Of a DNA stretch of 64,000 nucleotides, positions 1 to 64,000 are shown one piece after another. The notes beneath the pieces were generated by a model. That model was not told the DNA's origin. It was given only the letters and a program-made list of their open reading frames with translations, and did not search any database. This DNA is from Hoplostethus atlanticus (Eukaryota > Chordata > Actinopteri > Trachichthyiformes > Trachichthyidae). A program made the translations under genes and the position numbers. Every line of letters starts with the position of its first letter. The stretch's first letter is position 1. The DNA lies in contig JAXDDX010000012.1 in assembly GCA_034670405.1 (NCBI GenBank), positions 5,381,501 to 5,445,500 of the forward strand, in the 5' to 3' direction.

Positions 1-808
1 TCTAGACGTTTGGGATTCAGCCTGGTTCCACTACACACTAAAAACAGACAAAAGTACATGTTTTTAAAGTACTTGGGTGACCTTCACATTGTAATCCTTG
101 AGACTTTTTCCTCAACTAGAAAGGTTAAGTCATAGTCAGTTGATGGCTGTTTTGAGCTTTCACAGTGACCATCCACGACTTATCCTAGACCCAACTTCTG
201 TACAAACCAGCATGGTAAGCTTTTAAAAATAGTAGAAATAGTATTTTAATTATATTTAAAAATAGGGAGTTTAAGAATCCCCTTTTCCAAGAAGGAGAGC
301 ATCAAGAAGAAAGCAACAACATACAACAATGTACAATGCCAGAATACAGTCAAAATCATTTCAATAAGGAGCATGATAAAAAAAAAAAAGCACCAAGTTC
401 AATCGAAATCACATGAAAGCCAGAAACCAAGTCAAATCTGGTGTATAAGCTCTCCAAGGTCCACCCGTCCAATATCAAACCAGAACGTTAACAGGGTCAA
501 AACCTTGAACTGAGCAAAGCAACAGCTCCATACTGAGTGGTCCACCAGTTCCTGCATTATGAAATCAAAGCTCTCTTAAGCTTTAACTCAGCGGTTTAAA
601 CAGAAGGCATCTGAAGCTTGTCCTAAAAACGATTGACCTATTATCATTGAAAATCAGAAATGAAATAGAAAATAAAGCGACCCTGTCTACAGTAGACTCT
701 TGGATCTACATTAGTATGTTTTGGAGTAATAAGTAGATCAATTAATAGGTACCCAGAGGCTTCTTCGCCATTATTACTCTCATTAATGTAGATGTTTTCT
801 GACCCTAG
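1..808 (+). other. MTRR intron (3' part)
   Basis: This is sequence upstream of the first recognisable MTRR exon. It is AT-rich with no supported coding exon, and it ends in the acceptor 'tgaccctag' at 800-808. The upstream exons, which would encode the flavodoxin-like FMN domain, linker and proximal FAD domain, are outside the window. Confidence 0.7.
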
Positions 809-927
809 ATCCACGTGACTTTACGACCCAACTGCTCCTTCCGACCTCCCTCTGACCCTTCAGTGCCCTTCGTAATGGTTGGACCAGGCACAGGAGTCGC
901 CCCCTTCATCGGCTTCCTCCAGCAAAG
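809..927 (+). CDS. mtrr: MTRR exon (FAD/NADPH-binding module), first of four in window
   Basis: Methionine synthase reductase is a diflavin enzyme that passes electrons from NADPH through FAD and FMN to reactivate cobalamin-dependent methionine synthase by reductive methylation, in the cytosol. This exon encodes 39 codons plus two bases. It includes the motif [19 protein letters not shown], the NADPH pyrophosphate-binding GxGTGxAPF signature of the ferredoxin reductase-like domain. The flanking SDPSVPF and the continuation into REKERQE match MTRR rather than the close relatives POR, NOS or NDOR1. The start is set by the acceptor 'ccctag' at 803-808 (phase 0). The donor is AG|gtacag at 928, leaving a split Arg codon (phase 2) that fits the next exon. 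The four exons total 546 nt, which is 182 codons including the stop, so reading is uninterrupted. The N-terminal part of the gene is missing only because the window starts here. Confidence 0.93.
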
Positions 928-3037
928 GTACAGCAGATTGAATAGTACATTACAGTATGATCTCAGGGCCACAATGTCTCATCTCAGTGTTTTGTGCACT
1001 TGTATTAAGGATGGAAATAAGTGGAAGAAACCTTGGGAAGCGCTACTCAGAGAAGGATCCCCCTACCGGGGACGGTCAGGGGTGCAATGGGTGCCAAGGG
1101 TGGGCAAACGCAGATTGAAATAATACAATGGACACAGAATAAACACAATAAGGACACTTGGGTGAAACATCCAGCATCTGGCGTGGGGCGTCAACAGCAG
1201 CTCAGTCAGCATGGTCATAAGAGTGAGGGACCACGAGGACGTCAACACTGCCCAGCCACAGTCACAGACCTGGAAACCGATAGGAGACTCATGCAGTGTG
1301 TGAGTGCACAGGCAGCATACAGACCGGGAGAACAGACCGAGGCATGCAAGCTAAATGCCCATTGGCAGGAACCTGAGCTAGTGCAAGCTCTCTGGTCTAA
1401 CCTTTCTCTAAGAAGAGGCTGAGTCACTCTCGGTGTTTGTGCAAACCTACAAATAAAATAAATAGGTTTTTAGCCTTAATTTAAAGATGTCAATAGAGCT
1501 TGGCTCTATAATCACAACAGAAGTCTGTTCCAGAGATGGGTAGTGCTATGAGAAAAGGCTCTACTACCACCAGTTTTCTCTTTGACAGCTGGGATGGACA
1601 GGTAGCCAGCGTCCTGTGGTCGGAGGGCGCTTGGCGGTATATGGTGCAATGAGATCTGGTAAATAGGACGGTGCAAGTCCATGTAATAGTTTATATGTTA
1701 GTTGAAGCACCTTAAAGTTACCTGGCATGAATCGTTGTGTCAAATGTTCCTGTTTTGGTCAGGATTACCACTTAGCTCCCAAACCGATGGCACACAGTTG
1801 ACTAATGTGTTGTTTTAATGCTTTAAATGAAGAAGCGGGCCTGTTGAAAGTTCAGAGAATACTGAGGATGTCGAGCATCACGTAACAAAGAAACAAAGAA
1901 ACGTGATGCGCAGTGTGAATTTCACAATTTAAAATCTGTCTGAGTATTCAGTGTTTGAGTGTTTGAGTGATGTTAAGTGGCGGATCATCTATGCACGCTT
2001 GGGGTAAACTGCATCGACAATTAAATGAGACCTAACTAAAAGTCTAATAAAAGTTGATGTCATGTACATCTCATTGGGTGATAGTTAATCTGGCCAGCAG
2101 GGCTGTAATCACGTCAGGGATTATTCACTTGTCTCAACAGGAATAAATCAGGCTCTCTCCAATGTTTATGACTTAGTCTGCAATGAACAGCCATCAGTCA
2201 GATGAGTGTGTGGGGTTATTGATTTGAATGTAAAGAGTTCAGTAGGTGGTGGCCGTGGTGAAGGAGGAGGTGAAGTGGGCATATTGACATACCCATGGAT
2301 GTCAATCTGAACACTTGCAAAATGCACATTTGTCTTCTAGCAAATTGGAGGTTTCTGGCTCATTTTAGGAAGGCCTGGATTGACAGCTAACCCAAGATCG
2401 CAAGACGTCACTACGACTAAATGTGAACCGGGCCAATAGCCAACAGGGGGGTGGCGGTACCGGTAAGTGATCACGGGAGTGGATCGTGTGCAGCGGACTC
2501 GGAGCTGGCTACTCTGTGATGAGTGTTTCAGAAGGTGATGGATGGTTATCAGGGGCGAGAGATGCTTGCGCCTCTGGGATGTGAGAGTGCTGACGATAGC
2601 CAACGCTATGGGCCTGACCCGGTCACGGCACTTGCAGACACAGACTGCCATATGATCAAGGTTGTGCCGGAGGGACACGACTCTGGTGTAAGGGACAGTG
2701 ATAGGGACATATCAGTCTTACTTTGGTCCTTGCAGTGGTTCCCCCGAATATTGCTGTCCAAATCTAAGATGCCATATTTCATATTTCAGGTTTTCCAGTT
2801 TTTGCAGACCTTCCCGTCGGTGGAGGGAAAATATTCAGACCTTGATTGATTTGAGAATGCTGTGTTCAACTAAAACCCCTGAACAAATGTGTCCTTGAGA
2901 GCTCAGTACTGGATGTTATTTTTTATTTTTTTTCACTTCATTGAGATCAAATATCTTTTCTTTTCCTTCCGGGAAGGCTCTTCACTGTTGGAGGATGAAG
3001 CCATGTGAAACAATCCATCAGCTCACCTGTCTCCTTA

Positions 3038-3039
<2 letters not shown>

Positions 3040-3134
<95 letters not shown>

Positions 3135-3160
3135 TCCCTCTCCCTCTCCCTCTCCCTCCC
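3040..3160. repeat. (TC)n microsatellite with (CCCTCT)n tail
   Basis: About 45 uninterrupted TC units are followed at 3131-3160 by hexamer-like CCCTCT units. It lies within an MTRR intron. The serine/leucine-rich frames it produces are not coding. Confidence 0.98.
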
Positions 3161-3751
3161 CAGCTGTGTGTTGTGCTGAAGGATTGTGCAAACCTGTCAT
3201 GGCGAGCGGCATTGTACAGAATCTAACTTGTGATTCCAAACAAAGCCTCTGCCGCTGATGCTGCACTCTGATAAGAGATAACAATCACCATTTTGTCAGC
3301 GGGATGCTGTATCTGCCTCAAGGCCGGAGCAGGCTCCTGTTAGCAACAAAACAACATGGGGACACTTCGATCCTCCCACCTCTATGCCCTCCACCCCCAC
3401 CGTCGTCCTCTGTCAATCGATGGCTGTTTTCAAAAGTACTCAGTAGTAGTTTGTAGCGGTGGTAACAAGTGGAAGAAGAGAGCCGAGGAAAGGTCAGAAC
3501 CTCGCTTTGTAGTACCTGCAGATTTTAAGAAGACCCCTAGGTAGTCTGCTATTGATTGCTTTGGTCTGAGTGTAAGATTGAGTAATGGAGAATGAGATTT
3601 TCGGGACCTGGATGTCGGGAACCCTCTATTTAGGCTGGGGCAGTAATAGTTAACGGATATTGGAACATAGTTTATTTGAACTATAATTGGTTGCCTGAAT
3701 CTTCCTAACAGTCCTCCAAACAAGCTTTTTGCTCACCCTTAGGCATACTTT

Positions 3752-3800
3752 GGTGTGTGTGTCTGTGTCTGTGTCTGTGTCTGTGTCTGTGTCTGTGTCT

Positions 3801-3837
<37 letters not shown>

Positions 3838-3855
3838 TGTATCTGTGTGTGTGTG
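3752..3855. repeat. Compound (TGTGTC)n/(TG)n microsatellite
   Basis: Regular TGTGTC hexamers pass into a pure TG run and then a short degenerate tail. It lies within an MTRR intron. Confidence 0.97.
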
Positions 3856-5487
3856 CATTTTCTATTTATCAGTCTAACCAGACAGCTGATGACAATTACA
3901 GTGTCACGCTTCTCAACATGGTCCTGTACTCTGCTGAATACATTTTGAATTCAGCATGTACAATTTTTATGGAAGTAATCATTCTGCACTGTGAAGTTAG
4001 TGATTAAGCCTGGAGTTATTGTCGTGTGCAAGCGTTTCTTTCTTTCTTTTTTGCCTAGAAAGACACTCAACACCCCTCACACTGAGCTGCAAATAGCATT
4101 CCCACTACTAAATGCAGACAGAAGATGTGAGATAATTGTGGTGTTTACTAAGCCTTCACCTCAGCTTCCATCGCAGTCTCCCACCCTGCTGTTCATCTGA
4201 ATAGTGCTGAAAGGCAACCGCCCCTGATTTCGACCCCAAATGGAGTTCGCTGCAGATGCTGCTTTCCTCCTGGGACTGTATGGAAGGCTGTTTTAGTGCG
4301 GGGATGTGATGTGATGTGATTTGTATTCAGGGAAAGGCGCCGGTGTGGTCTACTCAGAATGGAATCCAGGTTTTTCATATTGGTATTGATCCCTTTAGGG
4401 CAGGCGGCGAGAGGAGAGAGACGAGCCCACTAAAATGAGTTTACTTGAGGCTGTTTGCAGATCAGAAGAATCTCGTCCAGGATGCTAATGGATGGGATCT
4501 AAGCATTCTCAGCAACTCGGCCAGACGGTTATCAAACCAGGTCCCGTTCACGAACGCAAAGTTCAAGCAAACTTCTTCCATTAACTGGTTATCTTTGCAT
4601 TAAATTAGCCAGGGCAAGGCCTTGCCCTATGTGCAATTAGACTTTTGCACTGCATTTTGTCTCACTTTGTCAAACAAATGCTACTTTACAGTTTATTTAC
4701 TATTCCTTTTTTTTTATGCACCATACAACTCCATCCAAGGGTGACTTGATGGAGTTGAATGTTATAGAATGCACTGCTGGAAAAATAAACCTACTGCAGC
4801 TCATTCTGTAGATGAAAAGCAAAGGCTGGGGCACAGTGGAGCAGCATCTTATCCTCAGGGTGCAGCAGCGCAGCACAAAGGGCCCAATCTCTGTAAGATT
4901 CCCCATCCCCTTGTCCTGGTGGGTCTCTTCAACATCCCTCTCTCTCTCTCCCCCCTCGCCAGATGGGAATAGCGGATAACGCTTGGTTCTTTAGAGGGTC
5001 ACCCGAATGATGGCATCATGAAAGGTTGGGGGGCCAACTGTTGCGATCTGGGAAAGAGCTGTCACCTTTGCAGCAGGTGTGCGGCATAGATAGCGGCGGC
5101 GTCAGAGCTTTGTACCATCGCGCTCGCCATTACTCGCAAAGCATTCTGGGAGCTTTGCCAAACTCGTGGGCCACAAGAGGAATCGCTTTTGCAGCAGCGG
5201 TTTGGCACACAAGCACAGTCGGACATACACACACACACACACACTGGACACATGCCTTAGTTTATAGTGATGTATCTTCCAGTTTGGGTGTAATTTAATA
5301 AAACATATAATGTCCTCATGCATGCACACTCGTGTCCATGCATGAGGCAGTTGTTGCACTCAGTGTACTGTCATTGCAGACAATAGTTAACGGTGTGACT
5401 GCTCCTCTTTAACCTCCGCGAGGAAGGAGGTCGTCTGGTCGTCTGTTAGTATTGATCGACCACTGAGATCCTCTCTTTGTCTTGCAG

Positions 5488-5580
5488 AGAGAAGGAGAGG
5501 CAAGAACGCCCTGAGGCTGAATTTGGTGAGACCTGGCTATTCTTTGGTTGCCGCCACAAAGACCAGGACTACTTATTTAG
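5488..5580 (+). CDS. mtrr: MTRR exon (FAD/NADPH-binding module)
   Basis: This 93-nt exon completes the split Arg codon of the preceding exon and encodes a segment beginning [15 protein letters not shown] and continuing [17 protein letters not shown]. The [13 protein letters not shown] motif is characteristic of MTRR and related diflavin reductases and lies in the NADP(H)-binding subdomain. The acceptor is 'tcttgcag' (5480-5487). The donor is TTTAG|gtaagt at 5581, with another split Arg codon (phase 2). A (CA)n run begins about 38 bases into the following intron. Confidence 0.95.
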
Positions 5581-8500
5581 GTAAGTTTGATTTCTGTGTT
5601 CATCTTGGTGATTGTTTACACACACACACACACACACACACACGTGCATATATACATACTTTCTTCAACCTTTTGTGAGGCAGATATACCACTTCACCTT
5701 GACGATGCATATGTATTGATTCCTGTGACCCTCGCGTAATGAACAATCTCTCAGTCTGGACCGATGACCTGAATGGTCTTTGTTCAATGTCCCACACAGT
5801 CATGGTGGGCACAGTGGTGATATTGAAGCTGTGTATGGGAAGAACTTGTTTGTTTTTTATCAGGATTATGCTAAGCTTGTTTAGTCTAAGCCACATGTTT
5901 CTTCTTCTGTGAGTAATTACGTGGTCAAGGACACCAGCGTCTTGTTACGTGTAATTGTGACTCGGGAGGGCCGGTTGCCTAGAGGCGATGCGGCCGTCTA
6001 ATAACCTGAGGTTTGGTTCAGTGCTCATCACCGACAGGAGGAGGTATTCCAGCTGAGGGCAGGTGTTTCTTCTTATGTATTATGTATTGTGTATGAAAAA
6101 TACAACCAATTATGACAAATGCCAATTATCGGTATGTGTCATAATTGTCGGCCAGTGATATAATCTGATATACGTGATATTTTTCTAGCCTCACAAAGTA
6201 TTTTGGGTGTTATTTAATATTTCTTGTGTTGAATTAAATATTTATATATTATATTTATTCCATAGAAAGCATTTTAGAGTCCTCTGAGTATTGAATCTTA
6301 AAGTAACTTCACTGGATTGACCTCTTGTGTTATTATACCAGAGGTGTGCAGCAGCTTCACTCTGAATAGATCATTGGTCTCATCAGAGTTTCCTTTTGGC
6401 TCAACTCACTCCCGACTCGATGCTAATTGATTGGCTCTGGCTGGTATCAACGGCGAGCATGTACTCGGGGCCAACGCACCAATCAGGTTGTGTCGCGGGA
6501 TTACGCAGTGTGAACGGATTAGCATCCTTAATCGCAAAAGAACAGATCACAGAAGTTCTTGTTTGTCCCCTTTTGTTTCCTCTAGCCGTTGGTTGAAATC
6601 CATCTCGCAGCCAGGTAGCGGGCGGTGTTTGTTCACAGCGTGGGTTTCTCTGATGCACACCCCCACAGTGTTGACCAACGTGATTAAGTCTGTGTTTTAT
6701 GAGTCAGCTGTGAAGAGGTGTACTCGATTCAGATAGGTAACCAGAATGAGAAGAACATGCCTGCAGTAGAAAAGCCCCACTGGGTTCATCTCAGTGTGGC
6801 ATTTCTAAGGAAACACACTCTTTGCATAGTTTCTACCATTTCTCAGTGTTGTAAACAAAAATCAACTTACACCATTAGTGGGGGAGTGAAATTCAAACTT
6901 GGATAAATAACAACATAGCTCCCTTTTTGATTGATGCTTGTAAATATCACAAGGTCTTGAGACAGGATGTGACCAGCTATCCCATCTTGTTCTGAACGTT
7001 TCCCCCCAACAAAAACAAACAAGGCTTGCGATCATCCCCCAATCAGCCCCAGCACTTAACATCTGTGTGAGAGGTCGAGACCAATCTGAACCCCTTGTCA
7101 GATCAAACCAGACATGCAGTTTTCCCCCTCTCTCCCCTCTGTTGCGTTCATCCTTTCCCTCTCTTTCAGGCTTTTCAGCCACTTTATGGAATGGGATATC
7201 ATGCTGCAGGGCTGCTGGGGTTTTTGTTAAGGTCCAGAATATCACCAAGAGCTGTTTTCTATATAAACACCACCACGGTGTCTGGCAGGTTTGGTTCTCA
7301 TAACTCCTCCACTATTATGCTTCCAGGAATTCAACTATTCTCGTCCACCATTGGCGGCGACTCACAGGGTCGGCGCTCTGTGATGATTCTGATTCGGATG
7401 TCGACCAAACAAACGGGCGTCTGGTTTAACTGCCCTGTTCCTTGCAACTCTCGCTGTTGCCCTTTTTTTTTTTTTTTTTTCCCCAACAGACTTTGTAATC
7501 AAAGAACTTGAATCAGAATTTGGATAATCACTCATCTCCCCAAGCAAAGGTTAGGTGGTAAACACTGCAGGAGTAGCAACGATTTTGGACATTTCACTTA
7601 AACAAAAGTGGGTGAAAAAAGACAACATCTCTCCTTTTAGTATTCATATCACGCTATCTATGATTTATTGAAAAAAGCCTTGTTTTAGTGCAGGGGTTAC
7701 TGCACTAGTTACTGCAAGTCTCCTCAGGCGAAGACCTTCACCCATGATCTCTTGCCTACGTGCGCCTGTGTGTGTGTGTTTTTTTTCCTCACTCCAGCTG
7801 CTTCGCTTTAAACAAGACTCTCTGAGCCACAGTAAACTTTACTCCCTCGCTCCCTTCCTCTTTCCTCTCTCCCTACCTCCTTCCAACAGTACCCCAGGCC
7901 CTGTTAAAACACCAACGCAGAAGAAGAAGTACTTGGCAAGCATGCACTCCAACAGGGAGCAAGGTTACACCCAACTGCAAGGCTAGGAGGATTGATTGTA
8001 AAAAGATGCTCGTAACAGTGACTCGACCTTGCTTATAAATTCAAAAATTTTCTCTTCTCTAGTGCTAAATAAGATAAATTGGTTAGCTCATGTCGTTTTG
8101 GTTAGACCTTTTACCCGCCAGTGCCCAGTTTTATCGAGCTTGACATTTTTCTTTCTTTCTAAATAAATGTTCTGGGGTTATATGCCTTCTGAGATGGTAG
8201 CATTTCTAATATCTCTATCTCTATCTCTAATAATCTTGGGGGATGGATGACAAAGGGCGCGCTGCCATCATGCAACACTTGAAAAGTAGTGAAAACAGAA
8301 AAAGATCATAAAAAGAGCATAAACTGTAATAAAGTTTCTACATCTTTGCCTTTACAGCAGAAAATGTGTTAGAAACCAGGAAATGTGCCAGAATCTCTCA
8401 GTAAAATGATGCAGGATACTGTCAATGTACGGAGGAAGTTGGTGTCCGATTCACTATCAAAGGGATTTGTCTTTTCTCCACATCATCAAGAGAATCTTAT

Positions 8501-8653
8501 TTCTAGACTTGGACTTGTTTTCACAAATCAGGATTGAACTGTCAAAAATCACAGGAATAACCTTGTGGGTAATTCGATTGAGAATGGATATTCCCTTAAA
8601 TATCTGTCTGTGTGTGTGTGTGTGTGTCTCTGCATACCTTCTCCCTGTCCCAG
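5581..8653 (+). other. MTRR intron
   Basis: This 3.1-kb intron contains (CA)n at 5619-5643 near the donor, a poly(T) run near 7461-7480, and a (TG)n run at 8607-8627 just before the acceptor 'ctccctgtcccag'. No additional exon is supported. The longer open frames around 7067-7511 have no donor/acceptor pairing and no recognisable family. Confidence 0.75.
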
Positions 8654-8842
8654 AGAGGAGCTGGAGGGGTTTGTGTGCAGCGGTACCCTGAGCCACCTCA
8701 AGGTGTGTTTCTCCAGAGACGACCAGGAGGAGGCCAGCACCTCACCAGCAGCACCCAGATACGTCCAACACAACCTGCTCCTTAACAGCCAACACGTCAC
8801 CGACATCCTGCTCAAACAGAACGGCTGCCTCTACGTCTGTGG
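8654..8842 (+). CDS. mtrr: MTRR exon (NADP-binding, C-terminal)
   Basis: This 189-nt exon begins with the base that completes Arg (AG|A). It encodes EELEGFVCSGTLSHLKVCFS, then a variable acidic and Ser/Pro-rich loop (RDDQEEASTSPAAP), then YVQHNLLLNS, and finishes with ILLKQNGCLYVCG. The THLKVxFSRD-like stretch and the QNGxxYVCG motif (NADPH binding, running into [10 protein letters not shown] in the next exon) match vertebrate MTRR in order. The variable loop is at the place where orthologues also differ in length. The donor is TGG|gtaaga at 8843 (phase 2). Confidence 0.95.
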
Positions 8843-9407
8843 GTAAGACAGACTACTGCTCCTCCAGCAATGATACAACATAGCTGAGGGCAAGTTTTTA
8901 ACACTAATACATACAAAATGTAGTAAAGAAATGTGGCACAACAATCTGAACTACTTGGGAAGTACTCAGTTTCACCCAGCTTTTCAGAGCACACTGATTC
9001 TATTATGACAAAGACAAAACAAGCCAGAACACAACCGGCATACGCCAACTCGTCATAAAACACAGTAAATCACCTTGAAAACATCAGAAACTACCCAGAA
9101 ATTCAGACGGAGCACACTGACTTCATGCATGCAAATAAAATTTACTTGAACAAGAGTGATGCTTCAGTGTAACATTTGCCTTCCTCAGAGTAGGAAACTG
9201 ATTCCACAGAATCAATTTAGGCCCACAGAATGATATACCTCCTCCCCATAGACCACAAGAGAGTAGTTTCCTAGGCAATGTACTTGCAGAAAGCAATCCT
9301 GGACAGGCAGCACCCACTGGTTTCTGCAAAACACTGGCTTGCCAGCTGCGCTTAGGCGATTATACCATCCTAGTTCCTTATCTTGTCCGCTTTCCTCCCC
9401 TTACCAG
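8843..9407 (+). other. MTRR last intron
   Basis: This 565-nt intron has donor gtaaga and acceptor 'ccccttaccag' ending at 9407. I saw no other feature in it. Confidence 0.85.
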
Positions 9408-9552
9408 GGATGCTAAGAACATGGCCAAGGACGTGAACGACACCCTGATCGAGATGATCAGAGCGGAGCTTCAGCTGGACCAACTGGACGCCATGAAGAG
9501 ACTGGCGGGGCTAAGAGAGGAGAAACGCTACCTACAGGACATCTGGGGTTGA
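9408..9552 (+). CDS. mtrr: MTRR terminal coding exon and stop
   Basis: The final coding exon completes a Gly codon (GG|G) and encodes [20 protein letters not shown], then a helical segment, then [13 protein letters not shown] before TGA at 9550-9552. The DAKNMAKDV motif and the C-terminal KRYLQDIW(S/G) are diagnostic of MTRR; the conserved aromatic near the C-terminus stacks on FAD in this family. The C-terminal length is as expected, with no truncation. The 3' UTR follows directly. Confidence 0.96.
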
Positions 9553-10680
9553 CGGGGGACGGGGGGGGGAGAGGAGATAAGGGCACGTTGCAGTAACCTC
9601 CAGGCATTTTCACGGTTTAAAAAAATCAGCATGCTCAGCTGTAACCTCTAGAACCATAAAATTGTGGATGCTGAAGCCCAGAGGTAGTTTACACTGCCTA
9701 ACGCAAGCAGGCTCAAATGGAATGTACCATGCTGGCCTGGGGATATCGGTTCACTACATCATCTTGGTCTGTGCTGTTTGAACAGAAATGACCTTGGTCA
9801 GCGCAATAGTGTTGTAGATTGGTCCTGCAGCGTGAAAATGCTTTTAGTGTAGACAAGCCTCCTCCTTTCCTCCTTTCTGGGGAAAAGGCATTTACCTCAG
9901 TCCACTGTGATGCACCGATTGTGACCAGACTGTAAGTGGGCTATTGGTCTGCCCTAGATGGCAACAACACAACAATCTGTATTTAACAACACACATAGTA
10001 AATCGTTTATTTTCATTCATCATAATTGATTGTATTTTGTTGATTATGCAGAACCAGCCCACTGCCAGCTACTCACCTTGGTTTTACCTCTGAAGGCACC
10101 ATGGCATCAGTCAATTTATAAAAGGTTTTTATGTCAAAGTGTTATTTCCAAGTTTTTCTCAAAGCCAAAATCAGTCAGTTAAATTGATTTTCTTCAATTT
10201 TGTGTTGTGTACTTCAAAAGGAAAAAATGTTTTTATTAGTATCCATGATACCATCATACCCTCAGCGCCAACGCTGTGGATGTAATGTACTTTTTAAAAT
10301 CATATTCTTTGAAATGATATAGGTATGTCATTTTCGTAAGTGAGGCCCATGATGAGGCCAGTTGTCACTGATACTGTTTTATACTGTATGGAAGTATGGA
10401 AGGCCTGAACCTGACTGCTCACCTCACTCTGTGCCTTTTTTTTTAACTCCTGCAAAACCAACAACGAACAAACTGTTAAAACAAATGTGCTCTGTGTGGC
10501 CAGGAATTAAAAAACACATTTTAAGAGAAAATCTGCTTTATTTTTCTCACAATTTTATTTCCCTGTGTATCATGTATAGAGAGTGCGCATATATGTTTGC
10601 ACAAGGCCTTACAAATTGTGTTTAAAATGCTATGTGTGTGTGTGTGTGGGGTGGGGGGGGGGGATCGTTTTCTTGACATG
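9553..10680 (+). other. Probable MTRR 3' UTR
   Basis: Non-coding sequence follows the stop. The first reasonable poly(A) signal I see on this strand is a variant ATTAAA at 10506-10511, with a GT-rich stretch near 10633-10650 that could be the downstream element. No canonical AATAAA was found before it. The exact end of the transcript is an inference. Confidence 0.35.
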
Positions 10681-12362
10681 TACAAGAGGAAATGGAAATT
10701 CTTTGCAAGATAATGAGCTCTGATTGATTGGGATTGATTGTTTTTTTTTAAATTTAGATAATTTGATTGTTCAAGGTGACTTTGGTCAGAAGATGATGGC
10801 GTAGTCTAGTAATTGAAGGCTTCTCGCTATGGGCTTCTTAGCGCGCCACAGAGCCCTAGAGAGAGGCTCCTCAGAATTAAATCTTCTAACAGGTCTTTTT
10901 TTATTTATCCTCTTGTACGGAGAGGAGAGAAAAACATGTTTACAATCTCCGCCGCCTGCGCTGTAGATGACACCCCATTCAATACATTTTTTCGAGCAAA
11001 GTAAACAAAACATTGACTGTCGCAGAAAACAATCCCCGGTAGTGAATAATTGGTTTAATACGGTGTTGCTGAAGGTAGAGCTGTCCTTGTGTTTGTCCAG
11101 GCACAGTTCGCTGCACCTCCTTGCCCTCCTCATCACCCTCATCTCTCAGTGTCCTGCTGCAGAGGACGACAAAATCAAAATAATGATGCTGTGTGCATGT
11201 GCATGTGTATGTACGACGAGATCGGGTGCTGCTGGGCTTGATGCATCATGAGGATGTATAGCCTCCACTTAATGTAGGACCCCTACTTCATTTGTGTGTG
11301 TTAGATAAATTACATAAACAAACGGCGTGCTGTAACAAATGAGGATGTTTCATCAACGCAACAAGACCCTGACCGTGACTAGTGTGTGTGAGAGGTTTTG
11401 GTACCAGGGGATCGGCTGAGTCTTTGAGCATGCTGCCGTTATTTACCCGGGCTATTAACATGCTCTCATCTTCATTTAAAAAGAAAAAAAAAAAAGACCC
11501 CCACCAGAAGACTGAGAGCCTGCTGGCCACTTCTACCGCCATGCCTGACAAGCACCTAGGACTGATGAAGTTTTAAATTATGGCTTCTTAATTAAAAAGG
11601 TTCAAGGTGCCTTTTTATCCCGCAGCGAAAACCAGAAGACAGAGCCGAGGAGATAGTCAGGAATAAATCAAGAGTGCTGGAGGTCGGTGTGACCGGAGGA
11701 TAGCGGCACCTCTATGATAGATACCCCTTGTTAAGAATGGCTTAAATGAAGCAGGAAGATGTGTGCTGAAGATAATGACTGTTATTATCAAAGTGTTGAG
11801 TGAGCCCACGTGGGGAGATGCCGGTTATTTCAATCAGGTTTTTACAAAGAGGTTTTTGGAAAACACCTGCCTGACGTCCGGGGTCTGGCTGCAGAGTGTG
11901 AAAGTAGTAATCAAAGTAACTTGAACCTGCCACACTTTCCTGCCCTGGTCTGCATTCTGCTTGAAGTGCTCCTCAATTAGACGGGTGACAATTTATCCCC
12001 TTCATTTAGCTTATCCCTCGGGATTTGACTTCAATCCAAACAATGCTGGTGTATTACAGATACGGCAAACCGGATATTATTGATGACAACATCGTTTATC
12101 CCTCTTTTGTACAGTCTCTCTTGTGAGTTTCTAACAGAATAAGTTTCTTTTTGAAAGTTTTCATTCAGTTTGAAAGTGGTGCCGCTGTGGAGGAGTCCGC
12201 TTGGAAAGCTTCAGTCTCTGTTTGAGCTCTTCTGGGCTCGGCCTCACCCGTGGGTTTTATCATTAAAGAGGACACTTCCACTCCGTCTCTGTTGTTCTCA
12301 CTCTGCAGTCAATGACCCAGGGATGTCAACTCAGCGCTTTGATGCAGCATCGATGCTAGGCG

Positions 12363-12368
<6 letters not shown>

Positions 12369-12402
<34 letters not shown>
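12369..12402. repeat. (CA)n microsatellite
   Basis: A pure CA run of about 17 units. Confidence 0.95.
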
Positions 12403-12407
<5 letters not shown>

Positions 12408-13260
12408 TCACACTGGGAGTCATAGCCTTCCCGGCTCCAGAGAGTCCCAGTTGTGCACAAACACTTTAACTTCAGCATCTGTCAAGAGAGGTGGAGGGAA
12501 ATCTATGTTTTTCTAAAAAGGCTGTTGCGTTTCTATTGAGTTTCCTGTTCTCACTGTGAGAAACGAGTGTTGTTCTGCTCCCTGTTTATTGATGGAGCAG
12601 GAGAGATACCCCTGCTTCCCACTCAGCAGTGCAAACACTTGCTGTAATTGATGCTGGCAGGTGGAGGATGAATTCAATAAGAAAGTATTGTTCTCCCTGA
12701 AGGTTTAAAGCAGTGTAACTATATTCAGTTCAACAGGTCAGGGATAACTTACTGTGAACGGATATCACAAGTCATATTAAATATCATATACTCGTTGATA
12801 TTATATGTGACCTGTATCCCAATACCAGTTACTGTATGTCCATGTGTATCGAGTAGCTAATCCATACTCATTAAGAAACTTCCTTGCTTGTCAAACGATG
12901 TCTTGATGTTTCAGCAATGGATGTTCCCTCAGTCTGCATTAGTCAAAGAAATGTATAAATTGTTTGAGCATTTTCAAACTTGCAGCGATGGATGAATACT
13001 TTGCAGAATTTATAGCCTCCTCAGTCCTGACAGCTGTAATGGCTTATGCAAATCAGAGGCTAAGACGAGTTTGTTGGGCAATGAGGGATGCATGTACAGG
13101 ATGGATGGATGGAAAGAGGCATGGGAGGGTAACCTGTGTGCATTTGACACTTGTCTGTGTATGTCGCAGCTCTGTGGTGTGGGATATATGCTGAAAGAAC
13201 CATAATCATACTCTGGAAATGGAAGTATTAACAGGAAGCTTGATCAATACAGCTTCTCAG

Positions 13261-13263
<3 letters not shown>

Positions 13264-13340
<77 letters not shown>
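13264..13340. repeat. (TC)n-(TA)n microsatellite
   Basis: A TC run of about 32 units is followed by a TA run and then an A-rich tail. Confidence 0.97.
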
Positions 13341-13594
13341 AAAAAGAGAAAATGGTGTGACCCCTTAGGCTTATGAAACCCTTTCAAAACCCATTGGATA
13401 AACTCACAAATGCATGGTCAATCTGAAAGCTTTATTCTTAGTTCCTGAACAGCAGCTCAATGTCGAAGCATATGACTGGTGATGTTTCTTAACTTTCCTC
13501 TCTGAAGTGGCATCAGTGACCGTCCCAATCTCACCTCCATGATCCCTCTGGTGAATGGAGCTCATCATTCATTGTCCTCACCTATTTATTCCTT

Positions 13595-13850
13595 TTCAGG
13601 GTCACAGGCGGCTGGAGCTTTTCTCAGCATGCATTGGGTAGAAGACAGGAAAACACCCTGGACAGGTCACCAGTCCATCATAGGATGAACACAGATGGAC
13701 TGACAATGTGGCTGACAATCACATTCACACCTATGGGCGGTTTAGAGTCTCCAAGCCCCCTGAATGTGGGAGGGACATGGGGAGAACATACAAACTCCAC
13801 ACAGAAAACGGTGGGGCCAGGAATCGAACCCGAGACCTGTGAGATGATCT
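13595..13850 (+). mobile_element. Degraded interspersed repeat, probably the tail of a non-LTR retroelement
   Basis: The phrases 'ggctggagctt', 'accctggacaggtcacca', 'cacattcacacctatggg', 'tttagagtctcc', 'catggggagaacatacaa' and 'aactccacacagaaa' occur in order. This order is the hallmark of a very common fish interspersed repeat, in which the same phrases accompany text such as 'cagtccatcgcaggg' and 'gaacccgggacct'. I recognise it from fish genomes but am not certain of its formal class or strand. The copy is diverged and internally shortened. Confidence 0.6.
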
Positions 13851-14013
13851 GTGGAGTTCATCACGGACGAAGGGAGGCAGAAGTAGAACAACATTAAAAA
13901 GAGGAAATGATTGGCCATAAGGAGCTGGAAATTGTGTAAAATAATGACAGAGGAAGAGAAAACATAAGAGGCTTAAGAAACAATTTCCCCTCTGAGCAGA
14001 GAGAGATGAACAG

Positions 14014-14122
14014 TTAAAGGGTCATTCCGGTATTTTTAAACCTGGGCCCTATTTGTACATATTAATCATTTAGACCCCAAAATAGGGTATTTAGGTTTAA
14101 AAATACCAGAATTCCCCTTTAA
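14014..14122. mobile_element. Short TTAA-bounded fold-back MITE
   Basis: A 109-bp segment begins TTAAAGGGTCATTCCGGTAT and ends in its approximate inverted complement (ATACCAGAATTCCCCTTTAA). The ends pair over about 35 bases, including the inner tttttaaacct/aggtttaaaaa stretch, around an unpaired centre. TTAA at both borders is the target duplication used by piggyBac-type elements, so a non-autonomous piggyBac-like MITE is the likely identity. It has no coding capacity. Confidence 0.65.
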
Positions 14123-16109
14123 GGGTGGTGAGGATAAAATGATGAAAGAAAAACAGGAAGAGGTCCAACAGGTGAATGTAAAAGGTCCCTGACACTGAAT
14201 TTATTAGTACGTTTACTGTTCAACGGGAGGTGAACTTGGATGAGTTACAACATCACCTTGTAAGATCGCACTGCTGGAGAGATGGCCTCAGAGCCCCCCG
14301 CACACATGCATAAAAATACACACCAAAGTGGTGGTCCTCTCGAGTAGTAAGGGTCCAAGAGCCACGTAAAAAGTTTATATGTTCATCAAACATGAAACGT
14401 GGAAGAGGTGATATATAGCCCCAGAGGCAAAGAGCGCATTAAGCATGCATTTAAAAATGAGTAAACTGTTAGCGTGATTAATCATCTTCCTATAAAGTGA
14501 CAACCCATGTGTGTAATGGGACAGCTGGGACTTCCCTCAGTGATTGCTGTTTTATTGAAAAATCTATATATACGAAGAGCAATTACACAAGTTACAGCAT
14601 AAACTGTTTGTATTGCAGTATATCAATGCTCAAGGAAAATCATGCATCAGCACGACGATTATGTTTTTTCCTTCACTTGAGAGATTGGGTATTAATTGAC
14701 TTGATATGTAGAGATATACGTATCAATTAAAAGTGTGAATTAAAAAATGTAAAATTGCATGGCAACGTTGTGAAACTGAGAAGAATAATACACCAAACAA
14801 TACTTTTCAGAGCAGTTGCAAGCCAGATGTTTTTTTTTGCACCTGAACAAAAATACAGCAAAACATGAGACCTGCTTTTCAGTATAAATTTAAAGTATTG
14901 GCATAATAGCAAAAAGCCAAACAACTGCACACCCACACAGTTCAGGATCTCATGTACCCAGAGAATCATATTACTGTAGTTTGAACCAGAGCCAGTGATT
15001 AAAAAGAGTTTGAACATGGCAGTTTTCTTTGAAAGCCATGATGGTGTTACAATACATTACTACGGCTGTTGCTAAGTAACTGGTATGGCAGCTGATCTTT
15101 TCCTCCTCTCACCATAGTGATGTTTTCGAGGGCATTGTTATTCGCCGTCAACACCTCTTCGTTTTTAAGAAGGGGGGGGGGGGGAGGGGCAACATGGCTC
15201 TCTGGGCTTTTCCTTCAGCGTACTATTAGGGCGTCCTGGTGTCTCAGCCCATTACTGCTCTTACCTTGTCCTGGCTGTTGCATCTCTCTAGTCACATGTC
15301 AATGTCTCTCCACTCCTCATTTATCATCAAAACTAATAAACTGAGAAGGCTGGTCTACCTACTCTCCTTTAAAAAAAAGTAATCATAATAATGAAAAGTC
15401 ATCTGCTATATAAGTCTGAGACATATTTCCCTTGAGGGCTGATGCATACGCTTACGTATGCATGTTTGCATGCCTGAACACACACACACACACATGCACA
15501 CACATCCAGACAACTGCTGAAGCCCAATTTTTGCCATTTGTGTGCATGCTGGTGGTGGGTCTGTGATAAATCACCACCCCTGACAGATATCTTAGTGTTT
15601 CATGCAAACTCATGAACTTCACCCTGAGAAAAGGAGGGATTGAGTGGGACATTTGTGTGCTGAGAATATTCTCTGGACAAACCTCTGGAGGCCGGCTAAA
15701 TAGGCTGAGGAGGACAGGGCTCGATGAATTGTGGGGTAACTATGATGTCTGCTTCCAAAACTAACTGAAAATTAATATCATAAAATTAATAGAAATAATA
15801 AAATAAAATAAATAAAAAGAATCATAAAGTGTTCTCACCTTCAATGAGATGATAAGTTTAGGAGACAATATACCAGAGGTGTCACAGCAGTACTAAAAAA
15901 ATATTTGAGGTGGTGGCAATGCTGCAAGTATATGAGCTGGCAAATAAAGTTTTCTGAGAAATAAAAACTTTGAGAATTTGAGATATAGTTTAAAAATGAA
16001 ATGACAAATAAATAATAAAATAATATAAATAATCAAAGAAACATTGGAAAATCAGAGAAATATTATAACCTTCACAGCCCAGCTCCTTACATCCTTTGCT
16101 GTCTTTAAT

Positions 16110-16110
<1 letters not shown>

Positions 16111-16157
<47 letters not shown>

Positions 16158-16178
16158 AAGAGAGAGATGGAGAGAGAG
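16111..16178. repeat. (GA)n tract
   Basis: An interrupted GA repeat. Confidence 0.95.
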
Positions 16179-16302
16179 TGGGAGGCTGGATCTTGGTGTG
16201 GCCCTGAGAGGGATAATTGCATGGGCCAGAGATGGTGACTATAGGACTAATGAGCCAAGCCACTAATTAACCACTGGTGTCACTGGCCTTTCTGCTGTCC
16301 CA

Positions 16303-16337
<35 letters not shown>

Positions 16338-18460
16338 AAAGGGAAGGAGAGAAAGAAAGAGCTTGCCGACATAATTTCTGCAGATATGCAGTCACATCAC
16401 CAGCTAATTTAATTTCACAATAAAAAAGACCAACCTGACGTCATTTCCCATGTGAGACTTCTTGCAGTGATAAACATTATGAAGAAATGACTAGCTGACA
16501 GTCAGTTGGTAGCGTAGCGTGGCCATATAAATTCACAGCGAGCTTAAAAAAATACAGTATTTCTGTCACAGGTCTCCGTGGCTCCCAATCCCTTATTGCC
16601 GCTTATACCCCCTCTATTTACCACGACACACTGTAACATGCCTGTAATAGACCTGCCCCCTGCTCCGCTCTCTCCCTGATCCCATCTCTCGCCCAGCTGA
16701 GCCCAGGTTAAATATCCCAGTGTTGGGTCTCACCCTTTGAGGCCTTGGGTGCAGGAGAGGGAGACAATATCTTGTGGTTCTCAGAGACCTTCACACATCA
16801 CTTCGGCTTTGCTATTTTTTCCTCCCCCCCCCCCCTTAGCCCTTAGCTCCTTATCGGGCGGTGGGGGGTGATGACACTCCACTGTAATTGCTATAGAACT
16901 GAAAATTGGAGAGCTGCCAATCTAATTGCTTCCTGCATCAGCAAGCCCATCAGTCATTGGGTGGAAAGGCTGTTGATAGTGTTGCCTGGGGTGAACTTGG
17001 TTGACCTTTGTTTGGCTATAAGGCTTGTCTATTACATTAGCTGTAAGTAAAAATAATGCTGCTAGAGTCCAAGCTGGGAGGCTATATGGAAAATCCACTA
17101 GTAAGATAAAGTCTATGCATTCCCAGCTCCTGCAGCAGATAAATGACCCTTCACATAACAAACAATACGTACCAGATTTGTATGATTGTGCTTGTATTCA
17201 AGTAGTCTGGAAGAAAACGAGGAATGAAAACAATGAGTTTTTTGCCGACACGGATGCATCACTGCTACGTTTCTGGCGTTGTGACCTTTTTAGTACAAAG
17301 ATGCACCTGGGTGAAATTCACACCGTTGTATATGCCCAAAGTGCATACCTTTAATGGACAGTTGTGAAATAACGTGTGCTGCATTTTCTCACCCAGCCTC
17401 TCGCGGTGAGGCGCTCTGAAATTTATGTTGAAAGTGTTCTTAATCTAAATTACCTGACACCAACCTTTCCACTTGAGCGATGCGGAAATTTGCCTTCTAT
17501 TACTTTTCACGAGTAACACAGCTCCATCTCATATCAATGTGCCTTGTTGCGTGTAAGCTTTGCCCCGAAACATGAGAACTTTGTGACTGCCCCCCCCCCC
17601 CCCCCCACACCCCCCCAGGTTCCTCAGGCACTGATTGATTGGAATAGATCTGCAGCACTTTCACCACTGCCTCTTCTGTGGCTGCAAAATGAATCTTGGG
17701 TGAATGATACAGAATACTAAACACACCCAAAAGGTCGGTCAATATCTAATTGCTTTGTCAACTCAGTCTTTATTCTAAGGTTAAATATTTTATGTTGTCA
17801 TTAAAAATTCACAGATAGGATCGTCTAATTTCAAATCAGTGTGTAGCATCGGGGGAAGATCTCATTAAGCATTTTTCATAATGGATGACATCTTTCCTGT
17901 CAGTAACGGGCTGCTTAACATGGGTACTCACACCTCTAGGAGAGATCACCTTGTCTAGAACGTGTGAAATGTAAAACAAAGGAAATGAGAAAAATGTTTT
18001 ATCTTATCAGAACGATAAAGGATAAGAAACTTAGCAGCTGCTGGAGTACACAGTATTTCCAGCGCTGTCTGCTTCCAGCAGGAAAGATGCCGACGTGTTT
18101 ATTTGATGAAATTTGCTTCTTAAAAAATGGTTCAATATATTCCTTATCTAGCACATAAAAAGAAACATTTGTCTCAATATCAGCAGTTTGGGGACTTCAT
18201 ATTTCTCTATTCCCAGAAATGATAAGTTCACTTTTGGAATGAGTTGCTCTCCACATTACTATGAGCTGTGAGACGTATGCAGCACACGCCATTAATGTAG
18301 TCCCAGCAGCAGAGTGCAGATAAAATACCATGCTCTGAGTCACACACTGAAGAGCAAACTTTGCCAGGCTGGATTAACACTCACAAGCTCCAGAGCAGGA
18401 AGGCAATTACTTGTGTTAACAATGATATCCACTGTAACGCCCCTTGACGACTGATTTCCC

Positions 18461-18463
<3 letters not shown>

Positions 18464-18500
<37 letters not shown>

Positions 18501-18606
18501 GGAGAGAGAGAGAAAAAGAGATAGAGAAAGAGGCTTTTTTTTCTTTCTCCCACTGTGGCTTGACTTGACAAACAAACAGCAGTAATGAGGAAGAGTAACA
18601 CAGTGA

Positions 18607-18641
<35 letters not shown>

Positions 18642-18642
18642 G
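18464..18642. repeat. Two (TG)n/(GA)n microsatellites
   Basis: TG runs at about 18464-18498 and 18605-18620 each pass into GA runs. The intervening 70 bases are unique. Confidence 0.92.
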
Positions 18643-19235
18643 GCGAGAGCGAATTTGCACCTATTCTTGAACACTATGACTTCATGTTAAATGCCGTTGC
18701 AGGGGAATCTAAAGTATGAAAAGTTATGCACCTCCTTTCAATGAAAAGCATGTATCTAGGCAAAATGAAAAACCCAAAACCATCCAGTAATTAAGGCTTA
18801 GAAAGATTTTACATTGTTCAGGCCCTTGCCCAGATAGGCTCCAAAAGGGGCTCAAAAACGTGCCCATTTGCCCTACCACCTATTAAGTCCCCTCCATGTT
18901 TATTTGTGGAATGAATATAGTTTAGCCTCAACTTTACTTTCCACAGGGCAGATGTGCATGAAAAGGTACCAGCCTTAAAACTTTCCCCAACTCTCCCCAA
19001 ACATACTTTCAGCTGAGGCCGTGCTGTTTTTTTTTTTTTTACCTCTCTCTCCCAAAACTCTGTGCACAGCGTTTGTCTCATATACTTTGATACTTCAGAG
19101 CCGCTCAGATGTTGCTGCTCTGTGACAAGGTCACCCCTACCAGCACTCACTACTTTGTTTTAGTTTGGTCTCACACTGGCAGACCCCACCCTCACACCTC
19201 TGCTTATAAACACACCCATACCTGCCTCCCTCGCA

Positions 19236-19236
<1 letters not shown>

Positions 19237-19270
<34 letters not shown>
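19237..19270. repeat. (CA)n microsatellite
   Basis: A CA run of about 17 units. Confidence 0.95.
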
Positions 19271-19272
<2 letters not shown>

Positions 19273-19432
19273 CACACACGTCATCATCCATCACCTGCAT
19301 GCACTCTGCTCTGCCCATGCCAGGTTGACTGACAGCCTATCATTGTGACTGACCTTGGCAGGTCACATTTCTGACAGTCAGTGCATACCATACAGGCCCC
19401 TTACTGATGGAGTTTGTAAGATGAGTTTGTGG

Positions 19433-19512
<80 letters not shown>
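19433..19512. repeat. (TA)n-(GT)n-(GA)n microsatellite
   Basis: A short TA run is followed by 30 GT units (19441-19500) and then GA. Confidence 0.97.
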
Positions 19513-22500
19513 AACAGAAAGTAAGAAACACGAAGAGAGGCAAACAACAGAGACAAAGACCATGAAACAGAGCCATGCAAAGAGAGGAGAAACAACAAGA
19601 GAGAGACAGAGAAAAAAGAGGTAAAAGAGAAGAGAAGAATAGAGGCTGAGACAAAAAGCGGGAAAGAGGATTGACTGCATTGGCTGGTGTGCGTTGTGAA
19701 TCTGTGCGTTGGCCGGTAAGAGTTACGGTGTACAGGAGCTGCTGGTTCAGGAGTCAGTTTCCACCGAGAAGAATGGGGCTACTGTGGTCACTGGTTGAAT
19801 GGCCAGTGTGGGGCCGCTGGCCAACAGAGCCATTAAACACTACACAGCCTCTTAATCAGCCTCTATCTCTGGGGGACGCTACACGCAACCTTGACCTGGA
19901 GCGCCATCAAAGCTCAATCACACCAACACACACACACACCGAACAAAGTGTAGCTACAGACTAGCCAGTGGACTGAGTCAAGGTGAGAGCTGAGAGCACT
20001 TTTTTTTTTTAACTGTAAAGGACGATGGTCTTTCTCTCCCTATTAAGGGGCCATAGGTCCATATACTTGGCACACTTGAATATTACTTGAGTACTTGAGT
20101 GTGATATTAATGTTTTTGAGTAAATATGGCCAGTCTGGCTATCGGGTCCCCTCAGTGAGGTGGCGAGATGATTTTAACTCTTTTTTTTTATCATCTTTGT
20201 GGTAAATGTCCTTTCCTTGTGAATCAATGGATGTATGCAGCCTCTAAGCTTCTTCCATTAATCAAGTAAAATGTGCCGCAAACAGAAAATGAAAACAATC
20301 ATTTAGTGTCAGTTCTGCAGGTTTCTACCGTTGAGAACCATCATTTTTCCTGACAGACAGGAGGTATGTTCAATACACAATATATTGAACTATATATAAA
20401 ATAGCCAGATTCCCCCAAACCTGTCCTGAAGGATAAAAATTGGTGAACAAATACCCTATATGAAACAAATGGTATCCTAAAACAATCCCTCTCCTGCTCC
20501 TGAAAACCAGAGCCCGTCTCTGTCCTCTTCAGATATTCTCTATGCTGTATTGATCTCTCCCTGCTTCTCCTGCCTGCGTTCATGTCTGAACTCGAAGATC
20601 CTTCTCCACTATCGATGTGTTGGATGTAATCATCAGATGACTAGGAGGACGATTCTTGGCTCCGGCTCTACAGTGCTATCAAGCAGCTGCTCTGGCTGCT
20701 CTTTGAAAAAAATACACTTGGAGCAATGGAGACGTTTTTTTGGAGGGCGAAGCATATCTGCAGACACAGCAAAGAAACAGAACTAACAAAAATATGTGGA
20801 ATAAGTAATCATCAGAATTTTAATTGAGGTTTGTAAGATAGAGCATCCTCACACCGATTCCCCCTTCAGGCTGAAAATAGCCTTTTTGTATCTGAGGGTG
20901 TCTGAAGCAGCAAGAAGCAAGTCTTTCCTTTCCTGGTCCCATTATTTCCTAATGATGAATCTGTGCTAATGGTTAGTCTCTCCTGTGCTGCTCTGTGGTG
21001 CTCACAATGGGCTTCTTGTTAATTGGCCTTTTGACAGTGATGCCCACCCACCGGTGGCCAACTGGGGTTTGATAAATGAGGTGCTCACTTTACTTGCACT
21101 CCCTCCATGCTTCATGTTTTGAGAGTTGAGTGAAGTGGGTGTTTGTTTTCCACTGCACTTTATGAAAGACGAAGTACGCTTTGATGCACACGGCCACTCA
21201 TAATAACTTGTTTCTGAGCGAGTGAGCGAGTCTGTATTTAAACAATCTGTAGGAAGTTATGAAATACGTGTTTCTCTTTCACTTTATTCACTTCTAGCCT
21301 TTTCTATTCTCAAATACAGGAGTCAAGTTGAATATCCGGCGCTGATGTGACAGTCGTATGTGAACAAGTGTCTCCCAATAATTGGACAAAGTAATTAAAA
21401 CAGTAGATAATCGGGCGCAAAGCCAGGGTTATTGCACGGCTGAAATATGGCAGTGACCCCCGGGGGGCCCCGTGCCGCCAAATTAACCTCGGGTCAACAT
21501 AATTTACGAGACGGGAGGCGTAGAGTCCAGCAGGCACCACTTGCATCATCATTCAACGCGCAACTCACCAGGGTTACATTATTTCATATTTTCTGCTACA
21601 ACAGAAATCACCTCCTCTGTCCTCTCTCCTGTCCTTGCTCACTGAGGAATTGTTGTTGGTGAAAAACAGAGCTGGTTTTCAAAACTTTGAGCTGGGATAG
21701 GTCATGAGTCGGAGTCAAGCAGCATGCTGACTAGTTTATGGCCTCATCTTCTCGTACCTCATATTCCCTATTCCTGTTTCCTTCCTGTTTCAATTCCTTC
21801 CGCTACACTTTATTTCCTTACCCATGCTCTTTCCCAGGCTCTTAATGGATTGATCTTAAGTGCTGTCCTGGTGCTTTGCCACTGCGTGTTGTTCTTTATT
21901 GTAGCAGAAGCCTGGCCTTAAGGCTATGTGTCCCGCGGTGGGGGCGACGGCTGATGCCCTTGATGAGATGGCCACGTTGCCGTCAGACTCATTAGCCAGC
22001 AGATGTGAAGTGTCACCGCGTATCACAGCATCAAGCACCGGTGGATACTGTTTGCCAAGGTGTGAATAATATATCAGATTTTGTTTACAGCCTCCATCTC
22101 TCCTCAGACATTATGCAGTCGGCGCCAGCCCTCCGCTATCTGGCGCTGTGTAAACTGAAGAGCCACCGAGTTGCCCGAGGACAGATAACACAGGCAGAAT
22201 ACTCCTAATGTTCTCTATCACCTTGCATTCAAGTTTGCGGTAGCCTTCCTATGCATCGTGACACCGGCCTCTGCAAGACACGCTGGGAGTCAATGGGTAG
22301 GACATGTCACAGTGAGCGATAATATCTCAAAGGACGATCCCACAACAGAGAAGGTCTATGTCCTCTGGCCTCCCTCCAAATCCTATTTGGACGGGGGAAT
22401 TTGATTAGAGTATCCCTATGTGAGGAGGCCAAATCAGATCATGTTTGTTTCTCTCAGCTTGATTGGGGATTAATTGAAATACATCTATCATATGAACAAA

Positions 22501-22973
22501 GAAAGAGGCGAGCCCCCTGGGACTGGAATGGAAATAACTGGGGTTACCAGAGAGCTTCACATCCCCCCCCCCCTCGTCTCTCACTTTCTCCCCTGCAATC
22601 TTTGGTTTGGATATCCCAGCCTTATATACTCCCATCAAGAAAACAAGAAAACATGCACATTCATACTAACTATGTTGCTGGCTTGGTTTTCTTGGTCCTC
22701 TAGTTTATATTTGACCAACTTCATTGCCTGACTGTGGTTCATGTTGTGTGCTCCACCTCAACAGGAATAATATTTACAGGAGACCTTCATCAAAATACAA
22801 AGCTGGTTTATTAAATCAGGAGCATAATCTCATACATATCGTCAAACTGTAGGCAGTTTAACAACAACAAATGAGAACAGCAGGTTGGAGAGCAGCATGG
22901 AGTTGTTTATTGCGCAGTTCCCTTCAAGTGCATAGTTCAGTCCTTCAGCATAACATGCGACAGTTAGCGAACA

Positions 22974-22975
<2 letters not shown>

Positions 22976-23008
<33 letters not shown>
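22976..23008. repeat. (CA)n microsatellite
   Basis: A CA run of about 16 units. Confidence 0.95.
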
Positions 23009-23010
<2 letters not shown>

Positions 23011-23549
23011 ATATTCAGTGAACAAAGCGAGTTAAAGCAAACTCCACTTTAGAGGTTAAATATTCACTGAAAAAAAACATTAATTCAAGGCACACACACG
23101 CTGAATGGCTCTGAACTCGCTTTGGCTCAGGTGTACAGGGGCAGCCACCAAAAGACACTACTGGAATGGAAAATAACCAACAGGAACACTACAGAACAGC
23201 AGCTGACATGTGCGAAAGGCTCTCTCAAATGAGACAATGTCAACATTAATACAATAAAATACAAAGGCATCCAAATTAAATACCATACATAAGATACAAA
23301 AAGTACAGATAGTTACAATATTTACTAAAGCTGATTTTTTGGGACTTGCAAAAGGTAAATGTCTCCAACAGTCTGGGCTCAACTAGATGGTCTGTCAGTG
23401 TGTTAGAGTACACCACCTAGTCAACACAGCACTTGATAATGGAAGTGTCAAAGGACCCCAGTCATGATAGCTGCCCTCAAACCCCCCCCACCTGGGGCTA
23501 CATTCAGCTCAATATAGTCTGTGGCATATACTTAACCCAGTGAATAGCA

Positions 23550-24019
23550 TTACAGCCCTGTGATATTCTCCTGTAGAACGTCCTGATACAATTTTGAATT
23601 CATTGATCCCTCAATGATTGCAAGCCATCCAGGCCCTGAGGCATGATGCTCCCTCCACCATGCTGCACAGTTGGGATGAGGTTTTGCTGTTGGTATGCAG
23701 CATTTTCTCCTCCAAACAGCGTTGTTCCCTTTCACCAAAAGGTTACATTTTTTGTCTCATCTGACAAGAGAACGTTGTTCCAGTAGCCAGGAGGTGACAG
23801 CCTCCACAACTCTTCTCCAGAGGTCCTCTGAAAGTTATTTTGACCAGGACAGATTCCACTTCAACAGAATTCTTGTTTTGGAGAGCAGGTTTTTTGGTTT
23901 TGCAAACCTTGTGGGGGTTTTATATGGCAGGTCACCTCTAACCCACATTCATCTCATTGATTGGATCACCTGACGTCAATTACCCCCTTTCATAGAAGTC
24001 ATTATCCTAGAGGTTCACA
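23550..24019 (-). mobile_element. Tc1/mariner transposon fragment A with broken transposase
   Basis: Read on the minus strand, about 23800-23738 encodes WNNVLLSDETKNVTFW, the W..V..SDE(T/S) block around a catalytic acidic residue of Tc1-type transposases. In a shifted frame it continues as KGNNAVWRRK and then SGPGWLAIIEGSMNSKLYQD (23738-23560), which corresponds to the GG...G.GxLxxIxGxMNxxxYxxIL block of the same family. The frame change and the loss of both flanking domains show that it is dead. On the other side (23870-24019) lies non-coding element sequence ending in 'cctagaggttcacata', a phrase found near the ends of a common fish Tc1 family. It is interrupted there by fragment B. Confidence 0.75.
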
Positions 24020-24490
24020 TACACTATATGGCCAAAAGGCAGTGGACACCTGACCATCACACCTATATGAGCTTGCTGGACATCCCATTCTAAAACCATG
24101 GGCATTAATATGGAGTTGGACCCCCCGCCACTCTTCTGGGAAGGCTTTCCACAAGCTTTTGGAGTGTGTCTGTGGGAATTTGTGCCCATTCAGCCAAAAG
24201 AGCATCTGTGAGGTCAGGCAGTGACGTTGGACGAGAAGGCTTGGCTCGCAATCGGCGTTCTAATTCCTCCCAAAAGTATTCAATGGGGTCAGGGCTCTGT
24301 GCAGGCCAATCGAGTTCCTCCACACTAAACTCGTCTAACCATGACTTTATGGACCTCAAAGCTGGAAGCGCCCATTGACTAAAATGTCTTGGTATCCTGT
24401 AGCATTAAGATTACCCTTCACTGGAACTAAGGTGCCAAGCCCAAACCATGAAAAACAGGGTGGCTGAAACACCTGAACTCAATAATTAGT
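24020..24490 (-). mobile_element. Tc1/mariner transposon fragment B, internally deleted
   Basis: The element begins after a TA (24020-24021) with a terminal repeat starting CACTATATGGCCAAAAG at 24022. On the minus strand, 24359-24105 encodes the C-terminal part of the transposase: LDWPAQSPDPIEYFWEELER, then RPTSLPDLTDALLAEWAQIP, then LVESLPRRV. This is the WPxQSPDLNPIExxW catalytic block and downstream helix, with the usual LN lost (a two-codon deletion). Around 24460 the sequence jumps from mid-element text to subterminal text ('gaaacacctgaactcaataatta'), and the distal terminal repeat is missing. It is therefore a non-autonomous, one-ended relic. Confidence 0.82.
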
Positions 24491-27400
24491 CCACTGACTA
24501 TGCTGCTCATGATAGCTCCTTACTGAGTTGAATTAGTATGGAGCTTTGTCTATGTCCATTAAAACTTGATAGAAGCAGCAGTTGGCGTAAGTGGTCTTGA
24601 ATAGTCACTGAATGAAACCCCTACAACCCACTTGTCTCTCTGCAGGGGTCACGTTAAAATTGTATTTCACTGTGAGAACTGGCTCATGCTCCGCCATTGT
24701 AAAAGAGTTGATTGCTGTCCTGCCTCTTGATATGGGTCTACTACTGCCAGGGTTACTTCATAAATCTCCCTCATTCGGCTGCTTCTGCTCTTACGATTCT
24801 CTGTTCCCGTATTGATGGAAGCCATTGACCAGACACATTAATAAGAAGAAGTGCTTTAGACATGCTCCATAAAGTTACACTTCACGGCCGTTAAGGGACA
24901 TGGGAGCAAATGATTTGCCATCTTTTTGAATTGTTTTAAAGAGAAAGAGAGAAAGAGATAATAATAATAAAAGAAAAACGAACAATTTGGAAGCGTCCTG
25001 AACTGGCAAATGGATATTTGAATTTTGGTTTTGAGATAAAAATATCACACAACAATTCATCATTCATCATGATTGGGCTCAGTGCTGGCTGCTGGCTGCC
25101 GGCTGATAATTTGCCATCTGTACGTTAGCATAGCCTGCTTCTGCTAGTAGTGGGACATTTGTTGCGTAAACTATGTGGATCTAGTGATCTTTGTGCATCA
25201 GCAACCTCAATGGAGAATTTTATTCTTAATGTAGACTATCAATGTGTGAATAGAGCACACACACATATAGCTCTCTCCAATGAATATGGTGGTTTGTCTA
25301 CATCTATTTCCCTCCATCTCTCGGTTTTCCCTTGCACGTGTGTGTGAGTGTCTGTGAGACCTGGAGGCATGGGTGTAAATGTGGTGGTGCTGTGTATTTA
25401 TCTGTGTGTGTGTGTGTGTGCATCTGTGCGTGCCTCTCTCAGGAGGAGCCGTCCCATCCGTCTTCTCTGCTCAGTAATGGGGGCTCAGGGTGGCTTACGC
25501 TCGGCCCCCTGATCCGTCCTCATTTGGTTGGCATTTCGTTACGGGCCAGACACTCTTCCTCTGACACGGAAAACTCAGACTACGCCGCCCCCCGCCTCGC
25601 CTCCCGCTCCCCACCACCACCACCACCATCCTTGACACCTTTTCTCTTTTCCTCTTATTCTCTCTCTCAGTTTGTCTGACAAACACACACACATACATAC
25701 ATACACACACACACACAGGCATGCTTTCTCTTCCCTCGTCTGCATCTCAGCTTTCACACCACTCCCACAGGATGAGAGCAAAATGAGGACAAATTGATAT
25801 GAAACCCAAGGAAGGAAGCCAGGGGGGTGAAAAAAAGGTAGCGGTGCCTGCGACATGACTGTAAGCATAAATTCCGTGATATACTGCTGTGGCGTTCGCT
25901 CTGTAAGTGCGTCCATTCCTCATCATGATGCCCATAACGGTCACACAGGAAGAACTTCTGTAGGACAACTCGATACCACGCCGGCATTAGACGCAGCTGC
26001 TCATGCTTTCCGATCCTGCATTCATCATCGATATGTACTCCCAATAAAATGATCGTAGCAATTTCATTTCAGCTCATTTCCATAGCAGTTAAAAGTGAAC
26101 GGCGCGCGGTGCTGTGTTATGTGGTCATTATATCATGCTGAGGCAGGGTTTGCTCTCCCAAGCTGTGTGGATTTTAATAGGGGTACGCAAAACAAACAAA
26201 GGCGAGCGGAGTCAACCTCAGAGGGGGGATTCGCCTCTTGGCCAAGGGTCAGGGTAAACGCAGACAGACAGCGCACTGCGATGCATCTCCCGCGGCTTAA
26301 AAACAGGAGCCAACAGCGAGCCGGGACGAAACCTCATCTTGGCTTAAGGCAATTCCCCTTCAGAGTGGTTCTCCAGCCCTGAGCTGCCTGGCCCAAAACA
26401 AAGCCAGTCAATCTAATCATGAGAAAAAGGGAGAGAGAGAGAGAGAGAGTGAGGGAGAGGGCTAGAAAGAGAGACAGGGAGGGAGGTTGAGAGAGATGCA
26501 TGTATGTGTGTGTGTGTGTGTGTGTGTGAGAGAGGCAATGCCTGTGTGTGAGAGGACTTTGCAACATCAATCCTATGAACTCGGAGGACCTTGGCTGGCT
26601 CTCAGAGGTGTTTATGTGTCTAAAACCCAGAATCATTCTGTCCGCCGCCCTCAGTCTCTGAGAGAAAAACTGTGAGGGATGTTACCGCCTGCTTCTTTTC
26701 ATCCCAGTATTAAACCTCCCTTCTCTTTCAGCATAGCAGTATGGGCACACTCACTTTTGCATGTGCACACACTCTTTGATACATTGCACATTAAAACACA
26801 CTGTTAAACTCACAGGCACATGTGCACACACACGTGCATGCAAATGTGTGCACACTTTTTCTCTCACAGTGCACGGACATAAAGCTCCATTGTGTTAGCA
26901 TGTGAGTTGGGTGCTGTAGTCTAGCCTGCATGCATGGCTTCTGCAAGCTGCTGGATAGCCCTACTGCTGAGCGCTGCAAGTACAGTACATCTCAATTTGC
27001 TCAGGGAGGGATCAAATTCTACCTGCCTTGCAAATCTTACCGAGCAGCAGGCGAACCACACTATGAATAAATGGAGAACTGTAGACAATATAATAGAGTA
27101 GTGTTTGAACAACTGGCCTCGGTATCTGTATCTATAAACTGTATCTGAGGAGTGTCTGGCCCAGAGCCACGTATCTAGACGAGGAATAAATCAATGTGTT
27201 TCTAGACAATTACAGGCTGGACATCATACAGTAATACAGTATTGTTTATCAACCTTGTTGCACATCTACTTGTCGTTTAAAGTAGTTGTAGTTTCATCAA
27301 AAATGCACAAAATGCATTTTAACTGTGAAGACGGAAAATCAAAACTATCGCTGCCTGGTCCTCCAAGATGACAGTTCATAGTCTAAACTCATGGAAACCT

Positions 27401-29400
27401 TATTAACCATCACAATGAGCTGATGACTGGATGTTATTAATCTTTCATTCAGAGCGGTTTGACCTGAGACAGAAAGTCCTTAAAGGTTTGGAGAAGGTTG
27501 AAGAGCGGAGGTTGAGATAGGACAACCTCTATCCTAATTACCTTCATTAGTCATTCTTCCCCCCCCAACGTATCTGATCCTCTTCTGGAAATGAAAAACT
27601 TTATCGCTAATAACAGATATGACATTGCTGAGGAGGAGTTTCCGCTTGCATATGAGGCAGAATTTCTTGGTGATGTTTAATTGTGGTTTTCTTCAAGGTG
27701 GCTTCAGGTTGAAGTCAGCACCATTTGGTTGCTGAAAGGAAAGGGCGTGTTGACAAACTAGCATCCATGTTAGGAGGGTTGAGGATCGATCAACACTCAT
27801 TTATGAAGGTAAACAGCTCAGATTGTGACCTTTGCATTCATCCGTCCAGTTTAGTGCCAAATTGGTTCTCGTATTACACACCAACGGAGCCAGAATGGGA
27901 ACATTACTCACCGCTGGAGATGTATGATCAGCACAAGGTTGAATATTTATCAGAGTTTGGGGCGAGAATGCTAATATCGAGTGTTGAAACCTACACCATC
28001 ACAGATAAACTGAGCTTTGGTGCTCGGTGTTTGAAGTAGACTTTGCAGAAGATGGTTACCTTGCCGGTTTGTTTTTTTGCGTTGTTTGGCGTAGCCCCCT
28101 TAGCCTACTTCCTGAGACACCTTGGTGGAGATCAATACAAGACTCATTAGCAGAGGACGGATTAATGGGGTGCCGAAAGGAGGAAGAGTAGCTTTAATCC
28201 TGAACAGTAAAGTCTGATCCTAATTGTTAGTTGTAGAAGAAGGTGGAGTGGGATGTGTTCCTGGTTGTTTTTGAAACAAGACACAACTTAACAGGTAGTA
28301 GCCACCATGTCAAGGACCTTTTAGATTACTGTTAGATTCCAGTACATTAATTTCACTGGGATTGCAATGTTATGAGAATATGAGAGAGAAGGCGGGGCTT
28401 GTGCAATAAACAATCCAATGCTCAACTTAAGGCTTCATTTCAATCAAAGTGGAAACTGCACTCCTATCTCTGTGATATTAGTCTTTCATTTTGCTGTGCC
28501 ATGCTTGCAATCAAGAGCACAGTAGATGAGTTTTCTAATGACCAAATGAGTGTTTTTCTATGATGTTTCACTCTCAATTATAGGAGCCATTAATACCAGA
28601 GTTTTAGTCATACAAACAAAATGATTGCTTTCCTGGACCCTGTAATGACCGTGGAGTAAAACAGGTGCCCAGTCATTACACTTCCTCACTCTCCATTGTT
28701 CTCTAGTTAAAGGTAATCAATTTTCTTATGAGCACGAATCCCTTTAGTGTTTTACTGCCTATGCTGAGTGCTTTCATTAATCAAACAGACAAACCATACC
28801 TTGGAGGGATGATCAGTCCTCTGTTGTACACGCTGGAAATGCCTGTAAAACAAAAAAAGTTACTCCATAATGTTTAAAAATGAAAGGTGTTACTGAAATA
28901 GAATAGGGCATAATAAGAGTTATTCTCCCTGTCGCCGGTACCCATCTCTCCTCCAGCCTCTCTTCTATCTCTCTTTCTCTGTATTGTTTCTCTCGTCTCC
29001 TCCCTTCCTGTGGCTTGTGAAGGGGTTCATTCGTCATCCAGCAGGTGATGAGTGTGATGTATTCGACCCTGACCTCTAATCTGTCACTAATGAGATACCA
29101 GCTAGGCTGCTGCATGTTCACACAACCAAGAGCCAGACCTGGGTCAGACATCTTTTATGGTTTCTTTAAGCCTACACATGGGACAATCTAGTGAGTGGCA
29201 AACAGTTTAGAAAGTCACTGTAAAGTATATAAAAGCAATGTTATTAAGTCTATTTGTGATAAACTACTTACCTGACACTATGTGAATTGTCATTGCAGTA
29301 CACTCCAGCCATCTGGTACTCTACAATCACACCAGCCACTGTACACAGCGTCATTACACCAAGGCAATATGGAAGAGTATACTTAACTTAATTCAAATGT
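24491..29400. other. Intergenic, no gene seen
   Basis: Holds GT/CA tracts near 25401, 25683 and 26503 and a GA tract at 26431-26450. The open frame at 27725-28039 (104 codons) has no family resemblance and no convincing splice or promoter context. The rest shows nothing I can name. Confidence 0.5.
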
Positions 29401-29403
29401 TAA

Positions 29404-29850
29404 TGCAAAGTGGAAAATGAAAATGCTATTGCGGGATTGCATTTTCATTTTCCACTTTTGCATTTTTCATTATTTCATTATTTGAGTCAATATGAAAATT
29501 TAAAAGCAATAATTTGATTTTGCATTTGAATTTTCATGTACTATTATACACATTCGCTGACAATGTTAAAAATGTTAATGAAAAAGCCATTTGACTTTTC
29601 ATTTTCAAAGTCATGACCCGCTTCTGGTTAGCAAAATTTGAAAATTCAAATGCAATCAAATCATTACAACCTATCATGTCATATATTTGTGTAACATTTA
29701 AGTCATGATTTAAACTCAATAAGCCCATACATTTACATTTTCATGCTCTTACCTTGTGGAATTGAAAATGTTAATGAAAAAGCCTTTTGACGTTTTCAAC
29801 GCCACGTCCCGCTTTGCGGTTAACAAAATTCAAACATCAATCAAATCAAA
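29404..29850. mobile_element. AT-rich fold-back repeat with two diverged internal units
   Basis: At 29404-29426 and 29439-29462 two arms of 23 and 24 bases are perfect reverse complements apart from a one-base indel, around a 12-base loop. Downstream, a unit starting 'aatgttaatgaaaaagcc' occurs at 29571-29663 and again, diverged, at 29767-29850, each continuing through 'tttga', a 'cccgctt' block and 'aatcaaatca'. The 'cattttcatttt' texture resembles known fish non-autonomous DNA elements, but I cannot assign a family. Confidence 0.5.
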
Positions 29851-32448
29851 TGTGAAAAGTGAGAAGCAGCGCCTCCCTTTGCCTTGTGTGTCTTTAAGAA
29901 GAAAAACTTTGGTGTCACATCTCAAGAGCCATCAGAATCAAATGATTTTGTCTGACATCTGGACACGAGTCATGCCTTTTGCTTAAATTCTTACCTAACC
30001 CGCGAGCAGCCGGTCTCATAGCTTTAGTCATACCCTCTGTGCTTGACAGGTCACAGCAAAAGCAATCAGCAGGATGACAGATGCTGCAGGGGAATGAGAA
30101 GAGAATAGCGCTGCCTTGGGGAAATAATAAAGCATCTTTTTTTTTAAGTGCGGGGACATTAGATACTGTGTTTGGAGTGAGGTTATATTGTAATGGAACC
30201 TGAACTTCAACTTGAACTGTCAAACAAGACGTTTCAGCAATTAATGAAGAATTGTCATAAAATAGTAAAGCCCTTATGTCTGCTGCTACCTTAACTAAAC
30301 ATAAGGAACCACCAGCCATCTATTACGCCAAGACTGTCATGGGAAGGTTTACAAGATGTCGCTTCCCACAGCCTTTCTAAATATGGGACAATCTGTAAAG
30401 TAAAGACAGTGAAGTAATTTGACAATAATTCATTTGACCCTCTAACTGATCCCAGTCATAGAGGGTTCAGGGAAAATGTCAAATGAAATAGCATATGTAC
30501 AGTGGAGCTGTGTTACCCATGAATGTGATTGTTTACACCTCTAGGGTTGAAATCTAAACTGAAATAGGATAGATGTGCTTTTACCAAGGGTGATGTCATG
30601 AAAAACTCTTAATTTCTGTGTGCGTAGCTGCCTCTCTGATTTCCCCGAAATATTTGGCTTGCAGCACGCATAAAAACAGTGATTCAATTTCTGACTCAAA
30701 CGGAAGCTCAGCTCTTTCTTAAAAATGACATATGTTATTCTTACTGCCTAAGACAGTCCATTAGTGTTTGTGAACACAAACAAAAATCTTTGGTACCGTA
30801 CCAATGTTCAGCCTTGTGCTGCTCTATTAACAGTGAATGGAAGACTGACATTGTGGAGTTGGGAAGTTGGGAGTCTTGCTAACAGTTGTGGCATCTGACC
30901 CACTGAAATCCATCCTGTGTATCATGTACCTGTGTGTCATCTTTTTCATTGTTTCAATTTTTACTCTCTGTGGACTTGCACATCAACGTGACATCACAGA
31001 TTAAGGAGCAGGACAAACTTGTCTCCCTGGCCAAGGGGAGGTAGTGTTGAATGTTCTCTAATACAGACTGAAGTGTCCTGGGGCAAGGGAATAACATGTT
31101 TCAAAGCTGAACTTCAATGGTATCCCCTCTTCAAAAAGCAAGTGATATCAAGGGAGGAGTTAGTTAGGCTTGGATGACACCTGGTAATACCACATGACAT
31201 CACCTTTGCTCGGTTCAAATAAACAGACTGATGTGTGTAATATGCCATTTTCTCCCACTGGCTATAAGGGGGATTTAGTTACAGCTGGTTGCTATAAGCA
31301 GACACCACTTGTGCGTTTTTCTCTTTGTTTAGACACGAGCCAGCAGGGCCACAGTAAGTATTCCCAGACCGTGGGACAAGACTTGACATTATGGGCTTGT
31401 ACTGTTGACTTGGGAAAGTAAACCCCAAAATTGAACATTTTGCATGGGTCTCTTTGGGCTCAGAGCCTGGAACTGTTATCCCTGTTTGCTCCACCTGACG
31501 GTGGCCTTGGCAGGATGAAGAGGCTTACAGACATAGAGGCATCATGGTACAGAGAGAGTGCCACTTAAAGTGCCATGTAGTCTCACCCCATGTTAGGTTG
31601 GTTAATAGTAATCTAGGGTATTAAATACACTTTTTGGTTCAAAATGTCATGATTTTATTACCAAGGATTATGATTTTGATGTTATTGTATTACCATGACA
31701 ATTTAAACACACAATCCTCAATGCAATCCCTTAATTTTCTGTGGATTTTGTTTACAGTTTTTTTAATCTTTCATTTAACATTGTTATTCTTACAGCTACA
31801 TTCACACCTGGAGCTGCCCAGCGCAACCACCGTCTTTAAGTGCTGTCAAGCTCCACTGGAGCAGATGGGGGCTGTGCCTTGCTGTAGGGCACCACAACAG
31901 CAGTTACTTGGATAGCAAAAAAAATTAACTTACGCCGCCTGAGAGTTTTTGATTCTGAAATTGATATCTTTATTGAAAAACTGATGTGTATGCATGGCAG
32001 CTAATCATGAGTTTTGGCGTGGTATGATGTTGCCTGTAGTTTCACCCTTGTTGGGATGTAAGCATATGGAAACTTCACCATGGAGAACAGATTCTGCTCT
32101 TTCCACACCTTGGTTAGTTCAATCTGGTTTGCCAACAGTTTTTTCCTTTTTCTTGGCATGAAATGAACCTTTCTGCTAGACACACCTCATACGTTCCCAT
32201 CCAGTGAATTCCAACAGTAGTTTGAGGATAGATAGAGCAGGGCACTGAGTTGCACAGACAACATAACATCATTTCTCAGACGTGATGTATTGTTCTATCA
32301 GAACGAGGGGCACTGTAGCTCTATTAGTGCTGCTATTTGGCCTGGCTTGGGCAGGGGAAAAGAGTAGGGAGTACAAGGGGAATATCATTGGTTGTTGCGA
32401 ATGTAAAGGATAGATGACCCATAAACACTTATCAGACTGGACAGGCGC
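29851..32448. other. Intergenic, no gene seen
   Basis: I found no supported exon. A short block at 30818-30850 (gctgctctattaacagtgaa and onward) recurs in diverged form at 33200-33232, suggesting copies of an old interspersed repeat. Confidence 0.45.
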
Positions 32449-34872
32449 CACCCCTGAAATGAGCTGAAGGAGCTGAGAGACATTGTGGTGGAACAGAGGG
32501 TGGAGCTGAGGAACATGGAGACCAGACTGAGAGGTTCTGACTGCTGAACTGATCACACGGAGGAGAAGATGGAAGAGCAGAGCTAGGAAACACCAAGAAC
32601 AAGGTGACAGAGCTGGACAAGGAGAATGCAGGTAGTGAGCAAAATATGTTTATCTTCAATTAAATTTCCCCCCAATGGTCAATGAGGATTTTTCCCAGTT
32701 CTCGAAGGAATGCAACAGCTAAAGGTGAAAAAAAGAGAATTCACATGTTAATCCTTTGATCTTGGATAGTTGAGATGTGATGAATTATTATCAAGAAGAG
32801 ATGAAGGGAGCTAACACTTTCTCAAAGGAAAAAAGACTAAAACCCTTAAAACAACAGCCATTACTGATGTAGCTAGCATTTCTGCTATTACTATTACTGT
32901 TGCTATCACTGTCGCTGCTCGCTCCACCTGCACTTACAACCCACAGCTGAATGCAACATGTTTACATCCCTTCTCTCGGGGTGGTTGGATCCTGGGAAAT
33001 GTAAGAAATTACTATCGGAAGTAAAAATAGACCAGGCAGATGGAGGGAAAAGTGGGCACAACAAAAGGGTAAATTACAGCACTTATCACAAAATAACTCC
33101 TAGAATGCATTGGACACCGCAGATTGATGATATATAACAGTGTAAAAGTGTCCAAGGGTGTTTTTTTCTTTTGAGGATGCCATCAAGCAACCAACTGGAG
33201 CTGCTCCACTGACAGTGAATAGGAGACTGACTTTTTTTTTAGACACATTGCTGTGGGCAAATAGTGCCCACAGCAATTTCACAGAGATATGGGCTCATTT
33301 CCTCGTTCATAACTGTCAGTGCTGCAATGAAATACAACTCATTTGGATGTAAAAGCTCAAACAAAAATTCTCCACAAAGTCAGTCTCCAATTCATTGCCA
33401 GTTTATCAGCTTTGTGTTTTGCCTCAGTTTCATCACAGATTAGAAGCTCGGCTAGGAGGTTTCTTTCTTCATGGTTTCCATCATTGTTCATTTTTTCAAA
33501 TATTGATTAAAGTATCTGATTTTCAGGACTATCATAAATGAATTTTGCTTTGGGCTTTGCTTTGGATTTTCACATATTATGAGATTGCTTGCAGCACAAT
33601 GACGATCTTCAGGTTTGGTTGATCTGTGGTTTGATTTGGTGAGTGCATACTGTCAGGTTTGGGGCAGAGAGTGGCAGCCAGTGAGAAGGATTTTGAATTA
33701 ACCAAACTTAAAAATGAAATGGTTTCAAAATTTGATGAGATGAGAGGTGGATGAGAGGTGAGGCATTTGGTTTACAGGTAAAGGTTTTAGGAGGTATTAT
33801 TTGAAAGGTTCTTTGGCCTAAGAGAAGCCTGTGAACAAAATGAAATTGGTATGTGCGGCGTGATTTTGTGTTAATTAGCATCAGTAAATGTATTACTCAT
33901 AATGCTGAATCAATGGATGTCAAAGGGAAAACTGTGGGTGTTTCAAATTTCTAAACCAAATCAGACCCAACGAAGAGAAATGGAACAGATATGCATGAAT
34001 TTGGTAATATAATTCCTCTTTTTAATTGAAGAGATAATATCACAGACATTATTATTATTGTTATTATTATAATTATTATAATTATTATAATTATTATAAT
34101 TATAATTATTATTATTATTATAACAGGCTGAACTGCTCCATTGAATGTAAAATAAAAGCTTTTTCTTCTTTCTCTCAGAGCAAGCAACCAAATTGTTTGA
34201 TATGGACTTGGAAATAGCAGCCAGTGAGAAAGAAGCAAGAAGAGCAGAGGAGGGAAGTGACGGCTCTAAGAGTGGACCTGAACAGCACCATAACTGAAGT
34301 GCAGCTCCAGGACAATAACACAGAGGAACTGGAGAAAGAGATTGCAGGAAGTACACTGGAAGAACCATGGGATGGAAGTTCAAATATGTTCACAGCTGTC
34401 ATGGTGGCGAAAGGTGGTTTTATACTTTTTCAGCATAGGATAAATAAAGCAGCGCCCTCATACACACTTACACAGTTGCACTCCTGAGGCCATAGCCATC
34501 TTAGGCGTCTTGCTAAAGGGGACTTCACATGAGTGAGTGAAAGCTTTTTCTCGTTCCCTTCTGCTCATATTTTCCAGCTGCTCTGGGAATTTGAATCAGC
34601 AACGTTCAGGTCAAAAGCTGGCTTGTCTCACATTCAGGTAACATCCGCCAGATAAGTTCAATTTTAATTTAATTCTCTTTAACTGAAAATTAGGCTTCAC
34701 ATCATGTGGCTTGACTGGATGTAATGAATGAAAGATTATCAGTCATTTAATCATTGTTAAAATATTCACAGACAAAGTGGCTTCCTCTGTTGGCTGGAGC
34801 GATTCTGTGGGACCCTTCAACACAGAAATCCAACTCTTCACCAACATCAGCAATGCTTACATCCAACATGAG
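32449..34872 (+). pseudogene. Degenerate C1q-domain gene relic (coiled coil plus start of C1q domain)
   Basis: Several exon-like pieces occur in order on the + strand. At about 32463-32631, LKELRDIVVEQRVELRNMET is followed by a stop and frame changes, then ELGNTKNKVTELDKENA before a GT donor at 32632. At about 33675-33749, VAASEKDFELTKLKNEMVSK precedes a GT. At 34180-34400, after the acceptor 'tttctctcag', there is a Glu/Lys-rich coil with a frame break. At 34771-34872, after 'attcacag', the sequence KVASSVGWSDSVGPFNTEIQ is followed by LFTNISNAYIQHE. The last piece resembles the start of a C1q domain (KVAFSxS...GPFNT...TNIGNAY). The 'LKELRDxVVEQRVELRxxE' coil is typical of the expanded fish C1q-like secreted proteins. 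The in-frame stops, the shortened C1q start and the absence of the remaining roughly 100 residues of the domain make this a relic rather than a working gene. Confidence 0.6.
34049..34123. repeat. (ATT)n/(AATTATT)n microsatellite
   Basis: An imperfect AT-only trinucleotide repeat within the C1q relic. Confidence 0.95.
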
Positions 34873-37767
34873 GTACGGTGCACCTGATAAACTCATGCAT
34901 GCACACTTACAAGTTCACATTACTTAACAGTGACAGTGCTTGGTATATGAATCCCTTTCATGTGTCCCTCTCTCACTGAGGTAAATTCATCACACCAGTC
35001 AGAGGAGCGCAGAAAATAATGTCTAATTGGGAACATGAGGGCCATTTGTACCTGCCAAATGCACCGACTCTTACATTAGATAAGGGGGTTTGGTGTACAT
35101 GTGGCTTTTACAGGCTTTTTGATGATAGCAATAATCACAATACTTTCAGTTTCCTACTCTATTCTTCACATAGTGAAGAAAGTGGTTTCCCACTGAAAGT
35201 GGTTTCCTACTCTCCTCTAGGGATGTGAACAAAGGAACAACCTGCCTTTATGGACACTTATTTTGACACTTATTTACTTGTGCTGTGCTACCTGCTCACT
35301 GAAGTAAAAATGAATTAAAACAGAATCAGTTGACTAATGTAAATGGTGGTAAATGGTAAATGGTGTCTCCTTAAGCAGTTCAAATGTGTGTAATCAAAAT
35401 AAAAAAATAAAAAAATTGTTTGTTTCCTTCTGTTTCAAAAAAATGAAATGAGTCCAGATCTGAAGTAAATCAAATGCAGTTTATTCTTATCTGCTGTGTC
35501 ATCCAGAGGTGAAAAACCTTCCTGTATACCTGACCTAAGATGTGTGATAATATTTAGGGCTGTGTAATGAGATTACAGTAATATGATTACAAATATTGGT
35601 ATAGTACTTTGTATTGTATTCAGGTAGTTTGTTACTGATAAGTTCATTTTTAAGTCACTGAAAAACGTGTTACTTGTTACTTTATTACTTGTTGGTTCGT
35701 TCATGTTTGAACAGAAAAGGGCATTTTGATTTTGCCAAACATTTCACATAAATGAACGGTTCATTTTAGCAACATTCAAATGACAAATGAATTCAAAATG
35801 ACTATGAATTTATGAATTACTGAAAGCAATCAGATGACATCAGTTGTCATAATGTCATGGATTACCTGCTAATAACCAATAATTGGCATTGCGATTGCAT
35901 TTTGAAAGACACCTTCCCAGCACTGAGAGATTTATGAGTCCAAGGAGCAGATTATAGGATAAACACCACGGCAGACATCAACAGCCCTTGTGAGTTAGGC
36001 TAGCAGTGACAGAACCCCTCTGTTTTGAAACAAGTCTCCCCCTGCACAGACACTGAGGAAGAGGACCAGTGCCAGAGCAGCTGGCCATGATGAGGAGAAT
36101 CAGGGCTTGTGGGGAAACTGGCAGGGAAAGATGGAGGAGACATAGTGGGTAATTGGAACACAGCGATATCCGCCATCCTGGCTCGTTACCTAAATAACGG
36201 CTTTGATTGAGGTGAATAGGCCCATAAAGGGTTGTGCTGGAGCTGATAACCTTCAATGGAGCTTGGCTGGTGTTGCGAGGCTCTTGGCATCCATGAGGGC
36301 CCTTGGCTTCCTGCAGCTGAGATCTGGATTGGCGGATGGGCACCTGGGATTCCAGATGTCTTGGGGTGGAATCTATGGTGGCATCTCTCAACTGGCATTA
36401 GTGCCTATGGGGACATTCATCCTTCAGTCTGGCATGAAGGAACTCACAGAGCCGTGCCAGCTTCCTATCTACCCACACATATCGGTCTTAGCTAGAGCTG
36501 CTGGAAGATGTGACTCCCGTCTGTCTGGGATGGGAGCTGGAGCAAGACGAGAGAGGGTTTCTATGGGGAACAGAGGAAACTGGACTCCTGTCCTATCGGA
36601 AAACTTGGAAAGCTAGACTGGCAACAGATGCCAATGTAGTGAGAAGGATTCAAAGAGGGTATGATCCTGATCAGTGGCAAAACAATAATTTTCCTGGATG
36701 AAAAATATTCTTTTCTCTAAGCGTGACAACAAGGGTGTAATGGAGATTAGAGCTGCTTTGAAGAATCGCTCTCTCATCTGTTTGCTTTGAATACACAGCA
36801 ATGTGTATGTTCAAAGGTATGCGCAGGGGGAAGGTTTTATAGTCTGCTGGTCGGTCTTTTGAAGTGCACTAACAACCTTTTCAGGCTCACAGTAACAACA
36901 AATAAAGTGGTGGATCCGCACGGCGATCAGGTGAATACAGATACAGAGTCTGTGTACGGTGCACATCACTGGTCCTACTAAAAGAAGAGTGTGTATGTGT
37001 GTGTGTACATTTATATATATATATATAAATACCTGTACCAACTCTAACCTCTGCTTGAGGGTTCCATGATAGGCATCGGTAATCACTGTTTTCCCCGCCG
37101 CAAAAGACCATAACATTTCATGACGCCTCACAAATAGCCTTCAGTCTTCCCTGGGGTTGTTTTGGTCAACATCGGCTTCCATCATTGTTTCAAATTTATA
37201 GAAAAAAATGAAAAAAATGCAACAGCATACATTTATCTCTGGTGGCCCACTGTGCTCACTGCATGGGGTCGCGTCCAAACTCAGACTCTGCTCTCTTGTG
37301 ATCTCTTAGTTTCCATTCTCGCCACAATAACAAAACTTAATACTTGATGTGGACTCGCGATGAAAAAAACCCAAAAAAAGCCAAAAACGAAATAACAGAG
37401 CAGGATAAAAAGGATAAAAAGGTTGTATAGTTAGTTGTGTTGATATGACAGTGCTGACAGGGTGGTGGATCTGCTCAGGGAAGTGTTGAAAGGCCAGTCT
37501 AAAGCACAGTGATCCGTGTGAATGAGAGAAAATCTGGTCTCGAGGGAAAAGGAGGTGTTTAATGGGGTGTTCATGCTCTGTTACCTGCCTGACAGGAACA
37601 ATCTCACTCACTCACCTTGTTTGTCACTGAGGGGCCTCTGTATACAGGCTGCTAATTAACAGAGCACCTCACTGTTCGATGAATGCAATGGTTACATCCA
37701 CGGTTGCACAGCTCATATATTACGGTCATATTTGGAATAAGCTGGCATATGCATTTTCACATCCAAT

Positions 37768-37768
<1 letters not shown>
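34873..37768. other. Intergenic, unclassified
   Basis: No gene is supported. At about 35980-36620, both strands carry long overlapping open frames (137 codons each). The base composition is more GC-rich than the surroundings, so this may be a fragment of an unidentified repeat. A GT/TA tract lies at 36990-37028. Confidence 0.4.

Positions 37769-37800
<32 letters not shown>
37769..37800. repeat. (CA)n microsatellite
   Basis: A pure run of 16 units. Confidence 0.95.
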
Positions 37801-37803
<3 letters not shown>

Positions 37804-38865
37804 CCCCCCTCTCTGCCATACAGCCTAGTGTTATACAATTTCACAAAATGAGCACGATGTCTTAAAATGAAAATGCATGTAAAGTGAAATATATTTCTTT
37901 CCAGTGCATTCTCCTAAAAGTGAGAACCTGTAGCAGCTCTGAGGATGGATGCTAAGTTCATTTTAATGACACACAGGCTTGTTCAGTGGATTGGTAAAAT
38001 AGCCATAAAACTTTAAATGGTAGAAGATATCTCTTCTCGTGAGACTTGTTTTGTTTATAAAGGAATTGAGCAAATGTAGCCAGACAGATGATTTTTTGTG
38101 CTTTTTATTCGATGGACTTCACTAATGATGAAGGTTGAGATTTAGTTTTCAGAAGTTCTGAATGTACAGGCCATAGAATAAAAACAAATACCAACATCAC
38201 TAAAAGGTCTATCTTCATACTTGATAATGCTTGTCACGTTACTTGACATACTGTATGCTAAAGCGTTAGCATGTGCACCAGACGGAGCTATCTACCAGAC
38301 TCAGAGTTGATTTTGGTGTCGATCCACTCGTCAGATATTGGGCAAGGTGACCAATGGGCCAAAAAGGTCGGCATAGTCCTTTAACTCTTAATCCAGTGGC
38401 CAACAGGAAGAAAGTTGTCGGAAAAACTGTGTTCAACTCAACTCACACTATGCCTCGCATCCCATGATGTGCTCACTCACTCTCACACACACACGGCCTG
38501 GTCTTGTGACCTTTAGCTGGGACCTTTACCAATCCCTAAATGCCACTCTGGGAAAGTAATTCATTGTCTTCAGCCCCATTGTCAATGTGGAATGTCACAT
38601 GTGTCTGCACTAAGTACTTCATAGATCATGCTGCTGGCAAGTTCATGGGATGATGGAAAGCTTTGACAGTATTCTATTGGCTACGGATGTGTGTGTGTGT
38701 GTGTGTGTGTGTCTGTATTTAGGAAACATACAAGTGTCAAGTAATCATCTATCAAGGTTCGGTGGGGTCAGTGTGGTACGCAACATGCACTTAGCAGTCT
38801 GAAAATGCATTTTGAGGAGAGGCAACATTAGGAGAAAAATGTTCAGCCACTCTTGCACCAACTAC

Positions 38866-38917
<52 letters not shown>

Positions 38918-39700
38918 TATAAACTAACTCTCCCTTAGCCCCCCGTACACATACACCCACGTATGAACCCCCTCCTCTCTAAAAACTGCAACTGTGTGTC
39001 TATTGCTGCGTTGCATTCTCAGGTAGGAGTGAAGTCAAGGTAAAGAGAGATTGATTCTCCTGAGCCAGACAGAGCGGGGCTGCGGATTGGGCTGGATCAG
39101 CACTCCCTCCCCCCACCAAACAGCGGGGTGATTAATAACACCCCCTCCATTACCCTCTGCACACAGATGGGACGTCAGGTTGAAGGTTGATGGAGAACAA
39201 CACGGTGTGCGGTGCTACGTCACGTCATACAGATTAGAGTTTGGACCTCAGACAGCGCCCCCTCCACCCTCACCTGCTGTCCTGTACTATTTGTATCCTT
39301 CAGGTTGCATCCTCCGCTGCTGCCGATGCCGTTTGTCACCGCCGAGCCCTGTTGAAGACCTCTTTAAAAAAAGGGTGGCGGGAGTATTTCATTGTGCTGG
39401 TGTGTGTTGATAGTGCTGTGGTTTTTCAGTGTTTTTACTCTAGGAACACGATAGGCTCCATAGTCAAAACAAAACACTGCTCAGCTGCTCAGCATGAACG
39501 AAACCAAGAGGCAACGTCTATTAAAATACTGAATGTGTCTTTTCACTGTCCAATTAAAACAGTTTGAAGTTGATGCCATCGTCATTCATTCCAGTCAGAC
39601 AGAAAATAGACTTCATGAATCAAAGACGTCAAACATATACGAATGAAAGACTCAATCTCAATCTGTGTATAACTCAGTCTCTGACAAGCCTGTTGTATAT
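37801..39700. other. Intergenic, no gene seen
   Basis: Contains (GT)n at 38690-38712 and (CA)n at 38870-38912. On the minus strand an AATAAA (TTTATT at 38104-38109 on the + strand) could serve a very long SEMA5A 3' UTR, but this is speculative. Confidence 0.4.
38870..38912. repeat. (CA)n microsatellite
   Basis: A CA run of about 21 units. Confidence 0.95.
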
Positions 39701-39707
39701 GAAGCGT

Positions 39708-41020
39708 TTTAATTTATGCACAATGACACAAGCAAACATGTAAAAAAAAGAGTTAGTTACAACTGAACCATTGGATAACCTAATATCTGGTTATGAATGT
39801 ACACTTTGAACAGAAATATCTCAGCTTGATGAATGAAACTCGTCTTATAGTATGTGAGTGGCGCGCCGGGTTGGGGTTCAGGAGAATAGCATTCGCTTCA
39901 CTCCGTCTGTACAATAAATGCCATCACAATCCTGTCCTCGCAAATACTTATTCAATTCAGAAGCCAAAAGCAATAACGAACACTATCAAAATTCAAATTT
40001 TTTTTTTACAAAAAATATAAAAAGTACGGTGACAAAGACTGAAGTTGATGCAGGCCATTATGAAGATTCCACTTTTTTTTCTGAACGCACGTAAACCATT
40101 TCTTCTTTTCAAAAGAAAACTTTTTTTTTTTGTTCTTTAAACACTTGAGACATTGAGTAAATGTATTTAGAAAAAAAACTACAGAGACATTGGGCTCAAA
40201 CTGAACTTACTGTACAAGAACATAAAAGCAAAAAAGGTTTTACACTGATAGTTCAACCACTGCTAGCTGCTAGACCCCGCAAGAGCCCGTAACGGAGAAA
40301 AAAAACATGAACCATCCTGATTACAGACTTCAAATATCTACAGTACATCCTGATTCTAGGACTGTGGGTGGGTGTTGACCCATCAGGAGAAGCCTGTAGT
40401 GGTAGTTGGTAAAAGTCATCAGGATGTCACTACAGCCTCTCTTTATGTGACAAAACTGGTCCTGGACCGAAGACCAGCAAACACTGCTTGCAAGTCCCCG
40501 AACCGTGGAATGCGATCAACCATGCAAAACAAACAGAACGACAGAGGAAACACGTCAGATGAAGTCATGCAAAGCAGTTTTGTGGTTATGTCCCTCACTG
40601 CCAACACAGGTCTGTTTTTAGAGGCATCACAGGAAAGATAAAAGGGATCATTTCCCACAATCTCTTCGAGTCCGCTCTTTCTCATTTTTTCCTCTTTTCG
40701 TCCACATTGGGAAAACAAAAATCCAGTTGTCCGTTTCTTTGCGAGAGTCAAGCCAAGTCAAGGAATTTGACTTTTTTGCCCCAAAAGTTGAGCTTTCCAA
40801 GTGTACCCCAAGGCACATGAGAGAAAGTGGGCATTTCACATCTCTGTTGGCAACACTGTCTGTATTTTGATTACATACCAGCTGCCTCAGAGTGGGACCG
40901 TCCCACGCATGGTGTCACAAATCTCATTACAAAGCACAGAGAAAAAAAGACATTGTCAAAAAAGGTGATAGGGTTGGTGTCCCCGCTATGGTATGGAGGT
41001 CTGAATTGCCAAATCGAGGG
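39708..41020 (-). other. Probable SEMA5A 3' UTR (at least proximal part)
   Basis: This is non-coding sequence directly after the SEMA5A stop on the minus strand, with several A/T homopolymer runs. A variant ATTAAA poly(A) signal lies at 39713-39708 (minus strand). Long 3' UTRs are usual for semaphorins, so the real end could lie further on. The boundary is an inference. Confidence 0.35.
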
Positions 41021-41140
41021 TTAATAGTCATCGTAGGTGTTGAGGTCGGTGAAGTATGCATTGGTATAGGTCTTCCCGGCAAGCTGTGGGTTGAAGTACT
41101 TATTTCTTTCCTCCAGAATCAGGTTGTTCTTATTGAAGGC
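41021..41140 (-). CDS. sema5a: SEMA5A terminal coding exon (cytoplasmic tail)
   Basis: This is the last coding exon of semaphorin 5A, a transmembrane axon-guidance protein with an N-terminal sema domain, seven thrombospondin repeats and a short cytoplasmic tail; it signals through plexins and proteoglycans. The 120-nt exon follows the acceptor 'ctattcacag' (41150-41141 on the minus strand) in phase 0. It encodes AFNKNNLILEERNKYFNPQL followed by AGKTYTNAYFTDLNTYDDY and a TAA stop (41023-41021). The NKNNLILEERNKYFNP and KTYxNAYFTDLN blocks match the vertebrate SEMA5A C-terminus almost residue for residue; SEMA5B has a different ending. The seven exons found total 1140 nt, or 379 residues plus stop. 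Confidence 0.96.
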   Translation of the reverse strand, partial: AFNKNNLILEERNKYFNPQLAGKTYTNAYFTDLNTYDDY

Positions 41141-42470
41141 CTGTGAATAGAAGAAATAGATGGAGGGGAGAAAGTGAGAAGAGTCAGCGTGGACTTCTTT
41201 ATTAGACATGGATCAAGTGATAATTCAGCGTAGATGGCAAGGTAAAGCAAAACCATCTAACAAAAAAAAAGCCTTTTGAGCTTATAGGAGAATAGCAACA
41301 CAAATCAATGGGAGGCCGCTCAGTGAACGCAACATACATTTCACAGAGCAAGGTCAAAGCATTAGCAAACAGGCTGGAAAAATGATAAACCACTACAGGG
41401 CTAAATTATTTTGATGCGCATCCGTATGTCCACCTCTGTCATCTCTAATACCCAACATCAGCAGCTTTTATGGCCCTCAGATTGTTGGTCCTCGAGGACA
41501 AGCTAAACCATAAAAATCAATCAAGTGGGAGTCGTTTTGTCTGTTAAACAATAAGGAAGAGCCATGGGGGCATCTCTCTGTCCCTGCATGGCATGGTAAA
41601 CATAGAACGAGCTTCTGATGCGGTGCTTGATACAACATCAGCAATTTGGCAAATGGATGTGTGCGCATATCCGGTCTTTGCAGTGTGTGCTGCGAGTCCC
41701 TTGGGGCGGTGTAATTCAACACTTGATGATACTGCATTTGCCGATGATGAATGTTTCCGACTGACACTGATAGGGAATGCGTGTGCTGGACAAAAACTCA
41801 TACGTTTTGCTTCCACCCCATTATGTGATTTACACACAAAGGGAATTGTAATCAACACTCCGGCAGCCCAGAGACGGTTATGCATCTCCGCAGGTGGCCC
41901 CGTAGCTGCTTTTAAACAGCTGTGCTAAGATGGTTGTTAGCACCATCTACTTTGTCTTCTTTCCTTAAACCTCTTTAATTGGCTGAAGAGTGATTACAGA
42001 GTTTCTGGCGCAGTAAACAGAATCTGCTTTAACAATGGGGTGGCATTAGTGATAGAGAGGTAACAGAGGAGCATAATAAAACAGCATCACAATGAATTTC
42101 ATTTCTCAGCGCCAACCCATTAAATCAAACCACCAAGACTGGTAAAAATAGAAGGACAAAACAGGGACGACAAACAAGAAATAAAACATGCAAATGGAAG
42201 CAGGTTGTTGAGAGAGGAAAATGAGGGAGGAATACACTGCCTTCTCACAAGCCTGGAGGGAGGGGAGGTCCTGCGGGATGGAGGGATGGAGGGATGAAGG
42301 GGGTCCGAGCAGAGAAAGAGAAACTAGAGTCTGTACTCCAACCTGCCACACACAGGAAGTGCCACAGCAAGTGGGAGGGGCGCGGTGGGGAAGAGGAAGA
42401 AGTGGTTGTGGGGTCAAGAGGTTGTTGGGGGGTCAAGTGGCTGGATGTTGTAGAGGTCAGAGGTCAGTGG
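41141..42470 (-). other. SEMA5A intron segment
   Basis: This lies between the constitutive last exon and the candidate alternative exon. If the alternative exon is used as a terminal exon, part of this stretch would be its 3' UTR. A variant ATTAAA is present at 41979-41974 on the minus strand, about 490 bases after that stop. The open frames near 41544-41928 have no support. Confidence 0.6.
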
Positions 42471-42572
42471 TTAGTAGAAAATCTCCAGGCCACGCATGGA
42501 CACCCCCATGTTAGTGGAGAGAGGCTGGTGCATGCCGTGGTCGTCCAAGGGCAAGAGTACCGACACATCTGG
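42471..42572 (-). CDS. Candidate alternative last exon of SEMA5A
   Basis: On the minus strand a strong pyrimidine-rich acceptor, 'cccattcctctcctccttgcag', directly precedes 42572. From there, in phase 0 (the phase left by the transmembrane exon's AAG|gt donor), the frame reads PDVSVLLPLDDHGMHQPLST and then NMGVSMRGLEIFY before TAA (42473-42471). Used in place of the exon at 41140-41021, it would give a receptor whose juxtamembrane cytoplasmic part is unchanged but whose last 39 residues are replaced by 33 unrelated ones. I do not recognise the peptide and have no transcript evidence. An in-frame open stretch of 33 codons after an acceptor can arise by chance, so this is a prediction. Confidence 0.45.
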   Translation of the reverse strand, partial: PDVSVLLPLDDHGMHQPLSTNMGVSMRGLEIFY

Positions 42573-45134
42573 CTGCAAGGAGGAGAGGAATGGGCAACAG
42601 TCATCCTCAAAGGAGCCACAAAGGAACCCAAAGCCCATAATCTGCCATCTACGAAGGCTGAAAATGCAACTGTACATACAACTACAAACTTTTATGTTGC
42701 GCTGCTCAAAATGATCCAGTTGGCCAAGGAGACCAATATGGATAGTATCTTTCTCCTATGAAACTGACACATAGTAAAATAGCAATGATGGCTAATGTGT
42801 GACATCAGGATTTGAGCTAAAAATCCCGTCCTGAAATACGGCACCCGGTGTTCGTCTTTCCTCGTCATAAACCCTCAAAGGATGGATATTACGGAGCTGT
42901 TAAAATATTCAGTTTAACATTTCACTCGCTTAGCACAACGAGAAAAAATGTAACAGTGTTAATTTGTCATGCAGCTACTTTTGTATTTTCACTTTGCTAA
43001 ACATGCACTGTCCATATTCCCATCTGACTCTATCTGCACCAGAAAACTGGATTATGCTCACCGGCTAGACTCTAATGGCATGACAGATGGACAGTCACCA
43101 TATCTTTATTCTGCAATGAAACTACATTCGGAGAAGTTCGCCCTGAGAAAGGGCATTGGTTCTCACTCAGTGGCTTATCTGTTTTGAAATTTCTACTTTT
43201 ATCCTGATTTTCACTCAATTTCTACATATCTGAAGTTGTATACAATAGTTGTATGAAAGCGCCCTGGTGCCCAACCATTTTAGAACAGGTGACTGAAAGA
43301 AAGCTTTGCCTTGTTATCCTACATCTAATAGCTAAATCAAGTTGAGTGCCACACCAATTTGAGTATGAGTACAAGTGTACAGCTTGGAAAAGCACTGATT
43401 TAGTACCTATAAATTCTGATATATACCCTATGCTTAGCACAGGCAATAGCTGCTTATCAAAGGGAAGGCCAATGACTGCCAGAGCTTAAAACTAGCCAGC
43501 TAGTGTTTGGAACCTGGTGTGCCAGGATATGTCCGTCTGTTTTCACAGACTTCCACAGTTTCTACAGTTTCATTTCACAACCAACACAAGAAATATTACT
43601 AGTGGTACTTGTAATGCCACAGCTTCCTCCCACAGTGTTTCTGAACCACTGACAGTATCTGGAGGCAAAAATAGGAATTGATAGAATATTCAACCATGTT
43701 GATAACACTAATTAAACCCCTCATATTTCACTGATAGACTGTCATATGACACAGTTTTCTATTGTACTAAGTTATTAATTATCAAGTATTAAAAATAGCC
43801 ACATCCATCGCTTCTGGCGCTCAAAAGATGTCAGGGGTTGTTAAAGGATATTGCCAGCTGTTTATTTTTTGTGCCAATCATCTAGGTTGCCCTCCCCTTT
43901 ACATTATTCCTGGTGGAATCTGCATACAGTCAACATAGTTGGAGATATCAGGACTTGATTTCCTTCCTTCAGAAGGAGGCTTTTGCTGGCATTCATTTTT
44001 GTACAGCATGAAAAACAACTTCCACAGATTTGAAAATTGCCCGAGCTAGAGGATTCATCACAGAAAACATGAAGCCTTAATTTGTCACAGTTACTGTTTT
44101 ATCGATTTGTCATTGTCCCTGAGTTGAGCGTTTTCATATCAGTGCGAGCATTATGTTACACCCTGCTTACAGTCAATCACCTGACACCCACAGGAAAGAA
44201 CCCCTTAAAAACATGCCGCCTTATAAACTTTATTATCACCTCCATTTCTTATTTATGGCGTCTTTGTTAGCCGAGACAGCGGTAAATTTCAAGCTAGGTG
44301 TGCCGCCGTAAAGTTTGTATTTTAAAAAATGATGATAAATGTTAAAAAAATCTAATTACATATGGCATGCATTGCACAATGATTAATGGAGATGTAAACT
44401 AGACGTAGACAGAAGTAAAAGGGCTATTACTCTAAATGACACCGGTATTCCCCTTTAAAGTGGATGAAACCCCTACTTTGGAGCTCTGTGGATCCCTGAA
44501 ATAAACCCAGCTGGAGCCTGAAGTTGCTGTGGACAAACACTAATCACCAGCGCTCCCTGGCACTTTAAAAGCCCGCCCGGTAACAGCGGATAAGAGGCTT
44601 TTGTTTGTTCTATGGGGGTTGTTGGATCTCTGTCATTGGCTCTGGTTTGTCTTCCTGTCTGTAACCGAGATACAGTAATGATATAAAGAACCGGAGCGGG
44701 TGCTAAAGCTCGGCCCTCGTCGCCTGCCTACACACTGATTACTGATTACGCTAGTGTGTTATGAGAAAGCAGTGTATGGCCACTGACACAGAACAGAGCA
44801 GAGTCACAAGAGACTGAAGACACACAGTATAGGAGCACACGGAGAGAAGAAGTACACATGGGTATATACTACTACACACTAGAGAGTGTCAGTGCATGAC
44901 AGGAGGTGGTGCTACAGTGAGAGCCATGCAGTAGTCTATTTAATCACAGCTGACACCGGAGGAAAAGGCAAACCGTTGCTCATAGACTGAGAGTGTGAAG
45001 AGTGTGACATCAACTGGTTAATGAAACGTTTAGAAGGAAACTGGGTTTGCTTTGCTTTGCTGTTTCCTTCAACGTGACCCCCGCAAACGGAAAAAAAAAA
45101 CCAGCGTAAAAAAAAAAAAAACCCGGCCACAGAC
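42573..45134 (-). other. SEMA5A intron
   Basis: This intron follows the transmembrane exon. No other exon is supported. At about 44440-44460 the text 'ggtattcccctttaaa' resembles one end of the TTAA-type MITE seen at 14014-14122, without a recognisable partner end. A-runs lie at 45090-45120. Confidence 0.6.
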
Positions 45135-45346
45135 CTTGATGGCTTCCACGGAGTCGTATTTGTCCAGCTTGTTGATGTGGTTGGTGATGCTGGTGTTGAG
45201 CGGCGCGGCCGAGATGGGGTGGATGACGGTGGCGTCGTGGGACTGCTGCTGGTAGCGCTGGCAGTAGGAGTAGACCAGCAGGGTCACCAGGCAGCCCAGG
45301 ATGGAGCTGCTCAGCCCCACGGCGATCATGTGGAAGAGGTTGAAAT
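45135..45346 (-). CDS. sema5a: SEMA5A transmembrane exon
   Basis: This 212-nt exon (phase 1 in, phase 0 out) carries the single membrane-spanning helix. It encodes FNLFHMIAVGLSSSILGCLV, then TLLVYSYCQRYQQQS, HDATVIHPISAAPLNTSITN and HINKLDKYDSVEAIK. The hydrophobic segment runs from about MIAVGL to TLLVY. The Cys and basic residue just inside the membrane (YCQRYQQQ) and the segment DKYDSVEAIK are conserved in SEMA5A. The donor is AAG|gtctgt at 45134. On the sense strand the acceptor is preceded by (CT)23 and then a C-run ending 'ccaccag', so its pyrimidine tract is a microsatellite. Confidence 0.96.
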
Positions 45347-45357
45347 CTGGTGGGGGG

Positions 45358-45360
<3 letters not shown>

Positions 45361-45406
<46 letters not shown>
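45361..45406. repeat. (AG)n microsatellite forming a SEMA5A pyrimidine tract
   Basis: About 23 AG units on the + strand read as (CT)n on the SEMA5A sense strand and end 14 bases before the acceptor of the transmembrane exon. Confidence 0.95.
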
Positions 45407-45410
<4 letters not shown>

Positions 45411-45557
45411 GGGATGTGATATGAAGCTCGGTTGGGGGTAATTCCTTGTCAATTCACACAACTGAAAATGCAGATTGAAGCTGCAATTCACACAGTAATG
45501 ATGGAGCTTTTTGCTATAAACGCTTCCAATTTTGGACAACTGACGAAAATCTACTTC

Positions 45558-45712
45558 TTCAATGGAGTGAAATGAAAATGCACAGATGCCACCCCAGAAA
45601 GTGCATGTCAGTGTGAAGAGTTATTGTTATTGTTATTGTTATACAATAACTCTTCACACTGACATGCACTTTCTGGGATGGCATCTGTGCATTTTCATTT
45701 CACTCCATTGAA
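45558..45712. repeat. Near-perfect 155-bp palindrome, 70-bp arms
   Basis: The left arm at 45558-45627 and the right arm at 45643-45712 are reverse complements at 69 of 70 positions; the one difference is C versus T in the 'ccaYcccag' stretch. The 15-bp spacer is a TATTGT-type simple repeat. No terminal signature or target duplication is evident. As RNA it would form a long hairpin. Confidence 0.95.
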
Positions 45713-45965
45713 TTGATTGAAAATAATGTTATTTCTCTCTTTCTCTCATTCTTATATTCTTATTCTCTCTCTCACCCCCCCCCCCACCCATCAACACACA
45801 CACACACACACACACACACCTATTTCACACATGGTCAACCATAAACAACAGATGGACGCCGTTACTGAGGATGAACATCCCATGAGAATATTCCCCCTTT
45901 TTTCAAAGCTTTGGCGTTATACCTGCTTGACTCACCTACTGCACACATAGGTGCACACATATCAG

Positions 45966-45966
<1 letters not shown>

Positions 45967-46009
<43 letters not shown>
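45967..46009. repeat. (CA)n next to a SEMA5A splice donor
   Basis: On the SEMA5A sense strand this is a (TG)n run beginning about nine bases after the donor of the 45-nt exon. Confidence 0.95.
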
Positions 46010-46011
<2 letters not shown>

Positions 46012-46017
46012 CATTAC

Positions 46018-46062
46018 CTCCACAGTGCCTCTCCTCCTGACTGGAGCGTGCAATTGAGACTT
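46018..46062 (-). CDS. sema5a: SEMA5A 45-nt juxtamembrane exon
   Basis: A small exon of 45 nt (phase 1-1) follows the acceptor 'tctcttttctcag' and encodes (E)VSIARSSQEERHCG. It links the last thrombospondin repeat (..DSNFIP) to the membrane segment (D)FNLFHM. The order FIPEVSxARSS..EE.RCG(E/D)FN is the known SEMA5A arrangement. The donor is GGAG|gtaatg at 46017. The length is a multiple of three and the phases are symmetric, so skipping would keep the frame. Confidence 0.92.
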
Positions 46063-47146
46063 CTGAGAAAAGAGAAGGAACACCGAAAGGCAGAACAGAA
46101 TTAGCCAAGAAAAAAAAACACACACACATGCACCACCGCTGTTAGCATGACAAATTGTACCCTTGAAGGTGAATACGGGGATGAAAGCTGTACTCAATAT
46201 GAAACAGATTATCATAAAAGTCGACGAGCTAATCACAACCGTGGCACCTGGAGTGGTTTATGAAAAGTATCAGCTCTCATTAAAGGAAATGAAGTACAAG
46301 ACGTTGCTAATGAACCTTAATGGACTACTTTTCCCATTAAAGGGGATGGATGATAAGGTATAAAGGCAAACGGGTAATTCTATAAAGACTTGTAAAGGGT
46401 TTTCATGAGCACATTGTCTACTATTATGTTCCTACTAATTAATAGAGAAATGTTAAAAGTTTCTGTTTCAATCAAATGTTTACTCGTTGTAAGCCCCACC
46501 CCCCCCACCTATTTACCCGCTGACAATGAAATCTATACAAGGGATTTCACTGTGATAGACCGTTTTATGGTAGTTGCAGAGCATTTTGTGTTCCCGGTGA
46601 TACAAAGTGAACAAAATGAACATCCTTTGTTAGAGTGAGAAGCTGCTCTAATGATCCCTGTGTAACACAGATCAATGCTCTTGGGTGTCTCATATTACTG
46701 GCTGTCGATATGGAGATGCTTGTCTGGGGAGATATCAATACTATTAGTGTGTGTGTGGGGTATGTGTGAGTGTGTGTGTGTGTGTGTGTGGGGTATCAAT
46801 GAGATAGTTTTGGTTTTTAAGCCTTTCTGAACTGAGTGTCCTTTCAGTCTAACAAAAAAAGTATTTGTATGCTATTGTATTGGAGATATTGGTCACAGAA
46901 GTGTGTGAGTCAATGGGACTGAAAACCAATTCTCTGAAAAAACCCTTTCAAGTGCTTCTATAGAGCTAATAACCATTGTGTGAGGCCGTTTGGAAGCTGT
47001 GTGCTACATTTGATTGAAGTGTTTTTTTTAGCCCTGTTGACTTGTTGACTAATACAAACACATTTTTGCTTCTATCACCTGAAAAAGTGAAACCGCTGGT
47101 GTCAAGTGCTTTTTGGATAGGCTGACTTTTATACTGAAACAAATAG

Positions 47147-47275
47147 GGTGGCATGTTGGCGTAGTACCTGGGTTCAAGTTCATCTGCTGCACTGAAGAGT
47201 CCTTCAGCAAGACACTGAATCCCTACCATGTCCAGTGGTAGCTGACCCTGACCTCTGACCTTAGAGGATTTCCTT
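47147..47275 (+). mobile_element. tRNA-derived SINE remnant
   Basis: The text 'gggtggcatgttggcgtagt' resembles a SINE A-box region, and 'cctgggttcaagttc' resembles a B box. It is followed by the 'ccttcagcaagacactgaat' block common to several fish SINE tails. The middle of the tRNA part is shortened. Confidence 0.6.
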
Positions 47276-47413
47276 ACAGTATCACATTATTATAGGCTTC
47301 TTAAAAACTTGAATTACTGCTTTGAGCATGTGGTGGGTGGTGTTGAAGACGTGTATGCGCTCAAACTTCTATCTGTCTAGACTAGACTGTGCCTGTGTGT
47401 GCACACGTGGATA

Positions 47414-47415
<2 letters not shown>

Positions 47416-47446
<31 letters not shown>
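47416..47446. repeat. (GT)n next to a SEMA5A splice donor
   Basis: It is (AC)n on the SEMA5A sense strand, beginning about nine bases after the donor of the exon ending at 47455. Confidence 0.95.
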
Positions 47447-47449
<3 letters not shown>

Positions 47450-47454
47450 ATCAC

Positions 47455-47610
47455 CTGGTATAAAGTTGGAGTCTGGAGGGCAGGGCCTGGTCTCGCTGCT
47501 GTTTCCTGAGCACTGGTTTCCAGTGGGAAAGAGGACATCGCAGTGACGCACACGCAACTGGGAACCAGCGGAGTCACAGTGGGACCACTCTGACCAGCTG
47601 GACCAACTCT
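47455..47610 (-). CDS. sema5a: SEMA5A exon, thrombospondin type-1 repeat 7
   Basis: This 156-nt phase 1-1 exon encodes the membrane-proximal thrombospondin repeat: (E)SWSSWSEWSHCDSAGSQLRV, RHCDVLFPTGNQCSGNSSET and RPCPPDSNFIP. The WSxWSEW motif is a typical C-mannosylation site. The repeat is atypical in lacking the CSxTC motif after the tryptophans, as in SEMA5A orthologues. An N-glycosylation sequon (NSS) is present. The acceptor is 'tttccag' and the donor CCAG|gtgatc. Confidence 0.95.
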
Positions 47611-47640
47611 CTGGAAACGGCAATGGGAGCATATCACACA

Positions 47641-47673
<33 letters not shown>

Positions 47674-47873
47674 AATGAGGCTATGTGTGTAAGTGAGCGT
47701 TCAAATGTTTACGTAGTCAAGCATGTGCACTTTAGTCATGCATGAGAGCCTCTGAGGAGAGAGAGAGAGTCGGAGAGAAAATAAGCAATGACCCTGTGAT
47801 AGACTGGCGAGCAAGTCGGGGTCCTAAGCTGCTTATCACTAAGAGAGGTGTGTGTGTGTGTGTGTGTGTGTAC
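47611..47873 (-). other. SEMA5A short intron
   Basis: This 263-nt intron has (GT)n tracts at 47648-47672 and at 47848-47871; the latter starts three bases after the GT of the donor. Confidence 0.9.
47848..47871. repeat. (GT)n overlapping a SEMA5A donor
   Basis: On the sense strand the intron begins gtacacacac..., so the repeat forms part of the 5' splice site itself. Confidence 0.95.
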
Positions 47874-48044
47874 CTGGACAGGGCTGTGTGTTGCACAGTG
47901 CCTCTTCAGTGTGCAGGCCCAGGCAGATGTCCCCTCCGTAGGCTGGCGGCGGGTTGTTGCAGGTCCTCGTCCTCATGTAATGTCCTCCGCCACACGTCAC
48001 AGAGCACTTGGACCACGAAGACCAGCATGACCAGCTCCCGTCCA
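47874..48044 (-). CDS. sema5a: SEMA5A exon, thrombospondin type-1 repeat 6
   Basis: This 171-nt phase 1-1 exon encodes (V)[20 protein letters not shown], then [20 protein letters not shown] and [16 protein letters not shown]. It has the full set of type-1 repeat hallmarks: WSxWSSW for C-mannosylation, CSVTCGG for O-fucosylation and six cysteines. The [22 protein letters not shown] stretch is essentially identical to SEMA5A. The acceptor is 'ctctgtttag' and the donor CCAG|gtacac. Confidence 0.96.
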
Positions 48045-50512
48045 CTAAACAGAGGAGTGGGACGGGAAAGTGCAACTGAGGACCTTGTTTCAATCTCATG
48101 CAGTTCCCTCTCTTTACGAAGTACATTCATTCTCAACCTGTGCGGGACAAGAGAGCCTAATTTTTCCTTTTACATTGTAACGCAGATTTGATGTCGAATG
48201 AGGCAAAATAACACAGTGTCTGACTCACGTGTAATGTAATGTTATGTTCATGGTCAAATGGTCTCAGAATAATTGCATGATAATATTTGGATGTATTATT
48301 TTGCCTCTGTATGGATGTATGACAACAGAGAATAGTCACTGAATTTCACGGTTTCTGTGTTTGCTAGGATTTAAGTTCCAGGTCATTTGAAAAGACAATT
48401 TTATCTGAACTTTAAGTGATTGGAAGTCATTCCGAGACGTTTCATGGTACAGCGATGCGTGACGAGGAAATATGAAGTAATTTGAATGTGTGTGTGAGTG
48501 TTTTGAAGTGTGTTTTTCATCTGGCTGCTATAGCAACCCCGCTGACCCGCCACTCAACCATCCCTCCTCTGATTAATGAAGGTAAATGAACCATCACAGT
48601 CCTTGTTGTTGTTCCTCACTTCATGTGGCAAACATCACAGTCACAAAACCCATGAAAGCATCTGTGCACGTACACACACAAAAGAAAGTAGAAGACATAA
48701 AGATAGATGGATAGAGAGAAAGAGAGTGCAGGAGCGAGAGAAAAGGAAAAAGAGCAGTAATGTGCGGATGCAGTCTTTGGCGATGAGTCACAACAACAGT
48801 AAGAAGCCTTTGCCTATCATCGGGATGAAACCTCACTTCATTGTGGCAGAGAGAAATTCTCTTTTCGGAACCATTTGAGAATTGCTTTTAAAGACCCTGG
48901 CAGCACTGGGCAGGTAATTGAAGTTGCCGATGCTTTTTTGTCATCTCAGTGTAATTTCTCTATCACAAAGCGACGCATCAGTCGATTCCTGGCCCCCCGG
49001 ATGACGGATCATCTCATCTCAGGCCCCGGGCTCGAGAAACACGCGGATTCATTTGTTTCTAAACCAGGTAGATGGCAGGCAAAGCACCTTTTCTCCATCT
49101 CTATCCACTTCGTAGCACATTTGAAAAGAACTGGCTTAGCGACAGCGGGATTACGGTCGGTCTGCCGGCGCGGTCTACGTGCCTCAAAATAATATCGCAC
49201 TTTCAGAGGGGTGCTAATTGAGGCTGCATTGGTATTCACTGCTGCTCAAGCTGGGTTAAGTCGGTCCCTTTGGGGGACAGGAGTCGTTCATCTACCCAGG
49301 TAGCGGTATTATTACAGTCAACGTCTCAGAATAGGTGTACGACAAACATTAACATAATGATGTAGCAGCAACAAAATCAAAGAGGATTATTTGGTATTCA
49401 CTCAACACCTCAGTCAAGGGGAGCGCTTTTTGGCAACCACACAGACGGAGCCCTCCTGGATAAAGCAAATCTGGTTGCTCTCAGATCTATCCAAAGTCGT
49501 CGTCATCTGAGCGTACAGCAGATAACAGGTTCCCCCTATTAGCGACTGCGCTCAAGCTGTTGGGGGGCTGAGTGGCGTGCACTATTGCACTGAATGAATT
49601 AACAAGCTGGAAAAATAGTATCGACGGCCATTCGCTCTCTTGTCTCTTTGGCTTGCTCGGAGTGCGGCAGCTGTTATGAAGACAGATAGCGGTTGCTTAA
49701 GACAATGCACAGATCCGAGCTTTTAGCGAGATGCCTAAGCCGTTCTCCAGGGCGCTTGATTAATAATCATCCGAGACATAGTCCTGCTTGTCTGCCTGGC
49801 GCCTGTGCTGGATACCAGGTGTACTTTATACCAAACTAAGCACTGGATTTCCATTTAGACAGCACATTAGCTCCCTTGTCAGACAGAGTATTCTTTTAAT
49901 TAGAAAGCTTCCTCTCTCCGTCTTCCACTAGAGGAGTGGAGAAAATGCATTGTCTCAGGGCTTTTCACAACAGAATAAGGCCTCCCATAGCTGGCGGCAT
50001 AATTACCCGGCAATGTAATTACACACTGGGGCACCGCAGGGATTGTTTCTCTGATTCCTGGTGTAAATTGGGGTCTTTGTCACACCTCTTATCAGCGACT
50101 GATTTCTTTTGTGGCTCTTGGTGATTTGTTGTCGATAGGGTTAGTTTTGTCGCTGTCATTTCGAAACACCTTTATTCATTACTCATGGAATATCATGATA
50201 AAAATCACGATAGAAATAAAAACCAATACTCCCCTGGGTGTGGTGTGAGGAAGTGTGACAAACAGAACTGGCGAAACAGGTGACTAGATTTTGTTGAATC
50301 CCCTGCATCCCTAAACCCTGCAGACACATAGTTCATCAGGCACATTTTCTAATCTCTATTGTCCCCCCGTTTATTCTTGCACTGGTGTGGAGATACATGA
50401 GTGTGTGTGGCGTGCATTGGGTGCATATCTGTGTCTATGCATCTATAGCTGGCACATGGGTACATGCACAAGCGCATGGGTACATGTACTTGTGTGCACA
50501 TGCATCGCTTAC
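48045..50512 (-). other. SEMA5A intron
   Basis: I see no exon in this 2.5-kb intron. The part at about 48950-50150 is low in simple repeats and of high complexity compared with neighbouring introns, so it is a candidate location for conserved non-coding sequence. Confidence 0.6.
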
Positions 50513-50722
50513 CTGGACAGGGGGTGATGTTACACTCCTGATACTCCTGTGTGGGCCCCAGGCAGGTCTGACCTCCATACCTGGCCTCTGGGTTGGTGCA
50601 GGTCCTCTTACGGCTGCGGATTCCCCGGCTGCAGTCTCTGCTGCACTGGGACCAGGAGCTCCAGGCCGACCAGCCGCCGTTCACCGTGTGGGCCGAGATC
50701 CTCCCCAGACGAAGCACCTCAC
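50513..50722 (-). CDS. sema5a: SEMA5A exon, thrombospondin type-1 repeat 5
   Basis: This 210-nt phase 1-1 exon encodes (G)EVLRLGRISAHTVNGGWSA, then WSSWSQCSRDCSRGIRSRKR, TCTNPEARYGGQTCLGPTQE and YQECNITPCP. SAHTVNGxWSAWxSWSQCSRDCSRGIR is a signature stretch of SEMA5A. The O-fucose site is replaced by CSRDC, as in orthologues. I chose the acceptor 'ccccactag' (ending 50723) because it preserves the phase-1 pattern and the expected joint CSTDG-E. The donor is CCAG|gtaagc. Confidence 0.93.
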
Positions 50723-51130
50723 CTAGTGGGGTTCAGAGAGCGTGGACAGAGCGGTCAGGCTGGAGCTTGGGACAAATGTGCATCATACTATTAAACAGTA
50801 CATGATAATATTAAAGGTGCAACATGCAGCACTTTGAACTTCAGTGTATCATTGTCAAATGAATGGTGTTACCTTGTTGTAATTACTGTAAACAAACAAG
50901 ACCATGGTTGAGACAACTGGTAGTCTCTATCTCACACCGGTGGTGTTGTTAGTGCTAGTGTTTCTCAAAATTAAGACCACATTTCCCATAAAACCCACGA
51001 GCATGTTGGTACTTGTCCCCTCTCCCACTCCCCGGTGTTGCCCTGCATGCATTTGTTTAGAGGAGCAAGAAGAAGGATAACAGCCAACAACAACCCAATC
51101 GAGCAGAGGCTGCCAATAGACAGAATGACA

Positions 51131-51131
51131 G

Positions 51132-51183
<52 letters not shown>

Positions 51184-51194
51184 TGATAGATAGA
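51131..51194. repeat. (GATA)n microsatellite
   Basis: About 14 GATA units with one substitution near the end. Confidence 0.97.
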
Positions 51195-51448
51195 AAGTAG
51201 TCTCATTTAATTCATCATTTAATCATCATCATTTAATTCTTCGGAGAACTGTCATTATCTAAAGACAGATTTAGCGAGAGCTGACTGTCCTGTCAACACA
51301 GAAGTGCTCTCAGTCATCAAACAACATCAGTTGTAATCTGTGTTCTCTCGTCTGGAATGAGTCAAATGGAGGATTCCTAATGAAATATGAAACTGTAATT
51401 TCTATTAAACTATAATTGCTGCATGCATTAATCAGTGCCTCGGAAATG

Positions 51449-51549
<101 letters not shown>

Positions 51550-51844
51550 TTTGGCCTTTCTGAATGAAACAAATGAACTCATCTGTTTGAGTGAGTAATA
51601 ATCACCTCTATTGAAAATACAGCCACCATCCAAACACTTTGCTGATGATTCACTGATTCAACGAACCGGGCTATTATCTACTTTCTCAGATAACAATGGA
51701 AGTCTTCGTTCTTCTATCTATCTTAACTTTTTCTGTGTGGTTCTTGTTTTCCGTCCCATTCCCCTCTCTCTCTTCTGTCTCCTTCTGCTCTCCCTTGCTC
51801 TCTCGGTCTCTTTCTTTAAAGGGAGAGAGGGCAGTCCACAACCC

Positions 51845-51925
51845 TGACCATTTTTCTGTTGTGACAGTGGGATTTGATCTTTGGCCAGCAGGTGTCTTAA
51901 CCACTGGGCCGTCACTGGCCACCCT
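51845..51925 (-). mobile_element. tRNA-derived SINE head (remnant)
   Basis: Read on the minus strand, 'agtgacggcccagtggttaa' matches a tRNA A box (TGRCnnAGTGG), and 'agatcaaatccca' about 30 bases later matches a B box (GGTTCAAATCC). This spacing is that of a Pol III promoter in a tRNA-derived SINE. No tRNA cloverleaf is intact. Confidence 0.55.
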
Positions 51926-52455
51926 TCTTCCCTTTTTGTGTGACTCTCCTTGCTATCTCTCTATTGTCCTTTCTACCTTATGGTCGCTACCTCCATCTCT
52001 TTCTCTGTCTCTGTCTGATCCCTCTCTCTCTCTCTCTTTCCCTTTCCTATTAACCTTCTCTTGCTCACCGTCTCTCTCTCTCTCCTCCACCGGCCTCTTT
52101 GTTTTGTCAGCGTGCTCTCTCCATCGCGGCGAGGCTGCTTTGTATTCTCGGTGAGAGGACTTTGTGTTTACCTAGCGCAAATCCTCGACCTCTTCATAAC
52201 TACAGCCGACCTTGGCAGTGAACGGGGCGACTCACCCAGGCATCAAGCTGGCATGAGCGTTGATAGGCCCACCGAGGGCCCTGCTCTTTATCGATTCTGA
52301 GCAGGCAGTAGCACGGACGGCCCCGCCTGCCACTGTGACCTGTACTCTTTATCAAGCCCTCCTTGGCCCGAGAGATTGGACCGCTCCTCCTCTCCAAAGG
52401 CAATGGAGTGGTTCATAATCTTCTCTCTCATGCACACAGGCAGGCACGCAAACAT

Positions 52456-52457
<2 letters not shown>

Positions 52458-52501
<44 letters not shown>
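52458..52501. repeat. (CA)n microsatellite
   Basis: A pure run of about 22 units. Confidence 0.96.
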
Positions 52502-52505
<4 letters not shown>

Positions 52506-53711
52506 GCAGGGCACTTTGCTTGCTCAAGCTTTGCCCTGTGACTGCTCTGATGTACTGTGTGTATTGTTAATGCTACTTCACAGAGGCTGCCCTCCCATCG
52601 CCAAAAGAAACAGCGTGGTGCCCTCCCTCTCAAATAGGTAGCGACTGGTCCTATCGATCTGTAGAAAGAACCACACACAGCCGGAGAGGATTAATCCTCG
52701 CTCTCTCAACGAGCTGGGCCGATCCCAAGCTAAGCAGGACACAATGCAAAACCCAATAGTCCTCGCTGCAAACAAACTAGGACATGAAGCGCGTTTCTTT
52801 CCCCCCGTCGCCGCGCTCAAAGGCAAAATATGGCGTAAACAAATCAAAACACCGCTTGTGTGTGAGCGAGAGTATACGGGTGCATACGCGTGCATGTGGA
52901 GTGGGAGGGAGGGAGGTGTTATAAATATAGGAATGGGGACTCTCTCTGCGAGGCCACGCAGAAATGGCACACAAGCCAGCGTAAGCCACTGTAAAGACAC
53001 TCAAACAGGGGAGCGAGAGAAACGAGGGACCGAGAGAGGGAGAGACAGACAGACAGGGGGAGGCAGAGAGACAGACGGGATGACATCTGAAAACCTGAGA
53101 GCCAGCCCTGCTTAAAGATAGACATGTGAGAGATGGAGAGATGGGAAAAAAATCTCTCAGCTTCAGCAGTGCAGAGAGATGCACTGCCATGTGTGAACAA
53201 AGTTTCATCAACACCAGAATAACACTGGACCACAGAGAGAGAGAGAGAGAGGCAGAGAGAGAGAGAGGGAGAGCAGTTCTTTTTTTCACCCTGTCCTAGA
53301 TTCCTAACAGTACATATAGCTCCCCAGCGTTCTTCCTCCTTCCTCCTCCTCCTCCTCCTCCTCCTCCGCCTCTACTTTCCATATCGGATCAGCAATGTCT
53401 TGCCATAGAGACGCTAATTGGGAGTTCTTTCCATATGTCTACGTGTGTGTACATGTGTGTATCTATGTGTGCATGTGTGTGAGTGTCTGTGTGTGTGTGT
53501 GTGCGCCACGCCGTGTAAATCTGTGTATAATCCATTGAACGAGGAGGGGGGGGGGGGATTATGTGAAAGTATTTCCCGAGCTGTCCTGGGGTCTGCCAAG
53601 TGATGGTCTACCCAGTTAGCCTCCAGAGGGATAGTCTCAGGGAAGGGCTTATTATAAGTTAGTAAGTGGGCAATTAAAACTAGCTTCCTGGAGAGCAAGA
53701 GGAATCAGAGA

Positions 53712-53728
53712 GCACACACACACACACA

Positions 53729-53807
<79 letters not shown>

Positions 53808-53828
53808 AACTGAACTGAACTGAACTGC
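53712..53828. repeat. (CA)n followed by (CTGAA)n
   Basis: A CA run of about 46 units with one GA interruption passes directly into about 4.5 copies of the pentamer CTGAA (53805-53827). Confidence 0.96.
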
Positions 53829-55245
53829 ACATAATGGGACGATCCTGTTTTGTTGAGGAGGATTGAAGAGATGTATTGTGGTGTAAGGGGTTTTATTGAC
53901 TGTTGTCTGTGCTTTTGATACAAGTATTGGAAATATGTGACAACTAGACACGAGTAAACTCTTCACAAAGTCATTTAAGTTATGTCTTAATATACAGAGG
54001 CAAAAAGACAACAAGCAGGTACATAAATGATTGATTGTGAAGAAATTTGAGGATAAAGTATGAATTGTCCACTTATTGTACTCATGGATGAGCCATCACT
54101 ACCAACCAGAAGCGTTTCTCTAGATGTACCCAGCAGTACAATAAAAAACACACAAACCGGAGGCTGTTCTGTTCTGGCAGAGACAACAGGCTTATCACCG
54201 GGTGAGAAAGAGTGAGACCAGAGACTTTTCTTGGGCTCTGGCCTGATCAAACAACTGGCCTTACTGGCCCCGGGCCACCAGGCTATTATTTTCAGTTCAG
54301 TTTCACCTCCAACTCTTATTCTCCATTTACAATCTTACAATTTTCAAGGGCATATGTGAACATAGCCAAAATGTAGATGGCCCCATTAAGTCTGGATTGT
54401 ATGTTTATAGGACTTTGTAACAGCTAATTAGAAAACGAGATAAGCACCTCGGGAGACCTCAGACGTGTTGTGCAACTTAAAACCATTCACTGATTAGTCT
54501 GACTCATGAGCTTTCTTTGCAGATAGATGAAGAGAAAAAGAAAAAGACAATGTTGACTCTGGAGAGAGAGAGCGAGGCGCAGAAAAACAGGAAGACAATA
54601 AGGATACCGGAAAAGTTGTCATCTGTCAGAGGCGTCCCTCAGTGCTGTCCTGTGTCTACTCAGTGTCGGCTCATGACGTGTGTGAAGGGGAAATTAATCT
54701 AACGTCCGCGGGAAGGACCTGGCCTTGCACCCAGATCAGCTGAAGTGAAACACATCAGCCCGCTCACATGCCACTGTTTCTCCCTGGGAAATATGAAGCC
54801 ATCACTCATCACCACAGGCCGGCAAAAATTACAAACCCCCCAACCTTCCACAGAAATGTGCTTCACCTCTCTCTTTCTTTTCTCTTGCTGTTTCTCCTTT
54901 CATCTTTACAATATTGAAATGAAAGCAAAAATGTGGATGAGTGCCTAATCTCCAAGCCTTTTTCAAGCTTGACGTTGGTACGGCTCCATCATAAAAACAG
55001 TTGCGACTGAACTTTTAACCCATTCTCGCCGTCTAGAGAGATATCGATTAAAGCAGGCAGGCATATCTGTCCCATAGGCTTCACAGAAATCATCATTTAG
55101 ACGGTCTGACAGACTAATAACTGAAAAGTTGTTGGTCGGAGGCTGACTAATGATAGAAAGGTTGCTGGTGTTAACCTTAGCAACAACAGGAGGGTGTATT
55201 CCAGGAGGGGGGCTTGTAATTACTATCTATGATAAAAACAATCCA

Positions 55246-55365
55246 TCAATGCTGCTGAGGTGCCCTTGAGCAAGGCACTGGACCCTAAACGCTGCTACAC
55301 TCTGATCTCTGAAGGAATGCACATGTGAGGGAGATGTTTGTTTGTGTGTATAAATGAAGCAGAAA
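55246..55365 (+). mobile_element. SINE tail remnant
   Basis: The 'tgcccttgagcaaggcactg' block followed by 'gaccctaaacgctgctacac' corresponds to the conserved tail of common fish SINEs (compare 'ccttcagcaagacactgaat' at 47200-47220). No tRNA-like head is recognisable here. Confidence 0.5.
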
Positions 55366-56670
55366 AGCCAAATTCCAATATGTGTAAACTATCGAAATCG
55401 TGCATTAAGCCATTAAGAGATAGTGACAGTTACTGTTGGCACAGAGTCTTATGAATCTTATGAGAAGCAGAAAAAAGAAAGTGGTGTTCATAAAACTGCC
55501 CATGGCATTTTGCTGCACCATGAGAATACATGTCTAGATAAATGTTTGACTTGGATGTCACTCGGGCATGTGGAATGTAATAGAAAAAACAAAGAAGATT
55601 ACAAGACTAATCACTGGGCGTACATGACGAGAAAGGTCTTTAAATCATTACAGATCTTAAGTAATTAAGTCATCACTATCATTAAGCCATGACCGCTGAT
55701 ACGAAACGACTGAATCTGTTACAGAAAGCTCATTAGAAATGCCCAGCTAAATCATATATCCATAATTTATCTCTTCTAATAAAGATAGATTGAGATCTTA
55801 AGGTAAAGTAATGAGAGAAACAGGGGGGCGTTCGGGAAACACCTCCCTGTGCTTACATATCTTGAACATTGATTCATTTCAATTACCCATATCTTTGCGC
55901 CACACACATGAGACTTCTGGGTCTGCGTCAATACCGTATGCTGGGTCTCTGCCTGCAATCCCAACCCTCTTCTTATCGAGGTGAAGCAAGCGGAGTGGGA
56001 CAGTGGGACAGCTCATCTCAAAGACATGTCACATCGGCTTCAGAGGAGAAAGCATGAGGAAGAGGGCGTACCTTTACCTTTAAAGTCTCCTGTACTGATT
56101 GCTATAGGATGATGTTTTACAACCTGGCGGTGCAAAGCAGAGGGAATGGCTACACATGTGGTGTTTAATCTGTTCAAAAGGAGCATAAACTATCATCTTG
56201 TCCTCTCTGCATATGGGGTGATACACAATCTCTGCACAAGATTTACCACGGGTGAGATTTACTGCCACGATTTACTCCGTTGTGACCATGTGTTTTGTTC
56301 ATATACATTACAAACACACACACACACACCCATACAAATACACCATGTGGCAACCTGTTTTATTACCCCTCTCTCAGAAAAAGACCAGGTCGTTGCGGGG
56401 AGCTCCAATCGATTGTGAGCCGCCCAATGCAAACAGTAAATCTTTATCAGGTGACAGTCCATTCCTTTTGGGGCGCTCATCATCCCGGGAGGATCTCGGG
56501 GCCCTTTGCCCTGGTCGGGGACATCAATACACACCTCCGGTGTGGCGGTAATTATCCTGCTATGGCCTCTTGCTTTGAGAAAACTTAACCGCTGTCCCTG
56601 GGGCTGTGGCATCCCATGCATCTATGAGAGGCGGATGGTGCGGGGAGGAGATGCTGGAAAAGCCTCATGT

Positions 56671-56675
<5 letters not shown>

Positions 56676-56703
<28 letters not shown>

Positions 56704-56890
56704 TATACATCCACCCAACCACCCACTCGCACACACGCAAACAAACAAGCGCGCACACATGCACCCACACATTAATCCACCCACCCATACACACACACGC
56801 ACACACACACACACACACACACACCACCCACACTGGTAAAGCACACACATACACACACACATCAACCCACCCACACACACCCCCCGACAC
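56676..56890. repeat. Compound CA/CCCA-rich simple-sequence region
   Basis: CA runs at 56676-56702 and 56790-56822 are joined by degenerate CA- and CCCA-rich sequence. Confidence 0.9.
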
Positions 56891-58984
56891 ATACACACAC
56901 CAGTGGTCTCTAGATGGATGGTGAGAGTGATAATGGTTGAAATGAAGAAGTAGATCATTGGAGTCCATCCTCGTCTCTGACAGTTATGACTTACAACTCT
57001 CCACAGTAGTGAATCATATCGAACACCAGAGATGAACAGTCGACATGGGACAAGGAAAGAGTAGCACACAGAGGACAAGCAGACCTCCATAAGTCTTGCT
57101 TTCACTCACGCTGCAGTGAAACAGATTTTTTTAGGATGAGGAAAATATTTCATTTCGTACATTGAAGTCCCCCAAATGCAGTTGGTTGAGCGTTTGATGA
57201 GGAGAGGCACGTCTTTGAGTATACCAGCTCTGATGTTGAAGCAATTTGTTTCACAAATGTTTGAATAGAGAAATACATATTGATACCACATGAAATCACT
57301 CTGCATTATGCAAGAGGCGGCGCTACAAGGGCATTGCTTTAAGGCAACATCAGGATAGAAAGTTAAGAAAGTAAGTGGGATGTAAGAGGCAACAATATCA
57401 TGACGCTGTTGTTGATGCTCTTTAGCATTGAGTCTATAATGAAGTCTGTCTTTATTGTTTTTTTTAACTTTATGGTGCAAAGTCTAGTTCAGAGATGAGT
57501 GTGGGAGACCATAGGCAACAACGTTTATAGGTCTGAATTTAAACGGCAACACGGCAACACAATTTGCCTTAGCCGGTTGAATCACCACAACTGATGGCTG
57601 ATTCAAACAGAGCATGGCAGAAACACCCCATCTTCGTACACTGCGGCTTGGTGGGATTTGAAGCTTTGATTGCCCACAGTACATACAGTACTCAGCTCAT
57701 ACGTCACCATCTGCCTCCTGCATAGGCTGCCCACAACAAAGACCGCTGCTTTGTGAAAGTGACTGTTGAACACGCAGTCGTCTCTTTTGAATCGGTATAA
57801 TTACCACTGCAGCTAATCTGACGTCGTCAGGCTTCTGGGGACTGTCGTCTGTTACCTCCCCCTGCTAATCACAACCACAACAGACCTATTAATGATCAGA
57901 GTGAGCCGTTGAACGAAAGAGCCTTTGCTCGCTGTGTGTGTGCTGGATGTGCGGCTGTCACTCCTCTTAATGTCTGTGGGGTCTGAAGAAAGTGTTTCTC
58001 TGTGTTTGCCAGCTCTCACTGGAAACCCTCCAGGAGCATTTGGAGCGTCGGAGAGCAAACCGTACAAATGACAGCACGGACGGCGATGGAGGGAGACAGA
58101 CAGAGATATTGATAAAAGGAAATGAAGAGGGAGGGAGAGATCAAAAGAGAAAAGAAACCCCAATGACAGTGCGCATCCCGGCCAACCCTGGTGATTAGCT
58201 CAGCGTGTTTCGGCGGTAGCTAAGGGCCACCCAGAGATATAGATGAACCCAAGGAGGTGGGAGCCCGCCGCAGATTAGCCAGGCGCTAACACTTAAGAAA
58301 AAAAAAAAAAAAAGAGTCTGCCTTTCCCTCTGGGCCTGTGAGCAACTCCATAAACAAACTTTAACTGCTACATCTGTATCCAAAGCCACTTTACTGTGGT
58401 GCTGTGCCTGCCCTCCCCAGCCCGTCTACCCTCTAATATGGAGTCTTCCACTTGACAACGTAAACAACTTGTCAATTAGCAGCCTGTTTGTACAAATGTT
58501 TACAGCGTTTAATTCACCAGAGGAGTGGCTGCCTGAGACAGTGTGGTGCACCAACTGAGACAGGAGGGGAATAGCAAGGGAGATGGATGAAAAGATAAGT
58601 GTTGTGTGTGTGAAAAGATGAGTTGTAACTGTTGAGTGGCTTTGTGGATTGGAAGTTCATTAACATGTCTGAGGCTCTGATCTGCCGATGGAGTCAAGAA
58701 GGACGAGACCAGAAACGCAAGAAGCAATTAAGATAGATAAAGAGAGATGAAGAGAGAGAACATCAGAAAATGAGAAATTAAAGACAAATAAATAAATAAA
58801 TGAGTAAATAAATAAAGAAAGAAACAAAGAGAAATAAAGAAAGATGAACAACAGGCAGAGACAGAGACAACGGGCCAATAGCCTGCAGAGATGCAGAAAG
58901 CCAGTTGGAGAGAGATAAGACGCAGACAGACAGAGGCTGAGATAGCTGGACAGAAACCATCTGTCTCTTTCGCTCCCCTCTCAC

Positions 58985-59210
58985 CGTCAGTGGAGCAGCC
59001 AGTGGATCCATCAGTGGAGCAGTAGCGCATCTCGATCCTCTGCCTGCCCACCTCCAGCAGGCCGGGGTCCGGGATGCGAGCCTTGCAGGTGTAGCGGAAA
59101 CGCTGCTCGTAGTGCCCGCCGTTGTCGGAGATGTTCACCGGGGTCCACGGAGTCCAGGGCGTGGTCTTCTTCAGGTCAGGACAGGGCAGGGTGTTGCACG
59201 ACTGGTACTC
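58985..59210 (-). CDS. sema5a: SEMA5A exon, thrombospondin type-1 repeat 4
   Basis: This is the most 5' SEMA5A exon in the window (226 nt, phase 0 in, phase 1 out). It encodes EYQSCNTLPCPDLKKTTPWT, then PWTPVNISDNGGHYEQRFRY, TCKARIPDPGLLEVGRQRIE and MRYCSTDGSTGCSTD. The DLKKTTPWTPWTPVNISDNGGHYEQRFRYTCKAR stretch (given here in pieces) is nearly invariant in SEMA5A and separates it from SEMA5B. The repeat is divergent, with WTPWTP in place of WSxWS. An N-glycosylation sequon (NIS) is present. The acceptor is 'gtgactacag' and the donor GACG|gtgaga. The sema domain, PSI domain and repeats 1-3 lie beyond the window. Confidence 0.95.
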
Positions 59211-61492
59211 CTGTAGTCACAGAGATGCAACAAAAGCATGACTGTGTGCACTTACTGCAGAGGTTTTGGCTCATTTGATGGCAGGCACGTTTGTAATCAG
59301 GTGATTTTTACTGTTCGTGCGTCGGTAGAATGTGATAATAGTTAAGGCTAATTAAGGCTGTGATTAAGGATGACAGACATGTCTGGTGTATTTCCAAAAC
59401 CTAATAGCAGACTAGACAGTGTCTATTGGAATTCTAAGTAGTGATTAATATGAAATTAAGAAGCTTATTTTATGAGGACATATACATCATTCAAAGCCCC
59501 CACCAACCCACAACCACCCCCACCCCACCCCCCCACATGTTTTCCTAGCCTGACATAGTCTGCCATTCTGCCGGCGTGCATTGATTAAGGATACACTCCC
59601 ATTAGACCGCTTGCTGAACATGGCAAGAGGCAAACAAGTCAGGCAGAAAAGGTCATTGATCAAGTTTAATTTATAACCAAGGGGGAATGAGAGAGGAAGA
59701 GAGGATGGGAGGAGGGAGGGGTGATGCCAGAAAGGGAAAGGGAACGAGGCCAGGGACTCAAAAAGATGATGAGAGAGAGAGAAAGAGACGGCGGAGCAGA
59801 GGGAGGATGGGATCGATGCAGGGAGGATGAGTGGGGAAGAAAGTGGTAATGTACAGCTTCTCTTCACATCTGCATCTGGCTTCCGGCACTGGGCAGTAAA
59901 AATGAAAACACAGCATCGAGGCTCTAACGGCCTGAGATGTGAGTCTCTTTCAGAAGAGCCATAAGTATATATTTTGCCTCTGCTTCCTTCAGCCAATACT
60001 TCTATTCCCACTAGCAGTTAAAAACATTTTGCTTTCAGTAGCACTATATTTGATGATACACCAAGAGTCTAAAATATAATAGGTGGGTAATAGACAGTCT
60101 GGCCCCATTTGTGCCCGGCTAGATAAGTAAGGCGGCAGAGGTAGTGATAGGTCTGGAGTAAATGACACTGTAATTCACAGAAGGGAAGGTGAGATGGCTG
60201 CCATTCTCCTCTCCACTTGTTTATTTATGCTGAATAGGCCTTGAGCGACTGCCAGACCTTGACAAAATAAGATAAGAGTTCCTTTTGCACATCCATCAGC
60301 CTGTCACATGGGACAGGGCTGGCAGGTCAGCTGAGGAGAGAGGAGCGCTGCAACATTATGTGCTGCTCTGTTTTCCACAATCTTGGTCACTCTTTCCTCT
60401 TGCGCTAGCTTTCTATCATCTATCTTTATATTTCCCGATTTCTTTCACCCTGTGCATAACTCTGTTTGTGTCAGCTCTCTTTCTCTCCTTGTTTCTCTCC
60501 CCTATTTACAGTATCTGTATCTAGATCTCCTTTCTATCTCGCTCTTTCTCTCCTCCCCCCCCCTCCCTCTGGCTCTCTTCCCCAGGGTACCAAGGTTAAA
60601 AACACTGGGAGGATTCAGATTCTGTTAAGGCCTGTGATGAATGAGGGTGTCACCTCCACCGCGCTTCCTGCCTCACTCCATCTAGCTCGGTAATCATCTC
60701 CAGACATTAATATTTAACATCATCAAGCGTCGGGGACCGGCCTCCAATCCACCATTATCAGCCAATAACATTAAAACAGTCCACCTCAGCGTCTCGCCAC
60801 CTATTGTGACGAAAAAAAAACAAAAAAAACAACACCTGGCAGGAACGGGGTGTAAACAGGAAGTGAGGGCGGTTGTGTGTGTTGTGTGAGTGGTTGATGG
60901 TGTCCAAACACGGTGAATTTTTCATGAGGCTTGTCTGGTAGGCGTTTCTCCCTGTACTCTCGGAGGATTAGTGTCGATGCAGAGGGCTAAGGAGATAATT
61001 ACTGGGTTTAAAGCTAAACCTCACTCAAGGTCTCTAATGGCATCCACACCAACTGTTGCCACAGTACAAGCAGCTCACAGAAAGGTGAGTGGTGCTCCCA
61101 CTGACTGTACGGTGCCCTGTGGGTTGAGTGGACGACTGTTGAGGGATTAGCGCCCTTGGGAAAGCGTCCATGCGCGGGGAGACTGTGCTGTCACGCTGTT
61201 TCGCTTAATTTTACTCATTTATTTTCGCTGTATACTATTAAGAAATCCAATGACAAATATTGAAGGAGAGTGGACAGCTCATTGTGCTTTCAGGCAAAAG
61301 GAGCAGCGTGTTTAAATAGCTCCGCATGTGAAGAAAAAAAAAAAAACTGGCATGAAAACAGTCCCCTCTACTTTCGGGCCATTTTTCTAACAGGTTTTGA
61401 ATAATGCATTAGAAATGGACCAGGGGATGTGAAATAAACATCAATACAGCTCTCTCTATAAAACAGAATTGAAAAAAAATCCATACCCCCAG

Positions 61493-61493
<1 letters not shown>

Positions 61494-61541
<48 letters not shown>
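61494..61541. repeat. (CA)n microsatellite
   Basis: A pure run of about 23 units. Confidence 0.96.
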
Positions 61542-61542
<1 letters not shown>

Positions 61543-62496
61543 TAATGAAGGAGCCAATGAAATAACTCTCCATCCAAATTACTTCCACTGTGCCAGAGCT
61601 GTGAATGGGTCTTCTTGGAAATTCATTACGCGTTAGCCATTGTAAACGTGCCCATCTGAACAAAAGAAAGAGGAGATGTATCTGAATTAAACTTTGATTC
61701 ACCCTGGAAACGTTTAGGCCGAGGAAATGAGCTCATTTTATTTTTCATCTCATTCTTCTCAGCGGCTTGAGCTAATGAAAAAAAAAAAAAAAAAGTTAGC
61801 GACAAACAAAATAAAAAAATAAAAAATCGGAATTACTGCGCGCACTCTCAGCCGCTAACATCTCCAGGTTGCAGAAATGAAGCGAAAGTGAAAACGTGGC
61901 GGGAAGCAGCCGAATGTGACGATTTGTGGCATGTGGAACACAAAATTGGTTTAGTGAATTAGTCCGCTGATTTCTCGTGTCCACGCCTCCCGGTGAGAGC
62001 ACTGCAATGCATTTGGTTGGAGAGCAGCAGTTTTTTTTTCTGCTGTGCAACACCTGTAACAGGCTGCTGCCCACAGGCGGCCAGCACAGTAATGTGTTTC
62101 TGGCTGCAGCTCAGGGGAACTGGGAGGAAAGGTGCTTGATAGCATCTTTACTGCCTCACACAAACAGGCTGGCTGGTCGGTCAGTCTGTCTAGACCAGCA
62201 TCGATGTGGCGGTTGGTGTGTCTGTTTGTTTGCACTGTGTGTGTGTGTGCGTGTGCGTGCAAGTGTGTATGTGCATGCATGTGTATGCATGTGTCAAGTT
62301 GACCTATGAGTGAAAGCACTGTTTGACTTTTGGTTAGCGTGTGTGTGTGTGTGTGTGTGTGTGTATGTTTTTAAGGCATCTCCTATCTTATTCTCTCTCT
62401 ATCCCCCAGACTCTCCTGCTTATTTCCACCTGCTTAGGTGTTACAGGCTGCAGGGAGACAAGTTGAGAAGCAGGAAGGGCAAATGAAAGAAGGAAG

Positions 62497-62551
<55 letters not shown>
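62497..62551. repeat. (GA)n microsatellite
   Basis: A pure run of about 27 units. Confidence 0.96.
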
Positions 62552-62552
<1 letters not shown>

Positions 62553-62670
62553 ATAGTATCTGAGTGGGCTGTGAAAGCATAAGCCAGATTCTCTCCCTCA
62601 TTTTTGTTAAAGAATGTATGAATGTGGAGTGGAGGGTGAAAGACATTGTATGCCTTTCTGTGTGTGCAAA

Positions 62671-62708
<38 letters not shown>

Positions 62709-62836
62709 CGTGAGTGTGTGTACAACAGGACCTCTGTGGTGTCTGGCCATCTGTGGGAGGTGAGTAATAAGGAGTCATGTCTCTCCAGCCTCCTAGCATC
62801 ATTACACTCACTATGCTCTTTATTGGACTGGGAGAG

Positions 62837-62838
<2 letters not shown>

Positions 62839-62893
<55 letters not shown>
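62839..62893. repeat. (GT)n microsatellite
   Basis: A GT run of about 27 units with one GC interruption. Confidence 0.95.
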
Positions 62894-64000
62894 AGAGAAG
62901 GAGAGAAAAACAGAGAGAGAGAAAGTGCATACGGGATGGCGTATATGAGCATGGTATATGAGGATGTCTGCATACACACTAGTGCCTCATCATTTAAGTG
63001 AATCCAGCAGCAGATGCGTGACATGTGTGTGTGTGAGAGTGACTAATCCTCTCTAGTACCTACGTCTTTATCTATTTGTGGTTGAGTCACCGGAGACAGA
63101 GGCCTAATGCTCTTCAAGACTCCATGACAAATCAGTTCAATTAGCAGAGCAGGGCCCAAACACACTTTGTCAAACACAGGCCTCCCTCTCTCTCCCCCCT
63201 CTCCCTCTACTCTGCTTCCATAATGGAGCCTGCTGTCAACCAGAAACAGTTCTCCAGGCTGCACACCAGTGCACACGCTCTCACACACACACACGCTCAC
63301 ACACTTGGCATGCACACAAGAATACAAATACAAATGTTCACACATCACTCTCCCTCCACAAACTCCTTCATTTCACGGCCCTGCCGCTAAAGCCCAAGCT
63401 CCTAGCAGGTTAATAGAACAGTATTCGATATCATTAAGCAGCGATGTGCCGTTCTGACCCGTGGATGGTAAGGTAGGAAAGACCACAGTGACTGACACAG
63501 TATGTCCCTGAGGATGGGTCTTCCCTGCAGCAAGCCCTTATCCATCCAACTCAAGGTATTAGTTAAATACCCTCAAAAATATAGGATTAACTTTCTTTCT
63601 TTCTTTCTGCCGCTGGCCACTGTTTTATTGGGAACCTAGACTGTCAGCCATAAGCTTACATCTTTTTACAAATGGTTTGTTGTACAAAAGCTCAGCTCAG
63701 TGGCTTCCAGTTCTAACCAACAAACAAACAATACGTGGATGGCTTTGGACAAGGACACGATATGCTGAGGAACCTTTCCTGCTACTCCAGTCTTAAAGCC
63801 CCTCTTGTCTCACTGTTCAGTCAGCCTTGATTTATGTGGATGTGAATGCCGTGCGAGAGGCAATGCATCATAAGCTTTCATTTAGTGAATTAAATCTTTA
63901 GAAATAATACTATTCATCTCACTCAGATTGGTGTATTAATACAATATATTTTACAGAATAGCCAAACTGGAGAGCTGCAGTGAATAATGACTCACTACTT

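Follow-up and report, generated by a model that had tools for sequence, protein, structure and literature searches.

The question raised by this locus is whether the last intron of a fish sema5a gene holds a second last coding exon, which would give the receptor a different cytoplasmic end. The candidate lies at 42471..42572 on the minus strand of the window (the whole stretch of 64,000 nucleotides that was analysed), where the original prediction had proposed an alternative last exon of SEMA5A. What had been observed there, from 42572 to 42471, is confirmed by our analysis. We consider the candidate to be a probable exon, ordinary in kind, and give a probability of roughly 0.62 to the reading that sema5a does have an alternative last exon here.

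Host gene and splice sites

A class 5 semaphorin gene is represented on the minus strand of the window by its 3' part, with ectodomain exons near 59.2, 50.7, 48.0 and 47.6 kb. A thrombospondin type 1 repeat precedes the transmembrane helix (Pfam TSP_1, 3.5e-09, in exon 47611-47456, the sole ectodomain exon put to Pfam), and the gene closes on an NKNNL tail, as befits this class. That the gene is SEMA5A rather than 5B is our assumption, made by comparison with the human tail. The transmembrane exon (45135..45346, minus strand) encodes FNLFHMIAVGLSSSILGC...KYDSVEAIK. The canonical last coding exon (41021..41140, minus strand) starts at 41140 in phase 0 and encodes AFNKNNLILEERNKYFNPQLAGKTYTNAYFTDLNTYDDY, that is AFNKNNLILEERNKYFNP...YFTDLNTYDDY, followed by TAA at 41023-41021. 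Tail to tail with sema5a, on the plus strand, lies the last coding exon of mtrr (methionine synthase reductase; 9408-9552; PDB 2qtl, 5.4e-14).

The splice sites of the transmembrane exon have two peculiarities. The pyrimidine tract of its acceptor, at 45361-45406, is a pure 23-unit dinucleotide repeat, so that the length of the tract, and perhaps the splicing of the exon, may differ among individuals. Its donor at 45134 (minus strand) reads GTCTGT, with an unusual C at +3, and runs of T come next; such a donor is compatible with a regulated choice of the last exon.

The candidate is situated in the last sema5a intron, 1.4 kb upstream of the canonical last exon. Its minus-strand junction is TTGCCCATTCCTCTCCTCCTTGCAG|CCAGATGTG, with 42572 as the first exon base, and from this base the frame gives PDVSVLLPLDDHGMHQPLSTNMGVSMRGLEIFY, 33 codons closed by TAA at 42473-42471. 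The acceptor consists of a pyrimidine tract ending in CAG (42573..42592, minus strand). The original prediction had described a strong acceptor with a long pyrimidine tract, a 33-codon frame with its stop on the SEMA5A strand between the transmembrane and last exons, and a phase of 0 matching the transmembrane-exon donor. The first two can be read directly in the DNA, and the phase is correct as well, since KYDSVEAIK closes on a codon boundary just before the GT at 45134.

How strong is this acceptor? On a vertebrate acceptor matrix that was not trained on this genome, it scores 8.43; the canonical last exon reaches 8.65 and the transmembrane exon 6.02. The matrix was applied to 235 AGs of the intron, among them the canonical acceptor, which alone outscores the candidate, so that the candidate ranks second; the next ones are 42270 (7.42) and 42252 (7.11). 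In the window, counting both strands and including candidate and canonical sites, 10 of 8722 AGs score at least as high, and at least 33 open codons follow 4 of them. In a control of 400 kb, consisting of both strands of 20 segments of 10 kb from the same genome, the candidate score is reached by 38 of 25893 AGs, 12 of the 38 being followed by at least 33 open codons; at least one of these 12 falls inside an apparent real exon. The expectation for one strand of a 4-kb intron is about 0.4 such acceptors, and about 0.1 if at least 33 codons have to be open behind them.

Acceptor and frame alone are therefore unremarkable, and the 12 cases in the 400-kb control weigh in favour of a chance origin, in which a cryptic acceptor born of C/T-rich intron DNA would precede an open frame whose coding appearance is accidental, with no exon at all. 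We hold this explanation to be unlikely, and it is the rival that survives best. The sites at 42270 and 42252 are acceptor-like sequences of this sort: they lie in C/T-rich DNA and open 54 and 48 codons, which do not look coding. What makes the candidate stand out is a coding-like composition in exactly the frame that the donor requires.

Coding-like composition of the frame

The GC content of the candidate at codon positions 1, 2 and 3 is 0.61, 0.33 and 0.79, so that the contrast between third and second positions (GC3-GC2), a measure picked after the candidate was seen, amounts to 0.4545. This contrast climbs at the candidate acceptor and falls past the stop, less sharply. Within the window, after exclusion of the sema5a exons and of the candidate, a contrast of at least 0.4545 is found in 26 of 27795 open 33-codon segments, grouped in three places, the top one of which is the mtrr last exon at 9.4 kb on the plus strand. 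Open frames at 11051-11149 (plus strand) and 13841-13939 (minus strand) display the same contrast as the candidate, and Pfam gave no identification for them.

In the control, 206 of 18065 GC-matched open segments, belonging to 19 separate loci, reach this value. Eleven of the 19 loci are supported as protein-coding by Pfam, by PDB or by an 860-codon frame: four sit in that one frame (its length is the reason for counting it as coding, as its Pfam matches are weak), two in the reverse transcriptase frame of a mobile element, one in an immunoglobulin, one in a dsRNA-binding protein, one in an alanine aminotransferase and two in ARMC8. Among the remaining loci, 5 were assigned tentatively or by weak matches, and 3 yielded no assignment. 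Once the 16 loci regarded as coding are removed, the contrast is reached in 11 of 13973 GC-matched segments and in 110 of 81950 of all segments.

A classifier with learned weights, operating on position-specific base frequencies, removes the hand-picked choice of measure. Its training set comprised 12 GPCR frames, a single long zinc-finger frame and one half of the control loci. Just 32 of 5356 held-out open noncoding segments look as coding as the candidate (7 of 610 when matched for GC), which argues against chance; 41% of the coding training segments do so, in sample. The canonical last exon is nearly level with the candidate, its score being reached by 0.45% of noncoding segments, and the strong intron acceptors at 42270 and 42252 both obtain negative scores. 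One antisense frame of the candidate stretch attains 2.53, compared with 3.03 for the candidate, and holds a stop. A 178-codon plus-strand frame also lies over the candidate exon (42225-42758); its composition is not coding-like, and we take it as due to chance.

Tests based on codons are mildly positive or borderline. The synonymous codon choice of the candidate is near the coding mean, with a p value of 0.053 that leaves room for chance, and is equalled by 1442 of 18065 GC-matched control segments; its codon log-odds are reached by 286 of 4499 segments and, in the GC-matched control, by 1623 of 18065.

Acceptor and composition were then combined in a joint scan, with thresholds fixed after the candidate was seen: the acceptor had to score 5.5 or more, the contrast had to be 0.42 or more, and 33 codons had to be open, whatever the phase. 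An extra control was included, made of 18 loci (four around matches to the transmembrane exon, two longer sema5b-like stretches, which overlap two of these four, and 12 GPCR loci). The scan retained 2 of 226 open frames in the control and 1 of 62 in the extra control. From the window it retained 4 of 81: besides the candidate, these are the last exon of mtrr and, in sema5a, the transmembrane exon and the canonical last exon. The extra-control match is a sema5b-like last exon; of the two control matches, one resembles a zinc finger exon of the ZFHX type (Pfam 0.01, below the cut-off) and the other what we take to be an HMG20-type exon. The six matches other than the candidate thus all have the look of real exons, for two of them by a weak match or a tentative assignment, and this is the second argument against chance. 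The four other sema5a exons and the second sema5b-like last exon were missed, so the scan is specific rather than sensitive. The canonical last exon aside, it found no other frame in the intron that joins a strong acceptor to a coding-like composition.

Relatives and 3' end of the candidate exon

Searched against the 633-Mb genome at the DNA and protein levels, the candidate has one match, itself, and its peptide matches nothing in Pfam or PDB. Other identities were considered for this stretch of DNA. A recognisable repeat or mobile element was set aside on the basis of this sole genome match, in a search whose first step is loose. An origin by tandem duplication of the canonical last exon was rejected, as the alignment scores against the tails of sema5a and of both sema5b-like genes are lower than the shuffle mean, and so was a structured RNA, the single match (41740-41774) being on the opposite strand and far below the family cut-off.

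The sema5a and sema5b-like genes diverged long ago. The transmembrane exon has two weaker relatives in the genome, with 39% and 38% identity, and two more matches have E values of 0.12 and 0.55. The last exons of both relatives carry NKNNL tails (MLNKNNLHMNDET... at L008 and TLNKNNLLPDERS... at L009), and we took these genes for sema5b-like. No counterpart of the candidate peptide was found in the approximately 8 kb that follow the transmembrane exon at either sema5b-like locus: the best peptide scores there are 33 and 35, which shuffles reach in 35 and 23 cases out of 200, respectively.

Past the stop comes a C/T-rich stretch (42343..42470, minus strand), which would be 3' UTR if the exon is terminal, or the remainder of a 230-nt cassette exon. 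Further on, an ATTAAA at 41974..41979 (minus strand) is a possible polyadenylation signal of the candidate, and an AATAAA at 41198..41203 (minus strand), 63 nt upstream of the canonical last exon, is another. As these motifs occur in the control at background rates of 0.54 and 0.84 per kb, they are not significant, and we found no convincing polyadenylation signal downstream of the stop when motifs were compared with control rates. This result, like that on the paralogues in the two stretches of about 8 kb, favours a chance origin.

The lack of a clear polyadenylation signal would also suit a poison cassette exon running from 42572 to 42343 and spliced to the canonical last exon via a donor at 42342, in which case the TAA, 128 nt upstream of the last junction, would make the transcript a target of nonsense-mediated decay. 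The donor in question, CAG|GTTGGA, is among the two best of the interval 42580-42000; however, its score of 0.72 is weak, and a poison exon has no need for a coding-like composition up to its TAA. We judge both the cassette and its decay to be very improbable. Slightly less probable still is an origin outside sema5a, the exon or remnant belonging to a nested minus-strand gene or to an old gene or retrocopy fragment lodged in the intron: coding-like composition is silent on which transcript uses the exon, and mobile-element frames such as the reverse transcriptase frame at control locus L023 also have it, but no parent was detected in the genome at E up to 10 (a distant one could be missed by the loose first step), the intron offers no second frame of this kind besides the canonical exon, and the phase suits the sema5a donor.

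The proposal of an alternative last exon in sema5a therefore retains its principal support, namely a frame that is coding-like by comparison with same-genome controls and is the one required by the donor; it drew no support from the paralogues or from the polyadenylation signals. The exon may already be part of the gene annotation of the species.

The predicted isoform and known systems

We infer the use of the junction, the end of the transcript and the effect of the isoform from these sequence features. If the candidate is an alternative last exon, the phase-0 donor at 45134 would be spliced to the acceptor at 42572, and cleavage and polyadenylation would take place downstream of the candidate, inside the intron. 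The product would be a receptor with unchanged ectodomain, helix and juxtamembrane tail, in which the canonical last 39 residues are swapped for 33 unrelated ones. No such sema5a isoform is named in the literature among the matches listed; passages of one of them, PMC11018898, concern Plexin B3.

The one feature that stands out in the candidate tail is DVSVLL at residues 2-7, which fits the acidic dileucine pattern [DE]XXXL[LI]; neither the canonical tail exon of sema5a nor the two sema5b-like ones contain this pattern. According to PMC2882754, this endocytosis motif binds AP-2, and a survey therein finds it in 15% of proteins overall. The resemblance of DVSVLL to this motif is a pattern match within the tail of a membrane protein, and its role in sorting is predicted; it could turn the isoform into a cargo of AP-2, with a shorter stay at the cell surface. 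Since the pattern also turns up in 8% of shuffled candidate tails, the sorting step is weak and should be seen as a lead only. In a more far-reaching scheme, the choice of the last exon would decide whether Sema5A is made as a stable surface form or as one endocytosed via the dileucine, and would thereby govern the removal of a membrane guidance cue from the surface; the sema5b paralogues show no such switch. This scheme is speculative, and we rate it as improbable.

To our knowledge, the function of the short cytoplasmic tail of Sema5A has been little studied. A natural isoform that swaps the end of this tail, if real, would provide a direct handle on whether Sema5A signals or traffics via its tail. 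Alternative last exons are common, so as a contribution to genomics the addition is modest.

Compared with the canonical C-terminal exon of SEMA5A, the candidate would use the same donor, in phase 0, occupies the same place after the transmembrane exon, and has a similar acceptor strength and coding score. It differs from the canonical SEMA5A and sema5b tails in having no sequence similarity to them: it is devoid of the NKNNL start and of the rest of the conserved tail.

Receptors that vary in this manner exist. Robo3.1 and Robo3.2 differ at the C-terminus, and TrkB.T1 is a truncated receptor isoform in which the cytoplasmic end is changed. In PMC8670310 and PMC4930329, Robo3.1 and Robo3.2 are described as isoforms of a receptor generated by RNA processing. 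The Robo3 and TrkB.T1 isoforms have been seen in RNA and protein, whereas that of sema5a is predicted from DNA only. The predicted logic is nevertheless alike, a constant ectodomain being combined with a cytoplasmic end that differs.
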